This document shows positions 1 through 49,914 of a stretch of 49,914 nt of DNA, one piece after another. The notes under the pieces are model-generated. The model worked only from the letters and a program-made list of their open reading frames with translations. It was not told the origin of the DNA and ran no database searches. Where the stretch lies: NCBI GenBank assembly GCA_028404565.1, contig JAOOBR010000007.1, forward strand, positions 1-49,914, written 5' to 3'. Source of the stretch: Pseudomonadota bacterium (GTDB lineage: Bacteria > Pseudomonadota > Gammaproteobacteria > Magnimaribacterales > D2472). The position numbers and the translations under genes were made by a program. Numbering within the stretch: position 1 is the first letter of the stretch; each line of letters starts with the position of its first letter.

Positions 1-1
1 A

Positions 2-439
2 TTTGGAGGATTTTTATTAAAATCTGAGACTGAAAGATTCAGTAGCACTATGTACTTATTAATGTCATCAGGGATAGTTCTTGACGATGCGCTAAAAGAA
101 ACATCTGATGTTTTGAATAATGCTTATCTTAAAGATCGCCTGAACAAAATAATAAAGTCAGTAAAAGAGGGTTCTGATTTTTCACGTGCTTTAACCCGCG
201 AACAAATATTTCCAGATATCTTTAACCAACTCATTTCCAGCGGATATAGGTCTGGCAATCTCACTCCGATGTTCAAAAAAGCTTCTAACTTTATGAAATC
301 TGAGATTGAAACAACTCGCTCAACTGTCTTATCTCTCATAGAGCCATTAATCATTATTGTGATGGGTGGATTTATTCTTTTAATCGTTATGGCTATACTT
401 ATTCCTATAATGCAAATGAACACACTAATATTAAATTAA
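2..439 (+). CDS. gspF: Type II secretion inner-membrane platform protein GspF, C-terminal part
   Basis: The frame is open from base 2, so the gene is cut by the left window edge; the first ATG inside is not the true start. The visible part begins with ETERFSSTMYLLMSSGIVL, which matches the start of the second GspF/PilC repeat (E-R-F-x-x-T-L-x-x-L-x-x-S-G-x-x-L). It ends in a long hydrophobic helix (LIIIVMGGFILLIVMAILIPIM), the family's last membrane segment. In the family GspF is the polytopic inner-membrane protein that links the cytoplasmic ATPase GspE to the pseudopilus. The gspG start codon follows two bases after the stop, and gspG-M follow in standard order, which makes the call firm. 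Confidence 0.93.
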   Translation, partial: FGGFLLKSETERFSSTMYLLMSSGIVLDDALKETSDVLNNAYLKDRLNKIIKSVKEGSDFSRALTREQIFPDIFNQLISSGYRSGNLTPMFKKASNFMKSEIETTRSTVLSLIEPLIIIVMGGFILLIVMAILIPIMQMNTLILN

Positions 440-441
440 TT

Positions 442-861
442 ATGAAAAAAGGATTTACTTTAATTGAGCTTATGGCAGTAATTGTGATACTCGGCATACT
501 AGCTACAGTAGTTGCAGTTAATGTGTCTCCTTTTCTCCAAAGAGCAAATTTAGAAAAAGTGAGAGCAGACATTTCACAAATTGAGAAAGCGCTGGAACTT
601 TATAAATTTAATGAGCTAACTTACCCAACTACTGATCAAGGAATACAGTCATTAGTTGTACCTCCGTCAGATCTTAAACGACCGTCACTCTATCCTGAAG
701 GAGGATATATAAAGTCTTTCCCTCAAGATCCATGGGGTAGAGAATACCTATATCTGTATCCTGGCTTAAAAAACTCATCCTATGATGTCTACACTTTAGG
801 TGCTGATGGAGTGGAAGGAGGAACAGGTGAAAATGCAGACCTTGGTAATTGGCTTAAATAA
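442..861 (+). CDS. gspG: Major pseudopilin GspG
   Basis: The protein starts with a very short class III leader, MKKG|FTLIELMAVIVILGIL, cleaved before Phe by prepilin peptidase, with the conserved Glu at mature position 5. The later segment YPTTDQGIQSLV, FPQDPWGREYLYLYPG and YDVYTLGADGVEGGTGENADLGNW is the GspG signature, including the Asp-rich calcium-binding loop. At 139 residues it has the usual length. GspG is the main subunit of the periplasmic pseudopilus. It sits between gspF and gspH, and its 3' end overlaps the start of gspH. Confidence 0.97.
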   Translation: MKKGFTLIELMAVIVILGILATVVAVNVSPFLQRANLEKVRADISQIEKALELYKFNELTYPTTDQGIQSLVVPPSDLKRPSLYPEGGYIKSFPQDPWGREYLYLYPGLKNSSYDVYTLGADGVEGGTGENADLGNWLK

Positions 862-1333
862 AAAACCAGGATTTACATTAATAGAATTACTTATTGTAAT
901 TGTTATTATTGGCTTGATGTCATCAATACTTCTTTTGAATACCAATATTATTAACATTAGCAACTCACCTAAGACATTAGAAGAAAACTTTTCTGAAATC
1001 TCCCAAGAAAGCATAATTCGTGGAAAAGTCTTAGGATGGTATGCAAATACAAATGAACAGGCTGTTTATGAAATAACTAATGAAGAAACTGGAATAATCT
1101 CGAAACCCATATATAGCTACACCTGGTATGAATTTATTGATTTTGAAAAAGAAATAGAAACAAGCGATGGTCTTAAATTTAAGCTATCTAATGATGATTT
1201 AGATTTACCATATATCTTATTTTATCCATCTGGTGAAACAACAGGGGCAAAATTCACTTTTTACAACAATAATCAGAAATATAATTTTGTTCTTACTCAT
1301 GGAGGAGAATTCTTAAGAACTGATGAATTTTAA
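833..1333 (+). CDS. gspH: Minor pseudopilin GspH
   Basis: After a leader of about 11 residues (MQTLVIGLNKKPG) comes FTLIELLIVIVIIGLMSSILL, a prepilin peptidase site and N-terminal helix. The rest is a divergent beta-rich GspH-like domain. I chose ATG 833. A strong ribosome-binding sequence, AAGGAGG at 815-821, could also serve GTG 827 with tighter 5-base spacing. Either start lies inside the gspG 3' end, so translation is probably coupled. GspH is a low-abundance subunit in the pseudopilus. The identity rests on position between gspG and gspI plus the prepilin helix, since the body is poorly conserved. Confidence 0.88.
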   Translation: MQTLVIGLNKKPGFTLIELLIVIVIIGLMSSILLLNTNIINISNSPKTLEENFSEISQESIIRGKVLGWYANTNEQAVYEITNEETGIISKPIYSYTWYEFIDFEKEIETSDGLKFKLSNDDLDLPYILFYPSGETTGAKFTFYNNNQKYNFVLTHGGEFLRTDEF

Positions 1334-1685
1334 GAGAGGCTTTAGCTTAATAGAGGTTTCGGTATCGCTTTTAATACTTAGCGTCGCTGTTATGTCGGTT
1401 TATCAAACATTGAGCTCAACAAGCTTATCAATCTTCTCTTTAGAAAATAGGGTAATTGCTAGAGAGATAGCAAATAATAGGATTTCTTTAATTAATACTT
1501 TAGAAAAACCATTTAATCAAAAAAATAGAAGCGGTTCCTTAGTGTTTTATGGAGATGAGTGGGAGTGGAAAGAAACATTTAATGAAGCCCCAATGAAATC
1601 TTATATTGAATATCAAATAGAAATAACCAAAAAAGATAACTCCCAAGTTATATATGAAGCTAAGGGCTTTTTAAAAAAGAATTAA
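1323..1685 (+). CDS. gspI: Minor pseudopilin GspI
   Basis: The 120-residue product begins MNFKRGFSLIEVSVSLLILSVAVMSV, a prepilin leader with cleavage G|F and Glu5, followed by the typical motif REIANNRI seen in GspI proteins near residues 43-50. It overlaps the gspH end by 11 bases and its stop abuts the gspJ start. In studied systems GspI nucleates a tip complex with GspJ and GspK. Length and order agree with the family. Confidence 0.93.
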   Translation: MNFKRGFSLIEVSVSLLILSVAVMSVYQTLSSTSLSIFSLENRVIAREIANNRISLINTLEKPFNQKNRSGSLVFYGDEWEWKETFNEAPMKSYIEYQIEITKKDNSQVIYEAKGFLKKN

Positions 1686-2273
1686 ATGAAAAAAGGTTTT
1701 ACACTGATAGAAGTATTAATATCTTTAGTTATTCTTTCAATAATTGCGATTGTTTCTACAAACTTTCTTCAATCATCAATTGATCTAAGGAATCAAAGCA
1801 AATCAAAAGTAGATGATATAAAAGTATTTAACTTAGGAGTGAGCACCATAAGAAGAGATCTTATGTCAACTGTAAATTTACCAATGCGAGATAACTTTGG
1901 TAATCAGCTACCTAATTTCATAGGGAGCAATACAGACAAGAAAATTACTTTTCTTGGTTTTATCAATAGAATTGATAGCTCAAGATCATCAATTTCAAGA
2001 ATTGAATATTTATTTGATGATACAAAATTTATTAGAAGAGTTTACTTTACAGCAGATCCATATGACTATGATGATCATATAGATTCAGTTATTTTCGACA
2101 ATATTGATGATGTCGAAATATCTTTTTTATCCGACAACAGATGGTTCACAGAGTGGCCCGCTGGGCAAACAGCAGCATATAAAATTCCAAAACTTGTGAA
2201 AATTGAGATAAACGATAAGGACAGAGATTTTGAAATAATTATTAATCCAAACATAGATTATGTATACAGATAA
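1686..2273 (+). CDS. gspJ: Minor pseudopilin GspJ
   Basis: The protein starts MKKGFTLIEVLISLVILSII, a prepilin leader of four residues with Glu5 in the mature helix. Later segments such as DDIKVFNLGVSTIRRDLMS and the C-terminal strand LPKLVKIEI-like region (IPKLVKIEINDKDRDFEI) fit GspJ. The start codon follows the gspI stop directly. The 3' end overlaps gspK by 14 bases. With GspI and GspK it is expected to form the pseudopilus tip. Confidence 0.93.
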   Translation: MKKGFTLIEVLISLVILSIIAIVSTNFLQSSIDLRNQSKSKVDDIKVFNLGVSTIRRDLMSTVNLPMRDNFGNQLPNFIGSNTDKKITFLGFINRIDSSRSSISRIEYLFDDTKFIRRVYFTADPYDYDDHIDSVIFDNIDDVEISFLSDNRWFTEWPAGQTAAYKIPKLVKIEINDKDRDFEIIINPNIDYVYR

Positions 2274-3222
2274 TAAAAGAGGAGTAGTGTTAATCTCAGT
2301 GCTACTGATTGTTCTTATTCTTTCCGGAATAAGTGTATCCCTAGGCGAGATATTTTTTAAATCTATCAAAAGGTCAACATATATTGAATTTCAATCAACA
2401 TCGATCCAACTTCAAAGAAATATGGAAAGTCTTGGCATAGATCTAATTGATCAAAATTTAAGATATAACAAAGGATACCTTACAAAAAATGATCAATTAT
2501 TGAAGGATGAAATATTTTTTGAAAGTAATGGATTCCTCATCCGCTCCAGATTAGTAGATACGTCAAATTGCTTTAACTTAAATTCATTACTAATTTCTGC
2601 CGAAAATAACAAGCTTCCCAATGATAGATCTATCTCTGTCTTGAGTAACATGTTGTTATTTCTTAATTATGAAGATAGACAAATTGATTCATTAATTGAC
2701 CAGATAATTGATTGGGTTGATTATGATGATCAGCCAAGATCAAACGGATATGAGGATTACTTTTATACAGGCCCTATAAATGAACCAAGACAATATACAT
2801 CCAAAAGAACTCTTTATGATTTCTCAGAATTAAATAACTTACCAGCCTCAAGAGAGTTTGATTTAAATGATCTGAAGAAATACATGTGCGTTATTCCATA
2901 TTCTGAAAAAACAAATATAAATGTTAATACACTTGAGTTAGAAGATGCGCTTGTTCTTGCATCTTATTTGGGTATATCAATAGATGATGCAGAATATTTG
3001 ATCATGAATAATCCTATTGATGGATTCAAAACCATTGAAGAATTTAAAGATGCATTTACAAACTTCTTACCTGATAAAAGCATGAATAATTTTTCAACTA
3101 ATACAGAAAGTTTTTATTTAATGTCCGATACGATTTATGAAAATTATACATTCAAAAGCAAATCTTTAATTACAATAGAGAAGGGAAGAGCTACTATTAC
3201 AACAAGAACATATAATAACTAG
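2260..3222 (+). CDS. gspK: Minor pseudopilin GspK
   Basis: The 320-residue protein opens with MYTDNKRGVVLISVLLIVLILSGISVSL. The helix lacks the Glu5 found in the other pseudopilins, which is normal for GspK. The segment LVDTSNCFNLNSL followed by IDQIIDWVDYDDQPRSNGYED is the GspK signature (D-x-x-x-x-N-L-N and D-W-x-D-x-D-x-x-x-x-x-G-x-E). A helix-hairpin-like alpha domain containing NVNTLELEDALVLASYLG follows. It is the large tip subunit in known systems. It overlaps gspJ and abuts gspL. Confidence 0.94.
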   Translation: MYTDNKRGVVLISVLLIVLILSGISVSLGEIFFKSIKRSTYIEFQSTSIQLQRNMESLGIDLIDQNLRYNKGYLTKNDQLLKDEIFFESNGFLIRSRLVDTSNCFNLNSLLISAENNKLPNDRSISVLSNMLLFLNYEDRQIDSLIDQIIDWVDYDDQPRSNGYEDYFYTGPINEPRQYTSKRTLYDFSELNNLPASREFDLNDLKKYMCVIPYSEKTNINVNTLELEDALVLASYLGISIDDAEYLIMNNPIDGFKTIEEFKDAFTNFLPDKSMNNFSTNTESFYLMSDTIYENYTFKSKSLITIEKGRATITTRTYNN

Positions 3223-4329
3223 ATGAAGCAATATATTATTTCAACAAATTTTTCTTCAAAGAAGCTTAATTTAGTCTGCTTTGAAGGTAATAAAAAGATT
3301 CAGGAAGAAGAAATATCTTTAAGTGATTTAAAAAATAATATTGATCATACTTCAATAATTTATCTTCTTTTAGATAGCTCAAAGATTTCAACGTTCAACT
3401 TTGAAAAAGAAGAAGGCGAAACAAAAGAGAAATATGAAGCAAGGTTCTTTGCAGATAAAGAAGATATTCTTGTAAATGATATTTCTAACCAGGAATTTTT
3501 CTCTTTCTCAGAAAATAACAATGATTTAGTTTTTCTCATTGATAAGGAATATTATGAAGATATTCAGAATGAGCTAAGTAAACTTAATAATAAAATCTTT
3601 TTAATTCCAGAATATTTCTTGCTCGGTGAAACAGATACAGGTGTTTCAGTAAATACCAAACATAAATCATTAATTAAGCTTTCAGACGGTAGAGGATTCT
3701 CCATACCAAAAGAACACTCTAATTCTTTTTTAGAGTCTATAGCTATTGATGACCTTGAAGAAAAATCAGGAGATTTAGAGGAGTTGCAAGAACAATTTCT
3801 TGCATCAAATGACTTTAGTATTAATTTCTTTAAATTTAGGCCGACTATTGCAAATGTTTTAAACAAATTGATGATAACTAAAAGAGATGTTTCAGCTCTG
3901 TCTGCAATATTTTTAATAATGGTTAGTTTTCCTTTTATCCAAAAAAATATCCTTCAAAGTCAAATAGATAATTATAAAAAGGAGACTCTTATAATTTTTA
4001 AAACGCTTAATCCAAGCTTTAATAGAGTGATTAACGCTCGTGCACAGATTGATCAACTTCTTGCAAATCAACAAACGCAATCTATTGAAAGATATAATTT
4101 TGATAATTCGTACTTCAAGTATATTGATAGATTCAATTTAGATTATGTTAAATCTACTCAGATTGTAATTGAAACCCAACAACTTGTTATTGAAATTGAT
4201 GATATGCCTGCTTCTCAGTTTAATCTGGCGAAAAGTTTATTTACCAACTTTGGTGTGGTTCTTATTAATGAGGAAATTAACGAGAATGGTAATAAGGTCT
4301 CAGGGAAACTTACATTCAGGTATTCATAA
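3223..4329 (+). CDS. gspL: Type II secretion assembly protein GspL
   Basis: At 368 residues this has the GspL plan: an N-terminal cytoplasmic actin-like half (about 1-215), one membrane helix (about 223-242, ALSAIFLIMVSFPFI) and a periplasmic ferredoxin-like end. Sequence similarity is weak by eye, and the identification depends largely on its place between gspK and gspM. GspL recruits the ATPase GspE to the membrane and pairs with GspM. The last base of its stop codon is the first base of the gspM start, which indicates coupled translation. Confidence 0.85.
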   Translation: MKQYIISTNFSSKKLNLVCFEGNKKIQEEEISLSDLKNNIDHTSIIYLLLDSSKISTFNFEKEEGETKEKYEARFFADKEDILVNDISNQEFFSFSENNNDLVFLIDKEYYEDIQNELSKLNNKIFLIPEYFLLGETDTGVSVNTKHKSLIKLSDGRGFSIPKEHSNSFLESIAIDDLEEKSGDLEELQEQFLASNDFSINFFKFRPTIANVLNKLMITKRDVSALSAIFLIMVSFPFIQKNILQSQIDNYKKETLIIFKTLNPSFNRVINARAQIDQLLANQQTQSIERYNFDNSYFKYIDRFNLDYVKSTQIVIETQQLVIEIDDMPASQFNLAKSLFTNFGVVLINEEINENGNKVSGKLTFRYS

Positions 4330-4784
4330 TGGATTTTTATAGAAACTTAAACGAAAGAGAAAAAAAGCTAGTACTTTTGTCTCTTGGACTTTTAGGCATC
4401 CTTTTAATTTCTTTTTTAATTAATTCTGTATCTTCAGATTTAAGGAATGTTAAAAGAATCCATAAAAGCACTGAAAGTGATTATCTTTATGTGCTTCAGA
4501 AAGCAAATATTATTTCTGCAAATATTGAAAGTCAGAACATTAAACTTTCTGGTGTAAGTATTTATGAGCACATTTCCAATAATGAGAAGCTGAAATTACT
4601 CGATCAAGAAAGCATTGAGTTGAGAAATATTAATGGCAGAGAAAATCTTACCTTTACAATTTCTAGATTAGATTTATTAACCGATGTTGTTAATGAGCTC
4701 TCTCTCTTTTTTAATAAAAATCCTTATGATATAAAAATAGAAAAATCTATTAATGGAAGTTTTCAAATTAGTGTAAATTTTTAA
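4329..4784 (+). CDS. gspM: Type II secretion protein GspM
   Basis: The 151-residue protein has a short cytoplasmic start (MDFYRNLNEREKKLV), one membrane helix (about 16-34) and a periplasmic domain, as in GspM. The N-terminal pattern Y-x-x-L-x-x-R-E-K is typical of the family. It is the last secretion gene here: no gspN or prepilin peptidase gene follows, and the next gene is the Pit transporter 33 bases on. GspM stabilises GspL in known systems. Confidence 0.85.
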   Translation: MDFYRNLNEREKKLVLLSLGLLGILLISFLINSVSSDLRNVKRIHKSTESDYLYVLQKANIISANIESQNIKLSGVSIYEHISNNEKLKLLDQESIELRNINGRENLTFTISRLDLLTDVVNELSLFFNKNPYDIKIEKSINGSFQISVNF

Positions 4785-4817
4785 TTCTGGTGTATAGTTT
4801 GGTTTTTTTATAAGTAA

Positions 4818-6086
4818 ATGGAATTCTTTTTTGACTCACCAATATTGATTCTTGCTACTGCATCAGCGCTAGGTTTATTTATGGCTTGGGGTATTGGAGC
4901 CAACGATGTAGCTAATGCAATGGGAACTTCAGTTGGAAGTAAAGCTATAACACTTAAACAAGCAGTTATCATAGCTGCTATTTTTGAATTTCTTGGAGCC
5001 TATCTAGCTGGTGGTGAAGTCACCTCCACTATCAGAAAAGGAATCGTAGACCCTAAAATATTTCAAGATGATCCAGATATATTTATTTTGGGCATGATGT
5101 CTTGTCTTTTAGCTGCAGGATTATGGCTTCTTCTTGCTTCTAGAAGGGGCTGGCCTGTATCTACAACTCATTCAATAGTTGGAGCAATTGTGGGATTTGC
5201 ATTAATCTCAAAAGGCGCTTCTTCTGTATCATGGGATAAAATACTAGAAATAGCTAGCAGTTGGGTTACTTCTCCATTAATATCAGGCTTTCTTGCTTTT
5301 TTTATATATCTTTCAGCAAAAAAATTAGTCCTTGAAAAAGAAAATCAGTTAAATGCAGCAGTAAATATTATTCCAATATATTCATTTTTGGTGACTCTAG
5401 TTATTTGCCTAGTAACTACAAAAAAAGGGCTTAAGTATGTTGGCTTAGTTTGGAGTGATAGCGAGGTGCTAACTTACTCGGTAATTATAAGTATCCTTGT
5501 TTCTATTGTTACAGCAATTTTTTTACGTTTGAATAAAGAATCTCTAAGATCTGAAAATAAATATGGACTGGGGGGTGTAGAAGGTGCTTTTGGCATTCTA
5601 ATGATTATTACTGCATGCAGTATGGCATTTGCTCACGGTTCAAATGATGTTGCAAATGCAATTGGTCCACTTGCAGCAATTGTAAATGTTGTTCAATCTG
5701 ATGGTTTGATTGATACGACCTCCGCATCACCATCATGGATTTTGTTCTTAGGTGCTTTTGGTATCGTTTTTGGACTTGCTACTTTGGGCCATAAAGTAAT
5801 CAAAACTGTTGGAGAGAAGATAACAAAACTAACACCATCACTTGGGTTCTCTGCAAATATGGCAACATCAACTACTGTAGTTTTAGCAAGCTATATGGGA
5901 TTTCCAATATCAACAACACATACTCTTGTTGGAGCTGTTATAGGTGTTGGACTTGTTAACAGCGTAAAAGCTCTAGATTTAAAACAAATTTTAAAGATTT
6001 TCTTGTCTTGGATAATTACTATTCCAATAGGAGCAGTTTTTACAATTGTATTTTATTTAATATTAAGATTTATTTTAATTACTTAA
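4818..6086 (+). CDS. Pit-family inorganic phosphate transporter
   Basis: This 422-residue, roughly 10-12-helix protein carries both halves of the Pit/PiT signature: GANDVANAMGTSVGSKAI near residues 27-44 and GSNDVANAIGPLAAIV near 274-289, plus the paired PVSTTHSIVGAIVG and PISTTHTLVGAVIG motifs. Family members are low-affinity, ion-coupled phosphate symporters in the inner membrane. It is followed, one base apart and in opposite direction, by a TetR regulator. Downstream lie a TonB receptor and a phytase, so phosphate is the likely substrate. A different anion such as sulfate is possible for some members. Confidence 0.93.
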   Translation: MEFFFDSPILILATASALGLFMAWGIGANDVANAMGTSVGSKAITLKQAVIIAAIFEFLGAYLAGGEVTSTIRKGIVDPKIFQDDPDIFILGMMSCLLAAGLWLLLASRRGWPVSTTHSIVGAIVGFALISKGASSVSWDKILEIASSWVTSPLISGFLAFFIYLSAKKLVLEKENQLNAAVNIIPIYSFLVTLVICLVTTKKGLKYVGLVWSDSEVLTYSVIISILVSIVTAIFLRLNKESLRSENKYGLGGVEGAFGILMIITACSMAFAHGSNDVANAIGPLAAIVNVVQSDGLIDTTSASPSWILFLGAFGIVFGLATLGHKVIKTVGEKITKLTPSLGFSANMATSTTVVLASYMGFPISTTHTLVGAVIGVGLVNSVKALDLKQILKIFLSWIITIPIGAVFTIVFYLILRFILIT

Positions 6087-6087
6087 C

Positions 6088-6672
6088 TTATTCTTTAGCA
6101 GTACATGCAATCAAATAAGACGCAGAAGCCCTGATAGCCTCACTTTTTCCAACATTATTTAACTCTTTGTCCATTTTATAATTAAGTGAAAGTATAGAAA
6201 TAATTATTTGTGTTAGAACAAGGAAAACACCTTTTTCATTAAACATAGACGGAAGATCTATATTCAATGAGACATATTTATTTATCTGCTCAGACAAAGA
6301 CATCAAAGATTCTAAATCAGAGTTAATTAAAGAACTTTGAAGAATGAGTTTTTTTGATGGAACTGAATTGTCAAAATAACTTATAAGAATTGTTACAACT
6401 TCATCAAGAACGCTCTGAAGATTGGCATCGTTATGAGTTTTGATATTTGATTTCATGAATGTTGAACATTCATTAAAAAGCTCGTTTAATAAATAAGCTT
6501 TAATATGATCAGGTGTTGGGAAAAACTTATAAGTTGATGTTCTTTTAAGTTGAGATAATTTAGAAACTCTTGCAATTGTGATATCAGAAACATCGCCATC
6601 TTCGAGAATTTCTCTTGCAGTTTTAATAATAATTTTAACTCTATCTCTGCTTCTCTTTTGTTTTGCGATCAT
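6088..6672 (-). CDS. TetR/AcrR-family transcriptional regulator
   Basis: The N-terminal 60 residues form a TetR-type helix-turn-helix: KIIIKTAREILEDGDVSDITIARVSKLSQLKRTSTYKFFPTPDHIKAYLL matches the usual A-x-x-L-x-x-x-G ... T-x-x-x-I-A-x-x-x ... Y-x-x-F-x-x-K/P-x-x-L pattern. The remaining about 135 residues are an all-helical ligand domain that I cannot assign. At 194 residues it has normal length. It is divergent from the TonB receptor gene across 164 bases holding an inverted repeat, so it may control the receptor, itself, or both. The effector is unknown. Confidence 0.9.
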   Translation of the reverse strand: MIAKQKRSRDRVKIIIKTAREILEDGDVSDITIARVSKLSQLKRTSTYKFFPTPDHIKAYLLNELFNECSTFMKSNIKTHNDANLQSVLDEVVTILISYFDNSVPSKKLILQSSLINSDLESLMSLSEQINKYVSLNIDLPSMFNEKGVFLVLTQIIISILSLNYKMDKELNNVGKSEAIRASASYLIACTAKE

Positions 6673-6741
6673 AAATTACTAGACATATGTTTATTTAGTA
6701 CATTATTACAAAAAAATTCTCTTCTTCATAGAAACATAACG

Positions 6742-6767
6742 TCACACAATATAAACATTTTGTGCGA
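6742..6767. promoter_or_regulatory. Inverted repeat, candidate TetR operator
   Basis: The arms TCACACAA (6742-6749) and TTGTGCGA (6760-6767) are complementary at 7 of 8 positions around a 10-base spacer. The site lies between the divergent tetR and TonB-receptor genes, immediately upstream of the Pho-box-like repeat. Autogenous operators of TetR regulators usually lie in such gaps. This is inferred from position and symmetry only. Confidence 0.45.
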
Positions 6768-6770
6768 TTT

Positions 6771-6804
6771 ACGTAACGCTTCTGTAACAATCTAAATGTA
6801 TATT
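6771..6804 (+). promoter_or_regulatory. Candidate Pho box with -10 element upstream of TonB receptor
   Basis: Two 7-base units, ACGTAAC (6771-6777) and CTGTAAC (6782-6788), are separated by 4 bases and so repeat every 11 bases, as in the PhoB box CTGTCAT-N4-CTGTCAT. After 10 bases comes TATATT (6799-6804), a 5/6 match to the -10 hexamer, preceded by TG one base off the extended position. Spacing of a Pho box about 10 bases before the -10 is what PhoB-activated promoters show. The first unit matches the consensus poorly. Confidence 0.45.
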
Positions 6805-6836
6805 TTTAACTGTTAACTTAATAAATATTTATAACT

Positions 6837-9359
6837 ATGAAAAATATCCATTTATATCTTTTAATTTTTGTTGTTCCATTTGCATTCTCTCAGGAAGATA
6901 CAGAAAATGTTGAGGAGTTGGTTGTTGTTGGAACAAAAGCTAGCATTATCTCTGCAATAGAAAAGCAAAGGGAATCTAATCAAATTGTATCTGTTGTAGA
7001 TTCAGATGCATTAGGCGAATTTCCAGATACTACTGCAGCAGAGGCCTTGAGAAGGATCTCAGGTATTTCAGTTGAAAATGATCAAGGGGAAGGAAGATAT
7101 GTTACGGTAAGAGGCCTTTCAGGAGATTTAAATACTATTGCTGTTAATGGCGCAACTGTTCCTGCACCAGAAGGTGGAAGAAAAGTAATGCTTGACGGAC
7201 TGCCAACAGAACTTCTAGATTCTATTGAAGTATACAAATCTCTTACTCCTGATCAAGATTCTGATTCAATCGGTGGAAGAATTGAGTTTAATACTAAAAG
7301 TGCTTTAGATTTAGATGGCACTTATTTTAAGTTAAAAGCAAACACTTTGTGGAATGAACAAACTTCAAATAGTAATAATCCAAAAGTTTCCATTACCTAT
7401 GGAGATATGATTAATGAAAATGTAGGACATATAATAGGTTTTACTTCATCTGAGAAACAAATAATTACTTATAACAATGAAACAGGATTTCCTGGCTGGG
7501 ATCTTTTTGATAATGGAAATTATGCGATAGGTGATGATTTTGAAAGCAGATATTATGATTTAACAAGAGAAAGACTAGGCTTAACATATGACATTGACTT
7601 TATGATTGATGACGAAACATCTATGTATGCAAACATTCTTTGGAATGAGTATGTAGATGATGAGCTCAGGTATAAAGATGAGTACAAAATGAGAGATGAT
7701 CAAACTGATGTTACTGCTTCAGGAAGTACTATCACAGAAATAAGAAGAGATGCAGAAACAAGAGTTAGGCAAGAAGTTAGAACAATAAGAACATTTATTT
7801 TAGGTGGTAATACAATTGTCAATGATTGGGATGCAGAGTTTGCATATACTAATTCTTTTGCTGAAGAGGATGATACTGATAATGTTGATGCAAAGTTTAG
7901 AAGTAGTACATTTGATGCGGATGATTGCGGAGGACCTTGTGGATATTTTGATTATTCAGATCCTAAGAAACCACTTATGACCCTAACTAATGGTGCTCAG
8001 GGTATTTATGATCCATCAAATATGGGCGTAGATGAAATAGAAGAAGAAGATTCTGTTATTCAAGATAGAGAATCATCATTTAAGGTTGATTTTACAAAAG
8101 AAGGTTTTATGGTTTCTGATGTCCCAACGACTTTAAAATGGGGTCTAAAATATAGCACTCGAGAAAAAGAAAAAAATGTTGAAGGTTACAGCTGGGAACC
8201 TGATTTTGTTCAATCAGATTTTAACGTAAACACTTCGCCAGTTAACTGGCCTTGGCCTACTGTTTTTGGTCCTATGGCTGATCCTGCAACAATATTTGCT
8301 CTTCAGGGCACATTCGGTCCATATGGAACAAGTGATTACGGAGATGACTACGTTTCTGAAGAAGATATCTTTGCAGTTTATGGAATGGGCACAATGGAAT
8401 TTGACAATGCAATTGTAATAGCGGGTTTAAGGGTAGAGGATACTTCATTTACTACAGTTGGATACAATGATGGTGATCCTAACGATATTATTAATGGTTC
8501 AAAAGATTACACATTTGTATCACCAAGTCTAAACGTAAAATACTTTGTTGACGACAACACAATAGTTCGTGGTGCAGTCTGGAGAGCTTTATCTAGACCA
8601 GGGTTTGGTGAATCTGCTCCTGTAGCAGATATTGCTCTAGAATCAGATGGAACTTATGAGGGCGAAATGGGTAATCCAGACTTAGAGCCATATGAAGCTA
8701 CGAATCTAGATATTAGCGTTGAAAGATATAACGATAATGGAGCAGTATCATTAGGCTTTTTCAGAAAAGATATTGATAATGCTATTTATCCTCAACTTAC
8801 ACAAGGTGTTGTTGCAGGGTATAACTTTAGTGAATTATTAACATTTGTTAACAGCGATAAGTCAACCGTTGACGGAATTGAATTTAATTTATTTAGAGAA
8901 TTCGATGATCTTCCTGAACCATTTGATGGGTTATTTATTTCAGTTAATTTAACAAAAGTTGATGCAGAAAGTGATATTCCTAGTGATAACGGTGTGTTTA
9001 CTGTTCCATTTAGGAAACTTGCTGATAATACAAGTAATATATCAATTGGATACGATAAGGGCAAACTAGATATGAGACTTTCATTAGCTCAAAGAAGTGA
9101 TTACCTAGACTACCTCGCTGATGATGATATAGAAACTACCGTAGAAGATTTAAATTATGACAATATTAGATTTACTGATGATCACTCACAAATAGACTTT
9201 ACAGCTAAGTACTACTTGAATGATAATTTAACTCTTAAATTTGACTTAATAAATATAAATGATGAACCAGAATTTTATTACTGGGGAAACACATCGAGGT
9301 TATCGCAATATGATGAATACGGAACAAGCGCAACAATTGGTTTTACATACACCTATTAA
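6837..9359 (+). CDS. TonB-dependent outer-membrane receptor
   Basis: A Sec signal peptide (MKNIHLYLLIFVVPFAFSQ) is followed by a TonB-box-like stretch (EELVVVGTKA). A plug domain follows (about 40-160) with FPDTTAAEALRRISGISV, RYVTVRGLSGDLNTIAVNG and the end motif IEVYKSLTPDQDSDSIGGRIEF. The rest is a beta-barrel ending in an aromatic residue (TIGFTYTY). At 840 residues it is a typical receptor of the class found widely in marine and Xanthomonas/Caulobacter-type bacteria. One extracellular loop carries two close cysteines (DDCGGPCGYF). The phytase gene overlaps its 3' end, suggesting uptake of an organophosphate or its breakdown product. The substrate is inferred. Confidence 0.93.
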   Translation: MKNIHLYLLIFVVPFAFSQEDTENVEELVVVGTKASIISAIEKQRESNQIVSVVDSDALGEFPDTTAAEALRRISGISVENDQGEGRYVTVRGLSGDLNTIAVNGATVPAPEGGRKVMLDGLPTELLDSIEVYKSLTPDQDSDSIGGRIEFNTKSALDLDGTYFKLKANTLWNEQTSNSNNPKVSITYGDMINENVGHIIGFTSSEKQIITYNNETGFPGWDLFDNGNYAIGDDFESRYYDLTRERLGLTYDIDFMIDDETSMYANILWNEYVDDELRYKDEYKMRDDQTDVTASGSTITEIRRDAETRVRQEVRTIRTFILGGNTIVNDWDAEFAYTNSFAEEDDTDNVDAKFRSSTFDADDCGGPCGYFDYSDPKKPLMTLTNGAQGIYDPSNMGVDEIEEEDSVIQDRESSFKVDFTKEGFMVSDVPTTLKWGLKYSTREKEKNVEGYSWEPDFVQSDFNVNTSPVNWPWPTVFGPMADPATIFALQGTFGPYGTSDYGDDYVSEEDIFAVYGMGTMEFDNAIVIAGLRVEDTSFTTVGYNDGDPNDIINGSKDYTFVSPSLNVKYFVDDNTIVRGAVWRALSRPGFGESAPVADIALESDGTYEGEMGNPDLEPYEATNLDISVERYNDNGAVSLGFFRKDIDNAIYPQLTQGVVAGYNFSELLTFVNSDKSTVDGIEFNLFREFDDLPEPFDGLFISVNLTKVDAESDIPSDNGVFTVPFRKLADNTSNISIGYDKGKLDMRLSLAQRSDYLDYLADDDIETTVEDLNYDNIRFTDDHSQIDFTAKYYLNDNLTLKFDLININDEPEFYYWGNTSRLSQYDEYGTSATIGFTYTY

Positions 9360-10440
9360 TCTTTTTAATAACTTCAAAAAGGCAAGTGTAGTACTTGCCT
9401 TTTTTTTGACTACTTCTACTTTAGCAGATTATGTTGAGGTTGAAGCAATTTACGAAACACCCCCTGTTGTAACTAAGGGTGATGCAGCTGATGATCCTGC
9501 AATATGGGTAAATAAAAGTAATCCCTCAAATTCAATCATATTTGGTACTGATAAAAAAAGTGGAATTTATAGTTACAACCTTCAAGGGCAGGAGCTGAGC
9601 TATACAAATCTTGGTAACATTAATAACATTGATACAAGAACTATCAATGTTGGAGATGATGAGAATGTATCTGACTTTACTTTCCTTTTTGCATCTAATA
9701 GAACTTTAGGATCAGTCGATTTATGGGTATTTGAAGATAATGAAACAAGACAAAAACTTGAAACTGACTCATGGCAAGTTCCATCAAAACCATCATTTAG
9801 AGGTAAATCAGACATTATCGTATATGGTATATGCGCCGGAATAGATCCAAAGTATGGATTAGTTGCTTTTCTGACAGAAGATACTGGTCCTCGGGTTGAA
9901 GTATGGAACCTAACTGAGAATGGCCTTGATCTTATAACAACGTTTAATAATGGCGGAGAATCCGAGGGATGTGTTTATGATGATTTAAATAGGACCCTTT
10001 TTATATCAGAAGAAGAGGTAAGAGGGGTTTTAAAAGCTTATAGACTCGATGATAGTTTTGATTTTTCTGAGCCCTATATTGTCGATTCTAGGGAAGGTCA
10101 AATCGGTGGTGATCCAGAGGGCGTATCATTATATAAAACACCAAACAATTCAGGTTATTTAATTTTATCCTCTCAGGGAGATAGTAAGTTTAATCTGTAT
10201 GATAGAAATTATCCTTATGATTACATTACAAGTTTTAGAATAGGCTCTTCAAAAAGTATAGACAATGTGACTGATACAGATGGTATAGAAACAATCAACT
10301 TCAATCTGAGTGAAGAGTATCCAGAAGGCATTATGATTGCCCAAGATGGTCTTAATAAAGATGGGTATAGGACTAAAAGACAAAACTTCAAAATTGTCTC
10401 ATTCAAAGATGTTCTTGATGCTTTAGATGTCATTAGATAA
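9337..10440 (+). CDS. Beta-propeller phytase (3-phytase family), secreted
   Basis: The mature sequence has the phytase-family motifs GDAADDPAIWVN, FGTDKKSGIYSYNLQG, EGCVYDDLNRTLFISEEE and DPEGVSLYKT, with a late TDGIETINFNLSEEYPEGIMIAQDG. Such enzymes are six-bladed, calcium-dependent propellers that release phosphate from phytate. A Sec signal, FKKASVVLAFFLTTSTLA|D, precedes it and has no lipobox, so the product is periplasmic or exported. The start is uncertain. TTG 9337 gives the shortest usual-codon leader; ATG 9310 or 9259 would add residues, and ATT 9355 would give the neatest signal peptide. All overlap or nearly touch the receptor gene. Its signal-peptide codons contain a terminator hairpin (see 9376-9407). 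Confidence 0.9.
   Translation: MVLHTPINLFNNFKKASVVLAFFLTTSTLADYVEVEAIYETPPVVTKGDAADDPAIWVNKSNPSNSIIFGTDKKSGIYSYNLQGQELSYTNLGNINNIDTRTINVGDDENVSDFTFLFASNRTLGSVDLWVFEDNETRQKLETDSWQVPSKPSFRGKSDIIVYGICAGIDPKYGLVAFLTEDTGPRVEVWNLTENGLDLITTFNNGGESEGCVYDDLNRTLFISEEEVRGVLKAYRLDDSFDFSEPYIVDSREGQIGGDPEGVSLYKTPNNSGYLILSSQGDSKFNLYDRNYPYDYITSFRIGSSKSIDNVTDTDGIETINFNLSEEYPEGIMIAQDGLNKDGYRTKRQNFKIVSFKDVLDALDVIR
9376..9407 (+). terminator. Intrinsic terminator inside the phytase signal-peptide codons
   Basis: AAAAAGGCAAGT (9376-9387) is a perfect 12-base complement of ACTTGCCTTTTT (9393-9404), with a 5-base loop, and the T-run continues to 9407. It starts 17 bases after the TonB-receptor stop, exactly where a receptor terminator would lie. 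It is also in frame within the phytase signal peptide (KKASVVLAFFL). Confidence 0.8.
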
Positions 10441-10930
10441 CGTCCTAGAGTTTATATCGAATAATTTACAATACTCGTATGTATTGATTCTTGTCTTTGC
10501 TTTTGCAGAGTCTTTGGTAATCGTCGGTAGCATTCTCTCAAGTGCAATTCTTTTTTCAATTTGCGTATTTCTTTATAACAACAATCTTCTTGATTTATAT
10601 AGCATAGTTGCTTTAGCTATGATTGGAGCGCATGCGGGCGATGTTATTAGCTTTGTTTTAGGAAAAAGATTTGGTCCACTTGTGCTTGAGACAAAGTTTT
10701 TTAAAAAAAGAGAGAGTATTATTGAGAGAGGAAATAATTTTATTGATAGATTTGGTCAACTTACAGTTGTATTGGGTAGATTTATACCTGCCATGAGGGC
10801 TATTGTTCCATTTTTAATAGGGATGACAGGTATGGAATTTATGAAATTCTATAGAGCATCTATTTTAGCTATTTCGGTATGGGGTTTTGGCCTTATAATA
10901 CTCACTACAGGATTAAGCTCAATTTTATAG
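10427..10930 (+). CDS. DedA-family membrane protein
   Basis: This 167-residue membrane protein has the DedA/SNARE-associated motifs GAHAGDVISFVLGKRFG (near residues 65-81) and FGQLTVVLGRFIPAMRAIVPFLIGMTGM (near 106-133), including the conserved G-R-F-x-P-x-x-R. Family members are inner-membrane proteins tied to envelope homeostasis and, in some cases, undecaprenyl phosphate or lipid translocation. It is somewhat shorter than the usual 200 residues. It overlaps the phytase end by 14 bases, so co-transcription is likely. Confidence 0.88.
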   Translation: MSLDNVLEFISNNLQYSYVLILVFAFAESLVIVGSILSSAILFSICVFLYNNNLLDLYSIVALAMIGAHAGDVISFVLGKRFGPLVLETKFFKKRESIIERGNNFIDRFGQLTVVLGRFIPAMRAIVPFLIGMTGMEFMKFYRASILAISVWGFGLIILTTGLSSIL

Positions 10931-10937
10931 ATTTATT

Positions 10938-11129
10938 ATGATTCAAATATTAATACTTACCGCATCACTCTTAGCCATTACATTTTTTATAATTAATTTA
11001 GTAAAAGCTAAAAGAAATGGAAGGCTAACGGCATTCTTAAGAGATCTTTTAGTAATTTTTCTAGGTCTCGTTATGACCGCAGGAATTTTTTATATTGCTA
11101 TTAGGGTTCTGCCAAGAGTCTTCATGTAA
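10938..11129 (+). CDS. Small two-helix membrane protein, unknown function
   Basis: The 63-residue product has two hydrophobic helices (about 2-22 and 36-58) separated by a basic stretch (KAKRNGRLTAFLRD). It lies 7 bases after the DedA gene and 2 bases before hinT in the same direction, in a tightly packed run, which supports it as a real gene. I do not recognise the family. The twin-helix, basic-linker pattern resembles several small domains of unknown function. Confidence 0.6.
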   Translation: MIQILILTASLLAITFFIINLVKAKRNGRLTAFLRDLLVIFLGLVMTAGIFYIAIRVLPRVFM

Positions 11130-11131
11130 GT

Positions 11132-11467
11132 ATGACCATCTTTAAAAAAATTATCGATAAAGAGATACCGACAGATATTTTATATGAGGATGATTTTTGC
11201 ATAGCTTTTAATGATATTAATCCCCAAGCTCCTATTCATATTTTAATAATCCCCAAAAAAGAAATTCCTCAACTATCTTTATCAGATGACAATGATAGTG
11301 AATTGTTAGGAAAGCTTCTTATTGCCGCCAATAAAATAGCGGAAGATCATGATACAAAAGATGCTTTTAGGATTGTTATCAATAATGGTGCGAAAGCCGG
11401 ACAGTCAGTCTTTCATCTTCACTTACATCTGCTGGCTGGAAGACCGCTTTCGTGGCCACCGGGGTAG
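11132..11467 (+). CDS. hinT: HIT-family purine nucleoside phosphoramidase HinT
   Basis: The 111-residue protein has the histidine-triad motif HLHLHLLAGR at its end (H-x-H-x-H) and the family starts IFKKIIDKEIPTDILYEDD and AFNDINPQAPIHILIIPKK. HinT proteins hydrolyse AMP-lysine and aminoacyl-adenylate-type phosphoramidates in the cytosol. The length and ending GRPLSWPPG are typical for the proteobacterial group. It is the last gene of a rightward run, and its stop codon abuts the stop of a possible small gene on the other strand. Confidence 0.95.
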   Translation: MTIFKKIIDKEIPTDILYEDDFCIAFNDINPQAPIHILIIPKKEIPQLSLSDDNDSELLGKLLIAANKIAEDHDTKDAFRIVINNGAKAGQSVFHLHLHLLAGRPLSWPPG

Positions 11468-11575
11468 TTACATATATATACTATAAAAATATGAGCCAAC
11501 ACCAAGAAGAAAAACTAATAGTGCTATGCCAACCAAAAAGAATGTTGCGAACTTCGTTGTTTCGTTATCGTTCAT
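11468..11575 (-). CDS. Possible 35-residue single-helix membrane peptide
   Basis: An ATG-initiated frame on the minus strand encodes a short polar N-terminus (MNDNETTKFA), one strong hydrophobic helix (TFFLVGIALLVFLLGVGSYF) and YSIYM. It fills the whole 124-base gap: its stop touches the hinT stop and its start lies 16 bases from the divergent transporter start. No good Shine-Dalgarno is seen, but many neighbours lack one too. Size and layout resemble small membrane subunits or modulators. Function is unknown. Confidence 0.42.
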   Translation of the reverse strand: MNDNETTKFATFFLVGIALLVFLLGVGSYFYSIYM

Positions 11576-11591
11576 ATTTAATTAAAGAATT

Positions 11592-12833
11592 ATGAAGGAT
11601 TTTAACAAAGAAATTAAGTCTTGGATATTCTATGATTTCGGTAACTCAGCCTATGCAACGACAGTTATAGCAGCATTTTTTCCACTATTTTATGCAAGCT
11701 ACTGGTCTAATGGTCTTGAGTCACTTCAAGCAACTCAATATCTTGCATTTGCATTAACAATAATAAATTTAATTATTCTTGTTTCAGCTCCAATTATTGG
11801 TGCAGTAACCGACTATAAAAGACTAACAAAGATTCTATTTATAATATTTACTTTATTATCAATCGTATCAGTTGCCTCCTTTTACTTTATTCCGATGGGC
11901 AAATGGTTAATGGCTCTCATTCTCTATGGCATTTCATTTTTCTCTTTTGCTTCAGCAGTTGTGCTCTATGACAAAATGCTCGTTTATGTTGCTTCAGAAG
12001 ATCAGCTAACAAAAGTATCTAGCTATGGTTATGCATTAGGATACTTGGGGGGAGGTTTGTTATTTGCCTTGAATGCATTCATGGTCCTTCAACCTGAAAC
12101 CTTTGGCTTAAGCAATGAAGCTGAAGCAGTAAGATGGGCATTTATAACTGTATCAGTGTGGTGGTTTATTTTCTTACTTCCTTTAGCAATTAATTATAAA
12201 GATCGTGAAGTTGAAAAAACTGGAAATCTCAAAGAAGTTCTTGGTGGATTTGTAAGTACGTTTAGAGATATTCAGAAAAATAAAAATGTTCTGTTATTTT
12301 TATTTGCCTTCTTTTTGTATATTGATGGCGTTCATACAATTATGTCGCTTGCAGCAATTTTTGCTGAAAACATTGGAATTGATCAATCGGCGATTATTGT
12401 TGCACTAATTTTAGTGCAATTTGTTGCATTCCCATCAACACTTTTTTGGTCTTATATTGGCAATAAATATGATGATAAAGTCGTTCTTTATGCAACCATC
12501 TTTATTTATATATGCGTTGTTATTTACTCAACAGCACTTACCAACTCTTCAGAATTTTATGTTATGGCAGTACTCATAGGTTCAGTACAGGGCGGTATTC
12601 AAGCTGCATCGAGAAGCTTTTTCTCCAAAATAATTCCTACAAATAAATCTGGCGAGTTTTTTGGTTTTTACAATACATTTGGCAGAGCCGGATCTGTGAT
12701 GGGTCCTGCATTGGTTGGAATGTTTATAGGTATATTTAATAATCTACAAATAGCTCTTGTACCAATTATTGTGTTGTTTATTGCCGGCGGGTTTTTATTA
12801 AGATACGTGAAATATCCAAATGAAATTATTTAG
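11592..12833 (+). CDS. MFS transporter, UMF1 (Atg22-like) family
   Basis: The protein begins with IKSWIFYDFGNSAYATTVIAAFFPLFY, the W-x-x-Y-D-x-x-N-S-x-x-x motif of the UMF1 family. It has about 12 hydrophobic segments over 413 residues, including PIIGAVTDYKRLTK after helix 2. A later segment, GSVQGGIQAASRSFFSKIIPTNKSGEFFGFYNTFGRAG, is also characteristic. It is an inner-membrane transporter; relatives include the vacuolar amino-acid exporter Atg22, but the bacterial substrate is not known. The next small gene overlaps its end by 14 bases. Confidence 0.9.
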   Translation: MKDFNKEIKSWIFYDFGNSAYATTVIAAFFPLFYASYWSNGLESLQATQYLAFALTIINLIILVSAPIIGAVTDYKRLTKILFIIFTLLSIVSVASFYFIPMGKWLMALILYGISFFSFASAVVLYDKMLVYVASEDQLTKVSSYGYALGYLGGGLLFALNAFMVLQPETFGLSNEAEAVRWAFITVSVWWFIFLLPLAINYKDREVEKTGNLKEVLGGFVSTFRDIQKNKNVLLFLFAFFLYIDGVHTIMSLAAIFAENIGIDQSAIIVALILVQFVAFPSTLFWSYIGNKYDDKVVLYATIFIYICVVIYSTALTNSSEFYVMAVLIGSVQGGIQAASRSFFSKIIPTNKSGEFFGFYNTFGRAGSVMGPALVGMFIGIFNNLQIALVPIIVLFIAGGFLLRYVKYPNEII

Positions 12834-13017
12834 CAAGAATTCAATTATCTTTTATTCACTAATGGGCCTTGTAAGTCTATTTGTTGCAAGATATATAAGA
12901 TCTCTTATTGATTATAGTATTGAAGTAGAAATACTAATTTGCTCAATTATTATTCTTCCTATGTATTATTTTGCAAGAAAAGCTCTTGTTAAGTATTTCT
13001 TGAAGCAAGTAGATTAA
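12820..13017 (+). CDS. Small membrane protein, unknown function
   Basis: The 65-residue product has two hydrophobic segments (about 7-25 and 35-50) and a basic end (ARKALVKYFLKQVD). The ATG overlaps the UMF1 transporter stop by 14 bases, the same overlap seen at other coupled genes here, and its 3' end overlaps the convergent glycerophosphodiesterase gene by 29 bases. I do not recognise the family. Confidence 0.55.
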   Translation: MKLFSKNSIIFYSLMGLVSLFVARYIRSLIDYSIEVEILICSIIILPMYYFARKALVKYFLKQVD

Positions 13018-13732
13018 TCAAAGCTTTAGGCTTATCTGTTATTATCCCATCTACATCTAAGCCAATTAGATAGTCCATTTCTTCAATACTATTAATTGTC
13101 CAAACAGAAATCTTGATATTTTCACGTTTACAAAAATCTACAAATCTCTGTGTAACAATCTTAATACCATATCTATAAATTGGTATTTGCAGGCAATCAC
13201 CACTAATTTCACCTCTATATATTCCAAAGCTTTTAAGAAGAAGCTTAAGTACTTCATGAGGACCCATTGAATAAGTTACGTCACTAAGTTTAGATTTAAT
13301 TTTTTGCAGTCTTTGACTTGAAAAACTGGCAACACATAAATTCTTTTTAATATGTGGCAACTTATTAATTATCTCAATTGCAGGATCGACTACTTCATCT
13401 GTTTTAAAATCAATTTGAAATTTAGTATTAGGGAATTGTTTTAGCGTTTCTTCAAGTGTTGGTATTTTATAATCATCAAAAATATTTAATTCATCTATTT
13501 CAGAAGCTAAAAGTTCATTAAAATTCTTTTCTATACCAGGAATTCTTTTTAAGTCATCATCATGAAAGATATATGGAATGCCATCAGAGCTTAGCTGGAT
13601 ATCTGTTTCAATGATATCTGAGCCAATTTCTAGAGCGTATTTGAATGATTCAATGGTATTTTCAGGAGCTTCAAGAGAGCCGCCTCGATGAGCCATTACA
13701 GCCAAACCATCATAATTTAGGTAATCTTTCAT
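12989..13732 (-). CDS. Glycerophosphodiester phosphodiesterase
   Basis: The 247-residue cytosolic-type protein has the GDPD catalytic motifs MAHRGGSLEAPENTIESF (His and Glu near residues 15-25), DIIETDIQLSSDGIPYIFHDDDLKR (Glu-x-Asp and second His) and the late VWTINSIEEMDYLIGLDVDGIITDKP. The enzyme hydrolyses glycerophosphodiesters from phospholipid turnover to glycerol-3-phosphate plus an alcohol, in a TIM-barrel fold. No signal peptide is visible. It could feed the lipid acyltransferase that is divergent from it, or supply phosphate. UgpQ-like is a fair description. Confidence 0.93.
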   Translation of the reverse strand: MKDYLNYDGLAVMAHRGGSLEAPENTIESFKYALEIGSDIIETDIQLSSDGIPYIFHDDDLKRIPGIEKNFNELLASEIDELNIFDDYKIPTLEETLKQFPNTKFQIDFKTDEVVDPAIEIINKLPHIKKNLCVASFSSQRLQKIKSKLSDVTYSMGPHEVLKLLLKSFGIYRGEISGDCLQIPIYRYGIKIVTQRFVDFCKRENIKISVWTINSIEEMDYLIGLDVDGIITDKPKALINLLASRNT

Positions 13733-13769
13733 ATATTTTGTAAAATACTCTTAAAAATCATTATACAAC

Positions 13770-14852
13770 TTGGATAAATTTGAAGAAATAAGGCCTTATT
13801 ATGATCACGAAGTTGAATCTAAACTTCGTGAACTTGCATCTAATAAGAAAGTTATAAATGCCTTTTTACATTCCAGGGGCTACCACAATACTTTTTTAAA
13901 TTCTTTTTTGGGATTATTTTTATCTTTCTATCTCAGCAGAAGGTTTAAAAAAATTAAATCAATCCATCAATATCAAAATATGTATGAAAAGATTATGGAA
14001 AAGATCATAAAAGATACATCAAGTGGTTTTACATATAATGGGCTGGAAAACCTTCAAGAAAATACTTCATATCTATTTATTTCAAATCATAGAGACATTA
14101 CTTTAGACCCTGCATTTTTAAACCTTGCTCTTCACAAAAATGACTTTTCTACTGTAAATATCGCTGTAGGTAGCAATCTTATGGATCAAAATTGGGCTGC
14201 AGATCTTATGCGCCTCAATAAGAGTTTTATAATACCCAGATCAGGATCGTCAAAGAGAGAAATTTATAAATCACTCAATCTAGTTTCAGAATTTATATTC
14301 AATAAAGTAAAAGTTGAAAATGAATCTATCTGGATTGCTCAACGTGAGGGAAGGGCAAAAGATGGCAAAGATATAACAGATCCAGCAATTTTAAAAATGA
14401 TCCATCTTACCAAAAGAAAAGAGTTATCTATTTCTGATTTCTTTAATCAAATGAAGGTTATTCCAGTATCTATTTCATATGAGTTTGACCCAAATGATTT
14501 GAATAAAGCTAAAGAGATTTATGATACCGAGGTAAACGGCTTTTATGAAAAAAAAGAAAATGAAGACCTTGAAAGCATATCTAGGGGAATATCAGGCTTT
14601 AAAGGATCGGTAGTATTGAATATTGGAAATGTAATGAACTTCGAATCAGACTCTTATGAGATAGTTGCTGAGCAAATAACTAATGAAATATCTAATCAGT
14701 TTCATAATCATCCTACAAATAAAGATGCTTTATCTATTTTGAATAAAGATCTTAAACTTGAAGACAATAAATACTTCTCAGAAAGGCTAAAAGACGAGCC
14801 AGATGAGTTAAAAAGCATTCTATTAAACCAGTATGCTAATTCTGCTAATTAA
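13770..14852 (+). CDS. PlsC-like glycerolipid acyltransferase
   Basis: The acyltransferase motif block I appears as SNHRDITLDPAFL (N-H-x4-D near residues 109-121), followed by FIIPRSGSSKREIYKSL and an EGR block (IWIAQREGRAKDGKDIT) in place of the usual E-G-T-R. The 360-residue size is longer than standard PlsC, with N- and C-terminal extensions. TTG at 13770 is the only plausible start because a stop lies six codons upstream and the next in-frame ATG is far inside. It likely acylates a glycerophosphate or lysolipid at the membrane; the exact acceptor is not determined. The stop codon is immediately next to the CCA end of the convergent tRNA. Confidence 0.82.
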   Translation: MDKFEEIRPYYDHEVESKLRELASNKKVINAFLHSRGYHNTFLNSFLGLFLSFYLSRRFKKIKSIHQYQNMYEKIMEKIIKDTSSGFTYNGLENLQENTSYLFISNHRDITLDPAFLNLALHKNDFSTVNIAVGSNLMDQNWAADLMRLNKSFIIPRSGSSKREIYKSLNLVSEFIFNKVKVENESIWIAQREGRAKDGKDITDPAILKMIHLTKRKELSISDFFNQMKVIPVSISYEFDPNDLNKAKEIYDTEVNGFYEKKENEDLESISRGISGFKGSVVLNIGNVMNFESDSYEIVAEQITNEISNQFHNHPTNKDALSILNKDLKLEDNKYFSERLKDEPDELKSILLNQYANSAN

Positions 14853-14930
14853 TGGCGCGCCTGGAAGGATTCGAACCTCCGACCTCTTGGTTCGTAGCCA
14901 AGCACTCTAATCCAACTGAGCTACAGGCGC
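14853..14930 (-). tRNA. tRNA-Arg (anticodon ACG)
   Basis: On the minus strand the acceptor arm GCGCCTG pairs with CAGGCGC, followed by discriminator G and an encoded CCA. The D arm, an anticodon stem CTTGG/CCAAG around the loop CTACGAA, and a T arm with GGTTCGAATCC are all present. The anticodon is ACG, read by adenosine deaminase as ICG for CGN arginine codons. The CCA end touches the stop codon of the acyltransferase gene. Confidence 0.97.
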
Positions 14931-14941
14931 ATACTTGAATT

Positions 14942-14970
14942 ATAAAACAAAGGAGCCTATACGGCTCCTT
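14942..14970 (-). terminator. Rho-independent terminator upstream of tRNA-Arg
   Basis: On the minus strand AAGGAGCC, loop GTATA and GGCTCCTT form a perfect 8-base stem, followed by TTGTTTTAT. It ends transcription coming from the YcaR-like gene or the possible RNA before it, 12 bases before the tRNA begins. Confidence 0.78.
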
Positions 14971-15064
14971 ATATTTTGTCGAAGTGATCAAAACAGGGGA
15001 AGTTTCTAAATCGACAATGTAATCGTAACTAAAAAGTGTTTCTACTAGGTGTAGATTCTGAAAC
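14942..15064 (-). ncRNA. Possible structured RNA or long structured 3' UTR
   Basis: The 111 bases between the terminator and the YcaR-like stop hold no reading frame. On the minus strand they contain a bulged hairpin (pairs 15038-15045 with 15051-15064) and a 7-base pairing TTGTCGA/TCGACAA (15011-15017 with 14976-14982), then the intrinsic terminator. Three ordered hairpins ending in a terminator suggest a small RNA or a processed 3' UTR. No clear promoter was found, and I do not recognise the family. Confidence 0.3.
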
Positions 15065-15081
15065 GTATTGTAAATTTTATG

Positions 15082-15255
15082 TTACGAAATCTTACGAGCT
15101 TTTTCTTTAAGCATAGCAGGAATGCCATCAATAATTGGATAAGCTAATTTAGATTCTTCGCAGATAAGTTCATTATTTTCTTCATCATAAACTAACTTTC
15201 CTTTGGAGACAGGACAGACCAGAATATTTAAAAGATTTTTATTTAATTTAGCCAT
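15082..15255 (-). CDS. YcaR/Trm112-like small protein (UPF0434 family)
   Basis: A 57-codon minus-strand ORF encodes LLNILVCPVSKGKLVYDEENNELICEESKLAYPIIDGIPAMLKEKAR. This matches the UPF0434 pattern L-L-x-I-x-x-C-P-x-C-x-G-x-L ... L-I-C ... L-A-Y/F-P-I-x-D-G-I-P-x-x-L. The second cysteine of the usual CPxC is Ser here. Family members are short and related to the Trm112 zinc-binding fold; their bacterial role is poorly defined. It is divergent from the GPH-type transporter across 39 bases. In many gammaproteobacteria it sits in the lpxK-kdsB region, which is absent here. Confidence 0.88.
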   Translation of the reverse strand: MAKLNKNLLNILVCPVSKGKLVYDEENNELICEESKLAYPIIDGIPAMLKEKARKIS

Positions 15256-15294
15256 TTAAAATAGATTAATTACAAGTATAGTATTCTAATCCAA

Positions 15295-16632
15295 ATGGTT
15301 ATTTCAGAAAACAATAAAAAGATCATATATTCATTGTTGGTTTTTCCATTTCCAGTAACCGGGATACCTATCCTTGTATATATTCTTCCTTTTTATGCTT
15401 CAAACTATAATCTTGGACTTTCTTTAGTGGGATTAATCTTTTTTGCTGGCAGAATTATAGACGTATTTACTGATCCCATTATGGGCGCATTAGTTGACAG
15501 ATATCCTTCTAGATTTGGAAAGCATAAACATTGGATTTTCTTATCGCTACCTGTTTTATGCCTAAGCGCATATTTTCTTTTTTTTCCTCAAGATGAATTT
15601 ATTAGTGGTTGGTACTTATTTATTGCTTTATTTACTCTATACAGCGGATTTACCCTTGCCAATATAGCTCAGCTCTCGTGGGCATCATTTATCGCTCCTG
15701 AATATGATGAAAGAACTAAATTATTAACATTGAGAGAAATTATTGCGATCATCGCAACATTAATTGTAATTTCTATACCTGCAGTAATAGAGATCTATGA
15801 AGGATCATTTCTTCTAAAGATCAATGCAATTGGTGTATTCGCTTTGGTTGGCATTCCTTTAACAATATTTCTTGGTCTATTTTTTTTAGATGATAAGAGG
15901 ACTGCCTCAAATTACGATAACCCACTAAAATCCTTCAAGAGATTCTTTAAGAATAAGACTTTAAATAGACTTGTTTTGGCAAGTGTTCTTCTTGCTTTCG
16001 CTCAAAGCTTAACTGGCGGTTTATTTGTAATCTTTATGGACTCTATTCTTGAGCTTGGTGATTACGCATCAAGGGCTATATTCGTAAACTTTACATTTGC
16101 AGTGATAGGAATATTTTTATGGAGATATATTGGCCTAAAATTTACAAAACATTTTGCTGCATCATTATGTCTTCTATATGCAGGAATTCTATTTCTACTT
16201 CAATTTTTTGTTGTTCTTTATATAAGTGATGCAAGTGAATCAGTAAAAGCAGGAGTACTATTTTTTGTTCTGGCAATGTATGGAATATCCTTTTCAGGCG
16301 CTGCACCATTAATTATTTCTATGGTAGCTGACGTCTCGGATGCAGAGCAGGCAGAATCAGATGTTAATAAATCTGGAGCTATGTTTGCATACTACACAAC
16401 AATTACCAAAGTAGGTTATACCCTTGCGGTAGCTTTTCCTTATATATTTCTTGAGAGTGTAATTGGTTTTGATATTACTTTAGGATCTGATAATTCACAA
16501 TTTACCAAGAATACTCTTTTATATATGTATCACTTTATTCCAGTAATGTGTTTTTTTCTTGCTAGCTATCTTTTATCAAAACACAATATTTCACGAGAAG
16601 CTCATTCGACTATAAAAGAAAATATTAGTTAA
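15295..16632 (+). CDS. MFS transporter, GPH (sugar:cation symporter-like) family
   Basis: The protein has about 12 hydrophobic helices over 445 residues. It carries the GPH/MelB-type loop FFAGRIIDVFTDPIMGALVDRYPSRFGKHKHWI after helix 2 and the mid-protein MVADVSDAEQAESDVNKSGAMFAYYTTITKVG. Family members import sugars or related solutes with Na+ or H+. Marine paralogues are common and their substrates often unknown. It stands between the YcaR-like gene and pdxJ, neither of which indicates a substrate. Confidence 0.9.
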   Translation: MVISENNKKIIYSLLVFPFPVTGIPILVYILPFYASNYNLGLSLVGLIFFAGRIIDVFTDPIMGALVDRYPSRFGKHKHWIFLSLPVLCLSAYFLFFPQDEFISGWYLFIALFTLYSGFTLANIAQLSWASFIAPEYDERTKLLTLREIIAIIATLIVISIPAVIEIYEGSFLLKINAIGVFALVGIPLTIFLGLFFLDDKRTASNYDNPLKSFKRFFKNKTLNRLVLASVLLAFAQSLTGGLFVIFMDSILELGDYASRAIFVNFTFAVIGIFLWRYIGLKFTKHFAASLCLLYAGILFLLQFFVVLYISDASESVKAGVLFFVLAMYGISFSGAAPLIISMVADVSDAEQAESDVNKSGAMFAYYTTITKVGYTLAVAFPYIFLESVIGFDITLGSDNSQFTKNTLLYMYHFIPVMCFFLASYLLSKHNISREAHSTIKENIS

Positions 16633-16666
16633 AACATAAATATTAGTTATAATTAATATAGATTTT

Positions 16667-17413
16667 ATGAATAAAACAAATTTAAGCGTTAACTTGAATA
16701 AGGTTGCACTTCTGAGAAATGCAAGAGGATCAGATTATCCATCATTAGTGAATTTTGCTAAATCCTGTATGGAGCATGATATTTGTGGCCTTACTCTTCA
16801 TCCTAGATCAGATGAGAGACATGCTTTGTCATCAGATGTCATAGATTTAGCTACTTTATGTAAAGAAAATAATCTTGAATTTAACATTGAGGGTAACCCA
16901 TTTAATAATGAAAAGGGTTCATTTAGGGGATACGAAAACTTAGTTAAAGATATAAAACCTTATCAAGCAACACTTGTTCCTGATGAAGACAATCAAATAA
17001 CCTCAGATCATGGTTGGATAAGGGGAGATCATGATGAGGAATTAAAATTAATTATAGAAAGACTCTATGAAGATTGTTCATACGTAAGTATGTTTATTGA
17101 TGCCAATCTCGAATCTGTAGATTATGCTTTGGAAATGGGTGTAAATGCAGTAGAAATTTATACTGGACCATATGCAAAACTTAACAAAGATGAAAGAGTT
17201 TCATACATTGAAGAAATGCATGAGATTTTCAAGTATATAAAATCAAATAATTTAAAACTCAATGCGGGTCATGACCTCAACTTAGAAAATCTTCCTGAAT
17301 TAATTGATCTTAATATTATTGATGAAGTTTCAATTGGTCACGCTATAATAACAGAATCACTTATCCATGGATTGGATAATGTTCTTTCACAGTATATAAA
17401 GATAATTAAATGA
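16667..17413 (+). CDS. pdxJ: Pyridoxine 5'-phosphate synthase PdxJ
   Basis: The 248-residue TIM-barrel protein shows LSVNLNKVALLRNARGSDYPS, the family's N-x-x-x-x-A-x-L-R-x-A-R-G motif, then ICGLTLHPRSDERH (phosphate and active-site His region), EFNIEGNPF and LKLNAGHDLNLENL. PdxJ joins 1-deoxyxylulose 5-phosphate with aminoacetone 3-phosphate to give pyridoxine 5'-phosphate, so the cell uses the DXP-dependent vitamin B6 route. The 3' end overlaps the glutaredoxin gene by four bases (ATGA). Confidence 0.96.
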   Translation: MNKTNLSVNLNKVALLRNARGSDYPSLVNFAKSCMEHDICGLTLHPRSDERHALSSDVIDLATLCKENNLEFNIEGNPFNNEKGSFRGYENLVKDIKPYQATLVPDEDNQITSDHGWIRGDHDEELKLIIERLYEDCSYVSMFIDANLESVDYALEMGVNAVEIYTGPYAKLNKDERVSYIEEMHEIFKYIKSNNLKLNAGHDLNLENLPELIDLNIIDEVSIGHAIITESLIHGLDNVLSQYIKIIK

Positions 17414-17724
17414 GCCTAGAAGAAAAACTTAAACAACAAATCAAAGAAAATCCTGTGCTTATTTATATGAAGGGCACGCCATATGAGCCAAGATGCGGTT
17501 TTTCATCAAAGACTGTACAAGCATTAATAGATTGTGGGGCTCAATTCTCATTTGTTGATATCTTAGAAAATCAAGAAGTTAGAGCAACACTTCCTTCTGT
17601 AACTGACTGGCCAACCTTTCCTCAGGTTTTTATTTCCGGTGAGTTAATTGGGGGTTGTGACATTGTTACGCAAATGCATGAATCAGGTGAGCTTCAAAAA
17701 CTTGTTGATGATGCAGTAGGCTAA
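17410..17724 (+). CDS. grxD: Monothiol glutaredoxin Grx4 type
   Basis: The 104-residue protein has the monothiol active site RCGFSSKTVQAL and the family segments NPVLIYMKGTP, WPTFPQVFISGELIGGCDIV. Grx4-type proteins bind and hand over [2Fe-2S] clusters in the cytosol with glutathione. The start overlaps the pdxJ end by four bases. Its stop overlaps the convergent RNase T stop by four bases in the sequence CTAA. Confidence 0.96.
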   Translation: MSLEEKLKQQIKENPVLIYMKGTPYEPRCGFSSKTVQALIDCGAQFSFVDILENQEVRATLPSVTDWPTFPQVFISGELIGGCDIVTQMHESGELQKLVDDAVG

Positions 17725-18296
17725 TCTATTTTATTTAAGATCTTACAGAAAACTTTCGCTGTTATTTCTGAATCATATGATGCTGAATGAGCCAATTCAT
17801 TTTCATAATCAAAGCCTAGCTCTTTAGCAACTCTTGCAAGGACAGTTTGACCAGTAAAAATTCCACCTATAGAAACAGTATCAAAAACTGAGAAGGGGTG
17901 GAAAGGGGATCTCTTAATACTATTTCTCTTAACAGACTCATTTAAAAAACCCAAATCGAAATGAGCATTATGTCCAACAAGAATAGCTCTACTGCACTCA
18001 TATTTGTTCTTATGTCTATTGATGATACTAAAAAGGTCTTTCAAAGCTTCTTTTTCATCAACTGCATTTCTTAAAGGGTGATTAAGGTCAATGCCGGTAA
18101 ATTCGAGAGATTCCTTAGATACATTTAAACCTTCAAAAGGTATTATGTGATGCCTATGAGTGGTACCAACTCGAAATTCTTTGTCATAATCTATAAGAGT
18201 AATAGCAATTTCCAATAGTGCATCGTTTACTGGATCAAAACCACCAGTTTCCATATCTACAACTACCGGAAGGAACTTTCTAAACTTTTCTTTCAA
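17721..18296 (-). CDS. rnt: Ribonuclease T
   Basis: The 191-residue protein has the DEDD exonuclease motifs: VVVDMETGGFDPVNDALLEIA (Asp-x-Glu near residues 13-15), LVGHNAHFDLGFLN and the end AHSASYDSEITAKVF with His and Asp of DEDDh type. RNase T trims the 3' ends of tRNA and other stable RNAs as a dimer. The start overlaps the previous reductase stop by four bases, so the two genes are coupled. Confidence 0.95.
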   Translation of the reverse strand: MKEKFRKFLPVVVDMETGGFDPVNDALLEIAITLIDYDKEFRVGTTHRHHIIPFEGLNVSKESLEFTGIDLNHPLRNAVDEKEALKDLFSIINRHKNKYECSRAILVGHNAHFDLGFLNESVKRNSIKRSPFHPFSVFDTVSIGGIFTGQTVLARVAKELGFDYENELAHSASYDSEITAKVFCKILNKID

Positions 18297-19318
18297 TCAA
18301 TTACGCCAAGTTTTTTTTGAAGTTTTTTATTTGAGGTTGTATATCCAAAGGGAACTCTCTCACCAGGATTTATCCTCTTAAAAGCTTCTTGGACTGCAAG
18401 TGTTGTTTCATGGAATCCACATAAAATAAGATCAAGCTTTCCTTCGTAATGATTAATATCACCTACAGCAAATATACCTTTTTTAGATGTTTCAAAAGTA
18501 GTGGTATTTACAGATATTTTTTTATCTTCTAAATCAATCTCCCAATCAAGTATTGGACCTAGTTTTTTATTTAATCCAAAGAGGAATAGCAGTTCATCGG
18601 CTTTATGTTCAGAAATCTCTAAAGTTTCGAAGTTCTTAAGTTTCACTCCAGTTACTTTTTTGTCGCCAACTATTTCATTGATTAAGTGAGGTGTAAAAAG
18701 ACTAACTTTTTCATTTTTAACTAAATCTCTCATTTCTTGTTCAGTTTTATATGCACCTCTAAACTGATCTCTTCTATGAACCAAGCTAACGTGAGAGGCG
18801 ATTTTACTTAATTCCACTGTCCAATCTAAAGCAGAGTCTCCGCCACCAAAAATGAATACTTCTTTGTCTTTGTATTGATCCATATTTCTTACGGCATACG
18901 TTACTCCCTTATTGAGAAATAAATCAGGATTTTCAAGATTTGCCGGTCTTCTTGGTTCAAAAGATCCAGCACCTGCTGCTATGAATATATTTTTTGTTTT
19001 AAATTTATTACCCTCATTAGTTTCTACAATCCAAAAGTCACCATCTTCTGAAATTGTTTGAACTCTTTGGGATAAATTTAAATCATAATCAAAAGGTTCT
19101 ATTTGCTTTAATAGGGCATCAACATGTTCTTGTGCTGTTTGAAATGGGACTCCTGGGATATCATAGATAGGTTTTTCAGGATATAGCTCGGCGCATTGCC
19201 CACCAGGTTTGTCTAAGTTATCGATTAATGTGCAATTTAATCCTAATAGGCCAGCTTCAAAAACTGTAAAAAGTCCTACAGGACCTGCTCCAACTATTAA
19301 AATATCCGTTTCTTTCAT
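18293..19318 (-). CDS. Ferredoxin/flavodoxin-NADP+ reductase, thioredoxin-reductase-like
   Basis: The 341-residue flavoprotein begins with the FAD site DILIVGAGPVGLFTVFEAGLLG and GGQCAELYPEKPIYDIPG. It has an NADPH-binding GGGDSALDW motif near residue 158 and the late FAVGDINHYEGKLDLILCGFHE. It lacks the redox-active CxxC of thioredoxin reductases, which places it with the TrxR-like ferredoxin reductases. It probably supplies reduced ferredoxin or flavodoxin. The stop overlaps rnt and the start overlaps the metG stop by one base. Confidence 0.9.
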   Translation of the reverse strand: MKETDILIVGAGPVGLFTVFEAGLLGLNCTLIDNLDKPGGQCAELYPEKPIYDIPGVPFQTAQEHVDALLKQIEPFDYDLNLSQRVQTISEDGDFWIVETNEGNKFKTKNIFIAAGAGSFEPRRPANLENPDLFLNKGVTYAVRNMDQYKDKEVFIFGGGDSALDWTVELSKIASHVSLVHRRDQFRGAYKTEQEMRDLVKNEKVSLFTPHLINEIVGDKKVTGVKLKNFETLEISEHKADELLFLFGLNKKLGPILDWEIDLEDKKISVNTTTFETSKKGIFAVGDINHYEGKLDLILCGFHETTLAVQEAFKRINPGERVPFGYTTSNKKLQKKLGVID

Positions 19319-21267
19319 TATTTAACTAACTGACCTGGCTTTGCACCTTCATCTGGTGATATTAAATAAATTGATCCCTCATCATTGCTAGACGCTAAGA
19401 CCATTCCTTCCGATACTCCAAATTTCATTTTCCTTGGCTCAAGATTTGCAACTAATACAACATGTCTTCCATTAAGACTCTCAGGATCATATGCACTTTT
19501 TATGCCAGCAAAAACAGTTCTTTCACCAAGATCACCCACATCAAGATGTAATTTTATGAGCTTATCAGCTTCTTCTATACCTTCAGCTTTAACAATTTTA
19601 GCTACGCGAAGCTCAACCTTTGCAAAATCTTTGATATTAATTAAATTTGAATCTTCCATTTCAATTTCCTCATTTATTTTAGCTTTTTCTAATCTTTTTA
19701 ATAGGGGCTTATATGGATTAATTTTTGTATTTACAAGATAATCCTTAATATTATTAAAATCATTTGTAGTACTATCATTAAATACCTCTAAAGCCTTTGA
19801 TGTTATTGTTGGTAGAACAGGATTAAGCAATATTGAGATAACTCTAAAACAGTTAATTGCTGTCGATGATACCTCCACAGCCTTTTCTTCACTGGATTTC
19901 CAAGGCTCATTCTCATTAATATATTTATTAACTTCATCTGCCATCTTCATAATAATTTTTACAGATTTAGAAAGATTTAAGTTTTCATAATGCTCAATCA
20001 CTTCATCGATCATTGATAGATTTTTCTCAATAAAGTCCACATCTAAGTTTGCAGAGAGATTATTACCATTCTTCTCAATAAATTTTGAAACTCTACTAGC
20101 AATATTTAAATATTTACCGACGATATCTGAATTAATTTTTTGAATAAATTCATCTTCATTAAAATCTAGATCATCAATTGAATTATTAAACTTATCAGCA
20201 AAATAATATCTTAATAACTCACCATCATAGTTTTCAGCAAAGTCGTCTGCATTTATAAAGGTTCCATTGGATTTTGACATCTTCTCACCACCAATAGTTA
20301 AAAACCCATGAACATTAATTGACTCAGGTAAGCGAATATTTGATGACTTTAAAAGTGCTGGCCAGAATAGGGCATGAAAATAAGCAATATCTTTTCCAAT
20401 AAAATGATGAACTTCATAATCAGAGCTTTCACCCCATAAATTTTTCATATCCATATTATTGTTTTCTGCCCAATTTTTTGCAGAAGCTAAATATCCAATC
20501 GGTGCATCAAGCCAAACATAAAAATATTTATCTTTCTCTCCGGGTATTTCAAATCCAAAGTATGGCTTGTCTCTTGATATATCCCATGGCTTTAACCCAT
20601 CATCAATCCATTCATTTAGTTTATTTTTTATAGGACCTTGAAGAGTTAAGTCTTTGAGATAATTCTCAAGAAAATCTTTCATTTGAGGCAAATCAAAAAA
20701 CACATGCTCAGTTTTTTTCTTGGTAAGCTCAGAATTCGATAATGACGACACGGGATTTAGTAAATCATCAGGTGTATAAGTCGTGCCACAGACAGAACAA
20801 CCATCACCATACTGATCTTCAGCGCCACATTTTGGACATGTACCTTTTATAAATCTATCAGATAAGAATAAACCTTCTTCTGAGTCATAAAACTGTTCAA
20901 TTTCTTTTTTAAAGATTAGATTTCCTTCTTTACACTTTTGATAAATATCTTCAGCATATTTTTTGTTCTCATCAGAATGAGTAGTATAAAAATTATCAAA
21001 ATTAATATTAAATCTTGAATAACTTTTTATGTGCTCCTCTCTAGTTCTTTTAATAAGCTCTTCAGGATCTATTCCAAGCTCTTTGGCTTTGAGCATGACA
21101 GGCGTTCCGTGCGTATCATCTGCACAAAAGTAGAGACATTCATTACCATTAATATTTTGGTATCTTACCCAAATATCAGTAATTACAGATTCAAGAACAT
21201 GTCCAATATGTATTGAACCATTGGCATATGGCAATGCGCTTGTTACCAGAATCTTGCGTGATTTCAT
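19318..21267 (-). CDS. metG: Methionyl-tRNA synthetase
   Basis: Class I synthetase signatures are ALPYANGSIHIGHVLES (HIGH) near residue 20 and GGEKMSKSNGT (KMSKS) near residue 335. The zinc-knuckle insertion TCPKCGAEDQYGDGCSVCG keeps all four cysteines. A C-terminal tRNA-binding domain (about 545-649, KVELRVAKIVKAEGIEEADKL) is fused, as in E. coli-type MetRS dimers. At 649 residues it is full length. It is divergent from the mrp gene across 39 bases. Confidence 0.97.
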   Translation of the reverse strand: MKSRKILVTSALPYANGSIHIGHVLESVITDIWVRYQNINGNECLYFCADDTHGTPVMLKAKELGIDPEELIKRTREEHIKSYSRFNINFDNFYTTHSDENKKYAEDIYQKCKEGNLIFKKEIEQFYDSEEGLFLSDRFIKGTCPKCGAEDQYGDGCSVCGTTYTPDDLLNPVSSLSNSELTKKKTEHVFFDLPQMKDFLENYLKDLTLQGPIKNKLNEWIDDGLKPWDISRDKPYFGFEIPGEKDKYFYVWLDAPIGYLASAKNWAENNNMDMKNLWGESSDYEVHHFIGKDIAYFHALFWPALLKSSNIRLPESINVHGFLTIGGEKMSKSNGTFINADDFAENYDGELLRYYFADKFNNSIDDLDFNEDEFIQKINSDIVGKYLNIASRVSKFIEKNGNNLSANLDVDFIEKNLSMIDEVIEHYENLNLSKSVKIIMKMADEVNKYINENEPWKSSEEKAVEVSSTAINCFRVISILLNPVLPTITSKALEVFNDSTTNDFNNIKDYLVNTKINPYKPLLKRLEKAKINEEIEMEDSNLINIKDFAKVELRVAKIVKAEGIEEADKLIKLHLDVGDLGERTVFAGIKSAYDPESLNGRHVVLVANLEPRKMKFGVSEGMVLASSNDEGSIYLISPDEGAKPGQLVK

Positions 21268-21306
21268 TTTGTGATAATTTTTAATATATTATAAGTTAAT
21301 TAGATA

Positions 21307-22002
21307 ATGACTATAAAAAAAACTATTGCAATTGCTTCAGCAAAAGGAGGAGTTGGTAAATCAACTGTTTGCTCTTTTTTAGCTACAGTTCTATCAAAGG
21401 ATAGCAAAGTTGGTATTTTAGATGCAGATATTTACGGCCCTAATCAAGATATATTATTCGACATTAATGATAAAAATATCGAAGTAGATAAAAAAAATAC
21501 TGACAGACCATATATACCAAAAAAAGTTGATAATATTTCACTAAGCTCTTTAGGATTCTTACTCGATAAAAATGCTGCTATCTGGAGAGGGCCCATGTTG
21601 AGCTCTGCTATCAACCAGATATATGAAAAAACTAATTGGGACGAACTAGATTTTCTATTAATTGATATGCCTCCTGGAACAGGCGATGCCTATTTAACGG
21701 TATGTCAAAAAATTGTTCCTGATTTTGTAATTTTAGTATCAACTATATCTAAATTATCAATTGCAGATTTAAGGAGATCTGAGCATGTTTTTACAAGCTT
21801 AAATACTAAAGTCTTAGGTATTATCCTAAACAATATCCATCAAAGTGATGATTTCCAGAGTTTTAACTTAGAAACTGAGAATACGGTTTTAGATAGACTT
21901 GAATATGATAAAAAATTCATAGATTCAACATATCCATTTGATGATTTAAAATTAGATCCTTTATTTCTAAACACAATACGAACAATCAAAGAGCATGCAT
22001 AG
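21307..22002 (+). CDS. Minimal Mrp/ApbC-like P-loop ATPase
   Basis: The deviant Walker A KGGVGKSTVCSFLA (residues 13-26), DADIYGPNQDILF, IWRGPMLSSAINQ and LLIDMPPGTGDAYLTV are diagnostic of the Mrp/NBP35 group. The protein is only 231 residues. It lacks the N-terminal MIP18/DUF59 domain and the usual CxxC pair that bridges a [4Fe-4S] cluster near the end; the matching region reads GIILNNIHQSDDFQ. It may act in Fe-S assembly with a different cluster site, or as a plain ATPase. The 3' end overlaps mlaA. Confidence 0.85.
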   Translation: MTIKKTIAIASAKGGVGKSTVCSFLATVLSKDSKVGILDADIYGPNQDILFDINDKNIEVDKKNTDRPYIPKKVDNISLSSLGFLLDKNAAIWRGPMLSSAINQIYEKTNWDELDFLLIDMPPGTGDAYLTVCQKIVPDFVILVSTISKLSIADLRRSEHVFTSLNTKVLGIILNNIHQSDDFQSFNLETENTVLDRLEYDKKFIDSTYPFDDLKLDPLFLNTIRTIKEHA

Positions 22003-22693
22003 ATTTTTACTTATTTTATTATTATCTTTTCCAATCTTTGGCGAAGAAATAAATGATCCATTTGAGGATCTAAATAGGGACATTTTTATCTTTAATGAGA
22101 AATTAGATGAAAAACTTTTAAAGCCAGCTGCCTTAGCATATAGAAAAGTTACACCACAATTTGCTAGAACAGGAGTAACAAACTTTTTTAATAATCTTGA
22201 AGAAATTGATACCACTATAAATCAAGTACTCCAGGGAGAAATTAAATATGCATTTAATGATGCAGGTAGATTTGTTATCAACTCTACTATTGGATTATTT
22301 GGTTTAATTGATGTTGCATCAAAAATGGGTCTTGAAAAACATGAAGAAGATTTTGGACAAACTCTTGGTGTTTGGGGTTTTGATTCAGGCCCTTATATTA
22401 TGATTCCCTTTTTAGGTCCTAGTAATCCAAGAGATTTATTGAGCAGACCAATTTCAAGCTTCCTTTCCGGTACATTCGCAATGGAAGATAATGATGTAAA
22501 GATAACATTGGTAGGTATTGATGCTCTAGAGACTAGAGAGCGCCTTCTGGATGCTGAAACACTTATTATTGGAGATAAGTATATTTTTGTTAAAGATGCT
22601 TATATACAGTCTAGAGAATATGAAATTAATAATGGTTCGACTGAGGATGATGAATTTCTAGATGATATGGAGGATATATTTGGAGATGACTAG
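21995..22693 (+). CDS. mlaA: MlaA (VacJ)-family outer-membrane lipid-asymmetry protein
   Basis: Mature motifs are NDPFEDLNRDIFIFNEKLDEKLLKPAALAYRKVTPQFAR, INSTIGLFGLIDVASKMGLEKHEEDFGQTLGVWGF and GPYIMIPFLGPSNPRDL, all typical of MlaA. It normally removes misplaced phospholipids from the outer leaflet and passes them to MlaC. The N-terminus (MHRFLLILLLSFPIFGEE) is a signal peptide without the usual lipobox cysteine, so lipid anchoring is not evident. No mlaBCDEF genes lie nearby. It overlaps the mrp end by 8 bases and the convergent dusA stop by 4 (CTAG). Confidence 0.92.
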   Translation: MHRFLLILLLSFPIFGEEINDPFEDLNRDIFIFNEKLDEKLLKPAALAYRKVTPQFARTGVTNFFNNLEEIDTTINQVLQGEIKYAFNDAGRFVINSTIGLFGLIDVASKMGLEKHEEDFGQTLGVWGFDSGPYIMIPFLGPSNPRDLLSRPISSFLSGTFAMEDNDVKITLVGIDALETRERLLDAETLIIGDKYIFVKDAYIQSREYEINNGSTEDDEFLDDMEDIFGDD

Positions 22694-23649
22694 ACCATTG
22701 ATAGTAACTCATCTTTGTTTTCAACCAGACTCGATGAGTTCATAATCTCAGCTACTTTTACCCTAAATCTTTTAGCATCTTTTTCACCTTTTTTAAGTCC
22801 AAATACATGTTTCAACATAATTTTAGGGTCATAACCTTTTTTAGTCATAACATGTACATAATCTAAATATTCTGTGAGAAGATCTTTTCTGCTTATCTCT
22901 ATCTTGGTATTTGAGTAAATTTCAGAATCTATATCACTGAGCATAAAAGGATCATCGTAAGCTGCTCTTCCCAACATAACTCCATCAACAAAATTAAGAT
23001 GATTTTTTGCTTCACTAATATTTTTGATGCCGCCGTTAATAATAATTTCTAAATCTGGGAAGTCATCCTTGATTGAATAAACCTTTTGATAGTTTAAAGG
23101 TGGGATGTTTCTATTTTGTCTTGGGCTTAAACCTTTTAAAATTCCTTTCCTTGCATGGATTATAAAAGTTTTAACACCAGAATCTTTTACGGTACTTATA
23201 AATGATTTCAAAAACTCATAATCATCATTATCATCAACACCAGTTCTACATTTAACAGTGACAGGAATATCTACGGACTTACTCATTTTTCTTGTACATT
23301 CTGCAACTAAGTCAGGTTCAAGCATTAAACATACTCCAAAATTACCTTTTTGCACTCTTTCAGATGGGCATCCTATATTTAGGTTAATTTCATCGTATCC
23401 CTTTTTTTCAGCCTTTATTGAGCATTGAGATAACTCTTTAGGTGAAGAACCACCAAATTGAACAGCTACAGGATGTTCTTCTTTATTAAAATCTAACTGA
23501 TAATCGCAATTTCCATGTATTAGGGCTCCTGTGGAAATCATTTCTGTATATAGGACTGCTTTTTTAGATATGAGTCTTAAAAAGAATCTTTCATGCATGT
23601 CTGTGTATCTCATCATAGGAGCTACGCAGAACCTTCGATCTAGTGACAT
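22690..23649 (-). CDS. dusA: tRNA-dihydrouridine synthase DusA
   Basis: The 319-residue protein has FCVAPMMRYTDMHERFFLRL, EHPVAVQFGGSSP, INLNIGCPSERVQKGNFGVCLM (catalytic Cys in GCPS and the DusA-specific G-x-F-G-x-C-L-M), VTVKCRTGVDDND and IIHARKGILKGLSPRQNRNIPPL. It reduces uridines 20/20a in the tRNA D loop with FMN and NADPH. The start lies directly after the nhaB stop, so they are likely co-transcribed. Confidence 0.96.
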   Translation of the reverse strand: MSLDRRFCVAPMMRYTDMHERFFLRLISKKAVLYTEMISTGALIHGNCDYQLDFNKEEHPVAVQFGGSSPKELSQCSIKAEKKGYDEINLNIGCPSERVQKGNFGVCLMLEPDLVAECTRKMSKSVDIPVTVKCRTGVDDNDDYEFLKSFISTVKDSGVKTFIIHARKGILKGLSPRQNRNIPPLNYQKVYSIKDDFPDLEIIINGGIKNISEAKNHLNFVDGVMLGRAAYDDPFMLSDIDSEIYSNTKIEISRKDLLTEYLDYVHVMTKKGYDPKIMLKHVFGLKKGEKDAKRFRVKVAEIMNSSSLVENKDELLSMV

Positions 23650-25170
23650 TTAGATGAATAAATAGACTGAAATGAGGGCTACTATAGTGAGAACAATTGT
23701 ATATGGCAGCGCCATTAAAACCATTCTGAAATAAGATAAGTTAATTAATGGAGCAAGAGAGGAGGTAAGCAAGAAAAGAAATGCTGCCTGACCATTTGGA
23801 GTAGCAATACTCGGTATATTCGTTCCTGTATTAATAGCAATTGTGAGATTATTAAAATGCTCTAAAGAAATCTTACCTGCATCAAGAAGAGCCTTAACTT
23901 CATTTATATAAATTGTAGCTACAAAAACATTATCACTAATTGCAGATAGAACTCCGTTCGCAATAAAGAAGATACTGGTCTGACTTTCAATACTAAAAGT
24001 AAGAACATAATTGATAACAGGGGTAAATAAGTGTTGCTCATGAATAACGCTAACAATAGCGAAGAAGACACAAAGTAAAGCAGTGAAAGGTAAAGCCTCT
24101 TTAAAGGCATCTCCTAAATAATGCTCATGAGTAATACCTTTAAAGGAAGTTAAGAGAATTATAACGCCAAGACCAATAATCCCAACTTCAGCAATATGGA
24201 AAGCAAGGGCAAAGATCAATAAGACTAAAACAAATAATTCAACTGCAAGTTCAGCTTTTTTCTTGTCATCATTTTTGCTAATTTCATCTTCGTATGCTGC
24301 ATATTCAGCAAAAATAGTTCTTATATTTCCTGATAACTCTGAACCAAAACCTGCTAACTTAAATCGCTCTAAGCAAAAACAAACCAATAATCCGGCAACG
24401 AATACCGGCATTGTAACTGGTGCCATATATAAGAAAAATTCAATAAAATCCCATCCAGCAATATTTGCAATTAATAAATTTTGAGGCTCACCAACAATTG
24501 TGCATACACCTCCAAGAGCAGTACCGACGGCACCGTGCATTATTAATTGTCTTAAGAAACCTTTAAAGTCATCTAGTTCCTCAACTTTAAGAGAATCAAT
24601 AGATGCATCATTGTGAATATCATGAGCGGTATCATCAAAATATTTATTCGAAATTATTAAATGATAAATTCTATAAAACCCAACTGTAACTCCAATTAAA
24701 ACTGCTGTTACTGTAAGAGCATCTAGAAAAGCTGATAAAAAAGCTGCGGTAAAACAGTAGAGTAGAGAAAGCCAAACTTTTGATTTAACGTTTAGAAGTA
24801 GTTTAGTAAATATAGTAAGCATTAGATTTTTCATAAAGAAAATTCCAGCCACCATAAAAACAAGTAATAGAATTACCTCTATATTTGCCTCTATTTCATG
24901 CATCATTGAATACGGATTTGAAAGATCCATTACTAATGCTTCAATTGCAAGAAGACCACCTGGCTGAAGAGGATAACATTTAAGTGCTAGCGCTAAGGTA
25001 AAAATGAACTGCAACAGAATTATCCAGCCCATTATGAATCCACCATTTAAACCAAGCGAATTAAGGACGATGAGTAGTATTGGATTGACTATAAGAAAGC
25101 TAAGGATTGCTTGTTTATACCATCTAGGTGAATCACCTAAAAACATACTATACATTAAGGATATATTCAT
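23650..25170 (-). CDS. nhaB: Na+/H+ antiporter NhaB
   Basis: The 506-residue polytopic protein matches NhaB from the start: [92 protein letters not shown] and [18 protein letters not shown]. NhaB exports Na+ in exchange for H+ at the inner membrane, in keeping with a marine habitat. Its start is only 14 bases from the divergent nudC start, so promoters of one must overlap the coding region of the other. Confidence 0.97.
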
Positions 25171-25184
25171 TATGATTACTACTT

Positions 25185-26000
25185 ATGTCTGGATCTCGTT
25201 TTAAAAACTTCTCTGAATCAAATAACAACAAATATATTTTTATTTCAGAAAATAAGATTTTATACGATAAATCAGAAAAATCTTATAAATTTGATGCAAA
25301 TTATTTAATTTTAGAAGGTGATATTGATACGGCAAGAATAGGTATTTATCACGATGATGATGAATATATTTATGCGATTAACTTAAAAGACATAACTTTA
25401 GTAAATAAACCTGAAGATGCAGAATTAATTGAAATAAGAACTTTAGCGAACTTTAATCCAGAAAATGATGGAGTTGTTTTTACTGCTAAGCAGTTGGTAC
25501 ATTGGATTGATGAAACTAAATACTGTTCTCGATGTTCGGGAAAATTATCCTTTCAAGAAAAAGAGGGTGCTTTTGTTAGACCTTGCAATCAAGAATTTAT
25601 TTATCCAAAGATCTCACCTTGCATAATAACGTTAGTTACTAGAGGAGATGAAGTTTTGTTAGCAAGAAACAAATTTTTCCCTGAAAACTGGTACAGCACT
25701 TTAGCTGGCTTTATCGAAGCCGGTGAAACAGCAGAGGAGGCTCTCAGAAGAGAGGTTATGGAAGAAGTAAATGTTTCTGTTAAAAATATTACATATTTTG
25801 GCAGTCAGCCATGGCCATTTCCTAGTCAGCTAATGCTTGGATATTTTTGTGAATACGAATCAGGTGAAATAAAAATAGAAGAAGCAGAACTTGAGGATGC
25901 CAAATGGTTCAAAATAGATGACCTTCCGAATGTGCCACCTAAATTATCTATCTCGGGACAGCTTATATCTAGTTATCTCGAGGATCGTTCAAAGCTCTAG
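25185..26000 (+). CDS. nudC: NADH pyrophosphatase / RNA deNADding hydrolase NudC
   Basis: The Nudix box GFIEAGETAEEALRREVMEEVNV (near residues 173-195) is intact. The NudC-specific SQPWPFPSQLMLGY motif follows it. The zinc ribbon before it, YCSRCSGKLSFQEKEGAFVRPCNQEFIYP, shows only three clear cysteines instead of four. The enzyme splits NADH and NAD-capped RNA to NMN products. The 3' end overlaps the convergent rne gene by 32 bases. Confidence 0.93.
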   Translation: MSGSRFKNFSESNNNKYIFISENKILYDKSEKSYKFDANYLILEGDIDTARIGIYHDDDEYIYAINLKDITLVNKPEDAELIEIRTLANFNPENDGVVFTAKQLVHWIDETKYCSRCSGKLSFQEKEGAFVRPCNQEFIYPKISPCIITLVTRGDEVLLARNKFFPENWYSTLAGFIEAGETAEEALRREVMEEVNVSVKNITYFGSQPWPFPSQLMLGYFCEYESGEIKIEEAELEDAKWFKIDDLPNVPPKLSISGQLISSYLEDRSKL

Positions 26001-27945
26001 TAGGGGGCTCAGGCTTCTTTTTTGTTTCCTTAACAATATCCTGTCTGCCAGATATTTTTTTGGAAGTATCATTTTCTACCCTAGGTTTTCTTGATGGAGC
26101 TTTTTTTCGAGTATCTTTGGTTCTAGAGTCATTTTTTGGCTTCCTATCAACAGACTTTGAAGGTCTTCCTGTTCTCCTAGATGTTGAAGGTCTTCCTGTA
26201 CTCTTAGATGAAGAAGGTTTTCTGCTTGGTCTAGTTTTAGAGCTATTAGCATTCTTTTTCTTATAATTTCCTTTACGAGGACGTCTTTTTTGAGTGGATT
26301 TTTTCTTTGTCGTTTTTTTTGGTTGCGATGAAGCAGTTAAACTTTTGATCCAGCTTAAAATACCACCACCGGATTTGTGATTCTTTTTATGATCAGTGGC
26401 ATCTACCAGCGGGTTGAGTTTTGATACAGATTTTTCATCTCTCCAATTAGTATCTGGTTTGGGACTATCAGGTGTTAAGTCATATGAAGATTTTTTCTTT
26501 ACTTCTGAATCTTTAATTCTTACTACCTTGTAATATGGTCTTGATTTATAAGGATCAGCAATAATTAAGATTTTTACACCTGTGGAATCCTCAATACTTA
26601 GAATATCTCTTCTTTTTTCATTTAATAAATAGCTTGCAACATCTGCAGGGACATAAACCTGTATCTCTGCAGTATTATCTTTAGCTACATCTTCTCCAAT
26701 AATCCTTAAAATTGATTGTCCTATTGATCTGGGTCCTCTAACTAAAACATGCTCTATGTCATATGTCTCGTTTAATGAGGGCTTAAGTCTTTGCCTAGAA
26801 ATTTCAAGTAATCCAAATCTTGAGATACTCGCTATTTGAATTCTAGCTCTATCAGACGATACAGCTCTTCTGAAAGCATTCTCAACTTTGTTTTGTGAAT
26901 CTTCATTTTGCATATCAATAAAATCTATAACTATTAACCCACCAACATCTCTTAACCTTAATTGTCTTGCAATTTCTTTTGCTGCCTCTAAGTTTGTTTT
27001 AAGAGCTGTTTCTTCAATATCTTTGCCTTTAGTTGATCGAGCTGAATTAATATCAATAGTTGTCATTGCTTCAGTGGGGTCTATAACTATTGATCCTCCT
27101 GATGGAAGAGAAATTTCTCTTTGGAAAGCTAATTCAATCTGTGATTCTATTTGATATCTATTAAAAAGAGGAATTTCTTCATCATATAGCTTTACTTTAT
27201 CTTTTTGATCAGGAATAACTAATTCAGCAAAGTTTTTAGCTTCCTCAAATACAGATTTATCATCCACTAAAATTTCTTCTATATCATCTCGAAAAATATC
27301 CCTAAAAACTCTTACTATTAGCTTATCGTCTTTGTAAATCAATTGAGGTGAATCTGCTGAAGCTTGCGTAGCATTGATATCATCCCATAAAGAAATAAGA
27401 TAATTGAGATCATTTTGAAGTTCTTCAAATGATCTATCTATACCAGCAGTTCGAATAATCACACTCATACCCTCAGGTATATCTAGTTTTGAGATTTGAT
27501 TTTTTAGATCTTCTCTTTCATCTCCTGTAATTCTTCTTGAAATACCACCTGATTTATCAGAATTAGCTATTAAAACCATAAAACGACCAGCTATGGATAT
27601 CTGAGTTGATAGAGTTGCACCTTTAGTGCCTCTTTCCTCTTTATTTATTTGAACCAGTATCTCCTGACCCTCTTTTAGTGTGCACTCTGACTTGCCTTGC
27701 GAATTTTTTTTGTAAAAATTTCTTGATAGTTCTTTTAGTGGTAAGAATCCATGTCTAGTTGATCCAAAATCCACAAAAGCTGCATTTAAGCTTTGCTCAA
27801 TCCTAGAAACCGTTGCCTTGAAGATACTGCCTTTATAAAGAACTCTATCAGTAAGTTCTGTATCTAAATCAAATAATTTTGCACCGTCAACAAGCGCAAC
27901 ACGCAATTCGTCGTTATAAGAACTATTTATTAATATTCTTTTCAT
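25969..27945 (-). CDS. rne: Ribonuclease E, short form
   Basis: I start at ATG 27945 because an AAAGGAG ribosome site lies seven bases upstream; a 12-residue longer frame is possible. The S1 domain (about 35-120), RNase-H-like and DNase-I-like parts are present. The catalytic metal Asp residues sit in TIDINSARSTKG and IVIDFIDMQNEDSQ. The zinc-link CPRC is missing: the region reads DIEHVLVRGPRSIGQS. After about residue 475 comes a basic, Ser/Pro-rich tail with short repeats instead of the long E. coli scaffold, about 658 residues in total. RNase E starts mRNA decay and processes rRNA and tRNA. RNase G is excluded by the long basic tail. Confidence 0.93.
   Translation of the reverse strand: MKRILINSSYNDELRVALVDGAKLFDLDTELTDRVLYKGSIFKATVSRIEQSLNAAFVDFGSTRHGFLPLKELSRNFYKKNSQGKSECTLKEGQEILVQINKEERGTKGATLSTQISIAGRFMVLIANSDKSGGISRRITGDEREDLKNQISKLDIPEGMSVIIRTAGIDRSFEELQNDLNYLISLWDDINATQASADSPQLIYKDDKLIVRVFRDIFRDDIEEILVDDKSVFEEAKNFAELVIPDQKDKVKLYDEEIPLFNRYQIESQIELAFQREISLPSGGSIVIDPTEAMTTIDINSARSTKGKDIEETALKTNLEAAKEIARQLRLRDVGGLIVIDFIDMQNEDSQNKVENAFRRAVSSDRARIQIASISRFGLLEISRQRLKPSLNETYDIEHVLVRGPRSIGQSILRIIGEDVAKDNTAEIQVYVPADVASYLLNEKRRDILSIEDSTGVKILIIADPYKSRPYYKVVRIKDSEVKKKSSYDLTPDSPKPDTNWRDEKSVSKLNPLVDATDHKKNHKSGGGILSWIKSLTASSQPKKTTKKKSTQKRRPRKGNYKKKNANSSKTRPSRKPSSSKSTGRPSTSRRTGRPSKSVDRKPKNDSRTKDTRKKAPSRKPRVENDTSKKISGRQDIVKETKKKPEPPTRALNDPRDN
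26159..26237 (-). repeat. 27-base tandem repeat in the rne C-terminal tail
   Basis: Units begin at 26159, 26186 and 26213. The first two share 23 of 25 aligned bases; the third is degraded. They encode nine-residue units of the form S-x-x-T-G-R-P-S-x in the basic tail of RNase E. This probably arose by local duplication. Confidence 0.75.
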
Positions 27946-28094
27946 ACTAACTCCTTTAGTTAAGGAGATAGTTAATACCATTTAGGTTATTTTTAGAAAG
28001 TCTTACTCTTATTGCTTTCTAAACAGTTCGGGATGGAGAACTGAAAGTAAAATTAGTATTTTTCTATCTCTATTATGTTGAACTATTCAACATA
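27946..28094 (-). promoter_or_regulatory. Structured 5' leader of rne
   Basis: The non-coding stretch upstream of rne holds four inverted repeats on the minus strand. They are a 10-base palindrome at 28072-28094, CAGTTC/GAACTG at 28023-28042, TTAGAAAG/CTTTCTAA at 27993-28022, and CTCCTT/AAGGAG at 27951-27967. The last one pairs the Shine-Dalgarno itself. The two middle hairpins abut one another. In E. coli the rne leader has hairpins that bind RNase E for autoregulation; a similar role is inferred. Confidence 0.55.
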
Positions 28095-28131
28095 AACTAT
28101 AATTATTGTGCTTATCGTATATATATAATTT

Positions 28132-29046
28132 ATGTCTGTCAAAAATATAACCGTAGATCATGATAATGAGGGAAGAAGGGTAGATAACTTCCTTTTTTCT
28201 AATTTTAAAAATATACCCAAATCAAAAATCTATAAAGTTATTAGAAAAGGAGAAGTTAGAGTTAATTCAAAAAGAGTTAAACCTGATACTAAACTTTCAA
28301 AAAATGATTCAATAAGGATACCGCCTAATTTAATTAATCAAGTGAAAACTCTTGATATTAATATAAGCAAATATGCTTTTCTTAAAGATAGAGTGATATA
28401 CGATGATGAAGATTTTCTCATCTTCAATAAACCATCTAATTATGCTGTTCATAGCGGAACAAAGAATGATCATGGCCTAATTGACATATTGCGCGTTGTT
28501 TTAAAGGATAATTCATTAAATCTATGTCATAGGCTTGATAAGGGCACATCTGGCTGCTTGGTAATTGCTAAAAACCAAAAATTCCTGGGTTTTTTTAATA
28601 ATCAACTAAAACAACGAAAAGTTAAAAAGATTTATCACGCCATAGTAAAAGACTTTATTTCTGAAGAAATGGTTATAGAAGATAGCATTGATACAAACAC
28701 CAAGGGCTCATTCAATAAAGTTTCAATCAATAAAAATGGTAAAGAGGCAAAATCAATCTTAAAACCTCTAAAAAAGCTTGATTGTAGTTCTTTGATAGAA
28801 ATAGAGATTCTCACAGGAAGGACTCATCAAATAAGAGCTCAATGTGAAAAAATTAACAAAAATATTGCCAATGACAAAAAGTATGGATGTAAAGACTTTA
28901 ACACTCGCTTAAAACATTCAGGTATTAAAAGATTGGGCCTTCATTCGTTTGAAATATCCTTTTTAGATCTTGAGAATAAAATAAATACTTTTGTTGCAGA
29001 TTATGACGATCAGTTTGAAAAAATGTTAAGTTATTTGAATACTTAA
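28132..29046 (+). CDS. rluC: 23S rRNA pseudouridine synthase RluC type
   Basis: An N-terminal S4 RNA-binding domain (about 10-75, [32 protein letters not shown]) is followed by the RluA-family catalytic motif [17 protein letters not shown], with Asp in HRLDKxTSG, and [15 protein letters not shown]. At 304 residues it fits RluC, which modifies positions 955, 2504 and 2580 of 23S rRNA in E. coli. Its place beside rne supports RluC rather than RluD: rne and rluC are divergent neighbours in many gammaproteobacteria. Confidence 0.92.
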
Positions 29047-29095
29047 TTACTATTCATTTAAGGATATATTTGTTAGGATACGCTTTTTTATAATT

Positions 29096-29299
29096 ATGGC
29101 TGTACAAAAGAGTAAAAAAACACGTTCAAGAATTGGCATGAGAAGATCTCATGACAAGCTAAAGAACCTGACTTTATCCACTGATCAAGTATCTGGTGAG
29201 AAACATTTGAGGCATCAAATGACTAAGGATGGCTTTTACAAGGGAAGGCTTGTAAAGGACTTAAGAAAGCCAGTTAAAGAAGATCAAGAACAAGAGTAA
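29096..29299 (+). CDS. rpmF: 50S ribosomal protein L32
   Basis: The sequence [49 protein letters not shown] is L32 of the type without zinc-binding cysteines. At 67 residues it is about ten longer than usual owing to a charged tail ([14 protein letters not shown]). It lies before fabD with 3 bases between. The usual yceD upstream and plsX and fabH downstream are not here. Confidence 0.97.
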
Positions 29300-29302
29300 G
29301 AA

Positions 29303-30220
29303 ATGAGCTCCATAGCTTGTGTATTCCCTGGTCAGGGCTCACAACATCCTGAAATGCTCAAAACCGATCTGGTTGATCAATCTTTCATAAACGAAAAGAT
29401 ACAAATTGTATCGGAAATACTAAAATCTGATGTTTATAGTATTTTAGAGGATGATTCTAAATTAAATTTAACCTCTTTTACTCAACCGCTTCTGGTTTTA
29501 TCGTCAGCCATTTTTTCAGAAGCATATAAAAATTTATCTTTACCAGATCCCAAAGTTATAGCTGGTCATTCACTTGGAGAATACTCAGCTTTAATGTTTG
29601 CAGAATCAATAACATTTGAAGATGCAATAAAAATAACTCATCTCAGAGGTAACTTAATGCAAAGCTCTGAAAAAGGAAAAATGATGGCTATACTTGGCCT
29701 TGATTCAAAAATTATCGATGAAGTTTGTTCACAAATTAATGAATCTAATGAAAAAGCTTACGTAGCATCTGCAAATTATAATTCTATGAAGCAAACTGTA
29801 ATTGCTGGAAATATTGAAGGTATAGAAATAGCTAGTAATTTACTACCAGGAATTGGAGCAAAAAGATGCATAGAATTAAACGTAAGTATTGCATCTCATA
29901 CCAGATTAATGACTGATGCTGCAGACGAATTTAATGAGTCTCTCGAAAAAATTGTTTTTTCTCTGCCAATTTATCCAATCATCCAAAACCATACTGGTGA
30001 GATTGAAACTGATTTATCTTCAATTAAACAAAATCTCTTAAATCAATTAACTGAACCAGTTCTCTGGACTAAAACTATGGAAAAAATTTCTAATTCTGCA
30101 TCATGCTTGATAGAAATTGGCCCAAAAAATATTTTATGTGGTTTATCAAAGGGTTATGATTTACAAAGTATTCTTTATATGTCTGATTTAAATTTTATAG
30201 ATAAGGTGCAAAATATATGA
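29303..30220 (+). CDS. fabD: Malonyl-CoA:ACP transacylase FabD
   Basis: The 305-residue protein starts ACVFPGQGSQHPEML and has VIAGHSLGEYSALMFA with the active Ser and ILGLDSKIIDEVC, then VSIASHTRLM with the catalytic His. FabD loads malonate on ACP for fatty-acid elongation in the cytosol. Its end overlaps the fabG start by four bases. Confidence 0.97.
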   Translation: MSSIACVFPGQGSQHPEMLKTDLVDQSFINEKIQIVSEILKSDVYSILEDDSKLNLTSFTQPLLVLSSAIFSEAYKNLSLPDPKVIAGHSLGEYSALMFAESITFEDAIKITHLRGNLMQSSEKGKMMAILGLDSKIIDEVCSQINESNEKAYVASANYNSMKQTVIAGNIEGIEIASNLLPGIGAKRCIELNVSIASHTRLMTDAADEFNESLEKIVFSLPIYPIIQNHTGEIETDLSSIKQNLLNQLTEPVLWTKTMEKISNSASCLIEIGPKNILCGLSKGYDLQSILYMSDLNFIDKVQNI

Positions 30221-30936
30221 GTAAGATTGTTCTAGTTACAGGCGCTTCAAGAGGAATCGGTCTAGAAGCTGCTAAACATTTCTCCAAAGAGGGATATAAA
30301 GTAATTGGTACATCACGAGGCGAATTTAATCTGGGTGAACTCATAGGAGACGATAGTGCCATTTCTGTTCAGTTAGATCTAATGTCAAGAGAAAGCATAA
30401 AAAACTTGTTTGCAGATCTTAAATCTGAAGATCTTCTACCATCAGTGCTTGTCAATAATGCAGGTATTACAAAAGATCAATTATTTTTGCGGATGAAAGA
30501 TGAAGATTGGGATGATGTTATAGAGACAAATTTAAATGGCTTATTCAGAGTCACTAAGGCTTTTATAAAACCCATGGTAAAAAATAAATTTGGAAGAATT
30601 ATTAATATTTCATCAGTTGCTGGCCTTATGGGTAACTCTGGCCAAGTAAATTACTCTTCATCAAAATCAGCAATGGTCGGTTTCTCAAGATCTTTGGCTA
30701 AAGAGCTTGGATCTAGGAATATTACTTCAAATGTTGTTGCGCCTGGTTTTATTGAGACTGACATGACAACCTTTTTGAATGATGATGAAAAAGTTGAGGT
30801 GAGTAAGAATATACCAATGAAAAGATTTGGTAGTGTTCAAGATGTAGCCAAATGCATTGTGTTTCTTGCATCTGATGAAGCTAATTACATAACTGGCCAG
30901 ACCATTTCTGTTGATGGAGGCTTATTTATGTATTAG
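30217..30936 (+). CDS. fabG: 3-oxoacyl-ACP reductase FabG
   Basis: A short-chain dehydrogenase of 239 residues with cofactor motif TGASRGIGLEAAKHF, LVNNAGITKDQLF, active Ser at IINISSVAG, and Y-S-S-S-K from YSSSKSAMVGFSRSLAKELG. The end ETDMT and YITGQTISVDGGLFMY are typical. It reduces 3-oxoacyl-ACP with NADPH. It is between fabD and acpP, in canonical order. Confidence 0.97.
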   Translation: MSKIVLVTGASRGIGLEAAKHFSKEGYKVIGTSRGEFNLGELIGDDSAISVQLDLMSRESIKNLFADLKSEDLLPSVLVNNAGITKDQLFLRMKDEDWDDVIETNLNGLFRVTKAFIKPMVKNKFGRIINISSVAGLMGNSGQVNYSSSKSAMVGFSRSLAKELGSRNITSNVVAPGFIETDMTTFLNDDEKVEVSKNIPMKRFGSVQDVAKCIVFLASDEANYITGQTISVDGGLFMY

Positions 30937-30971
30937 TTGGTATTTTTTAACTTGCACGTTAAAATAACCAA
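30937..30971 (+). promoter_or_regulatory. Hairpin in the fabG-acpP gap
   Basis: TTGGT (30937-30941) plus TTAAC (30947-30951) pair with GTTAA and ACCAA (to 30971) around the loop TTGCAC, starting directly after the fabG stop. It has no T-run, so it is not an intrinsic terminator. It could be a processing or stability element that lets acpP be expressed more than fabG. A strong Shine-Dalgarno TGAGGT at 30981-30986 follows. Confidence 0.45.
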
Positions 30972-30992
30972 ACTTTCAATTGAGGTACTATT

Positions 30993-31232
30993 ATGGAAAG
31001 AAGTGAAATTGAAAAAACTGTTACTGGAATTGTTTGCGAACAACTCGGTGTTGCTGAGTCAGAAGTAAACACTGATTCATCATTTGTCGATGATCTCGGT
31101 GCTGATTCTCTTGATACCGTAGAACTAGTGATGGCTTTGGAAGAAGAATTTGGTCTTGAAATTGCTGATGAAGATGCTGAAAAAATTTCAACAGTTCAAG
31201 AAGCTGTAGATTACATAGTCGAAAACTCATAA
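30993..31232 (+). CDS. acpP: Acyl carrier protein
   Basis: The 79-residue acidic protein has the prosthetic-group site [21 protein letters not shown], where the Ser of DSL carries phosphopantetheine. It carries acyl chains in fatty-acid synthesis. TGAGGT at 30981-30986 is one of the best ribosome sites in the window, fitting the high expression expected of this gene. Confidence 0.98.
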
Positions 31233-31240
31233 TATCTTAA

Positions 31241-32464
31241 ATGCAACTTCCTCGAAGAGTTGTAGTTACTGGAATGGGGTTAATTTCTCCGTTAGGTAAC
31301 TCTGTTAATGAATCATGGTCTAACTGCATAAAAGGATCCTCAGGCATTTCCGAGAATGTTGTTGATCTTGAAGATATGCCAATTAAGGTAGGTGGAAGAA
31401 TTCATGATTTCGATCCAACCCAGTATATAGATTCTAAAGATATAAGACGTTTAGATACATTTGTTCAATATGGTGTATCTGCTGGTATTCAAGCTATAGA
31501 AGATGCTGGTTTAGATAATAATGTAGATAAAGATAGAGTTGGTTTAAATATAGGGTCAGGCATCGGGGGCTTGGATAGCATAGAGAAAAATAAAGATATT
31601 CTTAACAAAAAATCATTCAAGAGAGTATCTCCATTTTTTGTTCCTGGATCTATAATTAATATGACACCTGGATACTTAAGTATTATCAAAGGATATACAG
31701 GTCCAAATTTATCTATTGTGACTGCGTGCGCATCTAGTAATCATGCTATTGGAACTAGCGCAAGATTGATAGCCTACGGAGATGCAGATGTTATGGTTAC
31801 AGGAGGTTCTGAAATGGCAACCACACCGTTAGGTGTTTCAGGTTTTCTTGCATCAAGAGCTTTAAGTAAATCCGATGATCCAAAAACAGCAAGTAGACCA
31901 TGGGATAAAGATCGTGATGGTTTTGTATTGTCAGATGGAGCCGCAATCCTAGTATTAGAAGAATATGAACATGCCAAAAAAAGATCAGCTAATATTTATG
32001 CAGAAGTTATTGGTTTTGGCATGAGTTCTGATGCTTATCATATGACCGCACCATCTGAGGACGGAACTGGTGCCTCATTATCAATTTCTAAAGCAATATC
32101 AGATGCAGGCATTTCAACAAATGATATTGATTATATTAATGCTCATGCAACATCAACACCTCTGGGTGATCTTGCAGAATGTAATGCGATTAAATCTATT
32201 TTTGATTCACCTCCGCCAATTAGCTCAACTAAATCTATGACAGGTCATACTTTGGGTGCGGCTGGAGCAGTAGAATCAATATTTTCAATTTTATCTATTG
32301 TTAATAATATTTCTCCACCAACAATTAATTTAAATAATCCTGATGAAGGGTGTGATTTAGATTTCATTCCAAAAGAAGCTAGAGATATGAAAATAGACAT
32401 TTCGTTAAATAATTCATTTGGTTTTGGTGGAACTAACTCAACTCTTATTTTTAAGTCCGTCTAA
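31241..32464 (+). CDS. fabF: 3-oxoacyl-ACP synthase II FabF
   Basis: The 407-residue protein has the KAS Cys-His-His triad: TACASSNHAIGT, INAHATSTPLGD and STKSMTGHTLGAAGA. The start RRVVVTGMGLISPLGNSV and end NNSFGFGGTNSTLIF are typical. It elongates acyl-ACP in the cytosol. It is 8 bases after acpP, and the stop abuts the mltG start. Confidence 0.97.
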   Translation: MQLPRRVVVTGMGLISPLGNSVNESWSNCIKGSSGISENVVDLEDMPIKVGGRIHDFDPTQYIDSKDIRRLDTFVQYGVSAGIQAIEDAGLDNNVDKDRVGLNIGSGIGGLDSIEKNKDILNKKSFKRVSPFFVPGSIINMTPGYLSIIKGYTGPNLSIVTACASSNHAIGTSARLIAYGDADVMVTGGSEMATTPLGVSGFLASRALSKSDDPKTASRPWDKDRDGFVLSDGAAILVLEEYEHAKKRSANIYAEVIGFGMSSDAYHMTAPSEDGTGASLSISKAISDAGISTNDIDYINAHATSTPLGDLAECNAIKSIFDSPPPISSTKSMTGHTLGAAGAVESIFSILSIVNNISPPTINLNNPDEGCDLDFIPKEARDMKIDISLNNSFGFGGTNSTLIFKSV

Positions 32465-33424
32465 TTGATAAAATATCTTCCAAGATTAATCGTTATTATT
32501 CTCTTAATATCATTTACCCTCTATGGTTCATTAAAAAGTTTTTATAACAACAAAATAAAAATTGAATCATTCACATATGAAGTAAAACAAAACTCCTCAA
32601 TATTAGATTTGTATAACGGAATGTATGAATCTAATAATTTCTTTGAAAAGTCATTATTTTTAGTTGGTATTTACTTATTTGATTTTAGGACTATTCAGGC
32701 TGGAGAGTATCTAATAGATGATAGTCTCTTTAAAGCACTTACGAAGATGAAGTTAGGCGAAACCATTACTTATAAATTTGTTATAAGTGATGGGACCAAT
32801 AGGTTTGATTTAAGTTCATATATAAACACCCTAAAACTCTATAATGATTGTAAAGATTTTTCATGCATTGATTTAATTAATGATTCAATTGAAGGCCTAC
32901 TTTTACCTGATACATATTTTTATAAAAAGAATACAAACTTATCTTTACTACTAAATAAATCATCAACTGAACTTAAAAATTATGTAGACATTATTTGGAA
33001 AGATAAACCAATAGATAATCCCCTAAAGTCTAAATATGAGGGAATTATCCTTGCATCTATCATTGAAAAAGAATCATCAAGCTTAGAAGAAAAAATAAAA
33101 ATTGGAGGAGTGTTTTTAAATAGACTTAAGATAAAAATGAAACTTCAAGCTGATCCAACAATAATTTATGGGTTAATGCCAGATTTTAATGGAGATATAA
33201 CAAAAAAGGACATAAGGGATAAAAGTAATTTATACAATACCTATGTAATTAAAGGCCTGCCACCAACACCCATCTCAATGCCGACAAAATCTTCACTTGA
33301 TGCCGCAATAATGAATTCTCCAAATGAATACTTATTTTTTGTGGCAGATGGAGAAGGTAAACATATTTTTAGCAAAACTTACAATGAGCATTTAGAATAT
33401 GTAAATCTTTATCAAAAAAAATGA
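32465..33424 (+). CDS. mltG: Endolytic transglycosylase MltG (YceG-like)
   Basis: The protein has an N-terminal membrane helix (LIVIILLISFTLYGSL) followed by a LysM-like part and the catalytic YceG domain with IILASIIEKESSSLEEKIKIGGVFLNRL, LQADPTIIYGL and NTYVIKGLPPTPISMP. MltG cuts nascent peptidoglycan at the inner membrane and may set glycan chain length. It starts with TTG directly after the fabF stop. pabC, often found between fabF and mltG, is absent. Confidence 0.94.
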   Translation: MIKYLPRLIVIILLISFTLYGSLKSFYNNKIKIESFTYEVKQNSSILDLYNGMYESNNFFEKSLFLVGIYLFDFRTIQAGEYLIDDSLFKALTKMKLGETITYKFVISDGTNRFDLSSYINTLKLYNDCKDFSCIDLINDSIEGLLLPDTYFYKKNTNLSLLLNKSSTELKNYVDIIWKDKPIDNPLKSKYEGIILASIIEKESSSLEEKIKIGGVFLNRLKIKMKLQADPTIIYGLMPDFNGDITKKDIRDKSNLYNTYVIKGLPPTPISMPTKSSLDAAIMNSPNEYLFFVADGEGKHIFSKTYNEHLEYVNLYQKK

Positions 33425-34011
33425 AAATTATTAGCTTTGAAGGTATTGAAGGAGTAGGGAAGTCTACACAAATAGATTTGCTTCATGATTATCTATTAAA
33501 TGCAGGAAAAAGTGTCAAAAAATTCCGTGAACCAGGGTCTACTATTCCAAGTGAGAAAATTAGAAATATTTTACTTGATGCCAACCTGACTTTAACAAGC
33601 CAAACTGAACTTCTTTTAATGTATGCAAGTAGATCGGAGCTGGTTGCTAATGAGATTCTATCAAATCAACATGATTTTATTTTATTAGATAGATATTTCG
33701 ACGCTTCAATGGCATATCAAGGATATGGAAGAAATCTTAATAAAGATTTTATTAACTCTTTAAAAACTTTTATTAATGCTCCTGATCCTGATTTAACAAT
33801 CCTCTTAGATATTGATCCAATTAAAGGTTTTGAAAGAAAATCAGGCGATTCTATGGATAGAATTGAGTCATCTGGCCTGAAGTTCTTTAATGATGTAAGG
33901 AATGGGTATTTAGAGTTAGCAAATCAATATCCTAGAATAAAGTGTATAGATGCAGAAAAGGACGCAAACACAATTAGTTTGGAAATTATAAATCTAGTTG
34001 AAAGCTTATAA
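33421..34011 (+). CDS. tmk: Thymidylate kinase
   Basis: The 196-residue kinase has the P-loop FEGIEGVGKSTQIDLL, REPGSTIPSEKIRNILLD and the DRY-type motif FILLDRYFDASMAYQGYGR. It phosphorylates dTMP to dTDP. It overlaps the mltG end by four bases (ATGA), as in many gammaproteobacteria. Confidence 0.96.
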   Translation: MKIISFEGIEGVGKSTQIDLLHDYLLNAGKSVKKFREPGSTIPSEKIRNILLDANLTLTSQTELLLMYASRSELVANEILSNQHDFILLDRYFDASMAYQGYGRNLNKDFINSLKTFINAPDPDLTILLDIDPIKGFERKSGDSMDRIESSGLKFFNDVRNGYLELANQYPRIKCIDAEKDANTISLEIINLVESL

Positions 34012-34012
34012 G

Positions 34013-34924
34013 ATGAAAAATTTTCCTTGGATTGATAAAAAAATCTCCTCAATCGATTTATCCAACCTTTCTCATGCATTAATTGTTGAGGGGCAAGAGG
34101 GAGTTGGTAAAAATCAAATATGTCAGTATTTAATCAATGGCTTGTTGAATGAGAAAAATAGCGAAAACCTAATTAAAAATAATTCACATCCAGATTTATT
34201 TTGCATAAACAATGAAACACTAATTTCATATTTTCAAAGAGAGGATAAAGATAAACTAAAAAATAAAACAAAAAAAATTCCAGTAGGTTTTATTAGAGAA
34301 GCAATTGACTTTGTTTTGTTAAAATCTGGTTTAAGTAAAAATAAGATTCTTTTTATTGATGGAGCAGAAAATCTAACAATAAGCTCTCAAAATGCTCTTT
34401 TAAAGACTTTAGAAGAACCGCCTCAAAATACCTACATAATTATTCAATCAAATAGATTTAAGTGCCTAAATCAAACAATCTATAGCAGATGCCAACTCAT
34501 ACATTTTAATAATCTTTCACAAGATGAACTTTATGACTGGGCAGAGGATATTCTTCAAAATAAAAAAGATAAATCTATAATACCAAGTTATATGACTCCA
34601 AAAAAAGTATCACAACTCATCGAGGATGGCTTGTTTGAAGATCTAAAAAAATTAAACAATTATTTATATGCCTTATTTAACAAAGGAATTGATGGAAAAG
34701 TAATAAGCGATGTAATTGATCTAAATTTAGATTTTAATGAAAAACTTAATTACATAATAGATTTTGCTTTATCAATTTCAAAGGAAGGCACTTCAAATAT
34801 TCATCCTGTAAGGCTTTCTGATTTTATACAGGAACTATCAAATTTTAGGGAGAATTTATTTGAAATAAATTCTTTAAATCAAAGATACTCACTTCATCAT
34901 TTACTCTTAAAAATACCCACCTAG
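34013..34924 (+). CDS. holB: DNA polymerase III delta' subunit
   Basis: The order tmk-holB and the motifs ALIVEGQEGVGKNQICQYL, SHPDLFCIN, KILFIDGAENLTISSQNALLKTLEEPPQNTYIIIQS and IYSRCQLIHFN identify the clamp-loader delta' subunit. The P-loop ends K-N instead of K-S/T, which suits a subunit that does not hydrolyse ATP. The four-cysteine zinc module before H59-P-D is missing. I chose ATG 34013, one base after the tmk stop, over an upstream TTG. About 303 residues. Confidence 0.92.
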   Translation: MKNFPWIDKKISSIDLSNLSHALIVEGQEGVGKNQICQYLINGLLNEKNSENLIKNNSHPDLFCINNETLISYFQREDKDKLKNKTKKIPVGFIREAIDFVLLKSGLSKNKILFIDGAENLTISSQNALLKTLEEPPQNTYIIIQSNRFKCLNQTIYSRCQLIHFNNLSQDELYDWAEDILQNKKDKSIIPSYMTPKKVSQLIEDGLFEDLKKLNNYLYALFNKGIDGKVISDVIDLNLDFNEKLNYIIDFALSISKEGTSNIHPVRLSDFIQELSNFRENLFEINSLNQRYSLHHLLLKIPT

Positions 34925-34927
34925 ATT

Positions 34928-35152
34928 ATGAAATTTTTAGTTTTTACTAAATATAGATGTTCATATTGTGATCGAGCCAAAGCTTTGATTCAGCAAAAAG
35001 GTTATGAGTATGAATCGATTAATATAGAAGAGGATAACAACATAGATATTCTGCTTGAAAAGAATAAATATGCTAGAACAATGCCACAAATTTTTATTAA
35101 TGATAAGCTTATTGGCGGTTATACAGATTTGGTCAAATATTTTGAGGAATAG
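34928..35152 (+). CDS. Glutaredoxin GrxC type
   Basis: A 74-residue glutaredoxin with the dithiol site YRCSYCDRAKALI, TMPQIFINDKLIGGYTDL with the cis-Pro and glutathione-binding residues. It reduces disulfides and glutathione mixed disulfides in the cytosol. It lies 3 bases after holB and 2 bases before the symporter gene. In this place many relatives have pilZ or tatD instead. Confidence 0.92.
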   Translation: MKFLVFTKYRCSYCDRAKALIQQKGYEYESINIEEDNNIDILLEKNKYARTMPQIFINDKLIGGYTDLVKYFEE

Positions 35153-35154
35153 AA

Positions 35155-36813
35155 ATGGTTCAATTTAATGATTTTTTAATAACTCTTGATGGATATCTTA
35201 GTGGCTCATGGTGGTTTCCAATATTATTAGTTGGTACTGGGATATTTTTTACTATCTATCTAGGATTTCCGCAGTTCAAGTTTTTTGGTAAAGCTTGGAA
35301 TTTAGTTTCAGGAAAAAATCATAAAGAGGATGCAGAAGGTGAGACTTCTGCCTTTGAAGCTCTAACAACTGCAATGTCAGGCGCAGTTGGCACAGGAAAT
35401 ATTGGTGGAGTTGCGTTAGCAATCTGGACCGGAGGACCTGCAGCAATTTTCTGGATGTGGATTACAGCAATATTTGGAATGACTACTAAGTTTGTCGAAG
35501 TAACAATGGGACATAAATATAGAACTAAACTTGAAGATGGATCTATTTCTGGTGGTCCAATGTATTACATAGAGCATGCGTTAAATATGAAATGGGCTGG
35601 AATTCTTTTTGCGTTCCTAATGATGATCACAGCAATTGGATCTGGAAATATGCCGCAAATTAACAATATTGCTCTCGTAATGAATACTGAATTCTCTGTT
35701 CCTAAACTTTTTACTGGTCTATTTTTAGGAGGCTTACTATGGATAATTATCATTGGTGGAATAAGAAGGATAGCTTCAGTCGCAAGCAAGATTATTCCAA
35801 TAATGGGTCTTATATATTTTGGTGGGGCATTAGTAATTCTTATAGAAAATTATCAGAATATTATTCCTTCATTTAATGCAATTTTTGCTCAAGTATTTAC
35901 TGGATCAGCAGCGGTAGGTGGATTCTTGGGAGCAAGTTTTGCGATGAGTTTAAAATATGGTGTCGCTAGAGGATTATATTCAAATGAAGCTGGTCAAGGT
36001 TCATCGCCTATTGCTCATGCATCATCAAAGAATACATCAATTGATCAGGGTATTGTTTCTATCTTAGAGCCTTTTATAGATACTATTGTGGTTTGTAGTG
36101 TAACTGCTCTAGTGATCTTATCTAGCGGTGTATGGACTGAAAAATTTGATACTACTTTCTCAAAAACTGACATGGTTATTTTAGATGGAACTTATAGTGA
36201 CAAAGAAAATTTTGATGGCACATATGTTCATCCAGATCATATGGCTGAATTGACTAACTATGTTCAATCACTTGATTCAGATGTTAAAGAATTTTCTGGA
36301 ACACTTGATATACAAGATGGAAAATTAACCTCATCAGAAATTACAGTTTTACACTCAAGATCTATTGCAGAAGATATTATTATTAAAGATGGCGGTGTTC
36401 CTTATACAGGAACGTTGAATGTTTCAAATGGTAAAATGGTTGAAAATCTTACTGTTGAAGGTAAATCACTGGTTAGTTCAGCAGAACTTACAGCTAAAGC
36501 TTTTTCTCAAGGAACATTTGGTGAATATGGTGGAAAGTTAGTTGCAATTGCGTTGCTCTTATTTGCTTTTTCAACTGCAATAACCTGGTGTTATTATGGT
36601 GATAGATCTACGGCCTATATATTTGGTGAGAAAGCTGTTTTTTGGTATAGAAACTTTTATGTTGTTTGTTTTATTTTGGCAGCCGTAATTGATACAACAA
36701 TTGTATGGAACATTGCTTATGTTGTAGTAGCTTTGGTCTCAATACCAAATTTAATAGCTTTATTTGTATTAAGAAAAGAGGTTAAAAAACTTTCTGACGA
36801 ATACATAGTTTAA
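35155..36813 (+). CDS. AGCS sodium:amino-acid symporter with inserted domain
   Basis: AGCS motifs include TAMSGAVGTGNIGGVALAIWTGGPAAIFWMWITAIFGMTTKFVE, DGSISGGPMYYIE and GVARGLYSNEAGQGSSPIAHA. Such proteins import alanine or glycine with Na+. At 552 residues it is about 100 longer than usual. Residues about 328-442 form a polar insertion between two late helices, containing repeated strands (FSGTLDIQDGKL, YTGTLNVSNGKM). The helices resume at LVAIALLLFAFSTAITWCYYGDRST. The insertion is probably a periplasmic beta domain. Confidence 0.92.
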   Translation: MVQFNDFLITLDGYLSGSWWFPILLVGTGIFFTIYLGFPQFKFFGKAWNLVSGKNHKEDAEGETSAFEALTTAMSGAVGTGNIGGVALAIWTGGPAAIFWMWITAIFGMTTKFVEVTMGHKYRTKLEDGSISGGPMYYIEHALNMKWAGILFAFLMMITAIGSGNMPQINNIALVMNTEFSVPKLFTGLFLGGLLWIIIIGGIRRIASVASKIIPIMGLIYFGGALVILIENYQNIIPSFNAIFAQVFTGSAAVGGFLGASFAMSLKYGVARGLYSNEAGQGSSPIAHASSKNTSIDQGIVSILEPFIDTIVVCSVTALVILSSGVWTEKFDTTFSKTDMVILDGTYSDKENFDGTYVHPDHMAELTNYVQSLDSDVKEFSGTLDIQDGKLTSSEITVLHSRSIAEDIIIKDGGVPYTGTLNVSNGKMVENLTVEGKSLVSSAELTAKAFSQGTFGEYGGKLVAIALLLFAFSTAITWCYYGDRSTAYIFGEKAVFWYRNFYVVCFILAAVIDTTIVWNIAYVVVALVSIPNLIALFVLRKEVKKLSDEYIV

Positions 36814-36817
36814 ATTT

Positions 36818-37729
36818 ATGAAATTCAAATATCTTTATTTGATATTGTTTATAACTTCTTGCGGAGGAGGTGGCTCATCAGCTGTATTAGTACCTGACAT
36901 TGAACCTCCAACAAATTCCTACCAAGCAATCACATGTCAAAATTATGATGGCCCAATAGATAAGATAATTTGGATAGATGATTTTTTAGAACTTTCATAT
37001 TCAGATAACTGGTCTCCTATGATTGGTAATGGATCTGAATATGGCATTCCTGGTTGGGGTAATAACGAAAGACAGTTTTATACAGACGATATTAAAAATG
37101 CCAACATAATTAATGGATGCCTAAGGATTACTCCTTTGAATGAATCCAAAGAAGGATTTAACTATACATCTGCAAAACTTATAACTGAGAATAAGGTAGA
37201 TTTTACTCATCCAGGAAAAATAACAGTAAGATTTAGATCTCCTGAAGGTGTTGGTATGTGGCCTGCAATCTGGATGATGCCATCTGAATCCATATACGGT
37301 GGATGGCCAGCAAGTGGGGAAATAGATCTTGTAGAAATACGTGGAGATAATATGCAAGAAATTTTATCTACAGTTCATTATGGTTCAGATCCAGCTAATC
37401 ACAAATATCAGGGAGGAACTTATCTTTTAAGCCAGTCTAATAATTTAAATGAAATATTTCACGAACTCGCTTTCATATGGGAGGAAAATTCAATGAAATT
37501 TATCCTTGATAATGAATATACCGTATTTGAATTAACCTCTAATCAAATAGGTTTCGGAGAAAATTATCCATTTAATGAGATTTTTTATTTGATTATCAAT
37601 GTTGCCGTCGGAGGAAATTTCGTTGGGAACTATGTGAATAATAATGATCTTTGCTATGCAGCTGATGCTTCAAATTGTCCTGATAATAAGAGGTTCCTCA
37701 TAGATTGGGTAAAATATGAAACGCTTTAA
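36818..37729 (+). CDS. GH16-family beta-glucanase lipoprotein
   Basis: The signal MKFKYLYLILFITSC (lipobox Cys15) leads to a glycine-rich linker. The GH16 jelly-roll domain follows with GWGNNERQFYTDD, GMWPAIWMMP and the catalytic GEIDLVEIRGDN (E168, D170, E173). The late FNEIFYLIINVAVGGNFVG is also family-typical. It probably cuts beta-1,3 or mixed-linkage glucans such as laminarin. It is 4 bases after the AGCS gene and lies before a large protease with the same type of lipoprotein start. Confidence 0.93.
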   Translation: MKFKYLYLILFITSCGGGGSSAVLVPDIEPPTNSYQAITCQNYDGPIDKIIWIDDFLELSYSDNWSPMIGNGSEYGIPGWGNNERQFYTDDIKNANIINGCLRITPLNESKEGFNYTSAKLITENKVDFTHPGKITVRFRSPEGVGMWPAIWMMPSESIYGGWPASGEIDLVEIRGDNMQEILSTVHYGSDPANHKYQGGTYLLSQSNNLNEIFHELAFIWEENSMKFILDNEYTVFELTSNQIGFGENYPFNEIFYLIINVAVGGNFVGNYVNNNDLCYAADASNCPDNKRFLIDWVKYETL

Positions 37730-37778
37730 AATTGAACGTTTTAATTTACTTAAAAGTCACTTAAAATAGAGGAACATT

Positions 37779-40700
37779 ATGTTCCGCCATTTCTATATAT
37801 ATTTATCACTATTATTCATTATTGCAAGTTGTGGCGGTGGTGGTGGGGGTGGAAGTTCATCTGAACCTCCAGTTCCAGGTGCTAGTATCACATTATCAAT
37901 TTCCGATGATCAAATATACTTAGGTAATTCAGTAACTTTAACTTGGACAACATCTAATGCATCTTCGTGTTCAGCTTCTGGATCTTGGTCTGGTTCAAGA
38001 GCTTTATCAGGTTCCGAAACTATTACACCAGATTCAGAGGGTCAAAAAACCTATACTTTAACCTGCTCTAATTCAGCTGGCACTTCAACATCCAGATCAG
38101 TTACAACAAATGTAATAGGAAATTCACAGGGTGTTGTGGTTGGTGCAAATTATATTTCTTCATCAACAGTTATTTTAGATATAAATTCAAACTATCAATC
38201 AGATGATGGCGAGCCATCAACTTCTGCAGATTCTAGTGGTGTATTTGAACTTCCTAATGATCCTCAAGATATTATTTCTTTTGGTGGTTCTGATAATGCA
38301 TCTGGAGTTGATTTAACAAATTTATCACTTTCCCACAAAGCATCATCAAGTACTTCGAGAGTTGTTTCTGCCCTAACATCATTAGACTATGCAAACTCGG
38401 GTAGTTCTGACATAAATACTCTACTGAATTTAGAATCAAGTATTGATATTTACTCCGATAATCCAGTATCTGGAGTAGATTCAAGTTCAGATGCAAATAA
38501 ATACTATGAAGCAAATGCCCAAATATTTGTATTAGCATATTCGTTGCAAGCCTTTGTTAATGAAACAAACTCATCATCAATTGATACAAAAACCTTCTTT
38601 GAAAGCCTTTATACAAACATTCAACAAAGTTTTGATTCAGGAAATACAAACTTATCTGAGTTTATTGAAACGAGCAGTTTTATTGATTCATATATTGATA
38701 GTGTTCTTAGCGCTAATAGTATTTCATTAAGTTCTTCAGGATCGGATGTTATTTCAAGCTCTGTATCAAGTGATCTTAAATCTGTTGTTAAATCAGTAGT
38801 AGAGAAGATATCTGTAAGAAATAATTCTTCAGCTACATCTGCAATCATAAATTTTGCAACAGGTACTTTTTTAAATGACGTAATCGCATTAGCAAATGGT
38901 TCAGCAGATGCAGTTCGAATAGCTACTTATTCATCAAATTTAAATTCGCTTATTGCCTCAGATCAAAATATTGATGAATCAAGTCTCGATCAGGTCATAA
39001 CGTTAACTGATGACTCAGTAACAACTGATGAAGATAATAGCTTAGAGTTTTCTCCCCTAGCAAATGATGTTATTGATGCTGGCAGTGATTATTATGGATT
39101 ATCTGTTTCCATTTCCTCCCCATCAAATGGGTCTGCATCTTTAGATGAAACAAACAATATTGTATATTCGCCAAATGAAAATTATTTTGGATCTGATTCC
39201 TTAACATATACAGTCAATGTAGATGGATCATCTGCTTCAGCAAATATTACCATCGATGTTGTTAGCGTTAATGACCCACCAACTTTTAAAGATTTTGTTT
39301 CTTCATCATCAATTGATGAAAATACGTTAAATGTTTTATCAGTTACAGTTGAAGATGTTGAAGATGATGTTATTGGATATTCTTTATCGGGCAATGACGC
39401 AGAAAAACTTTCTATTTCGACATCTGGTGCAATTACGTTTAAAACAAATCCAGATTTTGAAGCTCCAACAGATACAAATTCAGATAACACATATGAAATA
39501 ACTATTGAAGCATCAGATGGCGCAGACACAGTTACTGACGATCTTGTTATTACAATTTTAGATGTTGAAAATGAGGGTAATCCAATTATCGAGGGCTTAT
39601 CATCTCAATCTGTAAGTGAAAATGACTCAATCAATATTTCATTTACTGTAACTGACCCACAAAATGACACAATTACTTATTCACTCAGCGGTGTAGATAA
39701 AGATTTATTCACATTAACTTTTGATGGATTAAATGCTTCGTTAACATCATCTAGCAAGGATTATGAATTACCAGAAGATTCTGATGCTAATAATGTTTAT
39801 TTAGTTAGTGTTAATTTTAGCGATGACCTCAATACAACATCTCAAGAGGTTGAAGTATCGATAAGTAATATTAATGATAACGACCCAGTAATTTCATCAA
39901 GTGGATCATTTACAGTTCCTGAAAATCAACAAGCAGTTACCACCCTTACCGCAACAGATGCTGACAATGATGATCTTACTTTCTCAATAAGCGGAGGTGA
40001 TTCATCTGCTTTTGAGATAACTGCCTCAGGTGTCCTAACTTTTAAAGAAGCTCCAAATTTTGAGGTTAAAAACACATACTCAATTACCGCGTCTGTAACA
40101 GATGGCACTAATTCTGCTAGCCAATCTGTCGTAATAAATATTTCAAATGTTAATGAAGCTCCAGTATGGAATATACCTGCAGTATCCTTCGAATACCAAG
40201 AAAATACTTTCAATGTAGAATCAATAGATGTTCCTGATGATGTTAGTGATGAAGATGGAGATTCCCTAACCTATAGTTTGACTGGTGAAGATGCATCAGC
40301 TTTTGAGATCTCTGGTAACATTGTAAGATTTAAGGGCGCTCCAGATTATGAAAACCCTATAGATTCAGACGGTGACAATGTATATGTTTTAAATGCTGTT
40401 GCTTCAGATGGGTCATTAGAAACAGTATCCCCAGAATTTACAGTAATCATTCTTAACATAAATGATAACAATCCAGTTTTTGTTGATCTACAAGAAAGTG
40501 TTGAGGTCACAAACGGTCAAGTAAATGTATTTGACATAGTTGCAACTGACGCAGATGGTGATGATATTTCTTTGAGCGTAACAGGTGTTGATGCCTCAGC
40601 TTTTATAATTTCAGATTCTGATACCTTATCCTTTTCTACAGCTCCAGATTTTGCAAATCCTTCAGATCAAAATGGAGACAATGTTTATAAGATTGTTCTA

Positions 40701-43700
40701 CAGGCAACTGATGGAGAGAGAATTACCTCTAGCAACCAAATTGAAATTACAGTTTTGGAAGTCAATAACCCACCGGTAATAAGCGACTTATTAACTTCTT
40801 ATACGCTTGATGAAAATATTGCTGAGATAGCAACTTTCTCAGTAACAGATCCTGAAAGCAATCAACTCACTATAGGTGTTAGTGGTGACGATTCAACTGG
40901 CTTCAGCGTTGTTAGCAATCTTTTATATTTTGAAGGCGGGCTTAATTATGAGAGTCCAACAGATTCTGATGCAGATAATGTATACAAAGTTACTGTATTT
41001 GCTGATGATGGCTTTAACAGAACAACTCAAGATGTTGAGATAACTGTATCTGATGTTCCTGAGTCACCAGAATTTGTTGGCCTAGATTCTGATGTCTTCG
41101 TCGAAGAGAATGTAAGGATAGTCACTTCAATTAGTGTTGTTGATCCAGAGGGTAGTGGAGTTAGCTGGGCCATTAATGGAGGAGCAGATGAATCATTATT
41201 TAGGACTTTCAATGTAGATGAAGCAAATGGAAGCCTAGCATTCATTGCTTTTGATGGTGCTGATTACGAAGAACCTACAGATGCAAATAGTGATGGCATT
41301 TATGAAGTTCAATTAAGAGCGGTTGAAGATACAGCAGAAGCATTAGAAACAATTATAGATTTATTAATTACAGTTACTGATATAAAAGACACATATACAA
41401 TAAATGGTACTCTTTATTCAAATAGATATACTGCTATTGATGGAGATGTACAAAATACACTCAAATATACTTACACGGAAAATAACTCTGCATCTAGCGC
41501 TCAAACAATCATTAATCCAACTGATTTAATTGGTCATATTGGTGATAACACAGTGGACATTGTACTAGTAGAGAATGGTTTCTGTGTTGGTGTAGATGAA
41601 GATGGAAACTGTCTCACTCAAACACTAGAAAATTTTGATACAGAAGATTGGTACAAAATTACAGCTGCTCCAAATCTAGCAGTTACTCTTCAAATTGAGG
41701 GTTTAATTTACGAAGATTTACCTGATAATCCAGGTTCATTCTACTGTTGTGAATATGAAACTATGGATGTTGATTTATTGCTCTATAATGAAGATGGTTC
41801 ATTAGCAGATTACTCATATACCTCTAATTCTACAAGTACGCGCAAAATAATTGCATTACCAAACTCTGGCACATTCTATGCTGTTGTCAAAGCAAATGAA
41901 GGACATTCGAAATATGTCCTAACTTTTGGTTCAAACGTTTCAGGTGCATCATCGTTTAGTAATATTAAGGAAAATTATGCTAAAGATAGATTTATTTCAT
42001 ATATTCCATTTGGCCCAAATTATGAATACGATCAAGCCGACGCTGTTAGTATAGATGTTTACCCAGAGCCTAATATACAAACAAAATTTACTCAGTTAAA
42101 TGATATTGGATTTAAAGGATTACGAAGATTCAACTTATCTATTAATAAGGAATTTGAGAGAATTTTTGGTACTAGTTATCTTAATGATATACAAGATAAT
42201 CCAGAACAGGTTGCATACATCAAGCATTGGAAGGTACTTCAACATTACAGAGATCTTTATCCAAGATTGAATCTTGAACTTGACCTCAAAGCAAAAGCAA
42301 TGAACTTTACAAAAGACCCAAGCTGGAATTACCAATGGAATCTTCAGCAAATAGGTCTTGAAACAGCACTTACTGCTATTGGTCAAGAAACAAAAAATGT
42401 TGCTGTAGCTGTTTTAGACTCTGGAGCGCCATCTTCAGATTCAACAGCTTACACAACTTCTGCTTTTCTTCCATTTGGTTTTGATTTTGTTCCAATAGGA
42501 AATAGTGGTGACGGCGATGGTTATGATTCAGATCCAACTGACTCAACTGCAGCTACTGATTCTCACGGAACACACGTTGGAACGACAATTGCTGCTTTAA
42601 ATGATGGAAATAACATCAATGGTTTTGGAATAGGGGTTGTGCCTGTAAGAGTTCTAGGAGCTGATGGAACTGGTTTTGTGAGTGATATTACACAAGGACT
42701 CTTATATGCTGGTGGGTTCGCTAATGGCTCTGGTACTGTTTATGCAGGTGATACACCGATTAAAGTTGTTAACATGAGCCTTGGTAGCACAGGAAGTACT
42801 TGTTCTAATGCATACCAGGGTGCGATCAATGATTTATATGCAGTAAATATATCTATAGTTTCTTCATCTGGTAATTCTGGAGTAGAAGAATATGGTTCAC
42901 CGGCTTCTTGTAATAATGTTATTTCTGTTGCTGCCACTGAAGCAACTAGAAATAGAGCTTACTATTCAACTTATAACGATTTAGTTGATATTGCTGCTCC
43001 TGGTGGAGATGTTGGAACAGATGCAAATGCTGATGGATATGGTGATGGCGTATTAGCGTTTGGCTCTAACGAGGACCTAGCTTTCTATCAAGGGACATCG
43101 ATGGCTTCACCTCATGTTGCTGGTGCTATTGGAATCTTATATGCCTTGGTACCTGAGCTACTTTCATCTCAAGTTGATGCTTTAATAATTGATGGACATT
43201 TAGTTGACGATATAGGTGAGCCAGGCAAAGATAATGAATTTGGATATGGACTGTTGAATATTAACAAGGCAGTAACAAGGATCATTGATGAAGAGGGATT
43301 AGACTTTACATATGGATCAATTTCACCAGGAACTATAAATCTTGGTAAAGAATTTAATTCTTATGATATAAATGTTACAAAAGTTGGTGACGGTGAATTA
43401 TCTGTTACAAGCGTAGAAAATGATATACCAAGTGCTATATCAATTACACAACAAAATGTTGATGAAAATGGTTTTGGAACTTACACCATAAATCTTGATA
43501 GATCATCATTACCTGATGGCCTATATTCAACACGAACAAAGGTAACTTTTTCAAATGAAAATGTTCAAACATCAACAGCAACAATACAAATTGGCGACGA
43601 TAGAGAGAGACCATATATTGAATATGTTTCAACCTATTTATGGCAAGTTGATGAAGATGCAGGTGTTAGAACTCTCTATTTTGGAAACGATGGTGAAATG

Positions 43701-43994
43701 TTAAATGGAGAAATTACATTTAATGCCACAGATATACCAAATGGTCAGTACTATTACAGTTTCTTTACATATGTTGATAACTTTATTACGGATGTAGGTG
43801 AATTTGTTGCTATTTATCCCGGAGCAGGTAGCTCGGAAACTTATATAAATCTTGACGGTGAGGATGTTGATGTATCGGTTTCTCTAGAGGTGAATAAGTC
43901 TGGTGCTGGAATTAGTTCAAATAACTCAAACAAGAAAAAGTATAGAGTCTATAAGATTAATCCACCCGTAAAAGATTTAACTATTCCTGATTAA
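37779..43994 (+). CDS. Giant lipoprotein: cadherin-like repeats plus subtilisin (S8) protease
   Basis: At 2071 residues this is the largest gene here. A lipobox (IASC, Cys18) and polyGly lead to an Ig-like domain (about 35-112). Then comes an alpha-rich region (about 115-400) and a run of about seven cadherin-like repeats (about 400-1195), with NDNDP, NDNNP and VNNPP boundaries. A possible PPC-like domain (about 1240-1390) follows. The S8 protease domain has Asp1547 (VAVLDSG), His1596 (DSHGTH) and Ser1774 (GTSMASPHVAG). A beta-rich end follows. A GAGGA ribosome site lies 6 bases before ATG. It is likely cell-surface or periplasmic, degrading protein or processing an adhesin. Confidence 0.9.
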   Translation: MFRHFYIYLSLLFIIASCGGGGGGGSSSEPPVPGASITLSISDDQIYLGNSVTLTWTTSNASSCSASGSWSGSRALSGSETITPDSEGQKTYTLTCSNSAGTSTSRSVTTNVIGNSQGVVVGANYISSSTVILDINSNYQSDDGEPSTSADSSGVFELPNDPQDIISFGGSDNASGVDLTNLSLSHKASSSTSRVVSALTSLDYANSGSSDINTLLNLESSIDIYSDNPVSGVDSSSDANKYYEANAQIFVLAYSLQAFVNETNSSSIDTKTFFESLYTNIQQSFDSGNTNLSEFIETSSFIDSYIDSVLSANSISLSSSGSDVISSSVSSDLKSVVKSVVEKISVRNNSSATSAIINFATGTFLNDVIALANGSADAVRIATYSSNLNSLIASDQNIDESSLDQVITLTDDSVTTDEDNSLEFSPLANDVIDAGSDYYGLSVSISSPSNGSASLDETNNIVYSPNENYFGSDSLTYTVNVDGSSASANITIDVVSVNDPPTFKDFVSSSSIDENTLNVLSVTVEDVEDDVIGYSLSGNDAEKLSISTSGAITFKTNPDFEAPTDTNSDNTYEITIEASDGADTVTDDLVITILDVENEGNPIIEGLSSQSVSENDSINISFTVTDPQNDTITYSLSGVDKDLFTLTFDGLNASLTSSSKDYELPEDSDANNVYLVSVNFSDDLNTTSQEVEVSISNINDNDPVISSSGSFTVPENQQAVTTLTATDADNDDLTFSISGGDSSAFEITASGVLTFKEAPNFEVKNTYSITASVTDGTNSASQSVVINISNVNEAPVWNIPAVSFEYQENTFNVESIDVPDDVSDEDGDSLTYSLTGEDASAFEISGNIVRFKGAPDYENPIDSDGDNVYVLNAVASDGSLETVSPEFTVIILNINDNNPVFVDLQESVEVTNGQVNVFDIVATDADGDDISLSVTGVDASAFIISDSDTLSFSTAPDFANPSDQNGDNVYKIVLQATDGERITSSNQIEITVLEVNNPPVISDLLTSYTLDENIAEIATFSVTDPESNQLTIGVSGDDSTGFSVVSNLLYFEGGLNYESPTDSDADNVYKVTVFADDGFNRTTQDVEITVSDVPESPEFVGLDSDVFVEENVRIVTSISVVDPEGSGVSWAINGGADESLFRTFNVDEANGSLAFIAFDGADYEEPTDANSDGIYEVQLRAVEDTAEALETIIDLLITVTDIKDTYTINGTLYSNRYTAIDGDVQNTLKYTYTENNSASSAQTIINPTDLIGHIGDNTVDIVLVENGFCVGVDEDGNCLTQTLENFDTEDWYKITAAPNLAVTLQIEGLIYEDLPDNPGSFYCCEYETMDVDLLLYNEDGSLADYSYTSNSTSTRKIIALPNSGTFYAVVKANEGHSKYVLTFGSNVSGASSFSNIKENYAKDRFISYIPFGPNYEYDQADAVSIDVYPEPNIQTKFTQLNDIGFKGLRRFNLSINKEFERIFGTSYLNDIQDNPEQVAYIKHWKVLQHYRDLYPRLNLELDLKAKAMNFTKDPSWNYQWNLQQIGLETALTAIGQETKNVAVAVLDSGAPSSDSTAYTTSAFLPFGFDFVPIGNSGDGDGYDSDPTDSTAATDSHGTHVGTTIAALNDGNNINGFGIGVVPVRVLGADGTGFVSDITQGLLYAGGFANGSGTVYAGDTPIKVVNMSLGSTGSTCSNAYQGAINDLYAVNISIVSSSGNSGVEEYGSPASCNNVISVAATEATRNRAYYSTYNDLVDIAAPGGDVGTDANADGYGDGVLAFGSNEDLAFYQGTSMASPHVAGAIGILYALVPELLSSQVDALIIDGHLVDDIGEPGKDNEFGYGLLNINKAVTRIIDEEGLDFTYGSISPGTINLGKEFNSYDINVTKVGDGELSVTSVENDIPSAISITQQNVDENGFGTYTINLDRSSLPDGLYSTRTKVTFSNENVQTSTATIQIGDDRERPYIEYVSTYLWQVDEDAGVRTLYFGNDGEMLNGEITFNATDIPNGQYYYSFFTYVDNFITDVGEFVAIYPGAGSSETYINLDGEDVDVSVSLEVNKSGAGISSNNSNKKKYRVYKINPPVKDLTIPD

Positions 43995-46080
43995 GAATAT
44001 TTAATATAAAAGAATAATCTAAAGCCGTTTCATTTAAAGATTCAAGTCTTCCGCTTTTTCCACCATGACCACCCACAAGATTAATATTTAAGAAGACAGG
44101 ATTATCAGAAGTTGTATACTCTCTCAGTTTTGGAACATATTTAGCAGGTTCAAAATATTGAACTTGGGAATCATACAAGCTCGTTGTAACCAAAACAGCT
44201 GGATAATTTTGTTTTTGAATATTGTCATAGGGTGAATATGTTTTCATATAGAAATATTCATCTTTATTTGCTGGATTACCCCATTCATCATATTCAAATG
44301 TTGTTAAAGGAATAGATTCATCAGACATTGTTGTAAGAACATCAACAAATGGAACTGCACTTACAATCCCTGAATATAGTTCAGGTTCATAATTGATAAC
44401 AGCACCCATTAGTAAGCCGCCAGCACTTCCTCCCATAGCAAAGATTTTATCTTTATGACCAATATTGTTTTCAGTAAGAAATTTAGTGGCATCTATAAAA
44501 TCATAAAAAGTATTATTTTTATTTAGCATTCGACCATCTTCGTACCAATATCTTCCCATATCAGCGCCACCTCTTATTTGAGCAATGGCAAATATAAAGC
44601 CTCTATTTAAAAGTGGCGCAATAGATGATCTAAAACCTGAATCCATATTTATTCCATATGACCCATAACCATAAATTAACATAGGTGCATTTTTAAGATC
44701 TAAACCTTTTTTGTAAACAATTGAAACAGGTACATTAGTATCATCTCTTGCAAGTGTCTTAATTCTCTTTATCTCATAATCAGTATCTATAAAGTTATTT
44801 ACTTGTTTCTTCCATATGACATTATTACTGTTATTGAATAAATCATATTTTAATATTTGTGGAGAGGTTTTTAATGACGAGTAAGAATATCTGAAGAAGC
44901 TTGAATCAAAATCATTGTTATAAACCAGACCCAGATCATAAACCTCATCCTTCATAGCGATTTGACTAAGGGAATTATTAGCTAAGTTAAATACTTCAAT
45001 TATTGGTATGCCATCATATCGTGATTGAATAACTATAAATTCTTTAAAAGTTAACATATCCTCAATATAGTGAGTGTCGCGAACTTCAATAACTTCTTCC
45101 CAATTATTGATGTTTTGGAAATCATCTTTTTCAAGACGCATAACTTTAAAGTTTTTTGCATCATCATAATTTGAAAGGGCATAGAAATAATCACCACCAT
45201 CCTCAATAGAGTAAAGGTGGTTTTCTGATCTTTTTAAAACCAATTCAAGGTTACCAAGAGGATTAGCTTTATCTAGAAGCCATACTTCACTTGAATCTGT
45301 TTTTTCTATGTATATGTAAATATATTTTTTTGTCCTCGATTCTGATAGCCAAATATTGAACTCATTATCATCCTCTTTATAAATCAATTTATCTTCAGAT
45401 TGATCAGTACCGAGCTCATGAACATATATTTGATTTTGTATAAGTGTTTCTTCATCTTTTTTTGCATATACAATATATTTTGAATCACTAGACCATATAG
45501 CATTAGGAGATACTTTTACAATCTCGTCATTGAGTAGTTCATTTTTAAGTAAATCTTTAATTCGTAAGGTGTATTCTCGTCTTCCAGTGAAATCTTCTCC
45601 ATAAATCAATAAGTTTTCATCAGGAGAAATATTTAAGCCTGCAACACTATAAAAATCCTGTCCTCTAGCTTCATTATTGGCATCAAGAAGAACTTCCTCA
45701 TTTATATTATTTCTAAAGTAAGTTGAATATTGTTGATCAGCTTTAATCCTGCTGTAGTAAAAATAATTGCCATCCTTAACCCTTAGCGTTTCTTCTTCTT
45801 CTGGAATCATTTTCTTTAATTCATTAAAGATTTCATCTTGATAGTCAACTCGTTTATCTCTCCATTTTTTAAAATATTCATTTTCTGATTCAAGGTAACT
45901 TATCAATTCTTTATCTGATCTAGAATCGTCTCTCATCCAATAATAGTTATCAATTCTTATATCGCCATGCGCCTCTAGCTCATATGGGATTTTTTTTGGA
46001 TTTGGTGGTGTGTTAGAAGTCATAGGAATGCAGCCTGATAAAATAATTGTAGATAATAAAATATTTAAATATTTTTTCAT
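43981..46080 (-). CDS. S9A oligopeptidase (PtrB/prolyl oligopeptidase-like), lipoprotein
   Basis: The protein has a lipobox signal MKKYLNILLSTIILSGC (Cys17), so I start at ATG 46080 and not at the 27-base longer frame. A seven-bladed propeller region is followed by the catalytic alpha/beta-hydrolase domain with Ser in AMGGSAGGLLMGAVINYEPELYSG and His in GGHGGKSGRLESLNE. YGSYGINMDSGFRSSIAPLLNRGFIFAIAQIRGGADMG is typical of oligopeptidase B. Family members cut short peptides. Most are cytosolic; this one is exported. Its end overlaps the convergent giant protease gene by 14 bases. Confidence 0.92.
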   Translation of the reverse strand: MKKYLNILLSTIILSGCIPMTSNTPPNPKKIPYELEAHGDIRIDNYYWMRDDSRSDKELISYLESENEYFKKWRDKRVDYQDEIFNELKKMIPEEEETLRVKDGNYFYYSRIKADQQYSTYFRNNINEEVLLDANNEARGQDFYSVAGLNISPDENLLIYGEDFTGRREYTLRIKDLLKNELLNDEIVKVSPNAIWSSDSKYIVYAKKDEETLIQNQIYVHELGTDQSEDKLIYKEDDNEFNIWLSESRTKKYIYIYIEKTDSSEVWLLDKANPLGNLELVLKRSENHLYSIEDGGDYFYALSNYDDAKNFKVMRLEKDDFQNINNWEEVIEVRDTHYIEDMLTFKEFIVIQSRYDGIPIIEVFNLANNSLSQIAMKDEVYDLGLVYNNDFDSSFFRYSYSSLKTSPQILKYDLFNNSNNVIWKKQVNNFIDTDYEIKRIKTLARDDTNVPVSIVYKKGLDLKNAPMLIYGYGSYGINMDSGFRSSIAPLLNRGFIFAIAQIRGGADMGRYWYEDGRMLNKNNTFYDFIDATKFLTENNIGHKDKIFAMGGSAGGLLMGAVINYEPELYSGIVSAVPFVDVLTTMSDESIPLTTFEYDEWGNPANKDEYFYMKTYSPYDNIQKQNYPAVLVTTSLYDSQVQYFEPAKYVPKLREYTTSDNPVFLNINLVGGHGGKSGRLESLNETALDYSFILNILNQE

Positions 46081-46221
46081 ATAAGAAATTACAATGAATA
46101 CTAACATGGATACAATAACTCTGAATATCAGATTTAATTCCTTTAATAGTTAAATACTTCGTGTCAATCTTTTCTTATTTTTTAAAAACCAGTTAAAATC
46201 AACATTTTGTTACATTAAAGT

Positions 46222-46827
46222 ATGAAAAATAAGATAGAAATTACTAATTCTGCAGAAGTTTACTTAAAAAAACTTATCGATGGTAAAGATGAAGACAACC
46301 TTGGTATTAGAATTTTCATAGATAGACCAGGAACACCAAAAGCTGAAACATGCTTGGCTTTTTGCAATACAGATGAGGTTTCAAAAGATGATGAGGTAAT
46401 GCACCTTGAACTAATAGATGTTTATATTGATTCAAAAAGTATAAATTTTCTTAAAGATGCAATTGTAAATTTTGATGAAGATAATTTTGATGGTCAGTTA
46501 ACTATCAAAGCCCCTAATGCCAAAATGCCTAATATTGGAGAAAATAGCACGATCGAAGACAAGATTAATTTTATTTTATATAACGAAATCAATCCGATGT
46601 TAGCATCACATGGTGGTGAAGTTTCTCTCGTTGAGTTTACTGAAGATTCGGATGTAATCCTTCAATTTGGTGGTGGCTGTCAGGGATGTGGAATGATTGA
46701 TGTGACACTAAAAGATGGTATTGAAACAACTTTAATAGAACAAATTCCAGAGATAAGATCTGTAAAAGATATCACCGATCATTCAATTGATGAGAACGCT
46801 TATTATCCTCAAGAACAAGAGTCCTAA
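46222..46827 (+). CDS. nfuA: Fe-S biogenesis protein NfuA
   Basis: The 201-residue protein has an N-terminal degenerate A-type domain (IRIFIDRPGTPKAETCLAFC) and a C-terminal Nfu domain, INPMLASHGGEVSLVEF then LQFGGGCQGCGMIDVTLKDGIE with the cluster-binding CxxC. The end HSIDENAYY resembles E. coli NfuA. It carries [4Fe-4S] clusters to client proteins. It is divergent from the S9 peptidase gene across 141 bases with no clear regulatory site. Its stop overlaps the convergent csiV stop by four bases (CTAA). Confidence 0.96.
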   Translation: MKNKIEITNSAEVYLKKLIDGKDEDNLGIRIFIDRPGTPKAETCLAFCNTDEVSKDDEVMHLELIDVYIDSKSINFLKDAIVNFDEDNFDGQLTIKAPNAKMPNIGENSTIEDKINFILYNEINPMLASHGGEVSLVEFTEDSDVILQFGGGCQGCGMIDVTLKDGIETTLIEQIPEIRSVKDITDHSIDENAYYPQEQES

Positions 46828-47477
46828 GATTTATCAATTTTAATAATTAGACCCATATTTGGATGATCAAAATAATTTATTTCAGAATTCTTCACTCTTC
46901 TGTCTTCGTCAATAAACTCAGTTATATTCTCATCAAAATCTAATTGACCAACAAATGCTTTCAGATTTAAGTGAAGATACCTAGACTCATAGATATTTAA
47001 ATATAAACTTAAATTATTTTCCTGATCATAGTGGTAGGTGTATTCATCTTGGGCTTTAAGTGGTTGATACCAAGAGAGTGAATCTAAAATTTCGATATTT
47101 TCTCTCCATCTTAACCTGCCTATAAGGAAATTAAGATTTTCTAAATCTAAATATTCATATAATTCAAAATATTTCTTTATTTCGGTTATATCATTAGAGC
47201 TATCATCATTTTCGATTGCTTCAATTTCTATATCTAAAAGATCTGATGATATGAGTGCATTGTCTATAAATTTTTCTGGTATTAGTATTATTTCGTTTTC
47301 TTTTAACTTGGTTATTGCAGTAGGTGAAAAATCTAAATTATTGTTAAATTTCTCATCTACTATTACGTCATTAAACTTAATTATTATTACTTCAACTTTA
47401 TAAATATCCTCTGCTTCGATTGTATTAATGAAGAATGAGAGAAAAATTAATATTTTATGAAAATTTTTGAATAGCAT
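46824..47477 (-). CDS. csiV: CsiV-like periplasmic peptidoglycan-binding protein
   Basis: A Sec signal (KILIFLSFFINTIEA|E) is followed by DIYKVEVIIIKF and near the end EINYFDHPNMGLIIKI. These fit the family pattern Y-x-V-E-V-I-x-F and Y-F-D-H-P-x-x-G. The mid LRWRENIEILDSLSWYQPL also matches. CsiV is known in Vibrio for cell-shape maintenance with D-amino acids. In many gammaproteobacteria the gene follows mfd, as here with a 23-base overlap. Sequence identity is low, so the name rests on motif and position. Confidence 0.75.
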   Translation of the reverse strand: MLFKNFHKILIFLSFFINTIEAEDIYKVEVIIIKFNDVIVDEKFNNNLDFSPTAITKLKENEIILIPEKFIDNALISSDLLDIEIEAIENDDSSNDITEIKKYFELYEYLDLENLNFLIGRLRWRENIEILDSLSWYQPLKAQDEYTYHYDQENNLSLYLNIYESRYLHLNLKAFVGQLDFDENITEFIDEDRRVKNSEINYFDHPNMGLIIKIDKS

Positions 47478-49914
47478 TATCTACTAAATTTAACACATCT
47501 TGGCCATTAAAATTTATCCAAAGCTCACCATTTTTTTTGATTTCATATATTTCAGGACTTTCATTAGTGATACTCAATATTTTTGATAGTGTTTTATCTT
47601 TTAAAGTCTTATTGAATTTAAATTTTAGATATTTAGATGATTGAACAATTTTTGTAATATCTAAAGATTTAGCCTTAATGCTAATTTCAGTAATCTTAAA
47701 CAAATTTTCTAATTCAACAGGATGTTTTCCACATCTATCTAATAAATCAATCTTAATTTCAGTTAAAGTTTTAGAATCAGCTCCTGAAAGCTTTCTATAA
47801 ATTTTTAGTCTCTCTGTCGGAGAGGGCAAGTAATATTCCGGTATGAGACTAGTTACAGAAACTTTTATCTCGCATGATGGGTTCATTTCTATATGATCAT
47901 TGTTCAAGGCTGTTTTGAGCATAGACATATATAGTGACATGCCAATAGTATCAATGTGACCTGATTGCTTTACACCCAGTATTTCACCAGCACCCCTAAT
48001 CTCTAAATCTTCATTAGCTATATTAAAACCAGCTCCAAGATGCGAGTTATTGACAAAACTCTGTAACCTAGATTTAGATTTATTATTTATATCAGATGAT
48101 GGTATGAGAACAAAGCAATAACCTTGTTTTGAAGATCTTCCAATACGTCCTCTAAGTTGATGAAGCTGTGATAAACCAAAATTTTGCGCATTATTGATAA
48201 TAATAGTATTTGCTTCTGGGATATCTAATCCCATTTCAACAATTGTTGTGCATATCAAGACATTAATTTTTCTTTTTCTAAAATCATTTAAACGTTTATC
48301 AATAAGTTTTTTATTTAAACTTGCATGAACAATATCAATCTTTTGATTTGGTACCAGAGCTTCCAGGTTACTTTTTAGCTTATCCATTTTTTGAATATCA
48401 TTTTCTATAACAAAGCTGCATCCATTCCTATTAAATTCTCTTGTAAGAGATTCTTTTATAATCGTATTATTTGAAACTTCTAAAAAAGTCTTTATTGAAA
48501 GTCTTTTGGGTGGAGGCGTTGATAAAAAAGAAAAATCTTTTAACCCTGAGAATGCCATGTTCATAGTTTTTGGTATCGGCGTTGCAGACATATATAGTAT
48601 ATGAGTCGAAAGTTGTTTATTTTTTATTAAATTCTTTTGTTTAGCACCAAACCTATGTTCTTCATCAACCACCAAAAGACCAACATTTGCAAATGATAAA
48701 TCTTCACTAAACAAAGCATGAGTTCCAATTAATATATCAATTTTTTTATCTTTGAAATCTTTATAAAGTTTTTCTTTTACTTTAAGAGATGTATTTCTAG
48801 ATAGTTTCTCGATTGTAATAGGGAAATTTTTAAATCTTTTAGAAAAAGATTCAAAGTGTTGATCAGTCAAAACAGTACTTGGACTTAAAATAATGGTTTG
48901 TTTACCTGATAGGGCTGAAATAAATGATGCTCTCATTGCAATCTCTGTTTTACCAAAACCAACATCGCCACATAACAATCTATTCATAGGCTTAATTAAT
49001 GAAAGATCTTTTCTAATATCCCTTGAAACAATTTCTTGATCCTCGGTGTCATCAAATGGGAAGTCATTAATAAATGATTTGTATTCATCATCAGAAACCT
49101 TCAAGGCAGCTGATGTTGCTTTTAATCTATCAGATTCTATTTTTAAGATTTCTGATGCATGATCATATATTCTTGCTTTAGCTTTTTCTTTTTTGGATGA
49201 CCAATTTGTATTAGACAGTGAGTCAAGACTCGTATCATCTGTTTTTTTATGAAACTTAGATAATAAATTAAAGTTAAAAGTAGGAACATAAAGCAATTCA
49301 TCATCTTTATATCTTATACATAGATATTCATTTTCTTTACTAGAGGTTTTAATTGTCTTCAAGCCTTCAAATATTCCTAAACCATAGTCCTCGTGAATGA
49401 CTAAATCATTAATATTTAAGGAATTATCATAAATTAGATGGTTAGAAACTTTATTTTTAGTAACATTAAAGTGTTTGTATTTAGATTTACTTTCATAAAT
49501 TTTGGGATTAGAAATAATTTTTATAGGATTCTCTTCCTTAATCTTATTTATAACATCAAAGAAAAGTTTTTCTGGTGAAATAAGTTCTCTTGTTCCATTA
49601 TTTTCATCATTAAATCGATCAATAATAAATTGCTTGTAATCATCAATATGTGAATCACTGGTAATATAAGTTGAATCACACTCAACAAGTTCGAAGAAAT
49701 TAATAGGATTATTAATTAATATTGATAGGTAGTTTTCATAACCTTCTGGAAGTTTATTCTTTGCTACGCTGTTAAAAAAATTAGAATCCCTTTCATCTAA
49801 TAGTGGAAATTCGTTTCTCCATTTTTCCTTAAATTCATTAATAATTTCATCATCTAAAGGTATTTCGTAACCAGAATTTAATTTAAATGATTTAATTTCA
49901 TTAATAGATCTTTG
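47455..49914 (-). CDS. mfd: Transcription-repair coupling factor Mfd, C-terminal part
   Basis: The frame is open to the right window edge, so the N-terminal start is missing; an internal ATG at 49362 is not the start. From the edge come part of the UvrB-like region (PEGYENYLSIL), the RNA-polymerase-interacting domain (INDLVIHEDYGLGIFEGLKTI), and the translocase with NRLLCGDVGFGKTEIAMRA (Walker A) and LLVVDEEHRFG (DEEH). Helicase motif VI (QLRGRIGRSSKQGYCF) and the TRCF domain end follow. Mfd removes stalled RNA polymerase and recruits UvrA. csiV overlaps the 3' end. Confidence 0.96.
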   Translation of the reverse strand, partial: QRSINEIKSFKLNSGYEIPLDDEIINEFKEKWRNEFPLLDERDSNFFNSVAKNKLPEGYENYLSILINNPINFFELVECDSTYITSDSHIDDYKQFIIDRFNDENNGTRELISPEKLFFDVINKIKEENPIKIISNPKIYESKSKYKHFNVTKNKVSNHLIYDNSLNINDLVIHEDYGLGIFEGLKTIKTSSKENEYLCIRYKDDELLYVPTFNFNLLSKFHKKTDDTSLDSLSNTNWSSKKEKAKARIYDHASEILKIESDRLKATSAALKVSDDEYKSFINDFPFDDTEDQEIVSRDIRKDLSLIKPMNRLLCGDVGFGKTEIAMRASFISALSGKQTIILSPSTVLTDQHFESFSKRFKNFPITIEKLSRNTSLKVKEKLYKDFKDKKIDILIGTHALFSEDLSFANVGLLVVDEEHRFGAKQKNLIKNKQLSTHILYMSATPIPKTMNMAFSGLKDFSFLSTPPPKRLSIKTFLEVSNNTIIKESLTREFNRNGCSFVIENDIQKMDKLKSNLEALVPNQKIDIVHASLNKKLIDKRLNDFRKRKINVLICTTIVEMGLDIPEANTIIINNAQNFGLSQLHQLRGRIGRSSKQGYCFVLIPSSDINNKSKSRLQSFVNNSHLGAGFNIANEDLEIRGAGEILGVKQSGHIDTIGMSLYMSMLKTALNNDHIEMNPSCEIKVSVTSLIPEYYLPSPTERLKIYRKLSGADSKTLTEIKIDLLDRCGKHPVELENLFKITEISIKAKSLDITKIVQSSKYLKFKFNKTLKDKTLSKILSITNESPEIYEIKKNGELWINFNGQDVLNLVDNAIQKFS

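Follow-up and report, generated by a model that had tools for sequence, protein, structure and literature searches.

What does a perfect hairpin running into a T-tract do just behind the stop codon of one gene and, at the same time, within the signal-peptide codons of the next? Such a hairpin lies between a TonB-dependent receptor gene and a phytase gene in the window analyzed here (the whole 49.9-kb stretch of DNA, from a SAR86-type gammaproteobacterium). The genes and the repeat upstream of them are as follows.

6837–9359, + strand: TonB-dependent receptor gene (Pfam PF07715 and PF00593), stop codon TAA at 9357–9359
9310–10440, + strand: phytase gene (Pfam PF02333), probable start ATG 9310 or 9313
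6772–6788, + strand: Pho-box-like direct repeat upstream of the receptor gene, CGTAAC-N5-TGTAAC, 11-bp period

From this probable ATG, the phytase gene overlaps the receptor gene in the +1 frame by 47–50 nt, including the stop codon. Pho-box-like direct repeats (TGTNAC, 11-bp period), a pattern picked after inspecting the sequences, are present 5′ of 11 of 18 related receptors against a shuffle expectation of 0.1 (loci given with such repeats besides the window: L077–L083, L158, L161, L165, L175, and L088), which suggests PhoB control of the receptor-phytase pair. A PHO4-family phosphate transporter gene (4818–6086) just 5′ of the receptor region makes the neighborhood phosphate-themed; a small unclassified gene on the opposite strand (6088–6672) separates the two. 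At the other end, a VTT-domain gene (10427–10930) overlaps the phytase 3′ end by 14 nt (10427–10440), so this third gene is tightly packed too.

The hairpin and the signal peptide that it helps to encode consist of the following parts.

9376–9387, + strand: hairpin 5′ arm, AAAAAGGCAAGT, codons KKAS, with covariation support
9388–9392, + strand: hairpin loop, GTAGT, read from the sequence
9393–9404, + strand: hairpin 3′ arm, ACTTGCCTTTTT, last base of a V codon, LAF codons, and first two bases of the next F codon, with covariation support
9400–9407, + strand: T-run (U-tract), encoding Phe-Phe-Leu
9382–9426, + strand: hydrophobic core and c-region of the phytase signal peptide, ASVVLAFFLTTSTLA, by sequence reading; cleavage is expected after 9426

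The preliminary description of the locus had claimed a 12-base perfect stem with a 5-base loop and a T-run past the receptor stop, placed in frame within the phytase signal-peptide codons. Both points were confirmed: the stem is a perfect 12 bp that begins at the 17th base past the receptor stop (16 nt between), and the codons through the hairpin read K-K-A-S-V-V-L-A-F-F-L in the phytase frame. Only four pairs are GC. The T-run comprises eight T, five inside the stem and three beyond it, and because it lies partly within the stem a simple terminator scan missed the hairpin. Even so, a stable GC-containing stem is directly followed by a U-rich tract, as in an intrinsic terminator. The 29-nt hairpin folds with −14.3 kcal/mol compared with a shuffle mean of −3.8, and none of 200 shuffles was as good. 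When codons were resampled with the protein fixed, 3 of 600 samples folded equally well. Perfect stems of at least 12 bp with at least four GC pairs occur once in the window and in none of 20 Markov simulations. The fold of the 111-nt context taken whole was not unusual (z −1.35) and is uninformative. The identity of a riboswitch or known RNA family was rejected, the best overlapping score among Rfam leader and riboswitch families being 16.5 against a gathering threshold of 40.

To judge the background rate, we sampled 400 kb of one relative plus the window. These 450 kb of SAR86 sequence hold 16 strong terminator-like hairpins: 11 intergenic, 1 antisense, and 4 gene-sense. Two of the four gene-sense hairpins are the receptor-phytase junction itself, one in each of the two genomes sampled; with so few of this kind, a conserved hairpin at a gene start is unusual here. 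Separately, in genome G048 a 334-aa ORF contains, 45 nt from its start, a strong stem followed by a U-rich tail (L203:17242–17267, minus strand), a possible second terminator overlapping a gene start.

Of 107 genomes of the family, 78 have the phytase, as do 107 of the 203 in the order. We read the junction at every fetched locus whose upstream gene is a homologue of the window receptor, and two arrangements were found. In class A (35 genomes: family f1 with genera g1, g2, g6, g10 and some of g4, family f2, and family f4), the hairpin lies within the phytase signal-peptide codons, and the phytase frame can be traced back past the receptor stop without interruption; this class includes G049, which has lost the receptor, and G106, in which only the receptor end is on the contig. 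Three additional records (L088–L090) have the same arrangement. In class B (27 genomes: g5, g7, g8, g9, and family f3), a normal phytase ATG follows the hairpin, which itself comes after the receptor stop; also counted here is one f4 genome, L174, whose own phytase ATG is inside the stem. In a phytase tree, coding and non-coding states are interleaved, with coding L035 nested among non-coding sequences and non-coding f3 outside; this tree, which has long branches, gives no direction of change between the two states. The phytases of L072–L076 (family f2) are 92–93% identical to the window phytase despite belonging to a different family of the order, which suggests phytase transfer between SAR86 families.

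Class A stems differ in sequence (GGCAAGT, GGTAAGT, GAGCAAGC, GCCAGC, TAGCCAGT, TAGTCAGC, GAGCTAGT, ACTGCTGC, GCGATAAT, and others), yet pairing is kept in 32 of the 35 genomes. The preliminary description had named relatives with a broken stem and an intact signal peptide as evidence against its proposal. Such relatives do occur, in 3 of 35 cases (L159 and L162, stem broken; L166, no stem), and these losses imply that the element is strongly favored, not indispensable.

Selection on pairing beyond the needs of the protein, which had been put forward as one of the checks, was borne out. In alignment A1 (20 distinct codon-aligned class A sequences), 93.8% of pair cells hold standard pairs, and double changes occur at 7 of the 12 pairs, in 36 cells (shuffles, 10.9). 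Covariation scores 0.452, compared with 0.162 in shuffles (0 of 500 as high) and at most 0.10 in controls with slid partners; RNAalifold recovers the same helix unaided. In L004 both alanine codons of a pair have changed, GCA to GTA and GCC to ACC (to Val and Thr), with the pair retained, and in L088 both alanines have changed independently in the same pair-keeping way, indicating that the protein adjusts to the hairpin and not the reverse. In the codon-resampling null, at most 24 of 600 samples were as stable as the real sequence at 19 of 23 class A loci, which are related and not independent; two of the four failing loci (L159 and L162) are those with broken stems. Control windows further along the phytase gene (n = 247) gave a mean z of −0.18 (SD 1.03) by the same resampling. 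Hence the compensatory changes exceed what column make-up, slid partners, and coding need account for, and on this comparative evidence we conclude that the hairpin is demonstrably selected as RNA even as it encodes a working part of a protein.

The preliminary description had suggested that the phytase leader might start at a rare codon (TTG or ATT). The reading frame points elsewhere. All 22 class A loci tested have a +1 frame free of stop codons from an in-frame ATG at −47/−44 up to the receptor stop; of 20 class B loci, 18 have this frame closed. Resampling of receptor codons gives an open-frame probability of 0.3–0.7 per locus, with a product of about 1e-5 over loci that are related. Between the receptor stop and the DDPA motif, class A loci have spacings of at least eight different lengths (118 to 145 nt), all of them 1 mod 3, and the phytase frame is always +1 relative to the receptor. 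Besides the ATG at −47/−44 and a further one at −38, six loci (L159, L163, L166, L175, L183, and L184) have no ATG, GTG, or TTG before the hydrophobic core. In G049 (L069, G049:C4:20100–24600), the receptor gene is naturally deleted, and promoter-region sequence is fused to its last ~50 nt; the retained stretch begins 6 nt before the ATG at −47/−44 and serves as the N-terminal codons of the phytase, and a stop interrupts the relic in the receptor frame but not in the phytase frame. The open frame, the conserved ATG, and the G049 deletion together favor ATG 9310/9313. TTG 9337 and ATT 9355 are disfavored: the TTG is missing in several relatives, and both codons stem from conserved receptor codons. 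The phytase thus most likely starts at ATG 9310 or 9313, inside the receptor gene, which would give it a long n-region of 22–24 residues.

With the phytase start preceding the hairpin in the window, there is no room for a promoter between the two. Promoter-like sites around the junction are fewer than the shuffle expectation, and an internal phytase promoter looks unlikely; one such site lies within the receptor gene (9198–9227), in a set whose count is no higher than chance.

The position of the hairpin follows the receptor. The stem begins on average 15.6 nt (9–19) past the receptor stop in class A and 14.8 nt (12–18) in class B, whereas the phytase starts ~63 nt before the stem in class A and after it in class B. 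Where a phytase of the same family is not preceded by this receptor, it has an ATG of its own and lacks a comparable stem. This shared distance, and the absence of the stem at other phytases, tie the hairpin to the receptor mRNA and argue for a terminator-like element at the receptor 3′ end, upon which the phytase signal peptide is overprinted.

We therefore consider it probable that the hairpin is an intrinsic, and presumably partial, terminator of the receptor mRNA, with the phytase signal peptide overprinted on it and readthrough tuned by receptor ribosomes; termination, its efficiency, the receptor:phytase ratio, and the ribosome tuning are what we infer from sequence comparison. Transcription from the receptor promoter would mostly stop at ~9407, yielding mRNA for the receptor alone, and the readthrough fraction would carry the phytase, so that many receptors are made per phytase. 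The stem would supply the KAS...LAF part of the signal peptide and the U-tract its Phe/Leu core; since the phytase of this lineage, like that of most relatives, has its probable start within the receptor gene, its signal-peptide codons would be overprinted on the terminator. Readthrough would probably be tuned by receptor ribosomes pausing at the stop codon, 9–19 nt before the stem. In E. coli, the terminating ribosome partly represses intrinsic terminators that lie less than ~30 nt past a stop codon: TE was ~0.8 with a spacing of 18 nt in one context and 0.12 with a spacing of 17 nt in a second (PMC4824070). Terminators located in the first 100 bp of a coding region are reported to be efficient and free of ribosomal repression, as the leading ribosome still lags behind (PMC4824070). 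The window hairpin fits both situations, at 16 nt past the receptor stop and ~63–66 nt past the probable phytase ATG. Counting against a terminator are the stem losses in 3 of 35 class A genomes and the poor U-tracts of L053, L058, and L157, and most T in the T-run are supplied by Phe/Leu codons anyway; moreover, a short transcript ending at the hairpin would hold a phytase start without a stop codon.

A hairpin that is processed, or that protects the 3′ end and so stabilizes the receptor mRNA after cleavage with no termination of transcription, would also account for the fixed place behind the receptor stop. Consistent with this, stem pairing is better kept than the U-tract (the stems of L053, L058, and L157 are strong, with only 5 T of 8). 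A GC core followed by a T-rich tract is, however, the textbook layout of a terminator, and most versions, non-coding ones too, have 6–8 T of 8 after the GC core. The T content is above the codon null (class A mean 6.6 of 8 versus 5.9; class B mean 6.2), and we regard a purely processing or protective role as unlikely.

We also think it improbable that the hairpin is the translation-dependent attenuator of the preliminary description, at which transcription would terminate unless a ribosome in the phytase frame crosses the hairpin, phytase translation thereby licensing its own transcription. Part of that proposal stands: phytase ribosomes must cross the stem in class A, where the frame is held open through it, and ribosomes are able to suppress intrinsic terminators (PMC4824070; PMC5021804). 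However, the hairpin is equally conserved in the 27 class B genomes, whose phytases have an ATG of their own and whose stem is never crossed in full by a phytase ribosome, so that translation gating is not the conserved function. In addition, ribosomes ~63–66 nt past a start, as at this stem, are reportedly still behind RNA polymerase (PMC4824070), and neither an alternative antiterminator fold around the hairpin nor an Rfam family at threshold was found. Translation gating may add to control in class A.

A +1 frameshift element fusing receptor to phytase is highly improbable. Stems often stimulate frameshifting, and the constant +1 offset of the phytase frame would suit it, but in a fused protein the signal peptide or lipobox would be buried and the receptor C-terminal strand capped, in-frame ATGs are present in all relatives, and G049 has the phytase without the receptor. 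Least credible of all is a stem arising by chance or as a by-product of the signal peptide, in which alanine codons give GC...GC and Phe/Leu codons T-runs for free, a reading already contradicted by the codon null, the double compensatory changes (some altering amino acids), the hairpins kept where non-coding, and their absence at phytase signal peptides in other contexts.

The preferred reading, a partial terminator of the receptor mRNA, can be extended, tentatively and with more doubt than confidence, to an evolutionarily stable two-layer code: a single sequence would end the receptor mRNA and also direct export of the following protein, whose translation would begin at an ATG within the receptor gene. 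The receptor:phytase ratio would be set jointly by ribosomes moving over the receptor stop and over the overlapping phytase start, and the hairpin would persist while lineages changed between its coding and non-coding forms. Terminator-like hairpins within genes are usually dismissed as accidents; this one is RNA-selected yet protein-coding, a dual role spanning three of the four SAR86 families that carry the receptor-phytase pair. Literature on the SAR86 phytase or TonB receptor, or on a terminator within a downstream signal peptide, yielded nothing on point. The coding, non-coding, broken, and receptor-deleted versions form a natural series for testing near-stop termination against the stoichiometry of an uptake system, here for phosphorus scavenging in an abundant ocean lineage, and gene callers may misplace the starts of genes overprinted in this way.

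Three known systems resemble the SAR86 junction. The leader-gene terminator of the E. coli pyrBI attenuator is likewise intrinsic and lies within translated codons, close to where an open frame starts (PMC4824070). That system uses a leader peptide gene and UTP-dependent pausing, whereas the SAR86 codons belong to a real downstream enzyme, no sensing element was found, and in 27 genomes the hairpin stays outside the phytase frame or, in one of them, surrounds the phytase's own ATG. Li et al. (PMC4824070) put the tR2 terminator early in coding sequence or close to a stop codon, and the geometry is the same, less than 30 nt past a stop and within 100 bp of a start; theirs is an engineered reporter, whereas the SAR86 hairpin is natural and covarying. 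Partial intra-operon intrinsic terminators that set gene ratios are alike in that a hairpin and U-tract come shortly after the stop codon of a first gene in high demand and precede a second gene that is needed less. They differ in that the SAR86 hairpin is itself, in most lineages, the code for the second gene's signal peptide.
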